Shown here piece after piece: positions 1 to 35,958 of a stretch of DNA of 35,958 bases; positions within the stretch are counted from its first letter, which is position 1; every line of letters starts with the position of its first letter. The notes under the pieces were generated by a model. The model had not been told where the DNA came from, made no database searches, and saw only the letters and a program-made list of their open reading frames with translations. The stretch comes from an uncultured Clostridia bacterium (GTDB lineage: Bacteria > Bacillota > Clostridia > Oscillospirales > Oscillospiraceae). The translations under genes were made by a program, and so were the position numbers. Location: assembly GCA_945864305.1 (NCBI GenBank), contig CAMBAJ010000019.1:1-35958 (forward strand), written 5' to 3'.

Positions 1-517
1 CCTTTTTCGTCTGGTGCATTTCCGGATCCCGGGCTTTCTCCGCATTCTTGGTGGAGCTGGGCGCATTGATGATGGTGGCGTCTACAATGGTGCCGCCCTT
101 CATCATGTGTCCGGTTTGTACCATGACGCGGTTGATTGCATCAAAGAACAGCTTGTTCAGTCCGTTTGCTTCCAAAAGATGACGGAATTTGCACAGCGTT
201 GTTTCATCCGGAACCGCCTCCGTCATGAAGTTAATGCCTGTGAATTTTCGCATGGCGTAGCTGTCGTAGATAGCATCCTCGGTAGCCGGATCGGACAGGT
301 TGAACCAGATCTGAAGCAGATACATCCGCAGCATTTTCTCAATGCCCATGGGCGGACGGCCACGCTTTCCCTTGGGATAGTAGGGTTCGATAACACCAAC
401 CCACTCGTCCCAGGGAATAATTTCGTCCATGATTTCCAGAAATTCCTCCCGTTTCGTTTTTTTCTTGCGGAAGCTGTATTCGATATCCGTAAATGTTTCC
501 TGTTTCTTCATCGCCAT
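1..517 (-). CDS. IS5-family transposase, N-terminal 172 residues (runs off the window)
   Basis: Reading the minus strand from ATG at 517 gives one uninterrupted frame to the window edge. The N-terminal part has the IS5 insertion-domain signature (KRGRPPMGIEKMLRMYLLQ, then WFNLSDPATEDAIYDS and VPDETTLCKFRHLLE). The first catalytic Asp of the DDE nuclease follows in GGTIVDATIINAPSSTKN near residue 150. A second in-frame ATG at 511 is an alternative start. No stop or frameshift is seen in this part, so the element may be intact. Function: DDE transposase that mobilises its own IS. The family call is secure; completeness cannot be judged. Confidence 0.92.
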   Translation of the reverse strand, partial: MAMKKQETFTDIEYSFRKKKTKREEFLEIMDEIIPWDEWVGVIEPYYPKGKRGRPPMGIEKMLRMYLLQIWFNLSDPATEDAIYDSYAMRKFTGINFMTEAVPDETTLCKFRHLLEANGLNKLFFDAINRVMVQTGHMMKGGTIVDATIINAPSSTKNAEKARDPEMHQTKK

Positions 518-594
518 ACACCACCATTGCTTTGATAGTGTTATTATCCCACATCCGAAGCCTTTATGGTAGTGCGAATTAAATCAGAGGTTCC
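1..594 (-). mobile_element. IS5-family insertion sequence, right part only
   Basis: This is the transposase end of an IS5-group element, with the rest beyond the left edge. The presumed terminal inverted repeat reads inward from 594 as GGAACCTCTGATTTAATTCG. It abuts CTAG at 595-598, which fits the 4-bp YTAR-type target duplication of IS5 elements. The other end lies outside the window, so neither the second inverted repeat nor the duplication can be confirmed here. Confidence 0.8.
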
Positions 595-668
595 CTAGTA
601 CATTATGCCATGGTTCATCTCTCCCTTAATCTGGTTGGATCTGAACACCAACCCCTCCAAATTGCAAA

Positions 669-694
669 CGCCAGGGCAGATATCTGTCCTGGCG
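669..694. terminator. Palindromic hairpin between IS end and DUF6809-like gene
   Basis: CGCCAGG..CAGATATCTG..CCTGGCG forms a nearly perfect hairpin just after the stop of the minus-strand gene at 711. On the plus strand it is followed by CGTTTTCT and on the minus strand by TTTGC, so it is a weak bidirectional terminator candidate. Confidence 0.5.
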
Positions 695-710
695 CGTTTT
701 CTGTATGTTC

Positions 711-1016
711 TTATTTTTCATCTGGACAAGTCTCATCCTGACCATAGTCCTTCATCACCATTGGGCTGACCTCACAGCGGTAATTAACCTCCGCTGCCAA
801 CTGCCACGCCAGCTGGAATCCCGCGATAAAACTATCTAGGGAAAGCTCATCAGCAATCTTTTCCTCATCGTCAACAAGTTTAAGCACCAAACGCCGAGCC
901 GGCTTATCCAACTGCTCCACGAGTTGCTGATGTATGCTCTTGATTTCCGAAAGAGTCTCCGTCATCTTGGGAGGCTTGTAGAATGTATCGTATAGTGCTT
1001 TCAACAGATCGTTCAT
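711..1016 (-). CDS. DUF6809-like small protein
   Basis: A 101-residue soluble protein of unknown function. The start is the ATG at 1016 (MNDLLKALYDTFY), which has a strong GAGGAGG ribosome site 7 bases upstream; a longer reading would begin inside that site. The C-terminal half holds a pattern I associate with DUF6809 proteins of Clostridia (DSFIAGFQLAWQLAAEV), with a charged helical segment before it. No membrane segment or catalytic motif is visible. It stands alone between an IS end and the tmRNA region. The family name is from memory of the C-terminal motif and is tentative; no function should be inferred. Confidence 0.65.
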   Translation of the reverse strand: MNDLLKALYDTFYKPPKMTETLSEIKSIHQQLVEQLDKPARRLVLKLVDDEEKIADELSLDSFIAGFQLAWQLAAEVNYRCEVSPMVMKDYGQDETCPDEK

Positions 1017-1112
1017 GTGGCTCCCTCCTCGTAGCAAAGGACAATACCACAGACTCGGCCGGAAAGCTACTATTATTTCTACTCATGCACTGACATATCA
1101 GCTAAACTGAAT

Positions 1113-1154
1113 GGTGCCCTTTTTGCTTTAAAAAGGGCACCGGCTTATTTTTTA
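1113..1154 (+). terminator. Strong plus-strand terminator with no gene in front
   Basis: A 12-bp perfect stem, GGTGCCCTTTTT/AAAAAGGGCACC, with loop GCTTT, is followed by GGCTTATTTTTTA. It faces rightward, but no plus-strand gene precedes it in the window. It may end an unannotated transcript or be a relic. Confidence 0.6.
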
Positions 1155-1201
1155 TTCGCCTGAGAGGCTACTTACATCTATAATAAGTCAACATCCAACA
1201 T

Positions 1202-1230
1202 CCCTTTCAAAAAGGGCAACGGGCTTTTTT
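1202..1230 (+). terminator. Second terminator-like hairpin, partial copy of the one at 1113
   Basis: CCCTTT-CAA-AAAGGG is followed by CAACGGGCTTTTTT. The segment AAAAGGGCA..GGCTT resembles the right half of the hairpin at 1113-1154, so the two look like degenerate copies. The rest of 1017-1311 shows no coding sequence. Confidence 0.4.
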
Positions 1231-1311
1231 CGTGATAGCTGCGGTTCGACTCCCCACAGGTTCTCAAATTTGCCATTTTGGATCTTTGTGCGCAGCACTC
1301 AAAAATGGAGC

Positions 1312-1379
1312 AAAAAAACGAGGGAGATAGCTTGCGACTCTAAGCGTTGACGCTTTTGGATCGAAAGCTATCTCTCTCG
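1312..1379 (-). terminator. Terminator of ssrA
   Basis: On the minus strand GAGAGATAGCTT and AAGCTATCTCCCTC pair across a loop of about 35 bases and are followed by G and a run of seven T. It begins immediately after the CCA end of tmRNA. Confidence 0.75.
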
Positions 1380-1380
1380 A

Positions 1381-1744
1381 TGGTGGAGGTGGGGGGAGTT
1401 GAACCCCCGTCCGAAAGCACTTTAACGGGACTTTCTCCGGGCGCAGACGGTTATTTCGGGAATCCGCTTCCCTGTTCCCCTTCCGGTCGGCAAGCCGTCA
1501 CGCCGGCCGGTCGGGTGAGAGTCATGATGCGTGGGCAGGTCAACTCTTTCCCGCCTCACGGACGCCACATCAACGACGCCTTCCCCGGCCTGTGGCCTCT
1601 CCGGTTCAGACGGCCGCCTTTAATTAGGCAGCAATAGCAACAGTGTTGTTGTTATTTAATTTATAAATTGCCCATTTTTAGGATGTTAGGCGCATCCGCC
1701 CGCTGGTCCCGCCTCCATACCCCCGTCGAAACCGGTACACCCCC
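1381..1744 (-). ncRNA. ssrA: Transfer-messenger RNA (tmRNA)
   Basis: The 364-nt RNA rescues stalled ribosomes together with SmpB. Its 5' end GGGGGTG (from 1744) pairs over 7 bp with CACCTCC near the 3' end, which is followed by A and CCA at 1381. The T arm GGGGGTTCAACTCCCCC and the conserved 5' segment TACCGGTTTCGACGGGGG are present. The tag frame ends GCT ATT GCT GCC TAA. Read back to the likely GCA resume codon it encodes A-IYKLNNNNTVAIAA, 15 residues as in Bacillus. The resume codon is inferred; the C-terminal AIAA, in place of the common ALAA, is read directly. The smpB gene lies 1.5 kb upstream on the same strand. Confidence 0.95.
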
Positions 1745-1919
1745 TCGTCGTCGGGGCAAACTGCGCTCACTTCGTTTCCACGAAAGGCCTTCGGCTATCC
1801 ATGAAAACTGCGTATCGCTTCATTGCCCTCCTCTTCCAACGGCAAACACTGCGCTGGTTTACGGTTGGAGCACGGGAGGAAAGCCGTTCGCAGATTTGTC
1901 TGCGGGATTGACTGTCAAG

Positions 1920-1957
1920 AATCATAACACACTTCCGCCCGGAAATGTGTTACGATT
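1920..1957. other. Imperfect inverted repeat between ssrA and the SDR gene
   Basis: AATCATAACACACTTCC and GGAAATGTGTTACGATT form a 17-bp stem with two mismatches around GCCC. On the minus strand it follows the SDR stop by about 20 bases but lacks a clear T run, so it may be a weak terminator or a stability hairpin. I found no convincing ssrA promoter in 1745-1919. Confidence 0.45.
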
Positions 1958-1976
1958 CCGTGACATTTTTATTCTA

Positions 1977-2735
1977 TCAGGTTTTTGCCAGTTTAACCAT
2001 CAGCTTTACCGGGGTGACCTTGGCCAGCACGCGGTAGAACTTATAGAATAGCTTGGGCGTATAAATCGTGCGGCCCGCCCGTGCGGCCCGCAGGGCGCCT
2101 CCGGCTACCCGCACCTGGTCGCAGTACGGCAGGGTCTCAAACATTCTGGAATTGCCGGTAATGCCGCCTACATTCAAAAATTCCGTTTTCATGGGGCCGG
2201 GGCAGACCACCGTGGCGGTGATCCCCCTATCCCGCAGTTCTTCAGCGATACCCACTGTAAAGGAGGACACATACGCCTTGGTGGAGGAATACACCGTCAT
2301 GCGGGGATTGGGGCAGAAAGAGGCGATAGAGGAGACATTCAGGATACAGCTACCGGGACCCATATAGGGCACGGTCATATTGGTGATGGCCGTCAGGGCG
2401 CGCACATTCAGGTCCACCATCCGGGTCTGAGAGGCGGTGTCCGCCTCACCCACGCGGCCCAGATAGCCGCAGCCGGCGTTATTCACCAGCAGGACTACCT
2501 CCGGCTGCTCTGCCGCCAGCTTTGCCTGAAACGCCATGAAGCTCATGGAGTCGCAGAGGTCCAAAGCTAGGCAGGCCACGGTCTTTCCGGACAGAGTCTC
2601 CGCCATTTCCTCCAGCCGGTCCGTCCGGCGGGCGATCAGCCAATAGCTCTCCACCTCCGGGAACACATCCGCGATCTGACGGACAAACTCACGACCAAGG
2701 CCGGAGGACGCGCCGGTAATGATGGCAGTCTTCAT
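1977..2735 (-). CDS. Short-chain dehydrogenase/reductase (SDR)
   Basis: A 252-residue classical SDR, a cytoplasmic NAD(P)-dependent oxidoreductase. The Rossmann motif TGASSGLG is at about residues 7-14, the structural NNAG at about 86-89, the active-site Ser in NVSSIASF, and the catalytic YxxxK pair in YSSTK. The C-terminal region (KLFYKFYRVLAKVTPVKLMVKLAKT-like, basic and hydrophobic) resembles membrane-associating SDRs that act on lipids or steroids, but the substrate cannot be read from sequence. The start is the ATG at 2735, behind GGAGGCG; an upstream TTG is too close to that site. It is the last protein gene of smpB - ppiB - SDR. Confidence 0.9.
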   Translation of the reverse strand: MKTAIITGASSGLGREFVRQIADVFPEVESYWLIARRTDRLEEMAETLSGKTVACLALDLCDSMSFMAFQAKLAAEQPEVVLLVNNAGCGYLGRVGEADTASQTRMVDLNVRALTAITNMTVPYMGPGSCILNVSSIASFCPNPRMTVYSSTKAYVSSFTVGIAEELRDRGITATVVCPGPMKTEFLNVGGITGNSRMFETLPYCDQVRVAGGALRAARAGRTIYTPKLFYKFYRVLAKVTPVKLMVKLAKT

Positions 2736-2756
2736 CAAGACGCCTCCTTTTCAAAA

Positions 2757-3281
2757 TCAGTGGGTCTCGGGAGCCGGATACTCCACGCCCTGGGTATCCA
2801 CGCGGATGGACTGGATGACCTGGTCCTTCTTGGGCTTGTCGTTCATCATGTTCCGGGGCACCCGGGAGATGTCGATGGCAATGTCCTGGCCCTCGGTCAC
2901 CTGGCCGAAAGCGGCGTACTGGCCGTCCAGATGAGGCGCAGGGGCCACCATGATGAAGAACTGGCTGCCGGCGGAGTTGGGAGCCATGGTGCGGGCCATG
3001 GACAGCACGCCGGTGGTGTGGAGCAGGTCGTTCTGCTTGAAGCCGTTGGCGGAGAACTCGCCGTTGATCTCATAGCCGGGGCCGCCCATGCCGTTGCCGT
3101 TTGGGCATCCACCCTGGATCATGAAGCCGGGGATGACGCGGTGGAAAATCAGGCCGTCATAGAAACCCTTGTTGGCCAGGGAGATGAAGTTGTTGACGGT
3201 GTTGGGGGCCTTGTCGGGATAGAGCTCGCCCTTCATGACCTTGCCGTCCGCCATGGTGATGGTAAAAATGGGATTAGACAT
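2757..3281 (-). CDS. ppiB: Peptidyl-prolyl cis-trans isomerase, cyclophilin type
   Basis: A 174-residue single-domain cyclophilin that catalyses proline isomerisation in the cytoplasm; no signal peptide is seen. The conserved core is present: FHRVIPGFMIQGG with the catalytic Arg at about residue 48, then the GxGGPGY segment, LSMARTMAPNSAGSQFFI around residues 93-110, and LDGQYAAFGQV. The ATG follows AAAGGAATCGATAACC, which lies inside the 3' end of smpB; only two bases separate the genes, so they are surely co-transcribed. The SDR gene starts 22 bases further on. Confidence 0.95.
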   Translation of the reverse strand: MSNPIFTITMADGKVMKGELYPDKAPNTVNNFISLANKGFYDGLIFHRVIPGFMIQGGCPNGNGMGGPGYEINGEFSANGFKQNDLLHTTGVLSMARTMAPNSAGSQFFIMVAPAPHLDGQYAAFGQVTEGQDIAIDISRVPRNMMNDKPKKDQVIQSIRVDTQGVEYPAPETH

Positions 3282-3283
3282 GG

Positions 3284-3757
3284 TTATCGATTCCTTTCTT
3301 TCATGGTGCGGTCGATCTCCCGCCTGGCGTCCCGCTGGGCGGTGGCCGCACGTTTATCGTAGTTCTTTTTGCCCTTGCACAGGCCGATCTCAACCTTCAC
3401 CCGGGCGTCCTTAAAATACACGGACAGTGGGACAAGGGTGTAGCCGTCCTGCTTGATGAGAGCGTGGAGCTTGCGGATTTCCCGCTTGTGCATCAGCAGG
3501 CGGCGGGTGCGGACTGGGTCCTTGTTGAAGATGTTGCCCTTCTCATAGGGCGAGATGTGCATGCTGTGGACGAAGAGTTCTCCGTCCTTGATGGTACAAT
3601 AGGAGTCCTTCAGGTTCAGCGTACCGGCACGGATGGACTTCACTTCCGTGCCCGCCAGCTCGATGCCGGCCTCGTATTTGTCCTCCACGAAGTAGTCGTG
3701 GAAAGCCTTGCGGTTCTGGGCCGCGATCTTGATCCCCCGTTTCTCCGTGGGGCTCAC
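3284..3757 (-). CDS. smpB: SsrA-binding protein SmpB
   Basis: SmpB delivers tmRNA to stalled ribosomes. The conserved body begins KIAAQNRKAFHDYFVEDKYE and continues with AGIELAGTEVKSIRAG. It ends with the basic tail (GKKNYDKRAATAQRDARREID) that fits into the empty mRNA channel. The start is uncertain: there is no ATG near the conserved region. I chose GTG at 3757 (157 residues, V-SPTEKRGIKIAAQN), which gives normal family length. No strong ribosome site is visible for it, and a longer in-frame reading is open upstream. The promoter is at 3836-3864. It heads the operon with ppiB and the SDR gene and lies 1.5 kb from ssrA. Confidence 0.93.
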   Translation of the reverse strand: MSPTEKRGIKIAAQNRKAFHDYFVEDKYEAGIELAGTEVKSIRAGTLNLKDSYCTIKDGELFVHSMHISPYEKGNIFNKDPVRTRRLLMHKREIRKLHALIKQDGYTLVPLSVYFKDARVKVEIGLCKGKKNYDKRAATAQRDARREIDRTMKERNR

Positions 3758-3835
3758 CTCATTTCGCCGGAAAGGTTTTGGCTGCTTCAGCCCTTTGAAT
3801 CGAATGTCTCCAAAGCGCCTGACAACTGTTTTTAC

Positions 3836-3864
3836 AGTATAGCATGGTTTACGGAAATCTTCAA
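3836..3864 (-). promoter_or_regulatory. Promoter of smpB operon
   Basis: On the minus strand TTGAAG, a 17-base spacer ending in TGC (extended -10), then TATACT. The predicted start is about 70 bases before the GTG of smpB. Confidence 0.7.
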
Positions 3865-3891
3865 GTGTGAGAACATCGGTCTGACCGTAAC

Positions 3892-3920
3892 TTGTCAGGT
3901 CCCGGCCGGTGTGATACAAT
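3892..3920 (+). promoter_or_regulatory. First rightward promoter (P1) before the Nudix gene
   Basis: TTGTCA, 17 bases, TACAAT. It is divergent from the smpB promoter, with 27 bases between the two -35 boxes. Transcription from it would meet the terminator at 3942-3971. Confidence 0.65.
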
Positions 3921-3941
3921 AGGCGCGATATTTCTGGTACG

Positions 3942-3971
3942 CAAGGCCTGAGAACGGCCTTGGCTTTTTTT
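3942..3971 (+). terminator. Terminator between two tandem promoters
   Basis: CAAGGCC-TGAGAAC-GGCCTTG, then GC and seven T. It lies about 20 bases after the predicted start of P1, and its right arm and T run form the -35 region of P2. Confidence 0.75.
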
Positions 3972-3988
3972 CGCCGATATGCTAGAAT
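3960..3988 (+). promoter_or_regulatory. Second rightward promoter (P2) for the Nudix gene
   Basis: TTGGCT, 17 bases ending in TGC (extended -10), TAGAAT. The predicted start leaves a leader of roughly 45 bases before the ATG at 4039. Confidence 0.65.
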
Positions 3989-4038
3989 AGAGCCATTATA
4001 AACTTTGATCCCACAAATCAAACAAGAGGTGTCATTTT

Positions 4039-4587
4039 ATGATCGATCCCATGGACCTGACTGAGAAAACCATCCGTCGGGAAGATAAATTTCAGGGGCG
4101 CATTCTGAGCGTCCATGTAGACACGGTACTGCTGCCCAACGGCAATACCTCCACCCGGGAAGTGGTGGACCATGTGGACGGCGTGGCCGTTCTGCCGCTG
4201 GACGAGCGGAACAACGTGCTGACCGTGACGCAGTACCGCTATGTATTCGGCAGGACTCTTCTGGAAATTCCTGCCGGCAAGCTGGACCCGGGCGAGGACC
4301 CCGTCACCGGCGCCCTGCGGGAGCTGAAGGAGGAGACCGGCGCCGTGCCGGACACCTTTCTACCCCTGGGCCGCATCATCCCCGCCCCCGGCTGCTACGG
4401 CGAGGTCCTGCATCTCTTCCTGGCCAAGGGCCTGCACATGGAGGAGCAGCATCTGGACCCGGACGAATTTCTGAACGTGGAGCGGATTCCCTTTAATGAA
4501 ATGGTCCACCGCTGCCTTAACGGCGAGATTGAGGACGCCAAGACCGTGGCCGCCGTGCTGAAAGCCAAGGTTCAGCTGGACCTGTGA
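4039..4587 (+). CDS. nudF: Nudix hydrolase, ADP-ribose pyrophosphatase type
   Basis: A 182-residue cytoplasmic Nudix enzyme expected to hydrolyse ADP-ribose to AMP and ribose 5-phosphate. The Nudix box is complete at about residues 81-103: GKLDPGEDPVTGALRELKEE, followed by TGA, with the metal-binding REL.EE core. The preceding QYRYVFGRTLLEIPAGK segment is characteristic of the ADPRase branch. It is preceded by AAGAGGTG; a second ATG four codons in is possible. It ends 28 bases before the response-regulator gene, so it may share a transcript with walRK. Confidence 0.88.
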   Translation: MIDPMDLTEKTIRREDKFQGRILSVHVDTVLLPNGNTSTREVVDHVDGVAVLPLDERNNVLTVTQYRYVFGRTLLEIPAGKLDPGEDPVTGALRELKEETGAVPDTFLPLGRIIPAPGCYGEVLHLFLAKGLHMEEQHLDPDEFLNVERIPFNEMVHRCLNGEIEDAKTVAAVLKAKVQLDL

Positions 4588-4615
4588 TCCCATACATTGA
4601 TATTGGAGGTTCTCT

Positions 4616-5326
4616 ATGGACAACCAGAAAACGGTTCTGATCGTAGAAGACGAGAAGAACATCGTGGATATTCTGCGATTCAATCTCCAGCGGGAGCACT
4701 ACAACACCTGCGAGGCCTATGACGGCGCCTCCGGTCTGGAGAAGGCCCGCACAGAAAATCCGGACCTGATCCTGCTAGACGTGATGCTGCCGAAAATGAA
4801 CGGGTTTGACGTATGCCGCACCCTTCGGGAAGAGGGTAACAACGTCCCTGTCATCATCCTCACCGCCCGGGAGGAAGAAGCCGACAAAGTTCTGGGCCTG
4901 GAGATCGGTGCGGACGACTACATCACAAAACCCTTCTCCATGCGGGAGCTTATCGCCCGGGTGGGGGCCAACATCCGCCGCACCGCCATGGCCGCCCCCG
5001 CCGCCGCGACGGCCGCCGCCACCGCCATGCCCGTGGCCGGAGAGCTGTCCATCAACACGGACAGCCATCAAGTGTTCCGGGGCGGGAAGGCCATTGACCT
5101 GACCCAGAGAGAGTATGAGCTGCTGACCTTCCTGGCCAGCCACCCCAACAAGGTGTATTCCCGAGTGGCTCTGATGGAACAGGTATGGAACTACGGCTAT
5201 GTGGGCGATGATGTGCGGACGGTGGACGTGACGGTCCGGCGGCTCCGGGAGAAAATTGAGGCCGATCCGGCCAATCCCACGTACATTCTGACAAGGCGGG
5301 GCGCCGGGTACTATTTTTCGGTTTGA
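4616..5326 (+). CDS. walR: OmpR/PhoB-family response regulator (WalR-like)
   Basis: 236 residues. The N-terminal receiver has acidic residues in VEDEKN (10-14), the phospho-acceptor Asp at about 55 in LILLDVMLPKMNGFD, the Thr of ILTARE, and Lys in YITKPFS. A linker of about 20 residues very rich in Ala (AAPAAATAAATA) follows. The C-terminal winged helix includes LTQREYELLTFLA and VRTVDVTVRRLREKIE. It follows GGAGG and is directly followed by its kinase. The downstream genes (YycH-, YycI-, YycJ-like) support assignment to WalR, the regulator of cell-wall hydrolases in Firmicutes; by sequence alone PhoP/PhoB would be equally possible. The Ala-rich linker is longer than usual. Confidence 0.9.
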   Translation: MDNQKTVLIVEDEKNIVDILRFNLQREHYNTCEAYDGASGLEKARTENPDLILLDVMLPKMNGFDVCRTLREEGNNVPVIILTAREEEADKVLGLEIGADDYITKPFSMRELIARVGANIRRTAMAAPAAATAAATAMPVAGELSINTDSHQVFRGGKAIDLTQREYELLTFLASHPNKVYSRVALMEQVWNYGYVGDDVRTVDVTVRRLREKIEADPANPTYILTRRGAGYYFSV

Positions 5327-5386
5327 CACAAGTCCCTGCCGCTGCGTGCATAACGCAATTTCTCCCAAGTCCCTTCGTAAAGGACG

Positions 5387-7204
5387 GTGAATGATTTGTT
5401 CCGCAGTCTGCATATGAAGCTGACGCTGATCCTCCTGCTGCTGATCACGTCTCTGATGGCTGTGGTGGGCGCCTTTCTGACTACCAGTGTCTCCAGCTTC
5501 TATATTGACACTTTTTATGAGCAGATGGACAGCGTCTTCGGCTCTGACCAGGGGGATTTTGTGTCCTCCCTCCGCAGCGAAGCCGCCCAGCCTGACGGCG
5601 CCGCCCGCATTTTAGAGATGCTGGAGCTCAAGACCGGCCAGATGGGTATTGACTACCGGACCCGGAATTATTTTATCCTGGACGGCGCCACCGGCGCCTA
5701 TATCAGCGGCTCCGCTGAAGAGTCCGAGTTGCCCCGGGAGCAGAGCGCCAATCTGCTGACAGCCCGGAACGCCATTGCCCAGGGGGATGAGACTGCCGTT
5801 GGCGACGCCAGCGACATCACGTCGGATTTCATGGATGTGGCCATTCCCATTTTCAGCGGGGACAACGCCTATATCATCTATATTCTAGACAACAAGGACA
5901 CCGTCTCTGACCTGAACAGCCAACTGTTCCTCATCATCATGCAGGCCCTCATTATCGGCCTGCTGATCTCCGTGCTGCTGAGTTTCCTGCTGTCCAAGAC
6001 CATGGTGGGCCCCATTGAAAAGCTGACCGCCGGCGCGGAGCGGGTGGCCTCCGGAGATTTCAGCAGCGAGCTGCCGGTGGAATCCACGGATGAGATTGGC
6101 ATTCTGACCGGCACCTTCAACGAGATGGCCGGGGTGCTGCAATCTACCCTGGCCGCCATGGAAAACGAGCGTAACAAGCTGGACACGCTGTTTCTCCATA
6201 TGACGGACGGCGTGGTGGCCTTCGACCACAGGGGAAAACTGATCCACTGTAATCCCGCTGCCAACACCATGCTCCAGCGGACAGTGACGGAGGAGTGCAC
6301 TTACGACGAGCTGTTCGGCCACATCTATCCCTTTGACCAGATGCTGACGCTGCAGCGGCCCAATTACGCCGAGGGCGAGATGCTGGTGGGCGACCGGACG
6401 CTGGAGCTGTATCTGGCCCCCTTCTCCGATCAGGCCAGCGGCGGCGTGCTCATCGTGCTTCATGACGTGACAGAACAGCACCGCAATGAGGAGCGCCGCA
6501 AGGAATTCGTGGCCAACGTATCCCATGAGCTGCGCACACCTCTGACCAATGTCCGCAGCTACGCCGAGACCCTGCGGGACTCCGGCGGCGACATCCCCCA
6601 GGATATGGCCAACAGCTTCCTGGATATCATTATCACGGAGACTGACCGGATGACCCACATCGTACAGGACCTGCTGACCCTCTCCCGTCTGGACGCTGGC
6701 AACGCGGAGCTGGTGCTCTCCCGGTTCCCCTTCGGGGAGGCCATCGAGAGCGTCACCCGGGCCAACGCCCTGAACGCCAAGCAGCGGGGCCACGAGCTGG
6801 TCTACGACCCACCGGAGACTCTGCCGCTGATTGTCGGCGACCGGAGCCGTCTGGAACAGGTCATGATGAACATCATTGGCAACGCCATCAAATACACGCC
6901 CGACGGCGGGCATATCCGCATCACCGCCGGTGCCACGGACGACAGCGTCTGGATGGAGGTCTGCGACGACGGCATCGGCATTCCCGAAAAGGACCGGGAC
7001 CGTATCTTCGACCGCTTCTACCGGGTGGACAAGGCCCGCTCCAGGGAGTCCGGCGGCACCGGTCTGGGGCTCTCCATCGCCCGTGAGATCGTCCAGCGCC
7101 ACCACGGCAACATCTCCCTGGCGCCTCACCAGGGGCCGGGAACCACGGTCCGTCTGGTACTGCCCATTTCCCAGGAGCAGAACGGCAGTTCTCAGGCAGT
7201 CTGA
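5387..7204 (+). CDS. walK: Sensor histidine kinase (WalK-like)
   Basis: A 605-residue membrane kinase: first membrane segment at about 11-33, extracytoplasmic domain 34-178, second segment 179-203, HAMP about 204-256, PAS about 262-365. The HisKA helix has the phospho-His at about 379 (FVANVSHELRTPLTN), followed by a HATPase domain with NAIKYTPDGG, DDGIGIPEKD and GGTGLGLSIAREI. The HAMP-PAS-HisKA-HATPase order is that of WalK/PhoR kinases. The start is GTG at 5387 after AAAGGAC. It is paired with the regulator just upstream and followed by YycH/YycI-like genes, which in Bacilli inhibit WalK in the membrane. Confidence 0.92.
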   Translation: MNDLFRSLHMKLTLILLLLITSLMAVVGAFLTTSVSSFYIDTFYEQMDSVFGSDQGDFVSSLRSEAAQPDGAARILEMLELKTGQMGIDYRTRNYFILDGATGAYISGSAEESELPREQSANLLTARNAIAQGDETAVGDASDITSDFMDVAIPIFSGDNAYIIYILDNKDTVSDLNSQLFLIIMQALIIGLLISVLLSFLLSKTMVGPIEKLTAGAERVASGDFSSELPVESTDEIGILTGTFNEMAGVLQSTLAAMENERNKLDTLFLHMTDGVVAFDHRGKLIHCNPAANTMLQRTVTEECTYDELFGHIYPFDQMLTLQRPNYAEGEMLVGDRTLELYLAPFSDQASGGVLIVLHDVTEQHRNEERRKEFVANVSHELRTPLTNVRSYAETLRDSGGDIPQDMANSFLDIIITETDRMTHIVQDLLTLSRLDAGNAELVLSRFPFGEAIESVTRANALNAKQRGHELVYDPPETLPLIVGDRSRLEQVMMNIIGNAIKYTPDGGHIRITAGATDDSVWMEVCDDGIGIPEKDRDRIFDRFYRVDKARSRESGGTGLGLSIAREIVQRHHGNISLAPHQGPGTTVRLVLPISQEQNGSSQAV

Positions 7205-7259
7205 TCTCTCGCTGAACGATTCGGAATTTTGAATGTCATGCCGCAGAAAGGAGGACAGC

Positions 7260-8540
7260 ATGGAAGAAAAACGCCGTAAGCGCCGGGACTTTATTCAAAA
7301 TGTCTCCATTGCCCTGCTATCCGTCACGGCGGTCCTGCTGTTCGCTCAGACACAGCTCTATCTGCTGGACACTCACGTGGGCAGTGATTACCTGGGTCTT
7401 TTTTCCAGTTCCGTCTCTCAGACCGACACCACTATTCCCGGCCAGCAGTCCACGCTGGCCGCGCCGGTTCGCATTGCCGTCACCGGTACATATGGCCGCT
7501 ACGGCAATGTGACGCTCACCACAGCGGACGACACCTTCCGTCCTCTGGCCAGCCTTCTCCGCGAAGTCCTGGGCTCGGCCCGCACGCTGAAAGGCTGCTC
7601 GGAGCAAGAGTTTCTGGACTCCCTGTCCGGTACCTCTGTCTATTACGACTTTCTCTCCCCCCTGCCTCTGTCCGTCATCGCCGGCTTCGTGGGAGGCGAC
7701 TGGAACGGCGATGTCTCCGCCCGCCGGCTGGCTGTCTCCAGTCAGGAGGACGGCGTGTCTCTGTATCTGCTGGATGATGACGGAAGCTGCTTCTCCTGCA
7801 TTACCGCTGTTCCCGAGGCTGATCTGACCGCGGTGATCAGCAATTATGAGCTGGGCAACGACACCTTTGCTTTTGAACAGGCGGAGACGGATGCCTTCTG
7901 CCAGGATATCGCTCCTTGTTCCTTGCTTCTGGAAAATTCACCAGAGCTGCCGGTCCTGTCCGTTGGAAACGCCCTGTCCGGTTCGGACTGGCTTCTGAGT
8001 GCCATGGGATTCAACCCCAACACCAAATCCCGCTACACAGATTCCAGTGGGACCGAGGTCATCACGGAGGGTGACGCCTACCTGCGCATCCGCGCTGACA
8101 GCAGCGTCTCCTACCAGAGCGGCGGCGAAAAATTTTTGACCATCAAGGCCGCCGATGAGATTCCCACTCTGGAAGAGGCAGCCACTGAGTGCGGTGTGCT
8201 GCTCAACTCCATTCTGGCCTCCACCGGCGGGAATGCCACACTGTATCTGGAGGATATCCGGCAAAACGGTTCTGTCACCACTCTCTGCTATGCCTATCAA
8301 GTGGGCGGCGTCCCCGTCCGTCTGGCCGGTGGCCATGCCGCGGAGGTCACGCTCTCCGGGGCTACTGTATCGACCCTGTCGCTGCGGCTCCGCCAGTATG
8401 CTGTGAGCAGTGAGACTTCGCTTCTGCTTCCCCTACGTCAGGCAGCGGCCATTGCCGCCAGGCAAAAGGGCGCAGAACTGACCATCGGCTACGCCGACAA
8501 CGGCGGCAGCTCCATCTGCGCCAACTGGCTGGCAGATTGA
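7260..8540 (+). CDS. YycH-like membrane-anchored regulator of WalRK
   Basis: 426 residues, starting at the ATG at 7260 behind GAAAGGAGG; the frame is open 27 bases upstream, but that would include the ribosome site. A basic N-terminus (EEKRRKRRDFIQN) and one membrane helix (about 14-33, VSIALLSVTAVLLFAQ) anchor a large extracytoplasmic domain, the topology of YycH. Sequence resemblance to Bacillus YycH is weak, so the call rests mainly on topology and position between walK and a YycI-like gene. The expected role is modulation of WalK through the membrane helix. No enzyme motif is seen. Confidence 0.72.
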   Translation: MEEKRRKRRDFIQNVSIALLSVTAVLLFAQTQLYLLDTHVGSDYLGLFSSSVSQTDTTIPGQQSTLAAPVRIAVTGTYGRYGNVTLTTADDTFRPLASLLREVLGSARTLKGCSEQEFLDSLSGTSVYYDFLSPLPLSVIAGFVGGDWNGDVSARRLAVSSQEDGVSLYLLDDDGSCFSCITAVPEADLTAVISNYELGNDTFAFEQAETDAFCQDIAPCSLLLENSPELPVLSVGNALSGSDWLLSAMGFNPNTKSRYTDSSGTEVITEGDAYLRIRADSSVSYQSGGEKFLTIKAADEIPTLEEAATECGVLLNSILASTGGNATLYLEDIRQNGSVTTLCYAYQVGGVPVRLAGGHAAEVTLSGATVSTLSLRLRQYAVSSETSLLLPLRQAAAIAARQKGAELTIGYADNGGSSICANWLAD

Positions 8541-8583
8541 TCTCCGCAGCGCTATTCAGTATTGAAAGGAGGTCCGGCTGAAA

Positions 8584-9396
8584 ATGGATCGTTACCGCCT
8601 GAAAAATATCATCGTTTTGATTCTGGTGCTGGTGAATGCCTTTCTGATGGCCTCCCTTGTTGTGCGGAAGAACTCGGAGTACAATGCCCGCAAGCTGGCT
8701 GTCACGCAGTTGGTGGAGTTGTTTGCCGCCGATGAGATCACCCTGTCTCCCGACGCCATCTCCAATGACACGCCGCCCTCCAGCCGTATGCTGACCCGGG
8801 ATACAGCCCTGGACCGGGAAGTTGCCGCTTTCTTTTTGGGAACCGATCTTTCCTTCTCTGACCAGGGCGGCGATATTTACACGTACAGCAGCTCCAGAGG
8901 AGCCGCAATCTTCCGGGAAAACGGCAGTTTTGACGCAGCCGGCACCCTGTCCACGGAGGACGCCGCCGACTTCTGCCGGAAGTTCTGCAAGAAATTCTCT
9001 TACAGTGAACCCATATTCCAGCTGGAGGATGACGGCAGTGAAACCGCCACTGTAGTCCGGAACTACAACCATTTGCCTGTATTCAACTGCACCGTCACTT
9101 TTACTTTCCGGTCCGGCATCCTGGTCAATGTCAGCGGCACTCTGCTTTCGGAAAATTACACGGAGTTGACCAGCGAGGAGGCGCCGCTGTCCTCCTCTGC
9201 CGCCCTCATTGCGTTTCTGGACGCCCGGCGTCAGACCTTCGCCGCCGTCTCCGCTATCACCGAACTCTATCTCTGCTATGAACTGCAAAGCACCACCGCC
9301 TCCTCCATGATGACGCTGGCGCCGGCGTGGTGCATTGTGACCGATACCGCAAAGTATTATGTAAACTGTTCTACGGGAGCCGTCACCAGCGCCTGA
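8584..9396 (+). CDS. YycI-like membrane-anchored regulator of WalRK
   Basis: 270 residues. The N-terminus MDRYRLKNIIVLILVLVNAF is a short basic lead followed by one membrane helix (about 8-26), as in YycI (B. subtilis YycI also begins with a short polar stretch and an N-terminal anchor). The rest is extracytoplasmic with YycI-like beta-rich repeats (SEPIFQLEDDGSETATVV, HLPVFNCTVTFTF). The ribosome site AAAGGAGG is optimal. YycI normally pairs with YycH to restrain WalK. The call is supported by topology and by its place in the operon. Confidence 0.75.
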   Translation: MDRYRLKNIIVLILVLVNAFLMASLVVRKNSEYNARKLAVTQLVELFAADEITLSPDAISNDTPPSSRMLTRDTALDREVAAFFLGTDLSFSDQGGDIYTYSSSRGAAIFRENGSFDAAGTLSTEDAADFCRKFCKKFSYSEPIFQLEDDGSETATVVRNYNHLPVFNCTVTFTFRSGILVNVSGTLLSENYTELTSEEAPLSSSAALIAFLDARRQTFAAVSAITELYLCYELQSTTASSMMTLAPAWCIVTDTAKYYVNCSTGAVTSA

Positions 9397-9399
9397 GCC

Positions 9400-9427
9400 A
9401 TGCCGATTCTATGGCATTTTGCTTTTT
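9400..9427 (+). terminator. Weak terminator after the YycI-like gene
   Basis: ATGCC-GATTCTAT-GGCAT followed by TTTGCTTTTT. The stem is only 5 bp, so termination is probably partial; a new promoter follows within 25 bases. Confidence 0.4.
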
Positions 9428-9449
9428 CTGGAAATCCCACAGGAAGGGT

Positions 9450-9478
9450 TTGCAATTCACACCTGAATGTGCTATGAT
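9450..9478 (+). promoter_or_regulatory. Promoter of murA
   Basis: TTGCAA, 17 bases ending in TGC (extended -10), TATGAT. The leader to murA is about 140 bases long. Confidence 0.7.
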
Positions 9479-9622
9479 AGTTGTGTGTGAGTTTCGCCAG
9501 GTAGAATTTTGTCTGTCTGCTTTCCATTTCATGCGTATGAAGCCATACCGCGCGGGCAAACTGTCTGTAGATCAGACGTGTTGCCGCCACAAAAGACTGT
9601 GCCTTGAAAAGAGGGTCAAATT

Positions 9623-10924
9623 TTGACTAAATATATTGTACAGGGTGGAAGACCCCTGTTTGGTGAAGTAGAAATCAGTGGTGCCAAAAACGCCGCCGTT
9701 GCAATCATCCCCGCCGCCCTGCTGGTGGACGGCGTCTGCCGGATTGAAAACATTCCCCAGATCTCCGATGTCACCATGAGCCTGAAGATTCTGGAGCAAT
9801 TGGGCGCCAATATTCGCAGCATCAATCCCCATGTGGTGGAAATCGACTGCCGCCATATCCGCTCCACCCGGACCTCCTATGAGCTGTCCCGGAAAATTCG
9901 CGCCTCTTATTACCTCATCGGCGCCCTGCTGGGCCGGTTCGGCCAGGCGGAGGTTGCCATGCCCGGCGGCTGCAACTTCGGCGGCGTCCGCCCCATTGAT
10001 CAGCACGTCAAGGGCTTCACCGCTCTGGGTGCCAAAGTCGTGGTGGAAGGTGGATTTATCCATGCCTCTGCTGAAAATGGCCGTTTGAAGGGTGCCAACA
10101 TCTATCTGGATGTGGTATCCGTGGGCGCCACCATGAACATCATGATGGCCGCCGTTATGGCGGAGGGCAACACCGTCATTGAAAACGCCGCCAAGGAGCC
10201 CCATATCGTGGACTTGGCCAACTTCCTCAACTCCATGGGAGCTAATATCCGGGGCGCCGGAACAGACACCATCAAGATTTGCGGCGTGGACCATCTCTCC
10301 GGCGGTAGCTATGCCATCATTCCCGACCAGATCGAGGCCGGTACCTATATGGCTGCTGTGGCGGCCACCGGCGGCCAGGTTCTCGTGAAGAATATCATTC
10401 CCAAGCACCTGGACTGCATCACCGCCAAGCTGCAGGAATGCGGCGTGGAGGTGGAGGAGCGTGAAGATACGCTGCTGGTCCGCCGCACCGGTAAGCTGCA
10501 CCGGGCCAATGTGAAGACCATGCCCTATCCCGGTTTCCCCACGGATATGCAGCCTCAAATCACCACGGTCCTCTCCCTGGCGGAGGGCACCTCTCTGGTG
10601 ACCGAAGGCGTGTGGAGTAACCGCTACCGTTATGTGGACGAGCTCCGCCGCATGGGTGCCTCCATCCAGGTAGATGAAAAGACCGCCGTGGTGGAGGGTG
10701 TGGACCATCTCACCGGCGCACCTATCCAGGCTTACGACCTGCGGGCCGGCGCGGCCATGGTCATCGCCGCTCTGGCTGCCCACGGGCAGAGCGAAATCAG
10801 CTGTGTCCAGTATATCGAGCGCGGCTATGAGGACATCGTGTCCAAGCTGCGGGCTTTGGGCGCCGATATCCGGGCCGTGGAAGAGCCGGAAGAAGCAGAG
10901 TCTCTGGAAGCCCATATCGGATAA
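9623..10924 (+). CDS. murA: UDP-N-acetylglucosamine 1-carboxyvinyltransferase
   Basis: MurA transfers enolpyruvate from PEP to UDP-GlcNAc, the first committed step of peptidoglycan synthesis, in the cytoplasm. 433 residues, normal length. The N-terminal YIVQGGRPLFGEVEISGAKN and the catalytic loop with Cys in PGGCNFGGVRPIDQHVKGF (the Cys that fosfomycin alkylates) are both present, as is the C-terminal DLRAGAAMVIAAL. The start is TTG at 9623 behind GAGGG; no ATG is near. It has its own promoter and terminator inside the walRK-yycJ-rlmH gene string, which fits with wall stress signalling. Whether it is the only MurA of the genome cannot be seen. Confidence 0.95.
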   Translation: MTKYIVQGGRPLFGEVEISGAKNAAVAIIPAALLVDGVCRIENIPQISDVTMSLKILEQLGANIRSINPHVVEIDCRHIRSTRTSYELSRKIRASYYLIGALLGRFGQAEVAMPGGCNFGGVRPIDQHVKGFTALGAKVVVEGGFIHASAENGRLKGANIYLDVVSVGATMNIMMAAVMAEGNTVIENAAKEPHIVDLANFLNSMGANIRGAGTDTIKICGVDHLSGGSYAIIPDQIEAGTYMAAVAATGGQVLVKNIIPKHLDCITAKLQECGVEVEEREDTLLVRRTGKLHRANVKTMPYPGFPTDMQPQITTVLSLAEGTSLVTEGVWSNRYRYVDELRRMGASIQVDEKTAVVEGVDHLTGAPIQAYDLRAGAAMVIAALAAHGQSEISCVQYIERGYEDIVSKLRALGADIRAVEEPEEAESLEAHIG

Positions 10925-10953
10925 CCGCTCCCTTTTCTCTTGATTTATATATT

Positions 10954-11013
10954 TGCGTCCGCCGGGGAGGATGACGACCTTAGTCGGCGTTCTCCTCAGC
11001 GGACGCATTTTTT
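10954..11013 (+). terminator. Long rod-like terminator after murA
   Basis: TGCGTCCGC and GCGGACGCA pair perfectly, with inner complementary blocks (GGGGAGGA/TCTCCTC and CGAC/GTCG) making one long stem, followed by six T. The yycJ start is only 26 bases downstream, so yycJ depends on read-through or on a promoter inside this region. Confidence 0.75.
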
Positions 11014-11039
11014 ACCACTCATAAAGCGAGGTATCTTCT

Positions 11040-11840
11040 TTGACCACCGTACATACCCTGGCCAGCGGCTCTTCCGGAAATGCGCTGGTTCTCTCCTGCG
11101 GGGACACGCATCTGCTGGTGGACGCCGGCATCTCCTGCCGCCGCATCACCGTCAGTCTCCGGGAGCTGGGGCTGACACCGGAGGACCTGGACGCCGTTTT
11201 CATCACCCACACCCATTCCGACCATATTGCCGGATTGCAGACATTGCTTAAGCGTACTGCCTTTCCTGTCTATGGCTCCGCGGCCACCTGCCGGGGGCTG
11301 GTATACCGTCTGGCTGGTATTGAGGACCGGCTCCGGCCTATGGATTTCGGCCAGCCCCTTGCAGTGAATGATTGTTCCGTCACCGCGTTTCCCACCTCAC
11401 ATGATGCCCCCGGTTCCTGCGACTACCGGGTGGACACCCCTGACGGCAGCGTGGGCCTTTTGACGGACACCGGCTATGTCACGGAGGAGGCGTCGGAAAT
11501 TCTGCCCGGCGTGGACCTGGCTGTGCTGGAGTCCAACCATGATATTGAGACGCTCCGCAGCGGCCCCTATCCGTATTATCTAAAGCAGCGTATTTTGGGG
11601 GAAGAAGGCCACCTCTGCAACGAGGAAGCCGCCCGGTTTGCCGTGACGCTGGCTGAGGCCGGCGCCTCTGAGATTGTTCTGGCCCATCTGAGCCAGGAGA
11701 ACAACACCCCTGCCATGGCCCAGACAGCCGTGGAGCTTGCACTTTCCGCCGCGGGTCTGGCCCCGTCGCTGACAGTGGCTCCCAGAGGCCATATGAGCCG
11801 CGCCTATTCCGTCTCCAGGAGGGCCGTATGCAGAAAGTGA
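11040..11840 (+). CDS. walJ: Metallo-beta-lactamase-fold nuclease YycJ/WalJ
   Basis: A 266-residue MBL-fold protein. The metal-binding motif HTHSDH is at about residues 58-63 (FITHTHSDHIAGL), with LLTDTGY and the His of VLAHLSQENN further on; the N-terminal LASGSSGNALVL is typical of YycJ. Family members are 5'-3' exonucleases implicated in DNA repair and coordinated with cell division; the role here is inferred. The start is TTG at 11040 behind GAGGT. The last 13 bases overlap rlmH, so the two are translationally coupled. YycJ downstream of WalRK-YycHI is the classic Bacillus order. Confidence 0.9.
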   Translation: MTTVHTLASGSSGNALVLSCGDTHLLVDAGISCRRITVSLRELGLTPEDLDAVFITHTHSDHIAGLQTLLKRTAFPVYGSAATCRGLVYRLAGIEDRLRPMDFGQPLAVNDCSVTAFPTSHDAPGSCDYRVDTPDGSVGLLTDTGYVTEEASEILPGVDLAVLESNHDIETLRSGPYPYYLKQRILGEEGHLCNEEAARFAVTLAEAGASEIVLAHLSQENNTPAMAQTAVELALSAAGLAPSLTVAPRGHMSRAYSVSRRAVCRK

Positions 11841-12310
11841 CCATTCTCTGCGTAGGAAAGCTGAAGGAAAAGTTCTACGCCGACGCTGTGTCGGAATACA
11901 CCAAACGGCTCTCCCGCTACTGCAAGCTGGAGATTATCGAACTCTCCGAGGAGCGGCTGCCGGAGGCCCCCTCCCCCGCTCAGATCGACGCAGCCCTTTC
12001 CAAAGAGGCCGATGCCATCCGTGGAAAGCTGCCTCCCTCTGCCTTTGTCATCGCCATGTGCGTGGAGGGAAAGACCCGGTCCAGCGAGGAGCTGGCCCGG
12101 CTGATGGCCGATACCGCCAGCCGTGGGGAAAGTCATCTGGTGTTTCTCATCGGCGGCTCCTTCGGGCTGCACCCTTCCATCAAGGAGCTGGCGGCGGTCA
12201 AGCTGTCCATGTCCCCCATGACGTTCCCCCACCATCTGGCCCGGGTTATGCTTTTGGAGCAGATCTACCGGGCATACCAGATCAACGCGGGGACAAAGTA
12301 CCACAAGTAA
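11828..12310 (+). CDS. rlmH: 23S rRNA (pseudouridine1915-N3)-methyltransferase RlmH
   Basis: A 160-residue SPOUT methyltransferase that modifies helix 69 of 23S rRNA. The AdoMet-binding knot is visible as VFLIGGSFGLHPSI at about residues 104-117, and the C-terminal signature HHLARVMLLEQIYRAYQIN ends GTKYHK, as in the family. It starts with ATG inside the end of yycJ after AGGAGGGCC. Linkage to yycJ is conserved from Bacilli. Confidence 0.95.
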   Translation: MQKVTILCVGKLKEKFYADAVSEYTKRLSRYCKLEIIELSEERLPEAPSPAQIDAALSKEADAIRGKLPPSAFVIAMCVEGKTRSSEELARLMADTASRGESHLVFLIGGSFGLHPSIKELAAVKLSMSPMTFPHHLARVMLLEQIYRAYQINAGTKYHK

Positions 12311-12322
12311 AGGAGCGGTCCA

Positions 12323-12622
12323 ATGGAACAGGCGAGAGATTTTTGGGCCATGGCCGACAAAAGCTTGGCGGAGCGTTGGCCCAAGGGCCCCGACGGTCAG
12401 CCGGAAAAAGCGGAAAAGCTGATCTGGCAGCCGGAACTGGACGGCATCGCGGACATCACGCTCTCCATGCTGGAGGGCTTCGGAATCCCCGCTTTCAAAG
12501 TGGGCGTTCAGGGCAAAGTCGTACTGGGCTTCGCCGGACTTGGCGTGGAGATTTACGTTCCCGCCTCCCGGCTGGAAGAGGCCAGGGCACTGCTGGAAGC
12601 GCCAGGGGATGAGCAATGTTAA
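12323..12622 (+). CDS. DUF2007-like small protein
   Basis: 99 residues, cytoplasmic, starting with ATG after AAAGGAGCGGTCCA, 12 bases behind rlmH and probably in its operon. The C-terminal half (LEGFGIPAFKVG, then GLGVEIYVPASRLEEARALLEA) has the pattern of the DUF2007 'putative signal transducing' domain, a small alpha-beta fold found alone or at the end of larger proteins. The N-terminal 35 residues are charged and without known motif. No function is established for the family. Confidence 0.75.
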   Translation: MEQARDFWAMADKSLAERWPKGPDGQPEKAEKLIWQPELDGIADITLSMLEGFGIPAFKVGVQGKVVLGFAGLGVEIYVPASRLEEARALLEAPGDEQC

Positions 12623-12635
12623 GTTTACATAATTT
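12621..12635 (+). repeat. 15-bp direct repeat, left copy
   Basis: AAGTTTACATAATTT occurs here, overlapping the last two bases of the DUF2007-like gene, and again at 13053-13067. The two copies bracket the zinc-ribbon gene. No transposase or inverted ends are seen, so the meaning is open: excision footprint, shared regulatory site or chance. Confidence 0.6.
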
Positions 12636-12729
12636 TAAAGTTTGTGTGCTGATCCGCCCCGTAATTTTAAATAGTGTTTTTCTCGGGCATACATTTCAAG
12701 TCTGCAAAGATTCATCAGGAGGCTGTACA

Positions 12730-13038
12730 ATGAAACAAGGGCCTTCGTCTCCTGCTCTGTCAGACCAGGAGATCATCAGAGCCTGGAAGTGGAAACGCCG
12801 GGCCATTTATCCCTGCGTCGCCGTGGGAGTTGTCCTGTTGATTGCCGGATTTCTCCTGCGTGAAAACGATACCGGGATGCCGCTGCTGGTAGCCGGAGCG
12901 ATTTTTGGCATTGCGGCCCGGGAGTTGAACACCGCCTGCCGGCGCTGTCCCCGCTGCGGACATATCAATGCCCCCGCGCAGGGCATCCTGCATGGCTTTA
13001 CCTGTGCTCATTGTGGATATTCCATCTCCGATATATGA
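12730..13038 (+). CDS. Small membrane protein with C-terminal zinc ribbon
   Basis: 102 residues from the ATG at 12730, chosen because CAGGAGG lies 8 bases upstream; the frame is open further upstream but without a ribosome site. Two membrane helices (about 31-47 and 53-70) are followed by a cytoplasmic zinc ribbon, CPRCGHIN...CAHCGY (about 80-97), which should bind one Zn. I do not recognise a named family. The preceding 107 bases are A/T-rich. It is bracketed by the 15-bp direct repeats and is followed by phosphoglucomutase. Confidence 0.75.
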   Translation: MKQGPSSPALSDQEIIRAWKWKRRAIYPCVAVGVVLLIAGFLLRENDTGMPLLVAGAIFGIAARELNTACRRCPRCGHINAPAQGILHGFTCAHCGYSISDI

Positions 13039-13052
13039 TGACCCGTACCACC

Positions 13053-13067
13053 AAGTTTACATAATTT
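13053..13067 (+). repeat. 15-bp direct repeat, right copy
   Basis: Second AAGTTTACATAATTT, 432 bases from the first, directly before the ribosome site of phosphoglucomutase. Confidence 0.6.
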
Positions 13068-13084
13068 AGAGGAGGAGCTGCAAA

Positions 13085-14812
13085 ATGGATTTCATGAAGG
13101 AATACGAAAAGTGGCTGGCAAGCCCTGCGCTGTCTGCTGAGGAGCATGCGGAGCTGGAGGCCATCAAGAATGACCCCAAGGAGATCGAGTCCCGGTTCTA
13201 CGGCCCCCTGGAGTTCGGCACCGCCGGTCTGCGCGGCACTATGTATGTCGGCTTACATAACATGAACATTCACGTCATCCGCTGGGCCACCCAGGGCTTT
13301 GCCGATGTCATCGCCGCCGAGGGCGAAGAGGGCAAGCAGCGGGGCGTCGCCATCTGCATGGACTGCCGCAACCACTCCGAGGAATTCGCCCGTGCCGCCG
13401 CCGAGGTCTGCGCCGCCAACGGCATCCACGTCCGCATCTTCGAATCCCTGCGTCCCACCCCTGAGTTGAGCTTTGCTGTCCGTGAGTACCACTGCCAGGC
13501 GGGCATCAACGTCACCGCCAGCCACAACCCCAAGGAGTACAACGGCTACAAGGTCTACTGGGCGGACGGCGCCCAGCTGCCTCCCCATCACGCTGACGCC
13601 ATCGCCAAGCGCCTGGGCGAGATCGACATCTTCAGCGACATCAAGACCATGCCCTACGACGAGGCCGTCAAGGCCGGTCTCATTGAAATTCTGGGCGCCG
13701 AGACCGACGAGAAGTTCCTCGCCAACGTCATGGGCCAGGTCAACGACGCCGAGACCGTCGCCAAGGTGGCCGACACCTTCAAGCTGGTCTATACCCCCTT
13801 CCATGGTACCGGCCACAAGCTGATCCCCGAGGCCCTGAAGCGCCTGGGCATCAAGCACCTGATCTGCGTCCCCGAGCAGATGGTCATTGACGGCAACTTC
13901 CCCACGGTCGTCTCCCCCAACCCCGAGAATCCCGAGGGCTTCTATCTGGCGGTGGATATCGCCAAGAAGGAGGGCGCCGACTTCATCCTGGGCTCTGACC
14001 CCGACGCCGACCGCGTGGGCATCATGGTCAAGACCAAGGACGGCGACTTCAAGGTCATCTCCGGAAACCAGACCGGCGTTCTGCTGCTGGACTATCTGAT
14101 TGGCGCCAAGAAGCGTACCGGCAAGATGCCTGAGAAGCCCGTGGCCCTGAAGACCATCGTCACCACTGAGATGGCCCGCAAGGTGGCCGAGGTCAACGGC
14201 CTCCAGTGCTTCGACACCTTCACCGGCTTCAAGTTCCTGGCTGAGAAGAAGGACAAGCTGGAGAATTCCGGCGAGGGCAAGGTCATCTTCTCCTATGAGG
14301 AGTCCTACGGCTACATGCTGGGCGACTACGTCCGGGACAAGGACGCCGTAACCGCCTCTCTGGCCCTGACCGAGATGGCCGCCTGGTATGCCGCTCAGGG
14401 CATGACTCTGGCTGACGCGCTGGATGCCCTGTATGAGAAGTACGGCTACTTCGCCGAAAAGACTTTCAACCTGGTCATGCCCGGTCTGGACGGTCTGAAG
14501 GACATGGCCAACCTGATGAAGTCCCTGCGTGAGAATCCACCCACCGAGATCTCCGGTGTCCAGGTCGTGGCCCGGAAAGACTACCAGGACGGCTCTGTCA
14601 TCGACACCGTCACCGGCGCCAAGAGCACTATGGAGCTGTCCGGCTCCAACGTGCTGCGGTTTGAGATGGCTGACGGTACCTCCGTCATCGTCCGTCCCTC
14701 CGGCACCGAGCCCAAGATCAAGGTGTATGTCCTGACCCAGGGCAAGGACGCCGCCGATGCCGCCGCCAATGTGGAAAAGTACGGCAAGTGGGTCGATACT
14801 CTGAAAAAGTAA
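13085..14812 (+). CDS. pgcA: Alpha-phosphoglucomutase/phosphomannomutase
   Basis: 575 residues, the length of the long Firmicute PgcA type, which interconverts glucose 6-phosphate and glucose 1-phosphate for polysaccharide and glycolipid synthesis. The N-terminal LEFGTAGLRG, the phosphoserine loop TASHNPKEYNGYKVYW (Ser about 146), the metal loop DPDADRVG (about 300), the sugar loop SYEESYGYM and the C-terminal phosphate loop RPSGTEPKIKVY are all intact. ATG follows GAGGAGG. The codon choice is strongly C-ending, suggesting high expression. A strong terminator follows. Confidence 0.94.
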   Translation: MDFMKEYEKWLASPALSAEEHAELEAIKNDPKEIESRFYGPLEFGTAGLRGTMYVGLHNMNIHVIRWATQGFADVIAAEGEEGKQRGVAICMDCRNHSEEFARAAAEVCAANGIHVRIFESLRPTPELSFAVREYHCQAGINVTASHNPKEYNGYKVYWADGAQLPPHHADAIAKRLGEIDIFSDIKTMPYDEAVKAGLIEILGAETDEKFLANVMGQVNDAETVAKVADTFKLVYTPFHGTGHKLIPEALKRLGIKHLICVPEQMVIDGNFPTVVSPNPENPEGFYLAVDIAKKEGADFILGSDPDADRVGIMVKTKDGDFKVISGNQTGVLLLDYLIGAKKRTGKMPEKPVALKTIVTTEMARKVAEVNGLQCFDTFTGFKFLAEKKDKLENSGEGKVIFSYEESYGYMLGDYVRDKDAVTASLALTEMAAWYAAQGMTLADALDALYEKYGYFAEKTFNLVMPGLDGLKDMANLMKSLRENPPTEISGVQVVARKDYQDGSVIDTVTGAKSTMELSGSNVLRFEMADGTSVIVRPSGTEPKIKVYVLTQGKDAADAAANVEKYGKWVDTLKK

Positions 14813-14825
14813 TTTACATGTGGAC

Positions 14826-14857
14826 AGCGCCGGAGCAAAGCTCCGGCGCTTTTTTTA
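14826..14857 (+). terminator. Terminator of phosphoglucomutase
   Basis: AGCGCCGGAGC-AAA-GCTCCGGCGCT followed by seven T; an 11-bp perfect GC-rich stem. Confidence 0.93.
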
Positions 14858-14867
14858 CCTCTGTGCA

Positions 14868-14920
14868 TTTTTCTTGACATATGTTCAAAGCCGTATATAA
14901 TGAACATATGTCAAGAAAAA
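14868..14920 (+). promoter_or_regulatory. Promoter embedded in a perfect 20-bp inverted repeat (operator) before DUF134
   Basis: The arms are 14868-14887 (TTTTTCTTGACATATGTTCA) and 14901-14920, its exact reverse complement, separated by 13 bases. The -35 TTGACA (14874) lies in the left arm; the -10 TATAAT (14896-14901) fills the spacer to the edge of the right arm, with 16 bases between. Each arm is itself nearly palindromic (TTGACATATGTTCA versus TGAACATATGTCAA), suggesting two dimer sites. Occupancy would block polymerase, so autoregulation by the downstream HTH protein is the simplest idea. Confidence 0.88.
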
Positions 14921-14932
14921 GGAGGAACATGG

Positions 14933-15295
14933 ATGCCGCGAAACGCCAAATGCCGCCGGGTCTGCCAGCTGCCCGCCCACTGCCGCTTCTCTCCGGAGCA
15001 GCCTGTGGGGAATGAGCCGGTGGTGCTGACAGTAGAGGAATACGAGACGATCCGGCTGATAGACTTTCTGGGCCTGACCCAGGAGGAGGCTTCCGCCCGG
15101 ATGGATGTGGCCCGGACCACGGTCCAGCGCATCTATGCCCAGGCCCGGCAGAAGCTATCGGTCTTTCTAGTGGAAGGCCGGCCGCTGCAAATCGGCGGCG
15201 GCAGCTACGCGCTCTGTCCCCGGAAGGGTTGCCGCGGCTGCGGAGGTTCCTGCGGACCATGCCGCCTTGAAAACGGAAAGGATGTAAACACATGA
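14933..15295 (+). CDS. DUF134 family DNA-binding protein
   Basis: 120 residues. The N-terminus MPRNAKCRRVCQLP is typical of DUF134 (UPF0251). A sigma-70 region 4-like helix-turn-helix follows (LTVEEYETIRLIDFLGLTQE, EASARMDVARTTVQRIYAQAR, about 35-78). The C-terminus is Cys-rich (CPRKGCRGCGGSCGPCR), probably a metal or Fe-S site. The start is the ATG at 14933, seven bases after AAGGAGG; another ATG at 14929 is out of frame. It overlaps the NifX-like gene by ATGA, and its promoter carries the large inverted repeat. Expected role: metal- or redox-sensing repressor of its own operon (inference). Confidence 0.9.
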   Translation: MPRNAKCRRVCQLPAHCRFSPEQPVGNEPVVLTVEEYETIRLIDFLGLTQEEASARMDVARTTVQRIYAQARQKLSVFLVEGRPLQIGGGSYALCPRKGCRGCGGSCGPCRLENGKDVNT

Positions 15296-15693
15296 AAATC
15301 GCTGTCACTTACGAAAACGGCCAGGTCTACGGCCACTTCGGACACACGGAGCAGTTTAAAATTTACGACATCGTGGACGGGATGCTGGCGGACGCCCAGG
15401 TAGTCCCTACCAACGGCAGTGGTCACGGTGCCCTGGCCGGCTTCCTGGCGGGCCACGGCGTGGACTGTGTGATCTGCGGCGGCATCGGCCCCGGCGCCCA
15501 GATGGCTCTGGCCGAGGCCGGTATCAAGCTGTACGCCGGCTGCTCCGGCGACGCGGATCAGTGTGTGACCGATCTGCTGACCGGTACGCTGGTTTATGTC
15601 GAAGCCGCCACTTGTGATCACCATCGCGGTGAGGAGGCACATGCCTGCGGCGACCACGGCTGCGGCAGCCACGACCACACCTGCGGACACTGA
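15292..15693 (+). CDS. NifX/NifB-like dinitrogenase iron-molybdenum cofactor family protein with metal-binding tail
   Basis: 133 residues. The NifX-like fold covers about 1-103 (MKIAVTYENGQVYGHFGHTE, FKIYDIVDG, VDCVICGGIGPGAQMAL, GIKLYAGCSGDADQ). The last 26 residues are a His/Cys/Asp tail (ten His and four Cys), a likely metal-binding segment. In anaerobes without nitrogenase such proteins accompany DUF134 regulators and Mrp/NBP35 ATPases and are thought to carry Fe-S or metal clusters; no Mrp gene is nearby. It is translationally coupled to DUF134 through ATGA. Confidence 0.9.
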   Translation: MKIAVTYENGQVYGHFGHTEQFKIYDIVDGMLADAQVVPTNGSGHGALAGFLAGHGVDCVICGGIGPGAQMALAEAGIKLYAGCSGDADQCVTDLLTGTLVYVEAATCDHHRGEEAHACGDHGCGSHDHTCGH

Positions 15694-15700
15694 TAAACAT

Positions 15701-15732
15701 GCAAAAGCCACTGCAATGGCAGCGGCTTTTGT
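15701..15732 (+). terminator. Terminator-like hairpin after the NifX-like gene
   Basis: CAAAAGCC..CTGC-AATG-GCAG..GGCTTTTG forms a two-part stem whose right arm carries the T run. It starts 8 bases after the stop. Confidence 0.6.
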
Positions 15733-15768
15733 GTTCGGTTTCCCCTGTTTCTATTCCACAGCAGTAAG

Positions 15769-15794
15769 AAAAGCACCGCCTTCGCGGTGCTTTT
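15769..15794. terminator. Bidirectional terminator between convergent operons
   Basis: AAAAGCACCGC-CTTC-GCGGTGCTTTT reads as a terminator on both strands and separates the NifX-like gene from the PfkB gene that ends at 15810. Confidence 0.85.
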
Positions 15795-15809
15795 CCAGTT
15801 CGTATGTGC

Positions 15810-16691
15810 TCAATAAAACTCCCTGATGTAGTTCTCCACGTCCTGACGGGTGCCCATGAAGGGGCCCGGGGTCTCCATCTTCAGGGAAACCAGCGCGGTG
15901 GCAGTCTGGAGGGCGGTGGGGATGTCCTTCGTCAGGCGCTCGTTGATGTAGCCGGCAAAGGTGGTGTCGCCCCGGCCGGTGCGGCCGGACATGCTCCGGG
16001 ACTTGATGGGGCAGGTATAAATGTCCTTGCCGTCATAGACCAGGACCTCCGTGTTGTGGGTGATCAGGATTTCCTTGGCGCCCCAGTCGTACAGCATCTT
16101 GGCGGCCGCGGCACGGTCGTCGGTGCCGGTCAGAATCTCTGCCTCGGCGGCGTCGGTCTTCAGGAACCGGACGTAGGGCAGCATCTCCTTCTTCTCCGCC
16201 CAGTCGTGATACACCATGCCGCCGTTTTCCACACAGCGCAGCATGGTCTGGACGTCGATGGCCACCATGGCGTGCTGCGCGGCGAAGGGGATCATCTCAT
16301 TGGGGATATCGCCGCCCACCAGACCCGCCAAATGCCAGATTTTTGCGTCGATGGCGGGGACCTCGTTGGTCTGATAGGGCTCGATCACGCTGTCAACCGT
16401 GGAGGTACGGCGCTCCCGGTCCGGCGTATGGTAGACGTTCTTCGTCACGAAAGAGGTCTTGCTGTGCAGGGGAAACACAGTCACATTGGGGGCCGCCGCG
16501 AAGGCGGCCTTCATATCCATCACAGCAGTGTCCGCCTTGGGCAGCACCGCGATCTTGTGGCCCATGTTGGCGGCCGCAAAACCGGAGTAATACACCGCGC
16601 CGCCGGTGGCCTGGACGGTGGTACCATCGTAGTCCACGTTGGTGTCTTGGGCAACCTCGCCGATGATGAGGGAATCAAACTGCTGGCTCAT
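15810..16691 (-). CDS. PfkB-family carbohydrate kinase
   Basis: 293 residues from the ATG at 16691 (MSQQFDSLIIGEVAQDTNVD) behind AAAGGAAGG. It is a ribokinase-fold ATP-dependent sugar kinase. ATGGAVYYSGFAAANMG near residue 35 is the N-terminal substrate glycine motif. The C-terminal signature SGRTGRGDTTFAGYI near 238-252 supplies the catalytic Asp, in GRGD rather than the usual GAGD. IWHLAGLVGGDIP and FLKTDAAEAEILTG are further family landmarks. The substrate is unknown. It starts one base after the PHP gene stop, so the two are coupled, and it belongs to the LacI-PHP-PfkB transcript divergent from the HAD cluster. It probably phosphorylates the inducing sugar or an intermediate (inference). 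Confidence 0.9.
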   Translation of the reverse strand: MSQQFDSLIIGEVAQDTNVDYDGTTVQATGGAVYYSGFAAANMGHKIAVLPKADTAVMDMKAAFAAAPNVTVFPLHSKTSFVTKNVYHTPDRERRTSTVDSVIEPYQTNEVPAIDAKIWHLAGLVGGDIPNEMIPFAAQHAMVAIDVQTMLRCVENGGMVYHDWAEKKEMLPYVRFLKTDAAEAEILTGTDDRAAAAKMLYDWGAKEILITHNTEVLVYDGKDIYTCPIKSRSMSGRTGRGDTTFAGYINERLTKDIPTALQTATALVSLKMETPGPFMGTRQDVENYIREFY

Positions 16692-16692
16692 G

Positions 16693-17418
16693 TCATTTAC
16701 CTTCCTTTCGCATCTCCTCGTCCGCTGCCACCAGGTCCGGGAACTCCGGGCACCACAGCTGGAACTGCATGGTCTCAATCATATGCTTATAGGCAAAGGA
16801 ATCCTTGACTCGCTCCGGGAGAATAACACCCGCGTGGGCCTCGTCGCCGTCCCGGTGGGTGTCGGAACCGGCCAGACGGTAATACTCCGGATGGCGGCGG
16901 CACATCTCCAAGGCTTTATCATTGTTGTTCACGTGACGAGGGTTATTGTTGATGATCTCCGCGCCGTGGATGGCGGTCTCCTGCACCGGCGCGCTGCCCT
17001 TGCGGAAGGGATGGGCGTGGATGATGAGGACCTGGTCGTGAAACTTGTCGTAAAACTCCTGGGCGCTCATGCAGCAGGCGTAAGGGTTGGAGCGGAGCCA
17101 CTGCTCGTCGATGCCGTAGACCAAGTAGTCGTTGTCATTTTCCGGGAACCGGAACTCAGCACCCAGTATGACGTCCAGGCCCACCTCGTCGCCCCGCTTC
17201 TTGGAGGCATGGTAGCCGGAGAGGTAGTGGTCCATCACCTTGTCCCAGTTGTGCTCCGTGTCGATACGAGACAGGTACTCGGGGTGAAGGTGGTCCGTTA
17301 CCACCAGGCCGGAAAAGCCGTTGCGTACATAGCGGTCCACCACATCGGCGGCAAACAGATGGCCGCACTTGCTGGTTTCCGCAGTATGGGTATGAGGATC
17401 GTACAGATAGCCGTTCAT
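16693..17418 (-). CDS. PHP-domain phosphoesterase
   Basis: 241 residues from the ATG at 17418 behind GGGAGAG. The PHP metal site is complete: HTH in DPHTHTAETS (about 8-10), TDHLHPE (about 42-47), the Glu of ILGAEFRFPEN, HAHPFRKG (about 140-147), and GSDTHRDGDE near 192. PHP enzymes are metal-dependent phosphoesterases (histidinol-phosphatase and polymerase PHP families), and this one looks like a small-molecule phosphatase or cyclic phosphodiesterase. The substrate is unknown. It sits between lacI and the PfkB kinase on one strand, so kinase and phosphoesterase are co-expressed. Confidence 0.87.
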   Translation of the reverse strand: MNGYLYDPHTHTAETSKCGHLFAADVVDRYVRNGFSGLVVTDHLHPEYLSRIDTEHNWDKVMDHYLSGYHASKKRGDEVGLDVILGAEFRFPENDNDYLVYGIDEQWLRSNPYACCMSAQEFYDKFHDQVLIIHAHPFRKGSAPVQETAIHGAEIINNNPRHVNNNDKALEMCRRHPEYYRLAGSDTHRDGDEAHAGVILPERVKDSFAYKHMIETMQFQLWCPEFPDLVAADEEMRKEGK

Positions 17419-17444
17419 ATGTGTTCTCTCCCTTTCCATGCAGG

Positions 17445-17464
17445 TGCCCGGCTTTCGCCGGGCA
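17445..17464. other. Hairpin between lacI and the PHP gene
   Basis: TGCCCGGC-TTTC-GCCGGGCA. On the minus strand it follows the lacI stop by about 10 bases with no T run after it, so it is more likely an attenuator or mRNA-stability hairpin than a full terminator. On the plus strand it is followed by CCGCTTTTT. Confidence 0.5.
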
Positions 17465-17474
17465 TTCCGCTTTT

Positions 17475-18485
17475 TCAGATTTTATTCAGTGCTCGGCAGG
17501 TACTGCGTTTGATCAGAGTCGGCATCAGTATCTGATGAACATACCCTTGAGTGCCGTTTTCGATCTTGTCCCGGAGCATATCCACCGCCTGTACCGCCAT
17601 ATCCCGCTTGGGCTGTTCAATGGTCGTCAACTCCAGACGGGGCAGGCTCGTGGATGGAATATTATCAAACCCGATCAGGCTGAGCCGTCCAGGAATGTCG
17701 ATGTGCAGTTCATCCGCGGCTTTCATGATACCGATGGCATTGGAGTCCGTGGAGGCGAAGATGGCCGAGTAATCAATGGGCTTGGAAAACAGGTCCTTGG
17801 CCAACTGGTATCCATTGTTGATGGAGGAGTGGGAAAATTCGCTGTTGAAAAAGCGCTGTTTCAGCCCCAGCTCCTGGCAGGCTTTCATATACCCCTCTGC
17901 CCGGAGCTGATGCGTCGTGGAGTGGCGGCGGCCGAAATACAGAATGTCCCGGTGGCCCAACTCGTACAGATATTTGGTGCCGATGTAGGTGCCCCGGCTG
18001 TTATCAGCGGCCACATAGCTCTGGGGCTGATCCCGGAGATTCTCCGACAGGAACACCGTGGGCACCTGATCGGTATAAGCCCGAATATTCTCATAGGTCT
18101 TGGAGCTCTGGGGCACGATGAGAATACCGTCCACCTGGCGGCCCAGCAGCAGCTTGACCACCGTTTTTTCCTGCTTCAAATCAGGTCCGGAATTGCACAG
18201 CATAATATTGTACCCGTGGGCACGGGCGCTCATTTCCGCGTAATAGGCCAGTTCCGACATGAATTGGTTGTCAATGGACGGGACCACCAGGCCAATCAGG
18301 TCCGTTTTCTTCATGACCATGGACCGGGCCACATAGTTGGTCGTGTAGCCCATCTCGTCGCAGAGCTTGATAATACGCTCACGGGTGTCGCTTCCAATCT
18401 GGGGACTGCCGGACAGGGCGCGGGAAACCGTGGCATAGGAGACGCCGGCTGCCTTGGCAACATCTTTCAAGGTCACGCTTTTCAT
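17475..18485 (-). CDS. LacI-family transcriptional regulator
   Basis: 336 residues. The N-terminal LacI helix-turn-helix (LKDVAKAAGVSYATVSRALS) and hinge helix region (NYVARSMV) precede a periplasmic-binding-like effector domain (DLIGLVVPSIDNQFM, DGILIVPQSS, YFGRRHSTT, FASTDSNAIGIM, RLSLIGFDNIP). It should bind a sugar or sugar phosphate and repress both divergent operons; AAACGTTT-type operators lie in both leader regions. It starts with ATG after GGAAAGGACG. The downstream PHP and PfkB genes are likely in its transcript. Confidence 0.93.
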   Translation of the reverse strand: MKSVTLKDVAKAAGVSYATVSRALSGSPQIGSDTRERIIKLCDEMGYTTNYVARSMVMKKTDLIGLVVPSIDNQFMSELAYYAEMSARAHGYNIMLCNSGPDLKQEKTVVKLLLGRQVDGILIVPQSSKTYENIRAYTDQVPTVFLSENLRDQPQSYVAADNSRGTYIGTKYLYELGHRDILYFGRRHSTTHQLRAEGYMKACQELGLKQRFFNSEFSHSSINNGYQLAKDLFSKPIDYSAIFASTDSNAIGIMKAADELHIDIPGRLSLIGFDNIPSTSLPRLELTTIEQPKRDMAVQAVDMLRDKIENGTQGYVHQILMPTLIKRSTCRALNKI

Positions 18486-18497
18486 ATCATATCGTCC

Positions 18498-18514
18498 TTT
18501 CCACGCGGTGGAAA
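18498..18514 (-). promoter_or_regulatory. Perfect 7-bp inverted repeat abutting the lacI ribosome site
   Basis: TTTCCAC-GCG-GTGGAAA. On the mRNA the right arm (GTGGAAA) runs directly into GGACG, so the hairpin may partly hide the lacI Shine-Dalgarno sequence. Confidence 0.4.
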
Positions 18515-18516
18515 AT

Positions 18517-18530
18517 CGTAAACGTTTCCG
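18517..18530. promoter_or_regulatory. LacI-type operator in the lacI leader
   Basis: TCGTAAACGTTTCC has core AAACGTTT at 18520-18527 with the central CpG typical of LacI-family sites. It lies between the lacI promoter and start codon, fitting autorepression by roadblock. Confidence 0.7.
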
Positions 18531-18583
18531 CTTTATTGGAAGCAGCCGGCGGCCATCAAGGCCCTGACCAGCTGTTTAGTAAA

Positions 18584-18612
18584 AGAATATATGATTTTCC
18601 ATTCAATGTCAA
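18584..18612 (-). promoter_or_regulatory. Promoter of lacI-PHP-PfkB
   Basis: Minus strand TTGACA, 17 bases, TATTCT. The leader is about 95 bases and contains the operator and the hairpin before the ATG at 18485. Confidence 0.75.
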
Positions 18613-18683
18613 TATCATTCTGATTTTTTCATTCTTTTGGGCAGAAAAACGAAAAACCTTCCCACTCTTTGGCATTTGGCATA

Positions 18684-18712
18684 TTGACAAAAGACCCCCA
18701 CTTATTTAGAAT
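18684..18712 (+). promoter_or_regulatory. Promoter of the HAD cluster
   Basis: TTGACA, 17 bases, TAGAAT. It is divergent from the lacI promoter and followed within 20 bases by an operator. Confidence 0.8.
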
Positions 18713-18726
18713 AAAATCTGTAAAAA

Positions 18727-18744
18727 GTCGCAAACGTTTACAGT
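18727..18744. promoter_or_regulatory. LacI-type operator downstream of the HAD promoter
   Basis: GTCGCAAACGTTTACAG has core AAACGTTT at 18732-18739. It shares TCGnAAACGTTTnC with the site in the lacI leader. Its position just after the predicted transcription start fits repression. Confidence 0.75.
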
Positions 18745-18827
18745 CGCCGTTGAAGAGTGCCCCTCCTTGGGATTCCCGTTTTTTCTCCCGGTGGGTGGCC
18801 CTCTTCTTCGCAGAAGGGAGGACTATT

Positions 18828-19583
18828 ATGATCCGCGCGGTTCTCTTTGATGTCGGCGGTACGCTCCACGAAGTCCATCACAGTCCGGAGCAGGCCGAAA
18901 AATTTTCCCAGCGGCTCTTAAACCGTCTGGCGGAAAGCGGCATCATTCTTCCCATTGACGCCGTCTCTTTGACGCCGCTGCTCCAGACAAACGCTGAAGC
19001 CTATAAGCACTGGTCCGAGGAACACATGAAGGAGCTGCCCAATTCCCGCATCTGGAGTAAATTCTATTTAAAAGACTTCCAGATTGAAGAAGCACGTCTG
19101 GCCCCGCTGTCGGAAGAACTGTCCGTGCTCTATGACGCAGTGCGCGTCCGCAACATCCCCCGTCCCCATATGCTGGAGACCATTCAGGCCCTCCATGACA
19201 TGGGAATGGTCCAGGGGATCATCAGCAACATCATCTCTGCCACCTTTGTTCCCCGTCTGGTGGAGGACTACGGAATCGCCCCTTACATGTCCTGTGTGAT
19301 CCTCTCTTCCACCGAAGGCATCCGCAAGCCCGCCGCCGCAATCTTCGAAAGAGCTGCCGAGGCCTGCGGCGTTCCCTGCGGCGAGATGGCCTATGTGGGC
19401 GACACCCTCTCCCGGGATGTGCTGGGTTGCCGGAACGCCGGTGTGGCCCTCAGTATCCAGATTCGCAATCCCTCTATCGCACACCGGGACACCGCGTTCA
19501 TCGGCACGGGTCTGGCCCCCGATGTGCAGATCAGCGATTTACAGGAGATTCCAGAGATTATCCGCACTTACAATTCCCGATGA
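18828..19583 (+). CDS. HAD-superfamily protein 1 (DxG variant)
   Basis: 251 residues from the ATG at 18828 behind GGGAGG; the frame is open for 53 further codons upstream, but those overlap promoter and operator. Motif I is LFDVGGTL with nucleophile Asp8 and Gly at position 10 instead of the acid/base Asp. A helical cap occupies about 15-110. Motif II is GIISN, motif III Lys in GIRKPAAAIFE, and motif IV YVGDTLSRDVLG. The Rossmann core and Mg site are therefore complete apart from the second Asp. It is the most divergent of five tandem paralogues, with less biased codon use. Phosphatase or phosphotransferase activity is possible but not assured. Confidence 0.87.
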   Translation: MIRAVLFDVGGTLHEVHHSPEQAEKFSQRLLNRLAESGIILPIDAVSLTPLLQTNAEAYKHWSEEHMKELPNSRIWSKFYLKDFQIEEARLAPLSEELSVLYDAVRVRNIPRPHMLETIQALHDMGMVQGIISNIISATFVPRLVEDYGIAPYMSCVILSSTEGIRKPAAAIFERAAEACGVPCGEMAYVGDTLSRDVLGCRNAGVALSIQIRNPSIAHRDTAFIGTGLAPDVQISDLQEIPEIIRTYNSR

Positions 19584-19596
19584 TATCTGTTATACT
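19568..19596 (+). promoter_or_regulatory. Internal promoter before HAD protein 2
   Basis: TTACAA, 17 bases, TATACT. It overlaps the last codons of HAD 1; genes from HAD 2 onward may thus be expressed separately from the LacI-controlled promoter. Confidence 0.6.
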
Positions 19597-19647
19597 CATA
19601 TTCACAAGAAAACTTTAATTTATACATTATAAAAGGAGGATACACAT

Positions 19648-20382
19648 ATGACTCCCGACATTCAGACCATCTTCTTCGACGTTGGCAACACCCTGCGCAT
19701 CGTGGTGCCCGATCAGGAATTCATCGACAAGGCCGAGGCCGGCCTGATGGAACTGATCCAGACCAAGGAATCCCACGACGAGCTGTTTGAAAAGCTGGAG
19801 GCACGCTGGAAGGTTTACCGCAAGCTGTCTAAGGACACCCTGCTGGACGTCTCCGAGGGCGAGCTGTGGACCCAGTTCATGCTGCCCGACTATGAGCCCA
19901 ACATGATCTACGCCAACGCCCCCAAGCTGACCCGCCTGTGGCGCGACCACGACGGCCGCCGCGTGGCCCGTCCCGACGCCGTGGCTACCCTGAAGGAGCT
20001 GCAGGCTCGCGGCTACACTCTGGGCATCATCGCAAACACCGTCACCGAGACCGAGATCCCCGACTGGATGGCCGCCGACGGCGTGGCCCAGTGCTTCAAG
20101 ACCACCATCCTGTCCTCCAAGGTCCGCCTGCGCAAGCCCGACCCGGCCATCTACCACCTGGCCTGCCGCTGCATCGGCACCCCCGAGGCCAACTGCGCCT
20201 ACGTGGGCGACAACCCCGTCCGCGACGTGGAGGGCACCCAGGCTGCCGGTTTCGGCATGATGATCCGCATCGACGAGCCCGACACCTTGAGCAAGGAAAA
20301 GGCCACTGGCAAGGAGTTCATTCCCGATCACGTCATCACGAAGCTGGGTGACCTGCTGGACATCTTCCCCGCCCGTGGGTGA
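19648..20382 (+). CDS. HAD-superfamily protein 2 (DxG variant)
   Basis: 244 residues, with an optimal AAAAGGAGG site. Motif I is FFDVGNTLRI with nucleophile Asp11 and Gly13 in place of the second Asp. The cap domain is about 20-95. Motif II is GIIANT, motif III the Lys of RLRKPDPAIYHLA, and motif IV YVGDNPVRDVEG. Motif III through IV is almost identical to HAD 3 apart from a few residues, marking a recent duplication. Codon use is very strongly C-ending, suggesting high expression. Confidence 0.88.
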   Translation: MTPDIQTIFFDVGNTLRIVVPDQEFIDKAEAGLMELIQTKESHDELFEKLEARWKVYRKLSKDTLLDVSEGELWTQFMLPDYEPNMIYANAPKLTRLWRDHDGRRVARPDAVATLKELQARGYTLGIIANTVTETEIPDWMAADGVAQCFKTTILSSKVRLRKPDPAIYHLACRCIGTPEANCAYVGDNPVRDVEGTQAAGFGMMIRIDEPDTLSKEKATGKEFIPDHVITKLGDLLDIFPARG

Positions 20383-20387
20383 GCAAA

Positions 20388-21119
20388 ATGGCCCTATCTG
20401 ACATCAATACGCTCTTTTTCGACATCGGCAGCACCCTGCGGGTGACGGACAAGAATCCCGCGTTTATTGCGGAGGGCCGCCGGAAGCTGGCAGCCCTGGC
20501 CAAGAGCGATGAAGACTCCGAGGTTTTTTACAAAAAGCTAAAAGACCGCTATGACGCCTACCGGGAGGTCTCCAAGGTCGCCCTGCTGGATTACCCCGAA
20601 ATTGAGTTCTGGCAGCAGATCATGCTGCCGGATGTGGACGGGGAGTATGTGGCCGCCCACGCCCAGGAGCTGACCACCCTTTGGCGGGACGGCACCAACG
20701 GCAAGCGCCTGACCCGGTTCGATACCGTGGACACCATCAAGGAACTTCACCGCCGGGGCTACAAGCTGGGCATCATCGCCAACACCATCACCGAGGCGGA
20801 AATCACTGACTGGATGATTGAGGAGGGCATTTCCCACTGCTTCACCACCACCATCCTCTCCTCCAAGGTGCGGCTGCGCAAGCCCGACCCCGCCATCTAC
20901 CACCTGGCCTGCCGCTGCTGCGACACCCCGGAGGCGAACTGCGCTTACATCGGCGATAACCCGGACCGGGATGTGGAGGGCACCCGGGCGGCGGGCTTCG
21001 GCTGCATGATCCTCATCGACGACCCCAAAAAGGGCCGGACAGAGAACATGCAGGCGGCCTGCGACTGCCTGATTGAAAACCTCAGCGATCTGCTGGACCT
21101 CTTCCCTGAAAGAACTTGA
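20388..21119 (+). CDS. HAD-superfamily protein 3 (DxG variant)
   Basis: 243 residues from the ATG at 20388; a GTG at 20379 that overlaps the stop of HAD 2 is an alternative. The ATG gives the same N-terminal length as the other paralogues (MALSDINTLFFDIGSTL). Nucleophile Asp12, Gly14 instead of Asp. GIIANT, RLRKPDPAIYHLA and YIGDNPDRDVEG supply motifs II to IV. It is the closest relative of HAD 2 and translationally coupled to it. The acidic cap includes DYPEIEFWQQIMLPD, the equivalent of the GELWTQFMLPD segment in HAD 2. Confidence 0.87.
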   Translation: MALSDINTLFFDIGSTLRVTDKNPAFIAEGRRKLAALAKSDEDSEVFYKKLKDRYDAYREVSKVALLDYPEIEFWQQIMLPDVDGEYVAAHAQELTTLWRDGTNGKRLTRFDTVDTIKELHRRGYKLGIIANTITEAEITDWMIEEGISHCFTTTILSSKVRLRKPDPAIYHLACRCCDTPEANCAYIGDNPDRDVEGTRAAGFGCMILIDDPKKGRTENMQAACDCLIENLSDLLDLFPERT

Positions 21120-21137
21120 GAAAAGGAGAATCGTCCC

Positions 21138-21875
21138 ATGGATAACACCAAGCGTTACAAAGCTGTATTTTTTGACCTGGGCGGCACCCTGCGCATCGCC
21201 CTGAAGGACGAGCCCTACATGAAGCACGCCCGCCGCAAGATGGCGGAGATCGCCGGCACCGACATGCCCTACGAGGAGTTCTTCCAGCTCATTGAGGACC
21301 GCTACGAGCCCTACCGCAAGTGGGCCCTCAGCGAGTTCAAGGAGTCCGGCGACGAGGAGCTGTGGTGCAAGTGGCTGCTGCCCGACTATGACCCGGTCCG
21401 CATCAAGCAGGTCTGCCATGAGCTGAGCTACCAGTACCGCCAGACCAAGGGCCGCCGCGTCGTGGTCGACGGCGGCGTGGAGGTCATCAAGGGTCTCCAT
21501 GAGCGGGGCTACAAGCTGGGCATCATCTCCAACCTGATCGGTGAGACCGAGGTTCCCGACTGGCTGGAGGAGGACGGCCTGGACCAGTATTTCGACTCCG
21601 TCATTCTCTCCTCCGTCTGCCACCTGCGCAAACCCGGCTTTGAAATTTATCAACTCTGCGCCAAGGAAATGGGCGTGGAACTGGCGGACTGCGTGTCCGT
21701 GGCCGACAACATCAAACGGGACATTCCCGGCGCCAAGAAGGCCGGCGTTGGCTGCAACATCATCTTCGAGTCCCCGGAGAAAAAGCACGCTGTGGAATTC
21801 ACGGAGGAAAACCGCCCCGACGCGGTCATCAAGGACTTCCGGGAAATTCTGGACCTGCTACCGCCCCTGAACTAA
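21138..21875 (+). CDS. HAD-superfamily protein 4 (DxG variant)
   Basis: 245 residues, starting 18 bases after HAD 3 with AAAAGGAG. Motif I is FFDLGGTLRI (Asp13, Gly15). The cap contains ELWCKWLLPDYD and YQYRQTKGRR, the latter shared exactly with HAD 5. Motif II is GIISN, motif III the Lys of HLRKPGFEIYQ, and motif IV reads SVADNIKRDIPG, where the usual Gly before Asp is Ala. The Mg-binding acids are kept. HAD 4 and 5 form a second closely related pair. Confidence 0.87.
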   Translation: MDNTKRYKAVFFDLGGTLRIALKDEPYMKHARRKMAEIAGTDMPYEEFFQLIEDRYEPYRKWALSEFKESGDEELWCKWLLPDYDPVRIKQVCHELSYQYRQTKGRRVVVDGGVEVIKGLHERGYKLGIISNLIGETEVPDWLEEDGLDQYFDSVILSSVCHLRKPGFEIYQLCAKEMGVELADCVSVADNIKRDIPGAKKAGVGCNIIFESPEKKHAVEFTEENRPDAVIKDFREILDLLPPLN

Positions 21876-21938
21876 ATGATTCCACAGGACGTCCGGGGCC
21901 TCCCCCGGACGCGTCCTGCGTTCTGGAGGTTATACATC

Positions 21939-22715
21939 ATGAATACTGACATCCGTTACATCTTCCTGGACCTGGGCGGCACCTTCCGTGTCATCGACGA
22001 GGACCCCGCCTACCTCTCCGCCGCCCGGGCCAAGATTGCCGAGCTGTGCGGCGTGGAAACCGACGATCCCAACAAGTGGTTCGACGACGTCATCGACAAG
22101 CGGTATGACAAGTACCGGGAATGGGCCCTGAAATTTATGTGTGAGGCCCCTGAGGAGGTTCTGTGGACCCGCTGGCTGGCCTATGACATGGACCGGGAGC
22201 GCATCCTGAAGAACGCCTCCGAGCTGACCTATCAGTACCGCCAGACCAAGGGCCGCCGCACCGTGGTGGCCGGAGGCGCCGAGACCGTCAAGGAACTGTG
22301 CGCCAGAGGCTACACCCTGGGCATCATCAGCGACCTGGTTGGCAAGCGCGAGGTGGACGAGTGGCTGGACGCCGATGGTTTGCGGCCTTACTTCAAAACC
22401 GTGCAGCAGTCTTCCATCACCTACGTCCGCAAGCCCGGTCCCGCCATCTACTACTACGCCATGGAGGAGGTCGGCGCCCAGCCGGAGAACTGCTGCTATG
22501 TGGGCGACAACCTGAACCGCGACATCGTGGGCGCCAAGGCCTGCGACTTCGGCATGACCGTGGCCGTCCAGTACAAGAAAGACAAGCCCCTGAAGCTCAC
22601 CGAGGAAAATATGCCCAGCGCCAAGGTCTACGAGTTTCCCCAGCTGCTGGACATCTTCCCCGCCTGCGGCCAGGTGGCTGTGGATAAGCTGATTGCTCCC
22701 AATGACGGGCAGTAA
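21939..22715 (+). CDS. HAD-superfamily protein 5 (DxG variant)
   Basis: 258 residues from the ATG at 21939 behind CTGGAGG; the open frame extends to 21876 without a ribosome site. Motif I is FLDLGGTFRV (Asp11, Gly13), the cap has VLWTRWLAYD and YQYRQTKGRR, motif II GIISD, motif III the Lys of YVRKPGPAIYYYA, motif IV YVGDNLNRDIVG. The C-terminal tail is about 15 residues longer than in its paralogues. It is followed 41 bases later by the permuted phosphoglycerate mutase gene. Confidence 0.87.
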   Translation: MNTDIRYIFLDLGGTFRVIDEDPAYLSAARAKIAELCGVETDDPNKWFDDVIDKRYDKYREWALKFMCEAPEEVLWTRWLAYDMDRERILKNASELTYQYRQTKGRRTVVAGGAETVKELCARGYTLGIISDLVGKREVDEWLDADGLRPYFKTVQQSSITYVRKPGPAIYYYAMEEVGAQPENCCYVGDNLNRDIVGAKACDFGMTVAVQYKKDKPLKLTEENMPSAKVYEFPQLLDIFPACGQVAVDKLIAPNDGQ

Positions 22716-22756
22716 CGGTTTCTGATCCCACATATTCATTACAGGAGGTACATTCT

Positions 22757-24325
22757 ATGTCTGATATCAAGCGCGGCGGTGCCCAGTTGGCCGAGGCCGT
22801 GAAGAAAGCATACGAGCAGGGTCTGGACGACTACCATCTGGAGCCCATGGTCCTGGTGGAGGACGGCAAGCCCGTGGGCAAGATTGCTGACGGCGATGCC
22901 GCCATCTTTTGCTGCCGCCGCGGCGAGCGGGAGATCGAACTGACCGAGATGTTCACCGAGGAGGGCTTCGACAAGGTGGAGCGCCGGAAGCTGAACGATC
23001 TGGACTTTGTCATCATGACCATGTACCACGACAAGTTCAAGAACCTGCCCATCGCCTTCGCCCCCGCCAAGGTGGTGAAGCCCCTGGCCCAGGTCCTGTC
23101 CGAGGCCGGCAAATCCCAGTTCCACTGTGCCGAGTCCGAGAAATTCGCCCACGTGACCTTCTTCTTCAACGGCGGTGAGAACAACCCCTTCCCCGGCGAG
23201 GACGACGTATGCATCCCCTCCCCCAAGGGTATCGACTTTGACCAGCAGCCCGAGCTGTCCCTGCCCAAGGTGGCGGACACCGTCATGGACGCCCTGGGCA
23301 AGTATGACTTCGTTATCACCAACTTCGCCAACGGCGATGTCATCGGCCACACCCAGAACACCGCCGCCAAGATTCAGGCCTGCGGCTATGTCAGCCAGTA
23401 TCTGGACAAGGTCGTCAACGACGCACTGGCCAAGGGCTATGTGGTGGCCATTACCGCCGACCACGGCAACATCGAAAAGCTGTACACCGCCGCCGGTAAG
23501 CCCGACGGCGCCCACACTACCAACTTGGTGCCCTTCATCATGATCGACCCCGCCGATAAGTCCCCCATCACCCTGCGGGACGGCTCCCTGGGCGACGTGG
23601 CTCCCACCGTGCTGAACGTCATGGGCATTCCCCAGCCCGCCGAGATGGACGGCAAGTCTCTGGCCGAGGGCAAGGACTGGGGCAAGGACCGCAAGATGCT
23701 GCTGATTATCTGCGACGGCTGGGGCCTGGGCACCGGCGACGAGAACGACGCCATCCATGTGGCGGACACCCCCTACTGGGATTCTTTGCTGGCCGAGCAG
23801 TCCTGGAGCAAGCTCCACGCCTCTGGCGAGTTCGTAGGCCTGGGTGCCGGCAAGGCCGGCAACTCCGAGGCCGGCCACTCCAACCTGGGCGCCGGCCGCT
23901 GCGTCATGCAGGACGACGTCCGTCTGGACGCCGCCGTCAAGGACGGCACCTTCAAGCAGAACCCCATCTTCCTGGAGGCCATTGAGCATGCCAAGAAGAA
24001 CGGCACCAACCTGCACCTGCTGGCCTATCTGACCTACAAGTCCTCCCACGGCTGCATCGACTATCCCCTGAACATCTGCGAGATGGCGCGGGACAACGGC
24101 CTGGACCGGGTCTATCTCCACATCATCTTCGACGGCCGCTCCACCGATCCCGGCTCCGCTCCCACCCTGCTGGCGGAAACCGACGCCAAGCTGGACGCCA
24201 TCGGCGTGGGCCGCATCGTGGACGGCGTGGGCCGCGGCGTGGCGCTGGACCGAGACAAGAACTACGACAAGGTCAAGCGCGCCTATGATGCCATGGTGGA
24301 TGGCGTGGGTGCTCAGTACGAATAA
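22757..24325 (+). CDS. Circularly permuted cofactor-independent phosphoglycerate mutase homologue
   Basis: 522 residues, the usual iPGM (GpmI) length, but the halves are in reverse order. Residues about 12-302 match the canonical C-terminal part: R55 and R58 (the substrate arginines), K129 in SEKFAHVTFFFNGG, D194/H198 in NGDVIGH, D235/H236 in TADHGN, H253 in AHTTN. Residues about 311-522 match the canonical N-terminus: MLLIICDGWGLG with D320, the nucleophile S370 in KAGNSEAGHSNLGAGR, H431, R493 and R499. The old N-terminus is joined to the old C-terminus by a linker at about 303-312. The new ends fall in the transferase domain. DGRS (461-462) replaces the usual DGRD. The ribosome site is ACAGGAGG. 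The frame is clean and strongly codon-biased, so it is a real, expressed gene. The expected reaction is 3-phosphoglycerate to 2-phosphoglycerate, but a related phospho-substrate is possible given the cluster. Confidence 0.9.
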   Translation: MSDIKRGGAQLAEAVKKAYEQGLDDYHLEPMVLVEDGKPVGKIADGDAAIFCCRRGEREIELTEMFTEEGFDKVERRKLNDLDFVIMTMYHDKFKNLPIAFAPAKVVKPLAQVLSEAGKSQFHCAESEKFAHVTFFFNGGENNPFPGEDDVCIPSPKGIDFDQQPELSLPKVADTVMDALGKYDFVITNFANGDVIGHTQNTAAKIQACGYVSQYLDKVVNDALAKGYVVAITADHGNIEKLYTAAGKPDGAHTTNLVPFIMIDPADKSPITLRDGSLGDVAPTVLNVMGIPQPAEMDGKSLAEGKDWGKDRKMLLIICDGWGLGTGDENDAIHVADTPYWDSLLAEQSWSKLHASGEFVGLGAGKAGNSEAGHSNLGAGRCVMQDDVRLDAAVKDGTFKQNPIFLEAIEHAKKNGTNLHLLAYLTYKSSHGCIDYPLNICEMARDNGLDRVYLHIIFDGRSTDPGSAPTLLAETDAKLDAIGVGRIVDGVGRGVALDRDKNYDKVKRAYDAMVDGVGAQYE

Positions 24326-24346
24326 ATCCGGTGGCAGGAGGCGGCT

Positions 24347-25366
24347 ATGATACGCTTAGGCATCATCGGTGCCGGCCGGATCGGCCGGGTCCACATCCGG
24401 GGCATTCTCTCCGGTGTTCCCAACGCCCGGATCCGCGGCATCGCCGCTCCTCATATCACACAAGACATCGAAGCACTTTCCCGCAGCGCGGGCGCGGAGG
24501 TCCTGACCCAGGACTACCGCGTCCTGCTGCGGGACCCTGCTATCGACGCGGTGCTGATCTGCTCTCCCACCGATACCCACGCGGATATCTCCGTGGAGGC
24601 GCTTGAGGCCGGAAAACATGTATTTTGCGAAAAGCCCGTGGATTTGGGGCTTGTTAAAATTCAAACTGTCATTGACGCAGTAGCCGCGCATGGTTTAAAA
24701 TATCAGGTAGGATTCAACCGCCGTTTTGACCATAATTACCAGGCGCTTCGCCGCGCTGTCACCGAGGGCCGGGTGGGCCAGGTGCAGCTTTTGAAAATCT
24801 GCTCCCGGGACTCCGAGCCTCCCACGCCCAAGTTCATCCCCTCCTCCGGAGGGCTGTTCCTGGATATGACGGTCCATGATCTGGACATGGTGCGTTTCCT
24901 CTCCGGCAGCGAGGTGGAGGAGGTCTATGCCGCAGGCAGCGTTCTGGTAGACGACGCCATCGGCGCCGCCGGAGATGTGGACACGGCGGCCATCGTGCTG
25001 CGTCTCCAAAGCGGAGCCCTGGCCCTGATTGACAACTCCCGCCAGGCCGTCTACGGCTACGATCAACGGGCGGAGGTCTTTGGCTCTCTCGGCTGCGCCT
25101 CCATCTCCAACGATACGCCATCCACTGCTGTGATCTCCACTGCCGATGGCATTACATCGGAAAAGCCGCTCTGGTTCTTTCTGGAACGCTATCTGCCAGC
25201 CTTTCAGGAGGAGGTGCGGCAATTTGTTGCGGCAGTGGAAAACGATTACCCTGTTCCGGTGGGCATTGAAGATGCCCGAAAAGCTACCCTGCTGGCAATG
25301 GCCTGTACCCTCTCCGCCAGGGAGCGGAGACCCGTCCGGATGGACGAGTTTTGTGACTCATTGTGA
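24347..25366 (+). CDS. Gfo/Idh/MocA-family NAD(P)-dependent dehydrogenase (inositol 2-dehydrogenase-like)
   Basis: 339 residues. The N-terminal Rossmann motif is LGIIGAGRIGRVH, with CEKPVDLG (the EKP Lys) at about 93-100. The substrate domain opens QVGFNRRFDHNY, and the catalytic Asp/His pair is in FLDMTVHDLDM. This arrangement resembles IolG, which oxidises inositol to 2-keto-inositol, but the family also oxidises many sugars and sugar acids. ATG follows GGCAGGAGG, 21 bases after the mutase gene, so it is co-transcribed. It is the only pyridine-nucleotide sugar dehydrogenase of the cluster. Confidence 0.88.
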   Translation: MIRLGIIGAGRIGRVHIRGILSGVPNARIRGIAAPHITQDIEALSRSAGAEVLTQDYRVLLRDPAIDAVLICSPTDTHADISVEALEAGKHVFCEKPVDLGLVKIQTVIDAVAAHGLKYQVGFNRRFDHNYQALRRAVTEGRVGQVQLLKICSRDSEPPTPKFIPSSGGLFLDMTVHDLDMVRFLSGSEVEEVYAAGSVLVDDAIGAAGDVDTAAIVLRLQSGALALIDNSRQAVYGYDQRAEVFGSLGCASISNDTPSTAVISTADGITSEKPLWFFLERYLPAFQEEVRQFVAAVENDYPVPVGIEDARKATLLAMACTLSARERRPVRMDEFCDSL

Positions 25367-25432
25367 TTCTGCGCCCCGTCTCTTTTTCTGCGGCCAGGCG
25401 CTCAATTAAAATCGGAAAGGAAGACACACCCC

Positions 25433-26266
25433 ATGAACGAAAAGAAATGCAAAGTTCTGGCGGCCGAGATCCGGCTGGAGACCCTGAAGGTCATCCACTC
25501 CCGCGGCTTCGGCCACGTGGGCGGCTCCATGGATCTGGCCGACCTGATGGCCGTTCTCTACGGAGAAGTCATGAAGTTTGATCCCAAGAATCCCCGCTGG
25601 GAGGACCGCGACTGGATGGTCATGTCCAAAGGCCACGCCGGCCCTGTGGCTTACGCCACCTATGGCCTGATGGGCTACTATCCCATGGAGGACGCCTATA
25701 CATTGAACCAGCCCCACACCAAGTTCCCCAGCCACACCGACCGGAAGTTGACTCCCGGCGTGGACCTGACCACCGGCTCTCTGGGCCAGGGCGTCTCCAC
25801 CGCTGTGGGTGCCGCTCTGGGCAACAAGATCGACGGCCGTGACAACCACGTGTTCTGCATCATCGGCGACGGCGAGGCTGACGAGGGCCAGGTCTGGGAG
25901 GGCTTCCACTTTGCCTACGCCCACAAACTGGACAACATTGTTTTCTTTATTGATAAGAACGGCTATCAGTTGGACGGCCCCACCGACGACATCCTGGCCC
26001 ACAGTGATCTGGCCAAGAAGGCCGAGGCCTTCGGCCTGTACACCCAGGAGATCGACGGCCACGATGTGAAGGCCATCTATGACGCCATTCAGAACGCCTA
26101 CGCCAAGAAGGGCGTTCCCTCCTGCATCGTGCTGGATACCTGCAAGGGCAAGGGCGCGACTTTCGCCGAGCCTAAGCACGACCACTCCTCTCAGCCCAAT
26201 GAGGAGCAGTGGGCCGAGGCCCTGGCTGCTTCCGAGAAGGCTCTGGAAGAAATTAAGAACGCTTAA
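25433..26266 (+). CDS. Transketolase, N-terminal subunit
   Basis: 277 residues, the thiamine-diphosphate half of a split transketolase. SRGFGHVGGSMDLADLMAVL at about 24-43, SKGHAGPVAYA at about 66-76, GSLGQGVSTAVG at about 115-126 and the ThDP/Mg motif GDGEADEGQVWE at about 145-156 are intact. It pairs with the C-terminal subunit immediately downstream to move two-carbon ketol units between phospho-sugars. ATG follows AAAGGAAG. Split transketolases are common in anaerobes and often sit in dedicated catabolic operons (apulose 4-phosphate and sulfosugar transketolases are known examples), so this pair may be pathway-specific (inference). Confidence 0.93.
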   Translation: MNEKKCKVLAAEIRLETLKVIHSRGFGHVGGSMDLADLMAVLYGEVMKFDPKNPRWEDRDWMVMSKGHAGPVAYATYGLMGYYPMEDAYTLNQPHTKFPSHTDRKLTPGVDLTTGSLGQGVSTAVGAALGNKIDGRDNHVFCIIGDGEADEGQVWEGFHFAYAHKLDNIVFFIDKNGYQLDGPTDDILAHSDLAKKAEAFGLYTQEIDGHDVKAIYDAIQNAYAKKGVPSCIVLDTCKGKGATFAEPKHDHSSQPNEEQWAEALAASEKALEEIKNA

Positions 26267-26281
26267 AGGAGGGTGAGAGTA

Positions 26282-27256
26282 ATGAACGTGAAACTGATTG
26301 GTAAGCATGAAAAGGATTCCCGCGCCTGCCGCGACGGTCTCGCTCTGACCCTGAACGAGATGATGGCGGAGGACAAGTCCATCTGCTATGTGGACTGCGA
26401 CCTGATGGGCTGCATCAACACCAAGATGCTGCGCAAGAACTATCCTGACCGCGCCTTTGAGGCCGGTATTGCCGAGGGCAACGGCGCCGGCGTGGCCGCT
26501 GGCCTGGCCGCCACCGGCAAGAAGGTGTTCTTCCACTCCTTTGGTACCTTCTCCTCCCGCCGCTGCTATGACCAGATTTACATGTCCGCCGCCTATGCCG
26601 GACTGACCGTCCATGTGCTGGCCTCCGACGCCGGCGTCACTGCCGCGTTCAACGGCGGCACCCACATGCCTCTGGAGGATGCCGGCATGTATCTGAGCAT
26701 TCCCGAGACCACCGTGCTGGACCCCGCTGACTATGCGCAGCTGGCCAGCGTCACCCGCCAGCTGGGGAATATCACCAAGGGTGTCACCTTCACCCGCTTT
26801 GTCCGCAAGGGCATCATCAAGGTCTATGACGACGGCTCTGAGTTCGAGATCGGCAAGGGCGTGGTCCTGCATGAGAGCGAGAGCGATGCCGCCACCATTA
26901 TTACCTCCGGCATTATGGTGGACGAGAGCCTGAAGGCCTATGAGGCGCTGCAGGCCGAGGGCATCAATGTCCGTGTCATCGATATGTTCACTTGGAAGCC
27001 TCTGGACGAGGAGTTGGTCATCAAGGCCGCCAAGGAGACCGGTGCCATCGTCACTGCCGAGAACCACAATGTTACCTGCGGTCTGGGCTCTGTTGTCGCC
27101 AACTGCCTGGCCAAGAACTGCCCCACCATTCAGGAGTTTGTTGGCGTTCAGGATCAGTTCGGCCAGGTCGGTCCTCAGGACTTCCTGATGGACGAGTACG
27201 GCCTGCGCGCCGCCAACATCGTGGCCGCCGTCAAGAAGGCCATTGCCCGCAAGTAA
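26282..27256 (+). CDS. Transketolase, C-terminal subunit
   Basis: 324 residues from the ATG at 26282 behind AAAGGAGGG; a GTG three codons earlier overlaps that site. The pyrimidine-binding domain carries the catalytic Glu in EAGIAEGNGAGVAAGLAATG (about 61-80), a family HSFGTFSSRRCYDQI segment and SDAGVTAAFNGGTH. The C-terminal domain starts near 190 (TIITSGIMVDESLKAYEAL) and contains TAENHNVTCGLGS. It follows the N subunit by 15 bases, and the two must form the enzyme together. Confidence 0.93.
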   Translation: MNVKLIGKHEKDSRACRDGLALTLNEMMAEDKSICYVDCDLMGCINTKMLRKNYPDRAFEAGIAEGNGAGVAAGLAATGKKVFFHSFGTFSSRRCYDQIYMSAAYAGLTVHVLASDAGVTAAFNGGTHMPLEDAGMYLSIPETTVLDPADYAQLASVTRQLGNITKGVTFTRFVRKGIIKVYDDGSEFEIGKGVVLHESESDAATIITSGIMVDESLKAYEALQAEGINVRVIDMFTWKPLDEELVIKAAKETGAIVTAENHNVTCGLGSVVANCLAKNCPTIQEFVGVQDQFGQVGPQDFLMDEYGLRAANIVAAVKKAIARK

Positions 27257-27262
27257 ATTCTG

Positions 27263-27298
27263 TTGACATCTGTTCCGGCTTTTGCCGGGACAGCGTCA
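27263..27298 (+). other. Hairpin between transketolase and alcohol dehydrogenase genes
   Basis: TTGAC..CTGTTCCGGC-TTTT-GCCGGGACAG..GTCAA gives a long nearly perfect stem, with only AATAATTTTG after it. It may be a processing or partial-termination site that sets a different level for the last gene. Confidence 0.5.
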
Positions 27299-27333
27299 AA
27301 ATAATTTTGTAAATCAAAGGAGAGTTGATTCCA

Positions 27334-28515
27334 ATGGCTATGGATGCTTTTTCCGCCTCTTTGATGGCTGATAAGAGAGAGATCATCTTCGCTCCCACCG
27401 TGTACAAGTTCCAGACCTTCGCCCAGATGGCCGAAGAGTTCAAGCTGAACGAGCGGGACGTGGTGCTGACCAACGAGTTCATTTACACCCCCTTCATGAA
27501 GGACCTGGGTCTGAAGTGCAACTTCGTGTTCCAGGAGAAGTTCGGCGCCGGTGAGCCCTCCGAGGCCATGATCCAGACCATGTACGACGCCATCCCCTAC
27601 GACAGCTATGACCGCGTCATCGCCGTCGGCGGCGGCGCCATCATGGACCTGTGCAAGCTGCTGGGCTGCAAGCGTCCCGACACCGTCCACAACCTGTACT
27701 TCAAGCGCTTCCCCGTGGTCCACGAGAAGGACGTCATTGCCATCCCCACCACCTGCGGCACCGGTTCTGAGTGCACCAACATCTCCGTGGCCATCGTCAA
27801 GGACGAGAAGGACGGCGTCCTCACCGGTGGCGAGACCAAGCTGGGCCTAGTTTCCGATGACATTATCCCCAACAAGGTCTGCCTGATCCCTGACCTGCTG
27901 CGCACTCTTCCCTACAAGCCCTTCGCCTGCTCCGCCATCGATGCTCTGGTGCATGCCACTGAGTCCTTCCTGAGCCCCCACCGCAAGACCACCACTTCCG
28001 AGCTATTCAGTGAAAAGGCCATGGACATGATTCTGAAGGGCTTCAAGCTCATCGACGAGAAAGGCCAGGACGCCCGGTTCGAGTACATGGATCAGTTCGT
28101 CACCGCTTCCTTCTATGCCGGCATCGCCTTCCTGAAGGCCGGCTGCGGCCCTGTCCACGGCATGAGCTTCCCCCTGGGCGGCACCTATCATGTGCCTCAC
28201 GGCGAGTCCAACTACATGCTGTTCGGCGCCATCATGGACTACTATGATGAGAAGAACCCCGACGGCGAGATCATGCGTTTCAAGGAGCTGGTTGCCAGCA
28301 TCCTGGGCTGCGAGGCCAAGGACGCCATCCCCGAGATGAACGCCCTGCTGCAGCGCATCCTGCCCCTGCGTCCCCTGCGTGACTGCGGCTTCACCGAGGC
28401 TGACTTCAAGGCCTTCCCCCAGTCCGTGGAAGCCAACCAGCAGCGCCTGATGACCAACGCCTACTATCCCTTTGATCTGGAGAGTGAAGAGGCCATCTAT
28501 CGCAAGTGCTACTAA
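27334..28515 (+). CDS. Iron-containing alcohol dehydrogenase, 4-hydroxybutyrate dehydrogenase-like
   Basis: 393 residues from the ATG at 27334 (AAAGGAGAG upstream). Group III Fe-ADH: IAVGGGAIMDLCK (about 96-108), IPTTCGTGSECTN with the NAD-binding loop (about 136-148), and metal ligands in SAIDALVHATE and in AGCGPVHGMSFPLGGTYHVPHG. From memory it resembles Clostridium kluyveri 4HbD throughout (APTVYKF, LTNEFIYTPF, VFQEKFGAGEPS, GGTYHVPHGESNY), more closely than other Fe-ADHs. It would interconvert a short hydroxy acid or alcohol with its aldehyde, here probably as the electron sink of the pathway. Succinate semialdehyde as substrate is not proven. It is the last gene before a strong terminator. 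Confidence 0.88.
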   Translation: MAMDAFSASLMADKREIIFAPTVYKFQTFAQMAEEFKLNERDVVLTNEFIYTPFMKDLGLKCNFVFQEKFGAGEPSEAMIQTMYDAIPYDSYDRVIAVGGGAIMDLCKLLGCKRPDTVHNLYFKRFPVVHEKDVIAIPTTCGTGSECTNISVAIVKDEKDGVLTGGETKLGLVSDDIIPNKVCLIPDLLRTLPYKPFACSAIDALVHATESFLSPHRKTTTSELFSEKAMDMILKGFKLIDEKGQDARFEYMDQFVTASFYAGIAFLKAGCGPVHGMSFPLGGTYHVPHGESNYMLFGAIMDYYDEKNPDGEIMRFKELVASILGCEAKDAIPEMNALLQRILPLRPLRDCGFTEADFKAFPQSVEANQQRLMTNAYYPFDLESEEAIYRKCY

Positions 28516-28530
28516 TCCTCTTACATGCAG

Positions 28531-28565
28531 AAGGAGCGACGGTTTTACCGTCGCTCCTTTTTGTC
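28531..28565. terminator. Terminator of the catabolic cluster
   Basis: AAGGAGCGACGG-TTTTA-CCGTCGCTCCTT followed by a T run; it works on both strands and overlaps the C-terminus of the convergent broken regulator gene. Confidence 0.92.
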
Positions 28566-29026
28566 TTGTTCATATTGCCTGCCGAACCGGATCAGGGCGA
28601 TCCCCACAGCGATCTTCAGCACCGCCAGCAAAATCGGATATAGGCAGGCCCGCAGAAACAGAAGCGGAGTGTTCTGCAGGATGTCCAGCATCTGTCCCGT
28701 CAAAACCAGATACAAAAGCGCCAACGCACCCCATGCTACCGCCGCCCAGCCCAGAATACGTGCCAGGGTTCCTAGATATTCCGTTAAAAACCGGCTGGCC
28801 CGCTTCTTATAGGTGGGCTCGGCGTTTCAAGCTGTGGTCGCAGCAGGTAGTCCGTGGTAACACAGAACAAGTCCGCCAAGAGGACGACCTTCTCCGTCTC
28901 CGGCAGGGTCTCATCCCGCTCCCAGCGGCTCACCGCCTGACGGCTGACATCCAGCTTCTCCGCCAGTGCGTCCTGACTCATGCCCGCTTTTTTCCGAATG
29001 TCCTGCAGCTTCTCTCCAAATGTCAT
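28545..29026 (-). pseudogene. XRE-family regulator with membrane domain, broken by a frameshift
   Basis: ATG at 29026 (AAAAGGAGCAAGACC upstream) opens an 80-residue frame to 28784: an XRE helix-turn-helix (EKLQDIRKKAGMSQDALAEK, DVSRQAVSRWERDETLPE) and the usual DYLL element, then PQLETPSPPIRS. Translation of a second frame from about 28826 to 28545 continues the protein as EPTYKKRASRFLTEYLG, with two membrane helices (ILGWAAVAWGALALLYLVL and a second near the end) and a basic tail EQDKKERR. So a one-base indel between 28784 and 28829 separates the DNA-binding and membrane halves. The cause may be a true mutation, a sequencing error or, less likely, recoding. A 80-residue soluble repressor may still be made. 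Confidence 0.75.
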
Positions 29027-29135
29027 GGTCTTGCTCCTTTTCTCTAGTAGCTTCATCATAACAAAATTCCCGCGTGCCGTCCAGCAACCAGGCATGGAAG
29101 TTCCGCAATCTCAGGTTGCGGGCCCTTGAAAGCGC

Positions 29136-29162
29136 AAAAAAAGCGGCCCCCCTGGGCCGCCC
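29136..29162 (-). terminator. Terminator of the small gene at 29182
   Basis: Minus strand GCGGCCC-AGGG-GGGCCGC followed by seven T, 20 bases after the stop. Confidence 0.85.
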
Positions 29163-29181
29163 ATCCGCAAATGGACAAATT

Positions 29182-29373
29182 CTATATGCGTTCGGGCCTT
29201 TCAGACTCTAAAGAGCGCAAGGCATCCGCCGGACTCAAACCCCGCCTCGTCACCGCCTGATGCAGCATTTGATAGGCCAACCGGTCAGCGCCTGCCAGCG
29301 CAATGGCTCGGTCCAGCGTCTCCTCCGTAAAGCCTACGGATTCCAACTTGCGAATATGCTGTGTCACATTCAT
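29182..29373 (-). CDS. Small uncharacterised helical protein
   Basis: 63 residues (MNVTQHIRKLESVGFTEETL start), with no membrane segment or Cys. It is predicted largely helical. The frame is supported by a ribosome-site-like AAGGCGGTGGG, an extended promoter at 29397-29426 and a strong terminator at 29136-29162, which together make a neat monocistronic unit. I do not recognise the family; the LESVGFTEETLDRAIALA stretch looks like a UBA- or antitoxin-sized helix bundle, but no function can be given. Confidence 0.6.
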   Translation of the reverse strand: MNVTQHIRKLESVGFTEETLDRAIALAGADRLAYQMLHQAVTRRGLSPADALRSLESERPERI

Positions 29374-29396
29374 CGTCCCACCGCCTTTTCCCTGCT

Positions 29397-29426
29397 AGTA
29401 TATCTGATTTACAGGAAAAAGCACAA
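29397..29426 (-). promoter_or_regulatory. Promoter of the small gene at 29182
   Basis: Minus strand TTGTGC, 18 bases, TATACT; the leader to the ATG is about 17 bases. Confidence 0.55.
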
Positions 29427-29471
29427 GCAAGAATCCGTTAAAATTGGGTTAAGAAATTGCAAAAAATCTCG

Positions 29472-29981
29472 TCATTCCGACGAAATCGACAGGTCCACAA
29501 TAGTCAGGCCCCTCCGCATGGCATATTCCATCGTGTACCGTGTGCCTCCGGCAGAGCCGTCAAAGGCAGCGATCAGCAACGAGGCGTGGTCAACCATATA
29601 GCGGTCCCTCCGCTGCATGCAGGAAGAGGAGTACTCTGCTGAGACCATGGTCTCAAAGTCGCAGGCAGCGACTAGACGTTCATATCTGGCCCTCTGCTCG
29701 GCAGGCCAGGTGTCCGCTTGAGTGGGACAGGGAATCGCTGCCTCCACCGTCACGTCCGGATGGCACTCCCGCAGGGTCAGCACGCCTTCGCAGAAGTACA
29801 GGTCGCAGCCCATGGCCATACCGCAAAGAAAATGGCGGTAGCCCTCCTCATAGGCCGCCTCCAATGCGTCTGCGATTCGCCGCTTTAAGGCCAGACAGCG
29901 GGCGTCCTCTTCGTTATACCGCCACGGCAGCTTGCCCGGCCGGTGGCCGGTGAAGCAGCAGGATTCCTGTCTGGCTCTCAT
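29472..29981 (-). CDS. SLOG-domain DUF1273 family protein (YpsA-like)
   Basis: 169 residues from the ATG at 29981, behind GAGGAGAGGGG. CCFTGHRPGKLPW at the N-terminus, FLCGMAMGCDLYFCE near 69-83, EAAIPCPTQADTW and HASLLIAAFDGSAGGTRYTMEYA are the DUF1273 landmarks. The fold is a Rossmann-like SLOG domain thought to bind nucleotide-derived ligands. YpsA-type proteins affect cell division in Bacillus and Staphylococcus; the role here is unknown. It is monocistronic with its own promoter. Confidence 0.88.
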   Translation of the reverse strand: MRARQESCCFTGHRPGKLPWRYNEEDARCLALKRRIADALEAAYEEGYRHFLCGMAMGCDLYFCEGVLTLRECHPDVTVEAAIPCPTQADTWPAEQRARYERLVAACDFETMVSAEYSSSCMQRRDRYMVDHASLLIAAFDGSAGGTRYTMEYAMRRGLTIVDLSISSE

Positions 29982-30014
29982 ATGTCCCCTCTCCTCTGTC
30001 AGAATTCCGTTTCC

Positions 30015-30043
30015 AGTATAGAACATCCGTTTGCATTTGTAAA
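30015..30043 (-). promoter_or_regulatory. Promoter of the DUF1273 gene
   Basis: Minus strand TTTACA, 17 bases, TATACT; the leader is about 25 bases. Confidence 0.65.
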
Positions 30044-30112
30044 GACAGCATTCCGCAAAATCTCCCTTTTCGCCAAAATTCCTTCAGTTGCCGGACGTTG
30101 TAAAATCAGGGG

Positions 30113-30141
30113 TTGCATTTTCTGCGGGAATGTCATATACT
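30113..30141 (+). promoter_or_regulatory. Promoter of the ribU riboswitch transcript
   Basis: TTGCAT, 17 bases, TATACT, about 30 bases before the FMN aptamer. Confidence 0.75.
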
Positions 30142-30168
30142 ATGCAACAGAAAGCAACTGAATACTTT

Positions 30169-30286
30169 GTCTTCAGGGCGGGGTGTGATTCCCCACTGGC
30201 GGTAAAGTCCGCGACCGGATGCTGTATGGCATCCGCTGATCCGGTGAAACTCCGGGACCAACAGTACAGTCTGGATGGAAGAAGAT
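30169..30286 (+). ncRNA. FMN riboswitch (RFN element)
   Basis: The conserved blocks of the RFN aptamer are in order: CTTCAGGGCGGGGTG, ATTCCCCACTGGCGGTA, AGTCCGCGACC, a variable hairpin (GGATGCTGTATGGCATCC), GATCCGGTGAAACTCCGGGACC, AACAGTACAGTCTGGATGG and AAGAAG closing the first helix. FMN binding would turn down the riboflavin transporter downstream. Confidence 0.96.
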
Positions 30287-30334
30287 GAGTGCGGCAGAGC
30301 CGCGCATATTGATTGCGCTTCTTTGTTGCTTGTT

Positions 30335-30368
30335 CACCTTGGAGGAGTCAAAGCGTCCAGGGTGTTTT
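30335..30368 (+). terminator. Candidate riboswitch-controlled terminator
   Basis: CACCTTGGA and TCCAGGGTG pair over 9 bp (one G-U) with TTTT after them, between aptamer and ribU. The short T run makes it a weak terminator; it is the best expression platform visible. Confidence 0.5.
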
Positions 30369-30394
30369 CAAGCAAAACAAAGGAGTGTATTTCT

Positions 30395-31024
30395 ATGTCT
30401 GAACCCACTACCAACGCTGTTCCGGCCTCCACCAGCCGGAGCCGCACCCACAAGCTGGCTGTCACCGCCATGCTGTCCGCCGTAGCCTTTGTACTGATGT
30501 TCATCGAGTTCCCCATTCCGGCGCTGATTCCCTCTTTCGTAAAGCTGGATATCTCTGATCTTCCCGAACTGTTGGCGGCCTTCTCCATGGGCCCCCTCTA
30601 CGGTGTGGCGGTTACCCTTGTGAAGAACCTGTTGTTTATTCTCCTCCACGGCACCTCCTCCGCCTATGTGGGCGAGCTATTCAACTTCCTGATGGGCTCC
30701 GTGTTCGCCTTTTCCGCCGGCTTTATCTATCAGCGGAAAAAGTCCCGGCAAAGTGCGCTGATTGGCTCCATCGTGGGCGCCGCTCTGATGGCCCTGATCT
30801 CTGTGCCGCTGAACTACTTTGTGGTCTATCCCGCCTATGTGGTGTGCTACGGCCTGCCGCTGGAAGCCATCATCGGTATGTATCAGGCGATTCGCCCCTC
30901 TACCAACGGCCTGTTGGAGTGCCTGGTGGTCTTCAACATGCCCTTCACCTTCTGCAAGGGCATGCTGGATGTGCTGCTGTGCTTCCTGATCTACAAGCCC
31001 CTGTCTCCCCTGCTGCACAAGTGA
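30395..31024 (+). CDS. ribU: Riboflavin ECF transporter substrate-binding component RibU
   Basis: 209 residues, an integral membrane S component that captures riboflavin and docks to a shared ECF energising module encoded elsewhere. About six membrane helices are visible (for example LAVTAMLSAVAFVLMFIEFP, PLYGVAVTLVKNLLFIL, IGSIVGAALMALISVPLNYF). The family signature KLDISDLPELLAAFSMGP and the LKNLLF-like segment confirm RibU. The start is the ATG at 30395 after AAAGGAG; the upstream open frame runs back into the riboswitch. Control by FMN is given by the aptamer. Confidence 0.95.
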   Translation: MSEPTTNAVPASTSRSRTHKLAVTAMLSAVAFVLMFIEFPIPALIPSFVKLDISDLPELLAAFSMGPLYGVAVTLVKNLLFILLHGTSSAYVGELFNFLMGSVFAFSAGFIYQRKKSRQSALIGSIVGAALMALISVPLNYFVVYPAYVVCYGLPLEAIIGMYQAIRPSTNGLLECLVVFNMPFTFCKGMLDVLLCFLIYKPLSPLLHK

Positions 31025-31037
31025 TCATATCCATTCA

Positions 31038-31078
31038 ACGCGGCGCGCCAGATTTTGGCGCGCCGCGTTTCTCTTTTC
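31038..31078 (+). terminator. Terminator of ribU
   Basis: ACGCGGCGCGCC-AGATTTT-GGCGCGCCGCGT, a perfect 12-bp stem, followed by TTCTCTTTTC. Its T-rich tail overlaps the -35 of dinB. Confidence 0.88.
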
Positions 31079-31102
31079 AAGTCCGAACAGATGTGCTACA
31101 AT
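31075..31102 (+). promoter_or_regulatory. Promoter of dinB
   Basis: TTTCAA, 16 bases ending in TGC (extended -10), TACAAT. I saw no clear LexA box. Confidence 0.55.
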
Positions 31103-31135
31103 AAAGACATTCCGAATTTTGAGGAGGTGGTATCC

Positions 31136-32350
31136 GTGGACCGCATCATTCTGCACTGTGACCTGAACGGCTTTTACGCCTCCGTGGAGCTACTGAGCCA
31201 CCCGGACCTGCGGGAGGTACCCATGGCGGTCTGCGGCGACCCCGCCTCCCGGCACGGCATCATCCTAGCCAAGAACGAGCCCGCCAAACGGTTTGGCATT
31301 CAGACGGCCGAAACCATCTGGCAGGCTAAGAAAAAATGCCCGGACCTGGTGCTGCTGCCGCCCCATCACGATTTGTACCGGGTATATTCCAAAAAAGTCA
31401 ACGCCATCTATGACGAATACACCGACCTGGTGGAGCCCTTCGGCATCGACGAGAGCTGGCTGGATGTCACCCACACCCTCCATCTGTTCGGCGGCGACGC
31501 CAGGGCATTGGCGGACACGCTTCGGCGGCGCGTTAAGGAAGAACTGGGGCTGACCCTCTCCGTGGGCGTCAGCTTCAACAAGGTCTTTGCCAAGCTGGGC
31601 AGCGACTACAAAAAGCCGGACGCCACCACGGTGATCTCCCGGGAAAACTGGCAGCGCATCGTCTGGCCCCTGCCGGTGGGCGATCTGCTGTATGTGGGCG
31701 GTGCCGCCCGGAAGCTGCTGCATCAGTACGGCGTAGACACCATCGGGCAGCTGGCCGCCTGCAGGCCGGAGATGCCGGAGACCCTGATGGGCAAGCTGGG
31801 CACACAGCTGTATGAGTACGCCAACGGCCTGGACCGGGAACCCGTCCGTTCCCGCTATGACGCGGAGCCGGTCAAATCCGTGGGCAACGGCACCACCTTC
31901 CCGAAAAACCTCACCACCCGTATGGAAGTCCAAAACGGTGTGGCCATGCTGGCGGACTCCGTTGCCACTCGCCTGCGGAAATACGGCCTGTACGCCGGAG
32001 GCCTCCAGGTGACTGTCCGGGACCCCGCCTTCCGGGACCGCTCCCGCCAGCGTCAGTTGGCGGCTCCCACCCATCTCATCCGCGATCTGGCCGACACTGC
32101 CATGGAGTTGGTAAACGAGCTGTGGAAGCCGCCGGCTCCTATCCGTGCTCTGACTGTCACCGCCATTCACCTTGTTCCAGAAGATGAGGCATATGAGCAG
32201 GTAGACTTATTCACCGCCGCTTCGACTCCCCACAAAGAAAAACAGGAAAAGCTGGAGGCCGCCATGGATCACATCCGCGGCAAATACGGCGACCGAGCCA
32301 TTATCTTTGGCGCCGCTCAGCCGGAAAAAGAGGAGGACCCATTCTCATGA
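31136..32350 (+). CDS. dinB: DNA polymerase IV (Y family)
   Basis: 404 residues from GTG at 31136 behind GAGGAGG. Translesion polymerase. Catalytic residues: Asp in ILHCDLNGFYASVEL (about 8) and the DE pair in EPFGIDESWLDVT (about 104-105). The little-finger domain starts near 240 and contains SVGNGTTFPKNLT. The helix-hairpin-helix region is at about 180-200 (YVGGAARKLLHQYGVDTIGQLA). A C-terminal beta-clamp motif is plausible in QVDLFT, near residue 362. It overlaps the cyclo-ligase gene by ATGA. Confidence 0.95.
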   Translation: MDRIILHCDLNGFYASVELLSHPDLREVPMAVCGDPASRHGIILAKNEPAKRFGIQTAETIWQAKKKCPDLVLLPPHHDLYRVYSKKVNAIYDEYTDLVEPFGIDESWLDVTHTLHLFGGDARALADTLRRRVKEELGLTLSVGVSFNKVFAKLGSDYKKPDATTVISRENWQRIVWPLPVGDLLYVGGAARKLLHQYGVDTIGQLAACRPEMPETLMGKLGTQLYEYANGLDREPVRSRYDAEPVKSVGNGTTFPKNLTTRMEVQNGVAMLADSVATRLRKYGLYAGGLQVTVRDPAFRDRSRQRQLAAPTHLIRDLADTAMELVNELWKPPAPIRALTVTAIHLVPEDEAYEQVDLFTAASTPHKEKQEKLEAAMDHIRGKYGDRAIIFGAAQPEKEEDPFS

Positions 32351-32934
32351 CGAAACAGGAAGAAAAGCAGCAGCTGCGCCGCATCATCCGCGGCCTGCGT
32401 GCTCAACTGAGTGAAGCCTATTGCTTAAGGGCCAACCGAGCCATTGCCGCTCATCTGCTGGCCATGTCGGAATACCAGGCCGCCGGCACTGTTTTCTGTT
32501 ATGTGAGCACAGGCCTGGAAATCGATACCTGGCCGGTGTTAGAAGATGTTCTGGCCTCCGGGAAGGTCCTCTGCGTCCCTCTGTGCGTCTCCAACGGCGT
32601 TATGGAGCTTCGACAGGTCACTTCCCTGGGCCAGCTTGCCCCCGGCTCCTACGGCATCCCAGAGCCTCCTGCAGACAACCATGTGATCTCCCCCGATGCG
32701 GTGGATTTTGCCGTTCTCCCCTGTCTGACCTGCAACCATCTCGGTCAGCGGTTGGGGCAGGGCGGTGGATACTACGACCGCTTTTTGTCCCACTATCGCG
32801 GTGGAAGCGTGCTGCTGTGCCGGGAACTCCTGATTCGTGAGGAAATCCCGCTGGAGCCCCACGATTATCCCATTCCCTGGGTCCTGACAGAAAAGGGGTT
32901 GTACGAAGATGGTACCCCCGCCAGGCTGGGTTGA
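32347..32934 (+). CDS. 5-formyltetrahydrofolate cyclo-ligase
   Basis: 195 residues, ATP-dependent conversion of 5-formyl-THF to 5,10-methenyl-THF. The N-terminal basic helix KQEEKQQLRRIIRGLRAQL and the C-terminal signature LGQRLGQGGGYYDRFL (about 134-149), with DFAVLPCLTCN before it, define the family. It is coupled to dinB by a 4-base overlap and followed by glyA on its own promoter; both act in one-carbon metabolism (5-formyl-THF is also an inhibitor of GlyA). Confidence 0.92.
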   Translation: MTKQEEKQQLRRIIRGLRAQLSEAYCLRANRAIAAHLLAMSEYQAAGTVFCYVSTGLEIDTWPVLEDVLASGKVLCVPLCVSNGVMELRQVTSLGQLAPGSYGIPEPPADNHVISPDAVDFAVLPCLTCNHLGQRLGQGGGYYDRFLSHYRGGSVLLCRELLIREEIPLEPHDYPIPWVLTEKGLYEDGTPARLG

Positions 32935-32976
32935 CGAAAGTTGTCGAAGTCTCTGGCTGTTTCCCATAAATATATC

Positions 32977-33005
32977 TTGCGTAATCGTGTAAACTCCCGT
33001 ACAAT
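32977..33005 (+). promoter_or_regulatory. Promoter of glyA
   Basis: TTGCGT, 17 bases, TACAAT; the leader is about 25 bases. Confidence 0.72.
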
Positions 33006-33035
33006 AGACACGATATACACAAAGGAGGAGCCTGC

Positions 33036-34280
33036 ATGATTCAACAGACTATGGACTATATTTCTTCACTGGACCCTGAGGTAGGGGCCTCGATCCGTGA
33101 GGAATACGCGCGCGAGCGCCGCAATATCGAATTGATTGCATCTGAAAATATCGTCAGTGAAGCCGTGATGCTCACAATGGGCACTTGTCTGACCAACAAA
33201 TACGCGGAAGGCTATCCCGGAAAGCGCTATTATGGTGGCTGCTATGCGGTGGATGTTACAGAGGAGATTGCCCGCAAGCGGGCCTGTCAGTTGTTTGGCT
33301 GCAATTACGCCAATGTTCAGCCCCACTCTGGCGCCAACGCCAACCTGGCCGCTTTCTTCGCTCTGGTAAATCCCGGCGACACGGTTCTGAGCATGAATTT
33401 GGCACACGGCGGTCATCTGTCCCACGGCAGTCCTGTGAATATCTCCGGCAAATACTTCCACATCGTCCCCTACGGTCTGGATGACGAAACGGAGACCATC
33501 AACTATGAAAAAGTTCTGGAAGCCGCCAAGGCCTGCCAGCCCAGGATGATCATTGCCGGTGCCAGCGCCTATCCCCGCACCATCGACTTTGCCAAGTTCC
33601 GTGAGATTGCAGACGAAGTCGGCGCCTATCTGATGGTGGATATGGCCCATATTGCCGGTCTGGTGGCCGCTGGTGTCCATCCCTCTCCCATTCCCTATGC
33701 GGATGTGGTGACTACCACCACCCACAAGACGCTCCGCGGTCCCCGTGGCGGCCTGATCCTGTGCAATGACGAGGCCATTTACAAAAAAATTAATTCCGCT
33801 GTGTTTCCCGGTACCCAAGGTGGTCCCCTGGAACACATCATTGCTGCCAAGGCCGTTTGTCTGGGTGAGGCACTGAAGCCTGAGTTCAAGGCCTACGGTG
33901 AGCAGGTCGTCAAAAATGCCAAAGTCCTTGCGGATGAATTGGTCAAGCAGGGCTTCCGGCTGGTATCCGGCGGCACGGACAACCATCTGATGCTGGTGGA
34001 TGTCCGAAACTTTCACATCACCGGCAAAGAGTTTGAGCACCGTTTGGATGAGGTGCAGATTACCGTCAACAAAAATGCCATCCCCAACGATCCGGAAAAG
34101 CCCTTTGTCACCAGCGGCATCCGCGTCGGTACACCTGCCGTTACCACCCGCGGCTTCAAAGAACCGGAAATGGTTAAAATCGCCCAGTGGATGGGACGGG
34201 TCGCCCGTGACTTTGAGAGCTGTAAAGATCAGGTCCGGGCCGAAGTAGACGCTCTGTGCAAACAGTTCCCCATTTACTGA
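33036..34280 (+). CDS. glyA: Serine hydroxymethyltransferase
   Basis: 414 residues, PLP-dependent interconversion of serine and glycine with [52 protein letters not shown], the PLP segment with Asp and His in [19 protein letters not shown], and the Schiff-base Lys in [19 protein letters not shown] (about 228) are all intact. ATG follows AAAGGAGG. A strong terminator follows. Confidence 0.97.
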
Positions 34281-34286
34281 GGAGAC

Positions 34287-34321
34287 AAAAAAGAGGTGCA
34301 GCTGAGCTGTACCTCTTTTTT
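34287..34321. terminator. Terminator of glyA
   Basis: AAAAAAGAGGTGCAGCT-GA-GCTGTACCTCTTTTTT, a long stem with one mismatch, active in either direction. Confidence 0.92.
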
Positions 34322-34360
34322 ATGGTTCACATCAGTAATAGTGTCTTAAATCGCAAGGCC

Positions 34361-34750
34361 CTAACTCAACCACAGAAGATTCCGCACAGTCCAGTTTATC
34401 AGCAATAAGGAAAACTATATCCGCAGCCATCGGCTATCATAATGCAGGTCCCATCCCGGCTCCTTCCGTAGGCTCCACACAGTCTGTGAAGCCATGTAAA
34501 TCGGTGCCCAGGCGGCTGTCATTGGCGCAGCAAAATTATCGTACAGCGCCCGAAAGACCTCTCCATGAGCCAATGTGATGACAGCCCGCGTTCCTCCGCA
34601 GCCCGGACAGTACATATGGCAGTTTTGATATACTCAGCAAGTGCTGATGGTAGGCGCACCCAACAGATACTTTCATGCCAGAACCCCAATCCACAAGCTG
34701 AGCAGCACGATCCATACTGCGACCTCCCGATCCGTCATCTGCCTATTCAT
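34361..34750 (-). pseudogene. DUF2752 membrane protein, inactivated by three in-frame stops
   Basis: ATG at 34750 behind CAGGAGG opens a frame of 130 codons to TAG at 34361. It encodes MTDREVAVWIVLLSLWIG, the DUF2752 core MYCPGCGGTRAVITLAHGEV and a final hydrophobic segment ending INWTVRNLLWL. The frame is interrupted by TGA at codon 26 (34673-34675), TGA at codon 39 (34634-34636) and TAG at 34415-34417. No indel is needed to read through, so decay is by point mutation. A 66-residue piece between the second and third stops is open but has no good start. The intact family has two or three membrane helices around a CPGCGGTR motif; its function is unknown. Confidence 0.82.
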
Positions 34751-34806
34751 CCTGCCTCCTGAACGCAGAAACCGCGCCATCGCTCCGCGGCTTTCGTTTC
34801 TCTACT

Positions 34807-35103
34807 TCACTTCAAGAGTTTGATTTTCCCCAGCAAAGGTCTTCTTTCTCTTCGCCATTAATTGCGGCAATGCAGCCCATTACCACACAGATAAAGCAAA
34901 AAATTTCCTAAATCCAGCCAACATTGGTTTAAATGAAATTTTTCGTCTTTCCGGTCACCTGCGATTAATGCAACCAGAAGACCGATCCAGGTAATATAGG
35001 CAACAATGTCTGTTGTCTTTTTTCCATATCGTATCTCATTTCTCGGTTTGCTTATGGAGGGAATCTGACTGCTAAGATTTTTTAGCCAGACCGTATAAAA
35101 CAA
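34807..35103 (-). pseudogene. DUF4870-like membrane protein remnant with frameshifts
   Basis: The first frame (from about 35103) contains GKKTTDIVAYITWIGLLVAL and AGDRKDEKFHLNQ, typical of DUF4870/TM proteins that usually accompany DUF2752 genes. After FHLNQ it departs from the family; the expected continuation (CFICVVMGCIAAINGEEKED) is in another frame, which itself holds a TAG early on. The final GKIKLLK-stop at 34807 is in a third frame. At least two indels and one nonsense change have destroyed the gene. The true start is uncertain. It lies directly upstream of the DUF2752 pseudogene on the same strand, so a whole two-gene operon has decayed. Confidence 0.7.
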
Positions 35104-35401
35104 CCGTAGAACCGTAGATTATATTTTCAGACTGCCAGACGATTTAAAACAGTTATACTGCCAATAGGCTTTTCCTTTTTGACAGCAGGGAATTTTATTT
35201 CTCTTGAATATAAACTCTCGGATTTTTTTGTACGTCCTGCCTAGCAAAGCAAAGGTTCCCCCTTATTTTTCCCTTATTGTCTTAAACCATAATGGTTTTA
35301 TCTGGTGTAGGACAACACATAAAAAGCTGCAAACCGTTTGAAATAGAATGTTTTGGCGCAGCAAGGGCCAATTAACGTGGCAGCAAATGCTGTTCGAATT
35401 C

Positions 35402-35456
35402 TTCACCCGATACCAAAAGAAGCCTTGGAATCGCAATCGTTCCTAGGTTTCTTTTT
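35402..35456 (+). repeat. Degenerate repeated hairpin, copy 1
   Basis: TTCACCCGATACCAAAAGAA continues as GCCTTGGAATCG-CAAT-CGTTCCTAGG and a T-rich tail TTTCTTTTTTC. It resembles the block at 35619 (TTnACCCG....CAAA..AGCCTTG.AATC...TTTCTT). Confidence 0.4.
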
Positions 35457-35618
35457 TCTTTTTGACTCTTACGCTGACCCTCACAGGATTTAAACCGGCT
35501 AGCATGCTCTAGCAGAACTCAAAGCAGTAAATACTCAAATACATTGTACCGCAGCACTTTGCTGCATTTGGCGGCAGCAGATGGCACGGTTCAAAACCAT
35601 ATACAGGCATTAAAATCC

Positions 35619-35672
35619 TTTACCCGCCGTCAAAGAGAGCCTTGAATCCGTTTGGATTCAACGCTTTCTTCT
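35619..35672 (+). repeat. Degenerate repeated hairpin, copy 2
   Basis: TTTACCCGCCGTCAAAGAGA continues as GCCTTGAATCC-GTTT-GGATTCAACGC and TTTCTTC. The 8-bp TTGAATCC/GGATTCAA stem is perfect. Both copies could be terminators or remains of a small mobile repeat. Confidence 0.4.
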
Positions 35673-35926
35673 GCCCTTAGAAAAGCTTTTCCTGTTTTTC
35701 CCTTGTATTTGCTAAATATGACGTTTTCCTGTCGGATGAATTCTGGCTGTGTCGCTTACTTTTCCGATTATCTCAGTGTGCAGCGGCTCTGGAACATACG
35801 GACGCCAACAGGAAATTATTGCTTCTCCATGCGTTGTCTCCGATGCGCTCTGTTTCTATCTGAATGCTGGCAGTTCGGAATGCTTCCGCACCGCGGAGCA
35901 AAACTGCTGCCAAACGTTTAGCAAAT

Positions 35927-35958
35927 AGTGGGCCTGCTGCAAATGCAGCAGGCCCACT
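35927..35958. terminator. Perfect 14-bp hairpin at the window end
   Basis: AGTGGGCCTGCTGC-AAAT-GCAGCAGGCCCACT. It has terminator-like geometry; whether a T run follows lies outside the window. It may belong to a gene beyond the edge. Confidence 0.55.

Follow-up and report, generated by a model that had tools for sequence, protein, structure and literature searches.

In Bacillus, the iPGM (GpmI) type of phosphoglycerate mutase contacts its substrate through nine residues, S62, H123, R153, D154, R185, R191, R261, R264 and K336, according to the available part of PMC3886921. The preliminary description of the locus studied here knew of no account of a circularly permuted enzyme of this kind, and we likewise found no description of a circularly permuted phosphoglycerate mutase in the literature searched, which was literature outside subscription. 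In the portions available, the only permutation named in PMC2876114 is that of glutathione synthetase, the iPGM paper PMC5382265 has no word beginning with "permut," and the iPGM paper PMC2964296 uses "circular" once, of a chromosome, and calls iPGM paralogues rare.

The second described system that bears on this locus is the metabolism of cyclic 2,3-diphosphoglycerate (cyclic DPG) in methanogens. According to the accessible part of PMC1224877, M. fervidus has a synthetase that also works in reverse and then forms ATP, the M. thermautotrophicus enzyme seems to be irreversible, and cyclic DPG accumulates in Methanobrevibacter smithii; the accessible part of PMC10690619 describes cyclic DPG as exclusive to hyperthermophilic methanogens.

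The window, that is, the whole stretch of DNA that was analyzed, comprises 35,958 nucleotides from an uncultured member of the Clostridia, whose genus, judged by matching loci, is probably Oscillibacter or one near it. It carries a gene of 522 codons plus stop (22757 to 24325, plus strand, ATG start) that belongs to a permuted iPGM family with two clades, found in many anaerobic gut and rumen bacteria. The altered active site and the gene neighbors suggest that the permuted enzyme acts on a phosphate compound brought in from outside and has a role other than the usual mutase reaction.

Anatomy and active site of the permuted gene

The preliminary description gave the coordinates, strand, frame and length of the gene correctly. 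A Shine-Dalgarno sequence, AGGAGG (22743 to 22748, plus strand), lies 8 bases 5' of the ATG; GGAGG precedes the ATG in all 32 rows listed. In a phmmer comparison with solved structures, the top match was 1ejj, the iPGM of G. stearothermophilus, and the two halves of the protein aligned with it in swapped order. Residues 13 to 302 (22793 to 23662, plus strand), first in the permuted chain, correspond to canonical residues 218 to 508 (221 bits), and residues 313 to 522 (23693 to 24322, plus strand) come second, of which residues 313 to 521 correspond to canonical residues 5 to 213 (147 bits); these scores exclude chance. The old C terminus is connected to the old N terminus by a ten-residue linker at residues 303 to 312 (23663 to 23692, plus strand), just where the preliminary description had placed the fusion, and the new termini lie near 1ejj residues 212 to 218, in the middle of the old chain. 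The half with Arg261, Lys336 and metal ligands precedes the half with Asp12, Ser62 and Arg153, the reverse of the order in iPGM, so that the blocks of the permuted protein are not collinear with canonical GpmI and the permuted motif order proposed earlier is borne out. From these alignments, it is near certain that the gene is a true, natural circular permutation of the GpmI family. We take the domain borders to be such that the phosphatase core has been made continuous and the transferase domain has been divided between both chain ends.

Pfam and NCBIfam models match the permuted protein in two stretches. TIGR01307 scored 465 bits against a cut-off of 330.65, which is passed because the scores of the two halves are summed, and NF003897 scored 389 bits, below its cut-off of 862. 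Phosphopentomutase and sulfatases, members of the alkaline phosphatase superfamily, match part of the permuted chain only, with 22% identity in that row. The predicted structure of the window protein is a confident model; however, since the fold aligners used are sequential, they aligned only one half, residues 4 to 305. The second half folded alone gave a poor model (pLDDT of 61.5). An antisense open frame of 460 codons (22739 to 24121, minus strand) lies over the permuted gene and is probably a by-product of codon use.

The preliminary description stated that every catalytic block is present; this holds for the blocks themselves but not for the Asp of the DGRD block. Of the nine substrate contacts, eight show no variation among the 49 permuted proteins compared, whereas the position of Asp154 is Ser in every one of these 49 and Asp in each of the 25 canonical proteins; these counts were made without L094 and L100 and with 25 of the 26 canonical loci, as no sequence of L114 passed the filter. 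The metal ligands, which we assign as D12, S62, D403, H407, D444, H445 and H462, are kept at all seven positions in the same 49 permuted proteins. In the window protein, Ser462 (24140 to 24142, plus strand) replaces Asp154, Ser370 in GNSEAGH (23864 to 23866, plus strand) occupies the position of the nucleophile, Ser62 of 1ejj, and the Arg261/Arg264 loop reads CRRGERE (residues 53 to 59; 22913 to 22933, plus strand), with the family-specific residues C259, R260 and E265. These three, together with S122, G124 and S154, occur in 40 of 40 permuted rows, second clade included, and in none of 30 canonical rows. Thus, both halves are homologous to GpmI (1ejj; TIGR01307), with identical metal ligands, Ser nucleophile and eight substrate contacts, and the permuted family differs in its reversed halves, its Asp154-to-Ser change and its six family-specific residues.

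Asp154 presumably acts on the hydroxyl of glycerate to which the phosphate is transferred, and its loss would fit a substrate in which the second hydroxyl is already phosphorylated. With its metal site, its Ser nucleophile and eight of its nine contacts conserved, the permuted enzyme should still form a phospho-serine from a phosphoglycerate-like ligand, and we infer such phospho-serine chemistry for it.

Distribution, clades and origin

The junction peptide, for which the preliminary description had proposed a genome search, was found in one piece in 31 of 86 genomes of the same genus, the window's own counted; one of these genomes is a single 3.6-Mb contig (G108), and this recurrence argues decisively against the mis-assembled gpmI that the same description had allowed for. 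A scan of a collection of 84,980 species yielded 113 pattern matches and 50 loci, mostly from Oscillibacter, Dysosmobacter and Oscillospiraceae, with further loci from Chloroflexi, Flexilinea, Sphaerochaeta, Lachnospiraceae, Butyricicoccus and other Clostridia, and, by record title, the permuted order occurred in isolates as well as in metagenome-assembled genomes. The permuted frame exceeded 480 codons in 48 of the 50 loci, and 46 were called at 511 to 526 residues; starts were called too late in L098 and too early in L097 and L101, and the genes of L094 and L100 run off their contigs. Counting genomes already known, the permuted gene was present in 8 of 61 relatives of the Sphaerochaeta genome and in 9 of 61 relatives of the rumen Chloroflexi genome. 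The dN/dS ratio of permuted genes, 0.10 to 0.34 in six pairs, indicates purifying selection and upholds the earlier claim that this is an evolved gene.

When 398 genomes of the phylum were searched, 16 passed an E value of 1e-75. Besides the genome of the window itself, 11 of these encode permuted proteins that form a second clade (about 40% identity) and 4 encode unpermuted proteins (L145 to L148), which read GRDV. No unpermuted relative with Ser154 was found among the matches passing that threshold in the 398 genomes; similarly, in the identity rows of 60 relatives, those covering only one half were at most 47% identical and gave no hint of an unpermuted Ser154 form. A thirteenth permuted genome, G578, was found via a neighbor gene, and its protein has an insertion. 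At L174 (5083 to 6828), a second-clade permuted protein of 581 amino acids carries an insertion of about 50 residues before the GALSDVAPT block.

An unrooted tree of 70 rows placed all 40 permuted rows on one side of a branch with support of 100/100, and each of the two permuted clades had support of 100/99; the tree tool warned that nine long canonical rows join the long branch leading to the permuted ones. This tree left out L094 and L100, cut by contig ends, and L144, which is partial, and was thinned by 19 permuted rows, nearly all of them close Oscillibacter sequences. Trees of each half alone gave the same split between permuted and canonical rows, and since the permuted rows form one group in both, there is no sign that two different canonical enzymes each contributed one half, an origin that we reject. 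The gene is not an isolated oddity either, which is ruled out by permuted genes across Clostridia, Chloroflexi and Sphaerochaeta and by the second clade. It can be envisioned that a single ancient event fused the old C terminus to the old N terminus via a linker of about ten residues, leaving new termini in the middle of the chain; most simply, the gene would have been duplicated in tandem and the copies would then have lost their outer portions.

Paralogue and gene neighborhood

The genome of the window also carries a canonical gpmI gene (C1:870-2363), 43% identical and located directly after a tpiA-like gene, and the order in G007 is pgk-like gene, tpiA-like gene, gpmI; the pgk and tpiA names are best matches below curated cut-offs. 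When 24 carrier genomes were searched for canonical gpmI, its sequence was present in 22, only in pieces in G486 and G493, and was not found in G491 and G496. In the window's genome and in most of the other carriers tested, the permuted gene is thus an extra paralogue, with neighbors other than those of gpmI; it is probably not a plain mutase.

In the window, a LacI-family regulator gene (17475 to 18485, minus strand), whose best matches are below curated cut-offs, is divergent from a run of plus-strand genes. The run begins with five tandem HAD-family hydrolase paralogues, e (18825 to 19583, motif DxGxT), a (19648 to 20382), b (20379 to 21119), c (21138 to 21875) and d (21939 to 22715), the last directly 5' of the permuted gene. 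Downstream lie genes for an IolG-type inositol 2-dehydrogenase (24347 to 25366; TIGR04380, above cut-off), the N-terminal (25433 to 26266) and C-terminal (26273 to 27256) parts of a transketolase-like protein, each below cut-offs because it covers half of the model, and an iron-containing alcohol dehydrogenase family protein (27325 to 28515; matches below cut-offs). None of the importer genes seen in other permuted loci was found in the window. The cluster to which the five HADs (18825 to 22715) belong has 96 members and reads DxGxT in all 64 that have a recognized motif; phosphatases usually have a second Asp at the position of this Gly. Beside the LacI gene, at 15810 to 17439 on the minus strand, are a PfkB-like kinase gene and a neighbor, which presumably encodes a PHP-domain protein; the two are neighbors in many Oscillibacter loci.

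Neighbors were counted in 64 of 66 loci, leaving out L175 and L177, which are without a permuted gene; the counts rest on homology rows, some pairs of loci share one genome, and many of the loci are closely related to one another or truncated. Within 8 kb of the permuted gene, HADs were present in 48 of the 64 loci, a LacI-family regulator in 40, importer parts in 26 and a cyclic 2,3-diphosphoglycerate synthetase (cDPGS) in 6. In Chloroflexi loci L081 to L084, three HADs and the permuted gene are accompanied by an ABC permease, an ATPase, a binding protein, a small membrane protein and another HAD, and in Sphaerochaeta locus L087 a binding protein, two ATPases and a permease precede the permuted gene.

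Six second-clade loci (L149, L150, L151, L154, L174 and L176) contain a GntR regulator, a cDPGS homologue, a binding protein, a permease, an ATPase and the permuted gene, and L175 and L177 are cDPGS loci whose contigs end before the last, permuted gene. The cDPGS homologue (L149:3916-5253) matched three solved structures (PDB 8ork, 8oru and 9sxb) with E values of about 1e-127. In contrast to the methanogen cDPGS (PMC10690619, in the part available), these homologues lie in bacterial genomes, beside an importer. They occur in 8 of the 398 phylum genomes, with GntR and binding-protein genes flanking them in all 8 loci, and 7 of these 8 genomes have a permuted gene, compared with 13 of 398 overall (hypergeometric probability of 4.6e-11, uncorrected for relatedness, in three families). 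In G772, the permuted gene is on a different contig from cDPGS; no permuted gene was found in the remaining cDPGS genome, G817, which is 72% complete. Among 33 carrier genomes, 6 had a strong cDPGS match, all of them second clade, and the 22 genomes tested from the first clade, among them that of the window, gave none.

The best or near-best NCBIfam matches of the L154 importer were the 2-aminoethylphosphonate importer families PhnS2, PhnU2 and PhnT2, and PhnR and PhnF were among the best for the GntR regulator, all with scores below curated cut-offs. In four second-clade genomes, which make up family f86, neither this importer nor cDPGS lies close to the permuted gene. The conserved setting in f86 loci L152, L153 and L155 consists of a homocitrate-synthase-like protein, an MFS transporter, a fumarate-reductase-like flavoprotein and a P-loop protein that we take to resemble RapZ.

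Candidate functions

Tentatively, and somewhat short of calling it probable, we favor the reading that the permuted protein takes part in the catabolism of imported organophosphates, with 2,3-bisphosphoglycerate as its most likely substrate. Importers near permuted genes point to a substrate taken up from outside, the retained Arg cluster to a glycerate phosphate, and the cDPGS neighbor to 2,3-bisphosphoglycerate or its cyclic form. The Asp154-to-Ser change would remove a negative charge and the extra Arg260 beside Arg261 would add a positive one, which may make room for a second phosphate. The enzyme would then take phosphate from 2,3-bisphosphoglycerate, either free or derived from imported methanogen cyclic 2,3-diphosphoglycerate, yielding 2- or 3-phosphoglycerate for glycolysis; an enzyme for bisphosphoglycerate would supply the final step that the route otherwise lacks. 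We infer this substrate least firmly for the window's own operon, since neither cDPGS nor an importer was found there, and as no cDPGS was found in its genome, the substrate could there be another phosphoglycerate-like compound or a sugar-acid phosphate. Further points that count against the reading are the restriction of strong cDPGS matches to 6 of 33 carrier genomes, the f86 genomes, the importer scores below cut-offs, and the disagreement in the literature over where cyclic DPG occurs and whether its synthetase is reversible.

A wider form of this proposal is doubtful: that many bacteria scavenge methanogen cyclic DPG by phosphonate-type import, open it by reversed cDPGS with a gain of ATP or by first-clade HADs, and use the permuted Asp-to-Ser enzyme as a 2,3-bisphosphoglycerate phosphatase feeding glycolysis. 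The restriction of cyclic DPG stated in the available part of PMC10690619 speaks against a gut source, and among the matches listed nothing concerned bisphosphoglycerate uptake by gut bacteria, as judged by title and the start of the abstract.

The window's IolG, transketolase parts and alcohol dehydrogenase point away from 2,3-bisphosphoglycerate and toward a sugar or polyol phosphate. It is possible, though on the unlikely side, that the protein serves as phosphomutase or phosphatase for some other organophosphate that is imported, be it the phosphate of a sugar acid, of inositol or of another polyol, in concert with the window's HADs, IolG and transketolase. Several HAD paralogues, IolG and the split transketolase do share one same-strand run, and HADs lie near the permuted gene in the 48 loci counted above, many of which are closely related; however, IolG is found in 8 and the transketolase N-terminal part in 23 of the 64 loci, so that neither is a constant part of permuted loci, and the linkage to cDPGS in the second clade points to glycerate phosphates.

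We also consider it rather unlikely that the protein is an ordinary permuted phosphoglycerate mutase, a redundant or condition-specific isozyme for 3- and 2-phosphoglycerate. The kept metal ligands, nucleophile and eight of nine substrate contacts, and the TIGR01307 score, would be expected of such an enzyme; nevertheless, the one contact exchanged throughout the family, Asp154, is among those described in the available part of PMC3886921, canonical gpmI is present whole or in pieces in nearly all carriers and adjoins a tpiA-like gene in both cases examined, and the neighbors of the permuted gene are unlike these glycolytic ones. The plain GpmI-type mutase of the preliminary description is not supported as stated there, and the neighbors suggest imported-phosphate catabolism.

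Phosphonoacetate hydrolase belongs to the same superfamily as the iPGM-type permuted enzyme, and the importer and GntR regulator resemble 2-aminoethylphosphonate systems. A phosphonate-processing enzyme is very improbable nonetheless, since all Phn matches are below curated cut-offs and a phosphate ester agrees better with the cDPGS partner and with the kept Arg cluster that binds phosphoglycerate. An assembly or annotation artefact or a decaying pseudogene, which the 98 contigs of the window's draft assembly might have brought to mind, has a negligible chance of being correct, being refuted by independent assemblies from the same genus, from isolates and from other phyla and by the long open frames, Shine-Dalgarno sites and purifying selection described above.

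In a permutation held across several phyla, an enzyme of central metabolism provides a clean natural experiment on new chain ends in the iPGM fold. Automatic annotation may hide such a permutation, since TIGR01307 sums the halves and passes whereas NF003897 does not. The enzyme of imported-organophosphate catabolism that we favor, with its fixed active-site change and its link to cDPGS, makes a testable case for an undescribed exchange of organophosphates between methanogens and gut or rumen bacteria.
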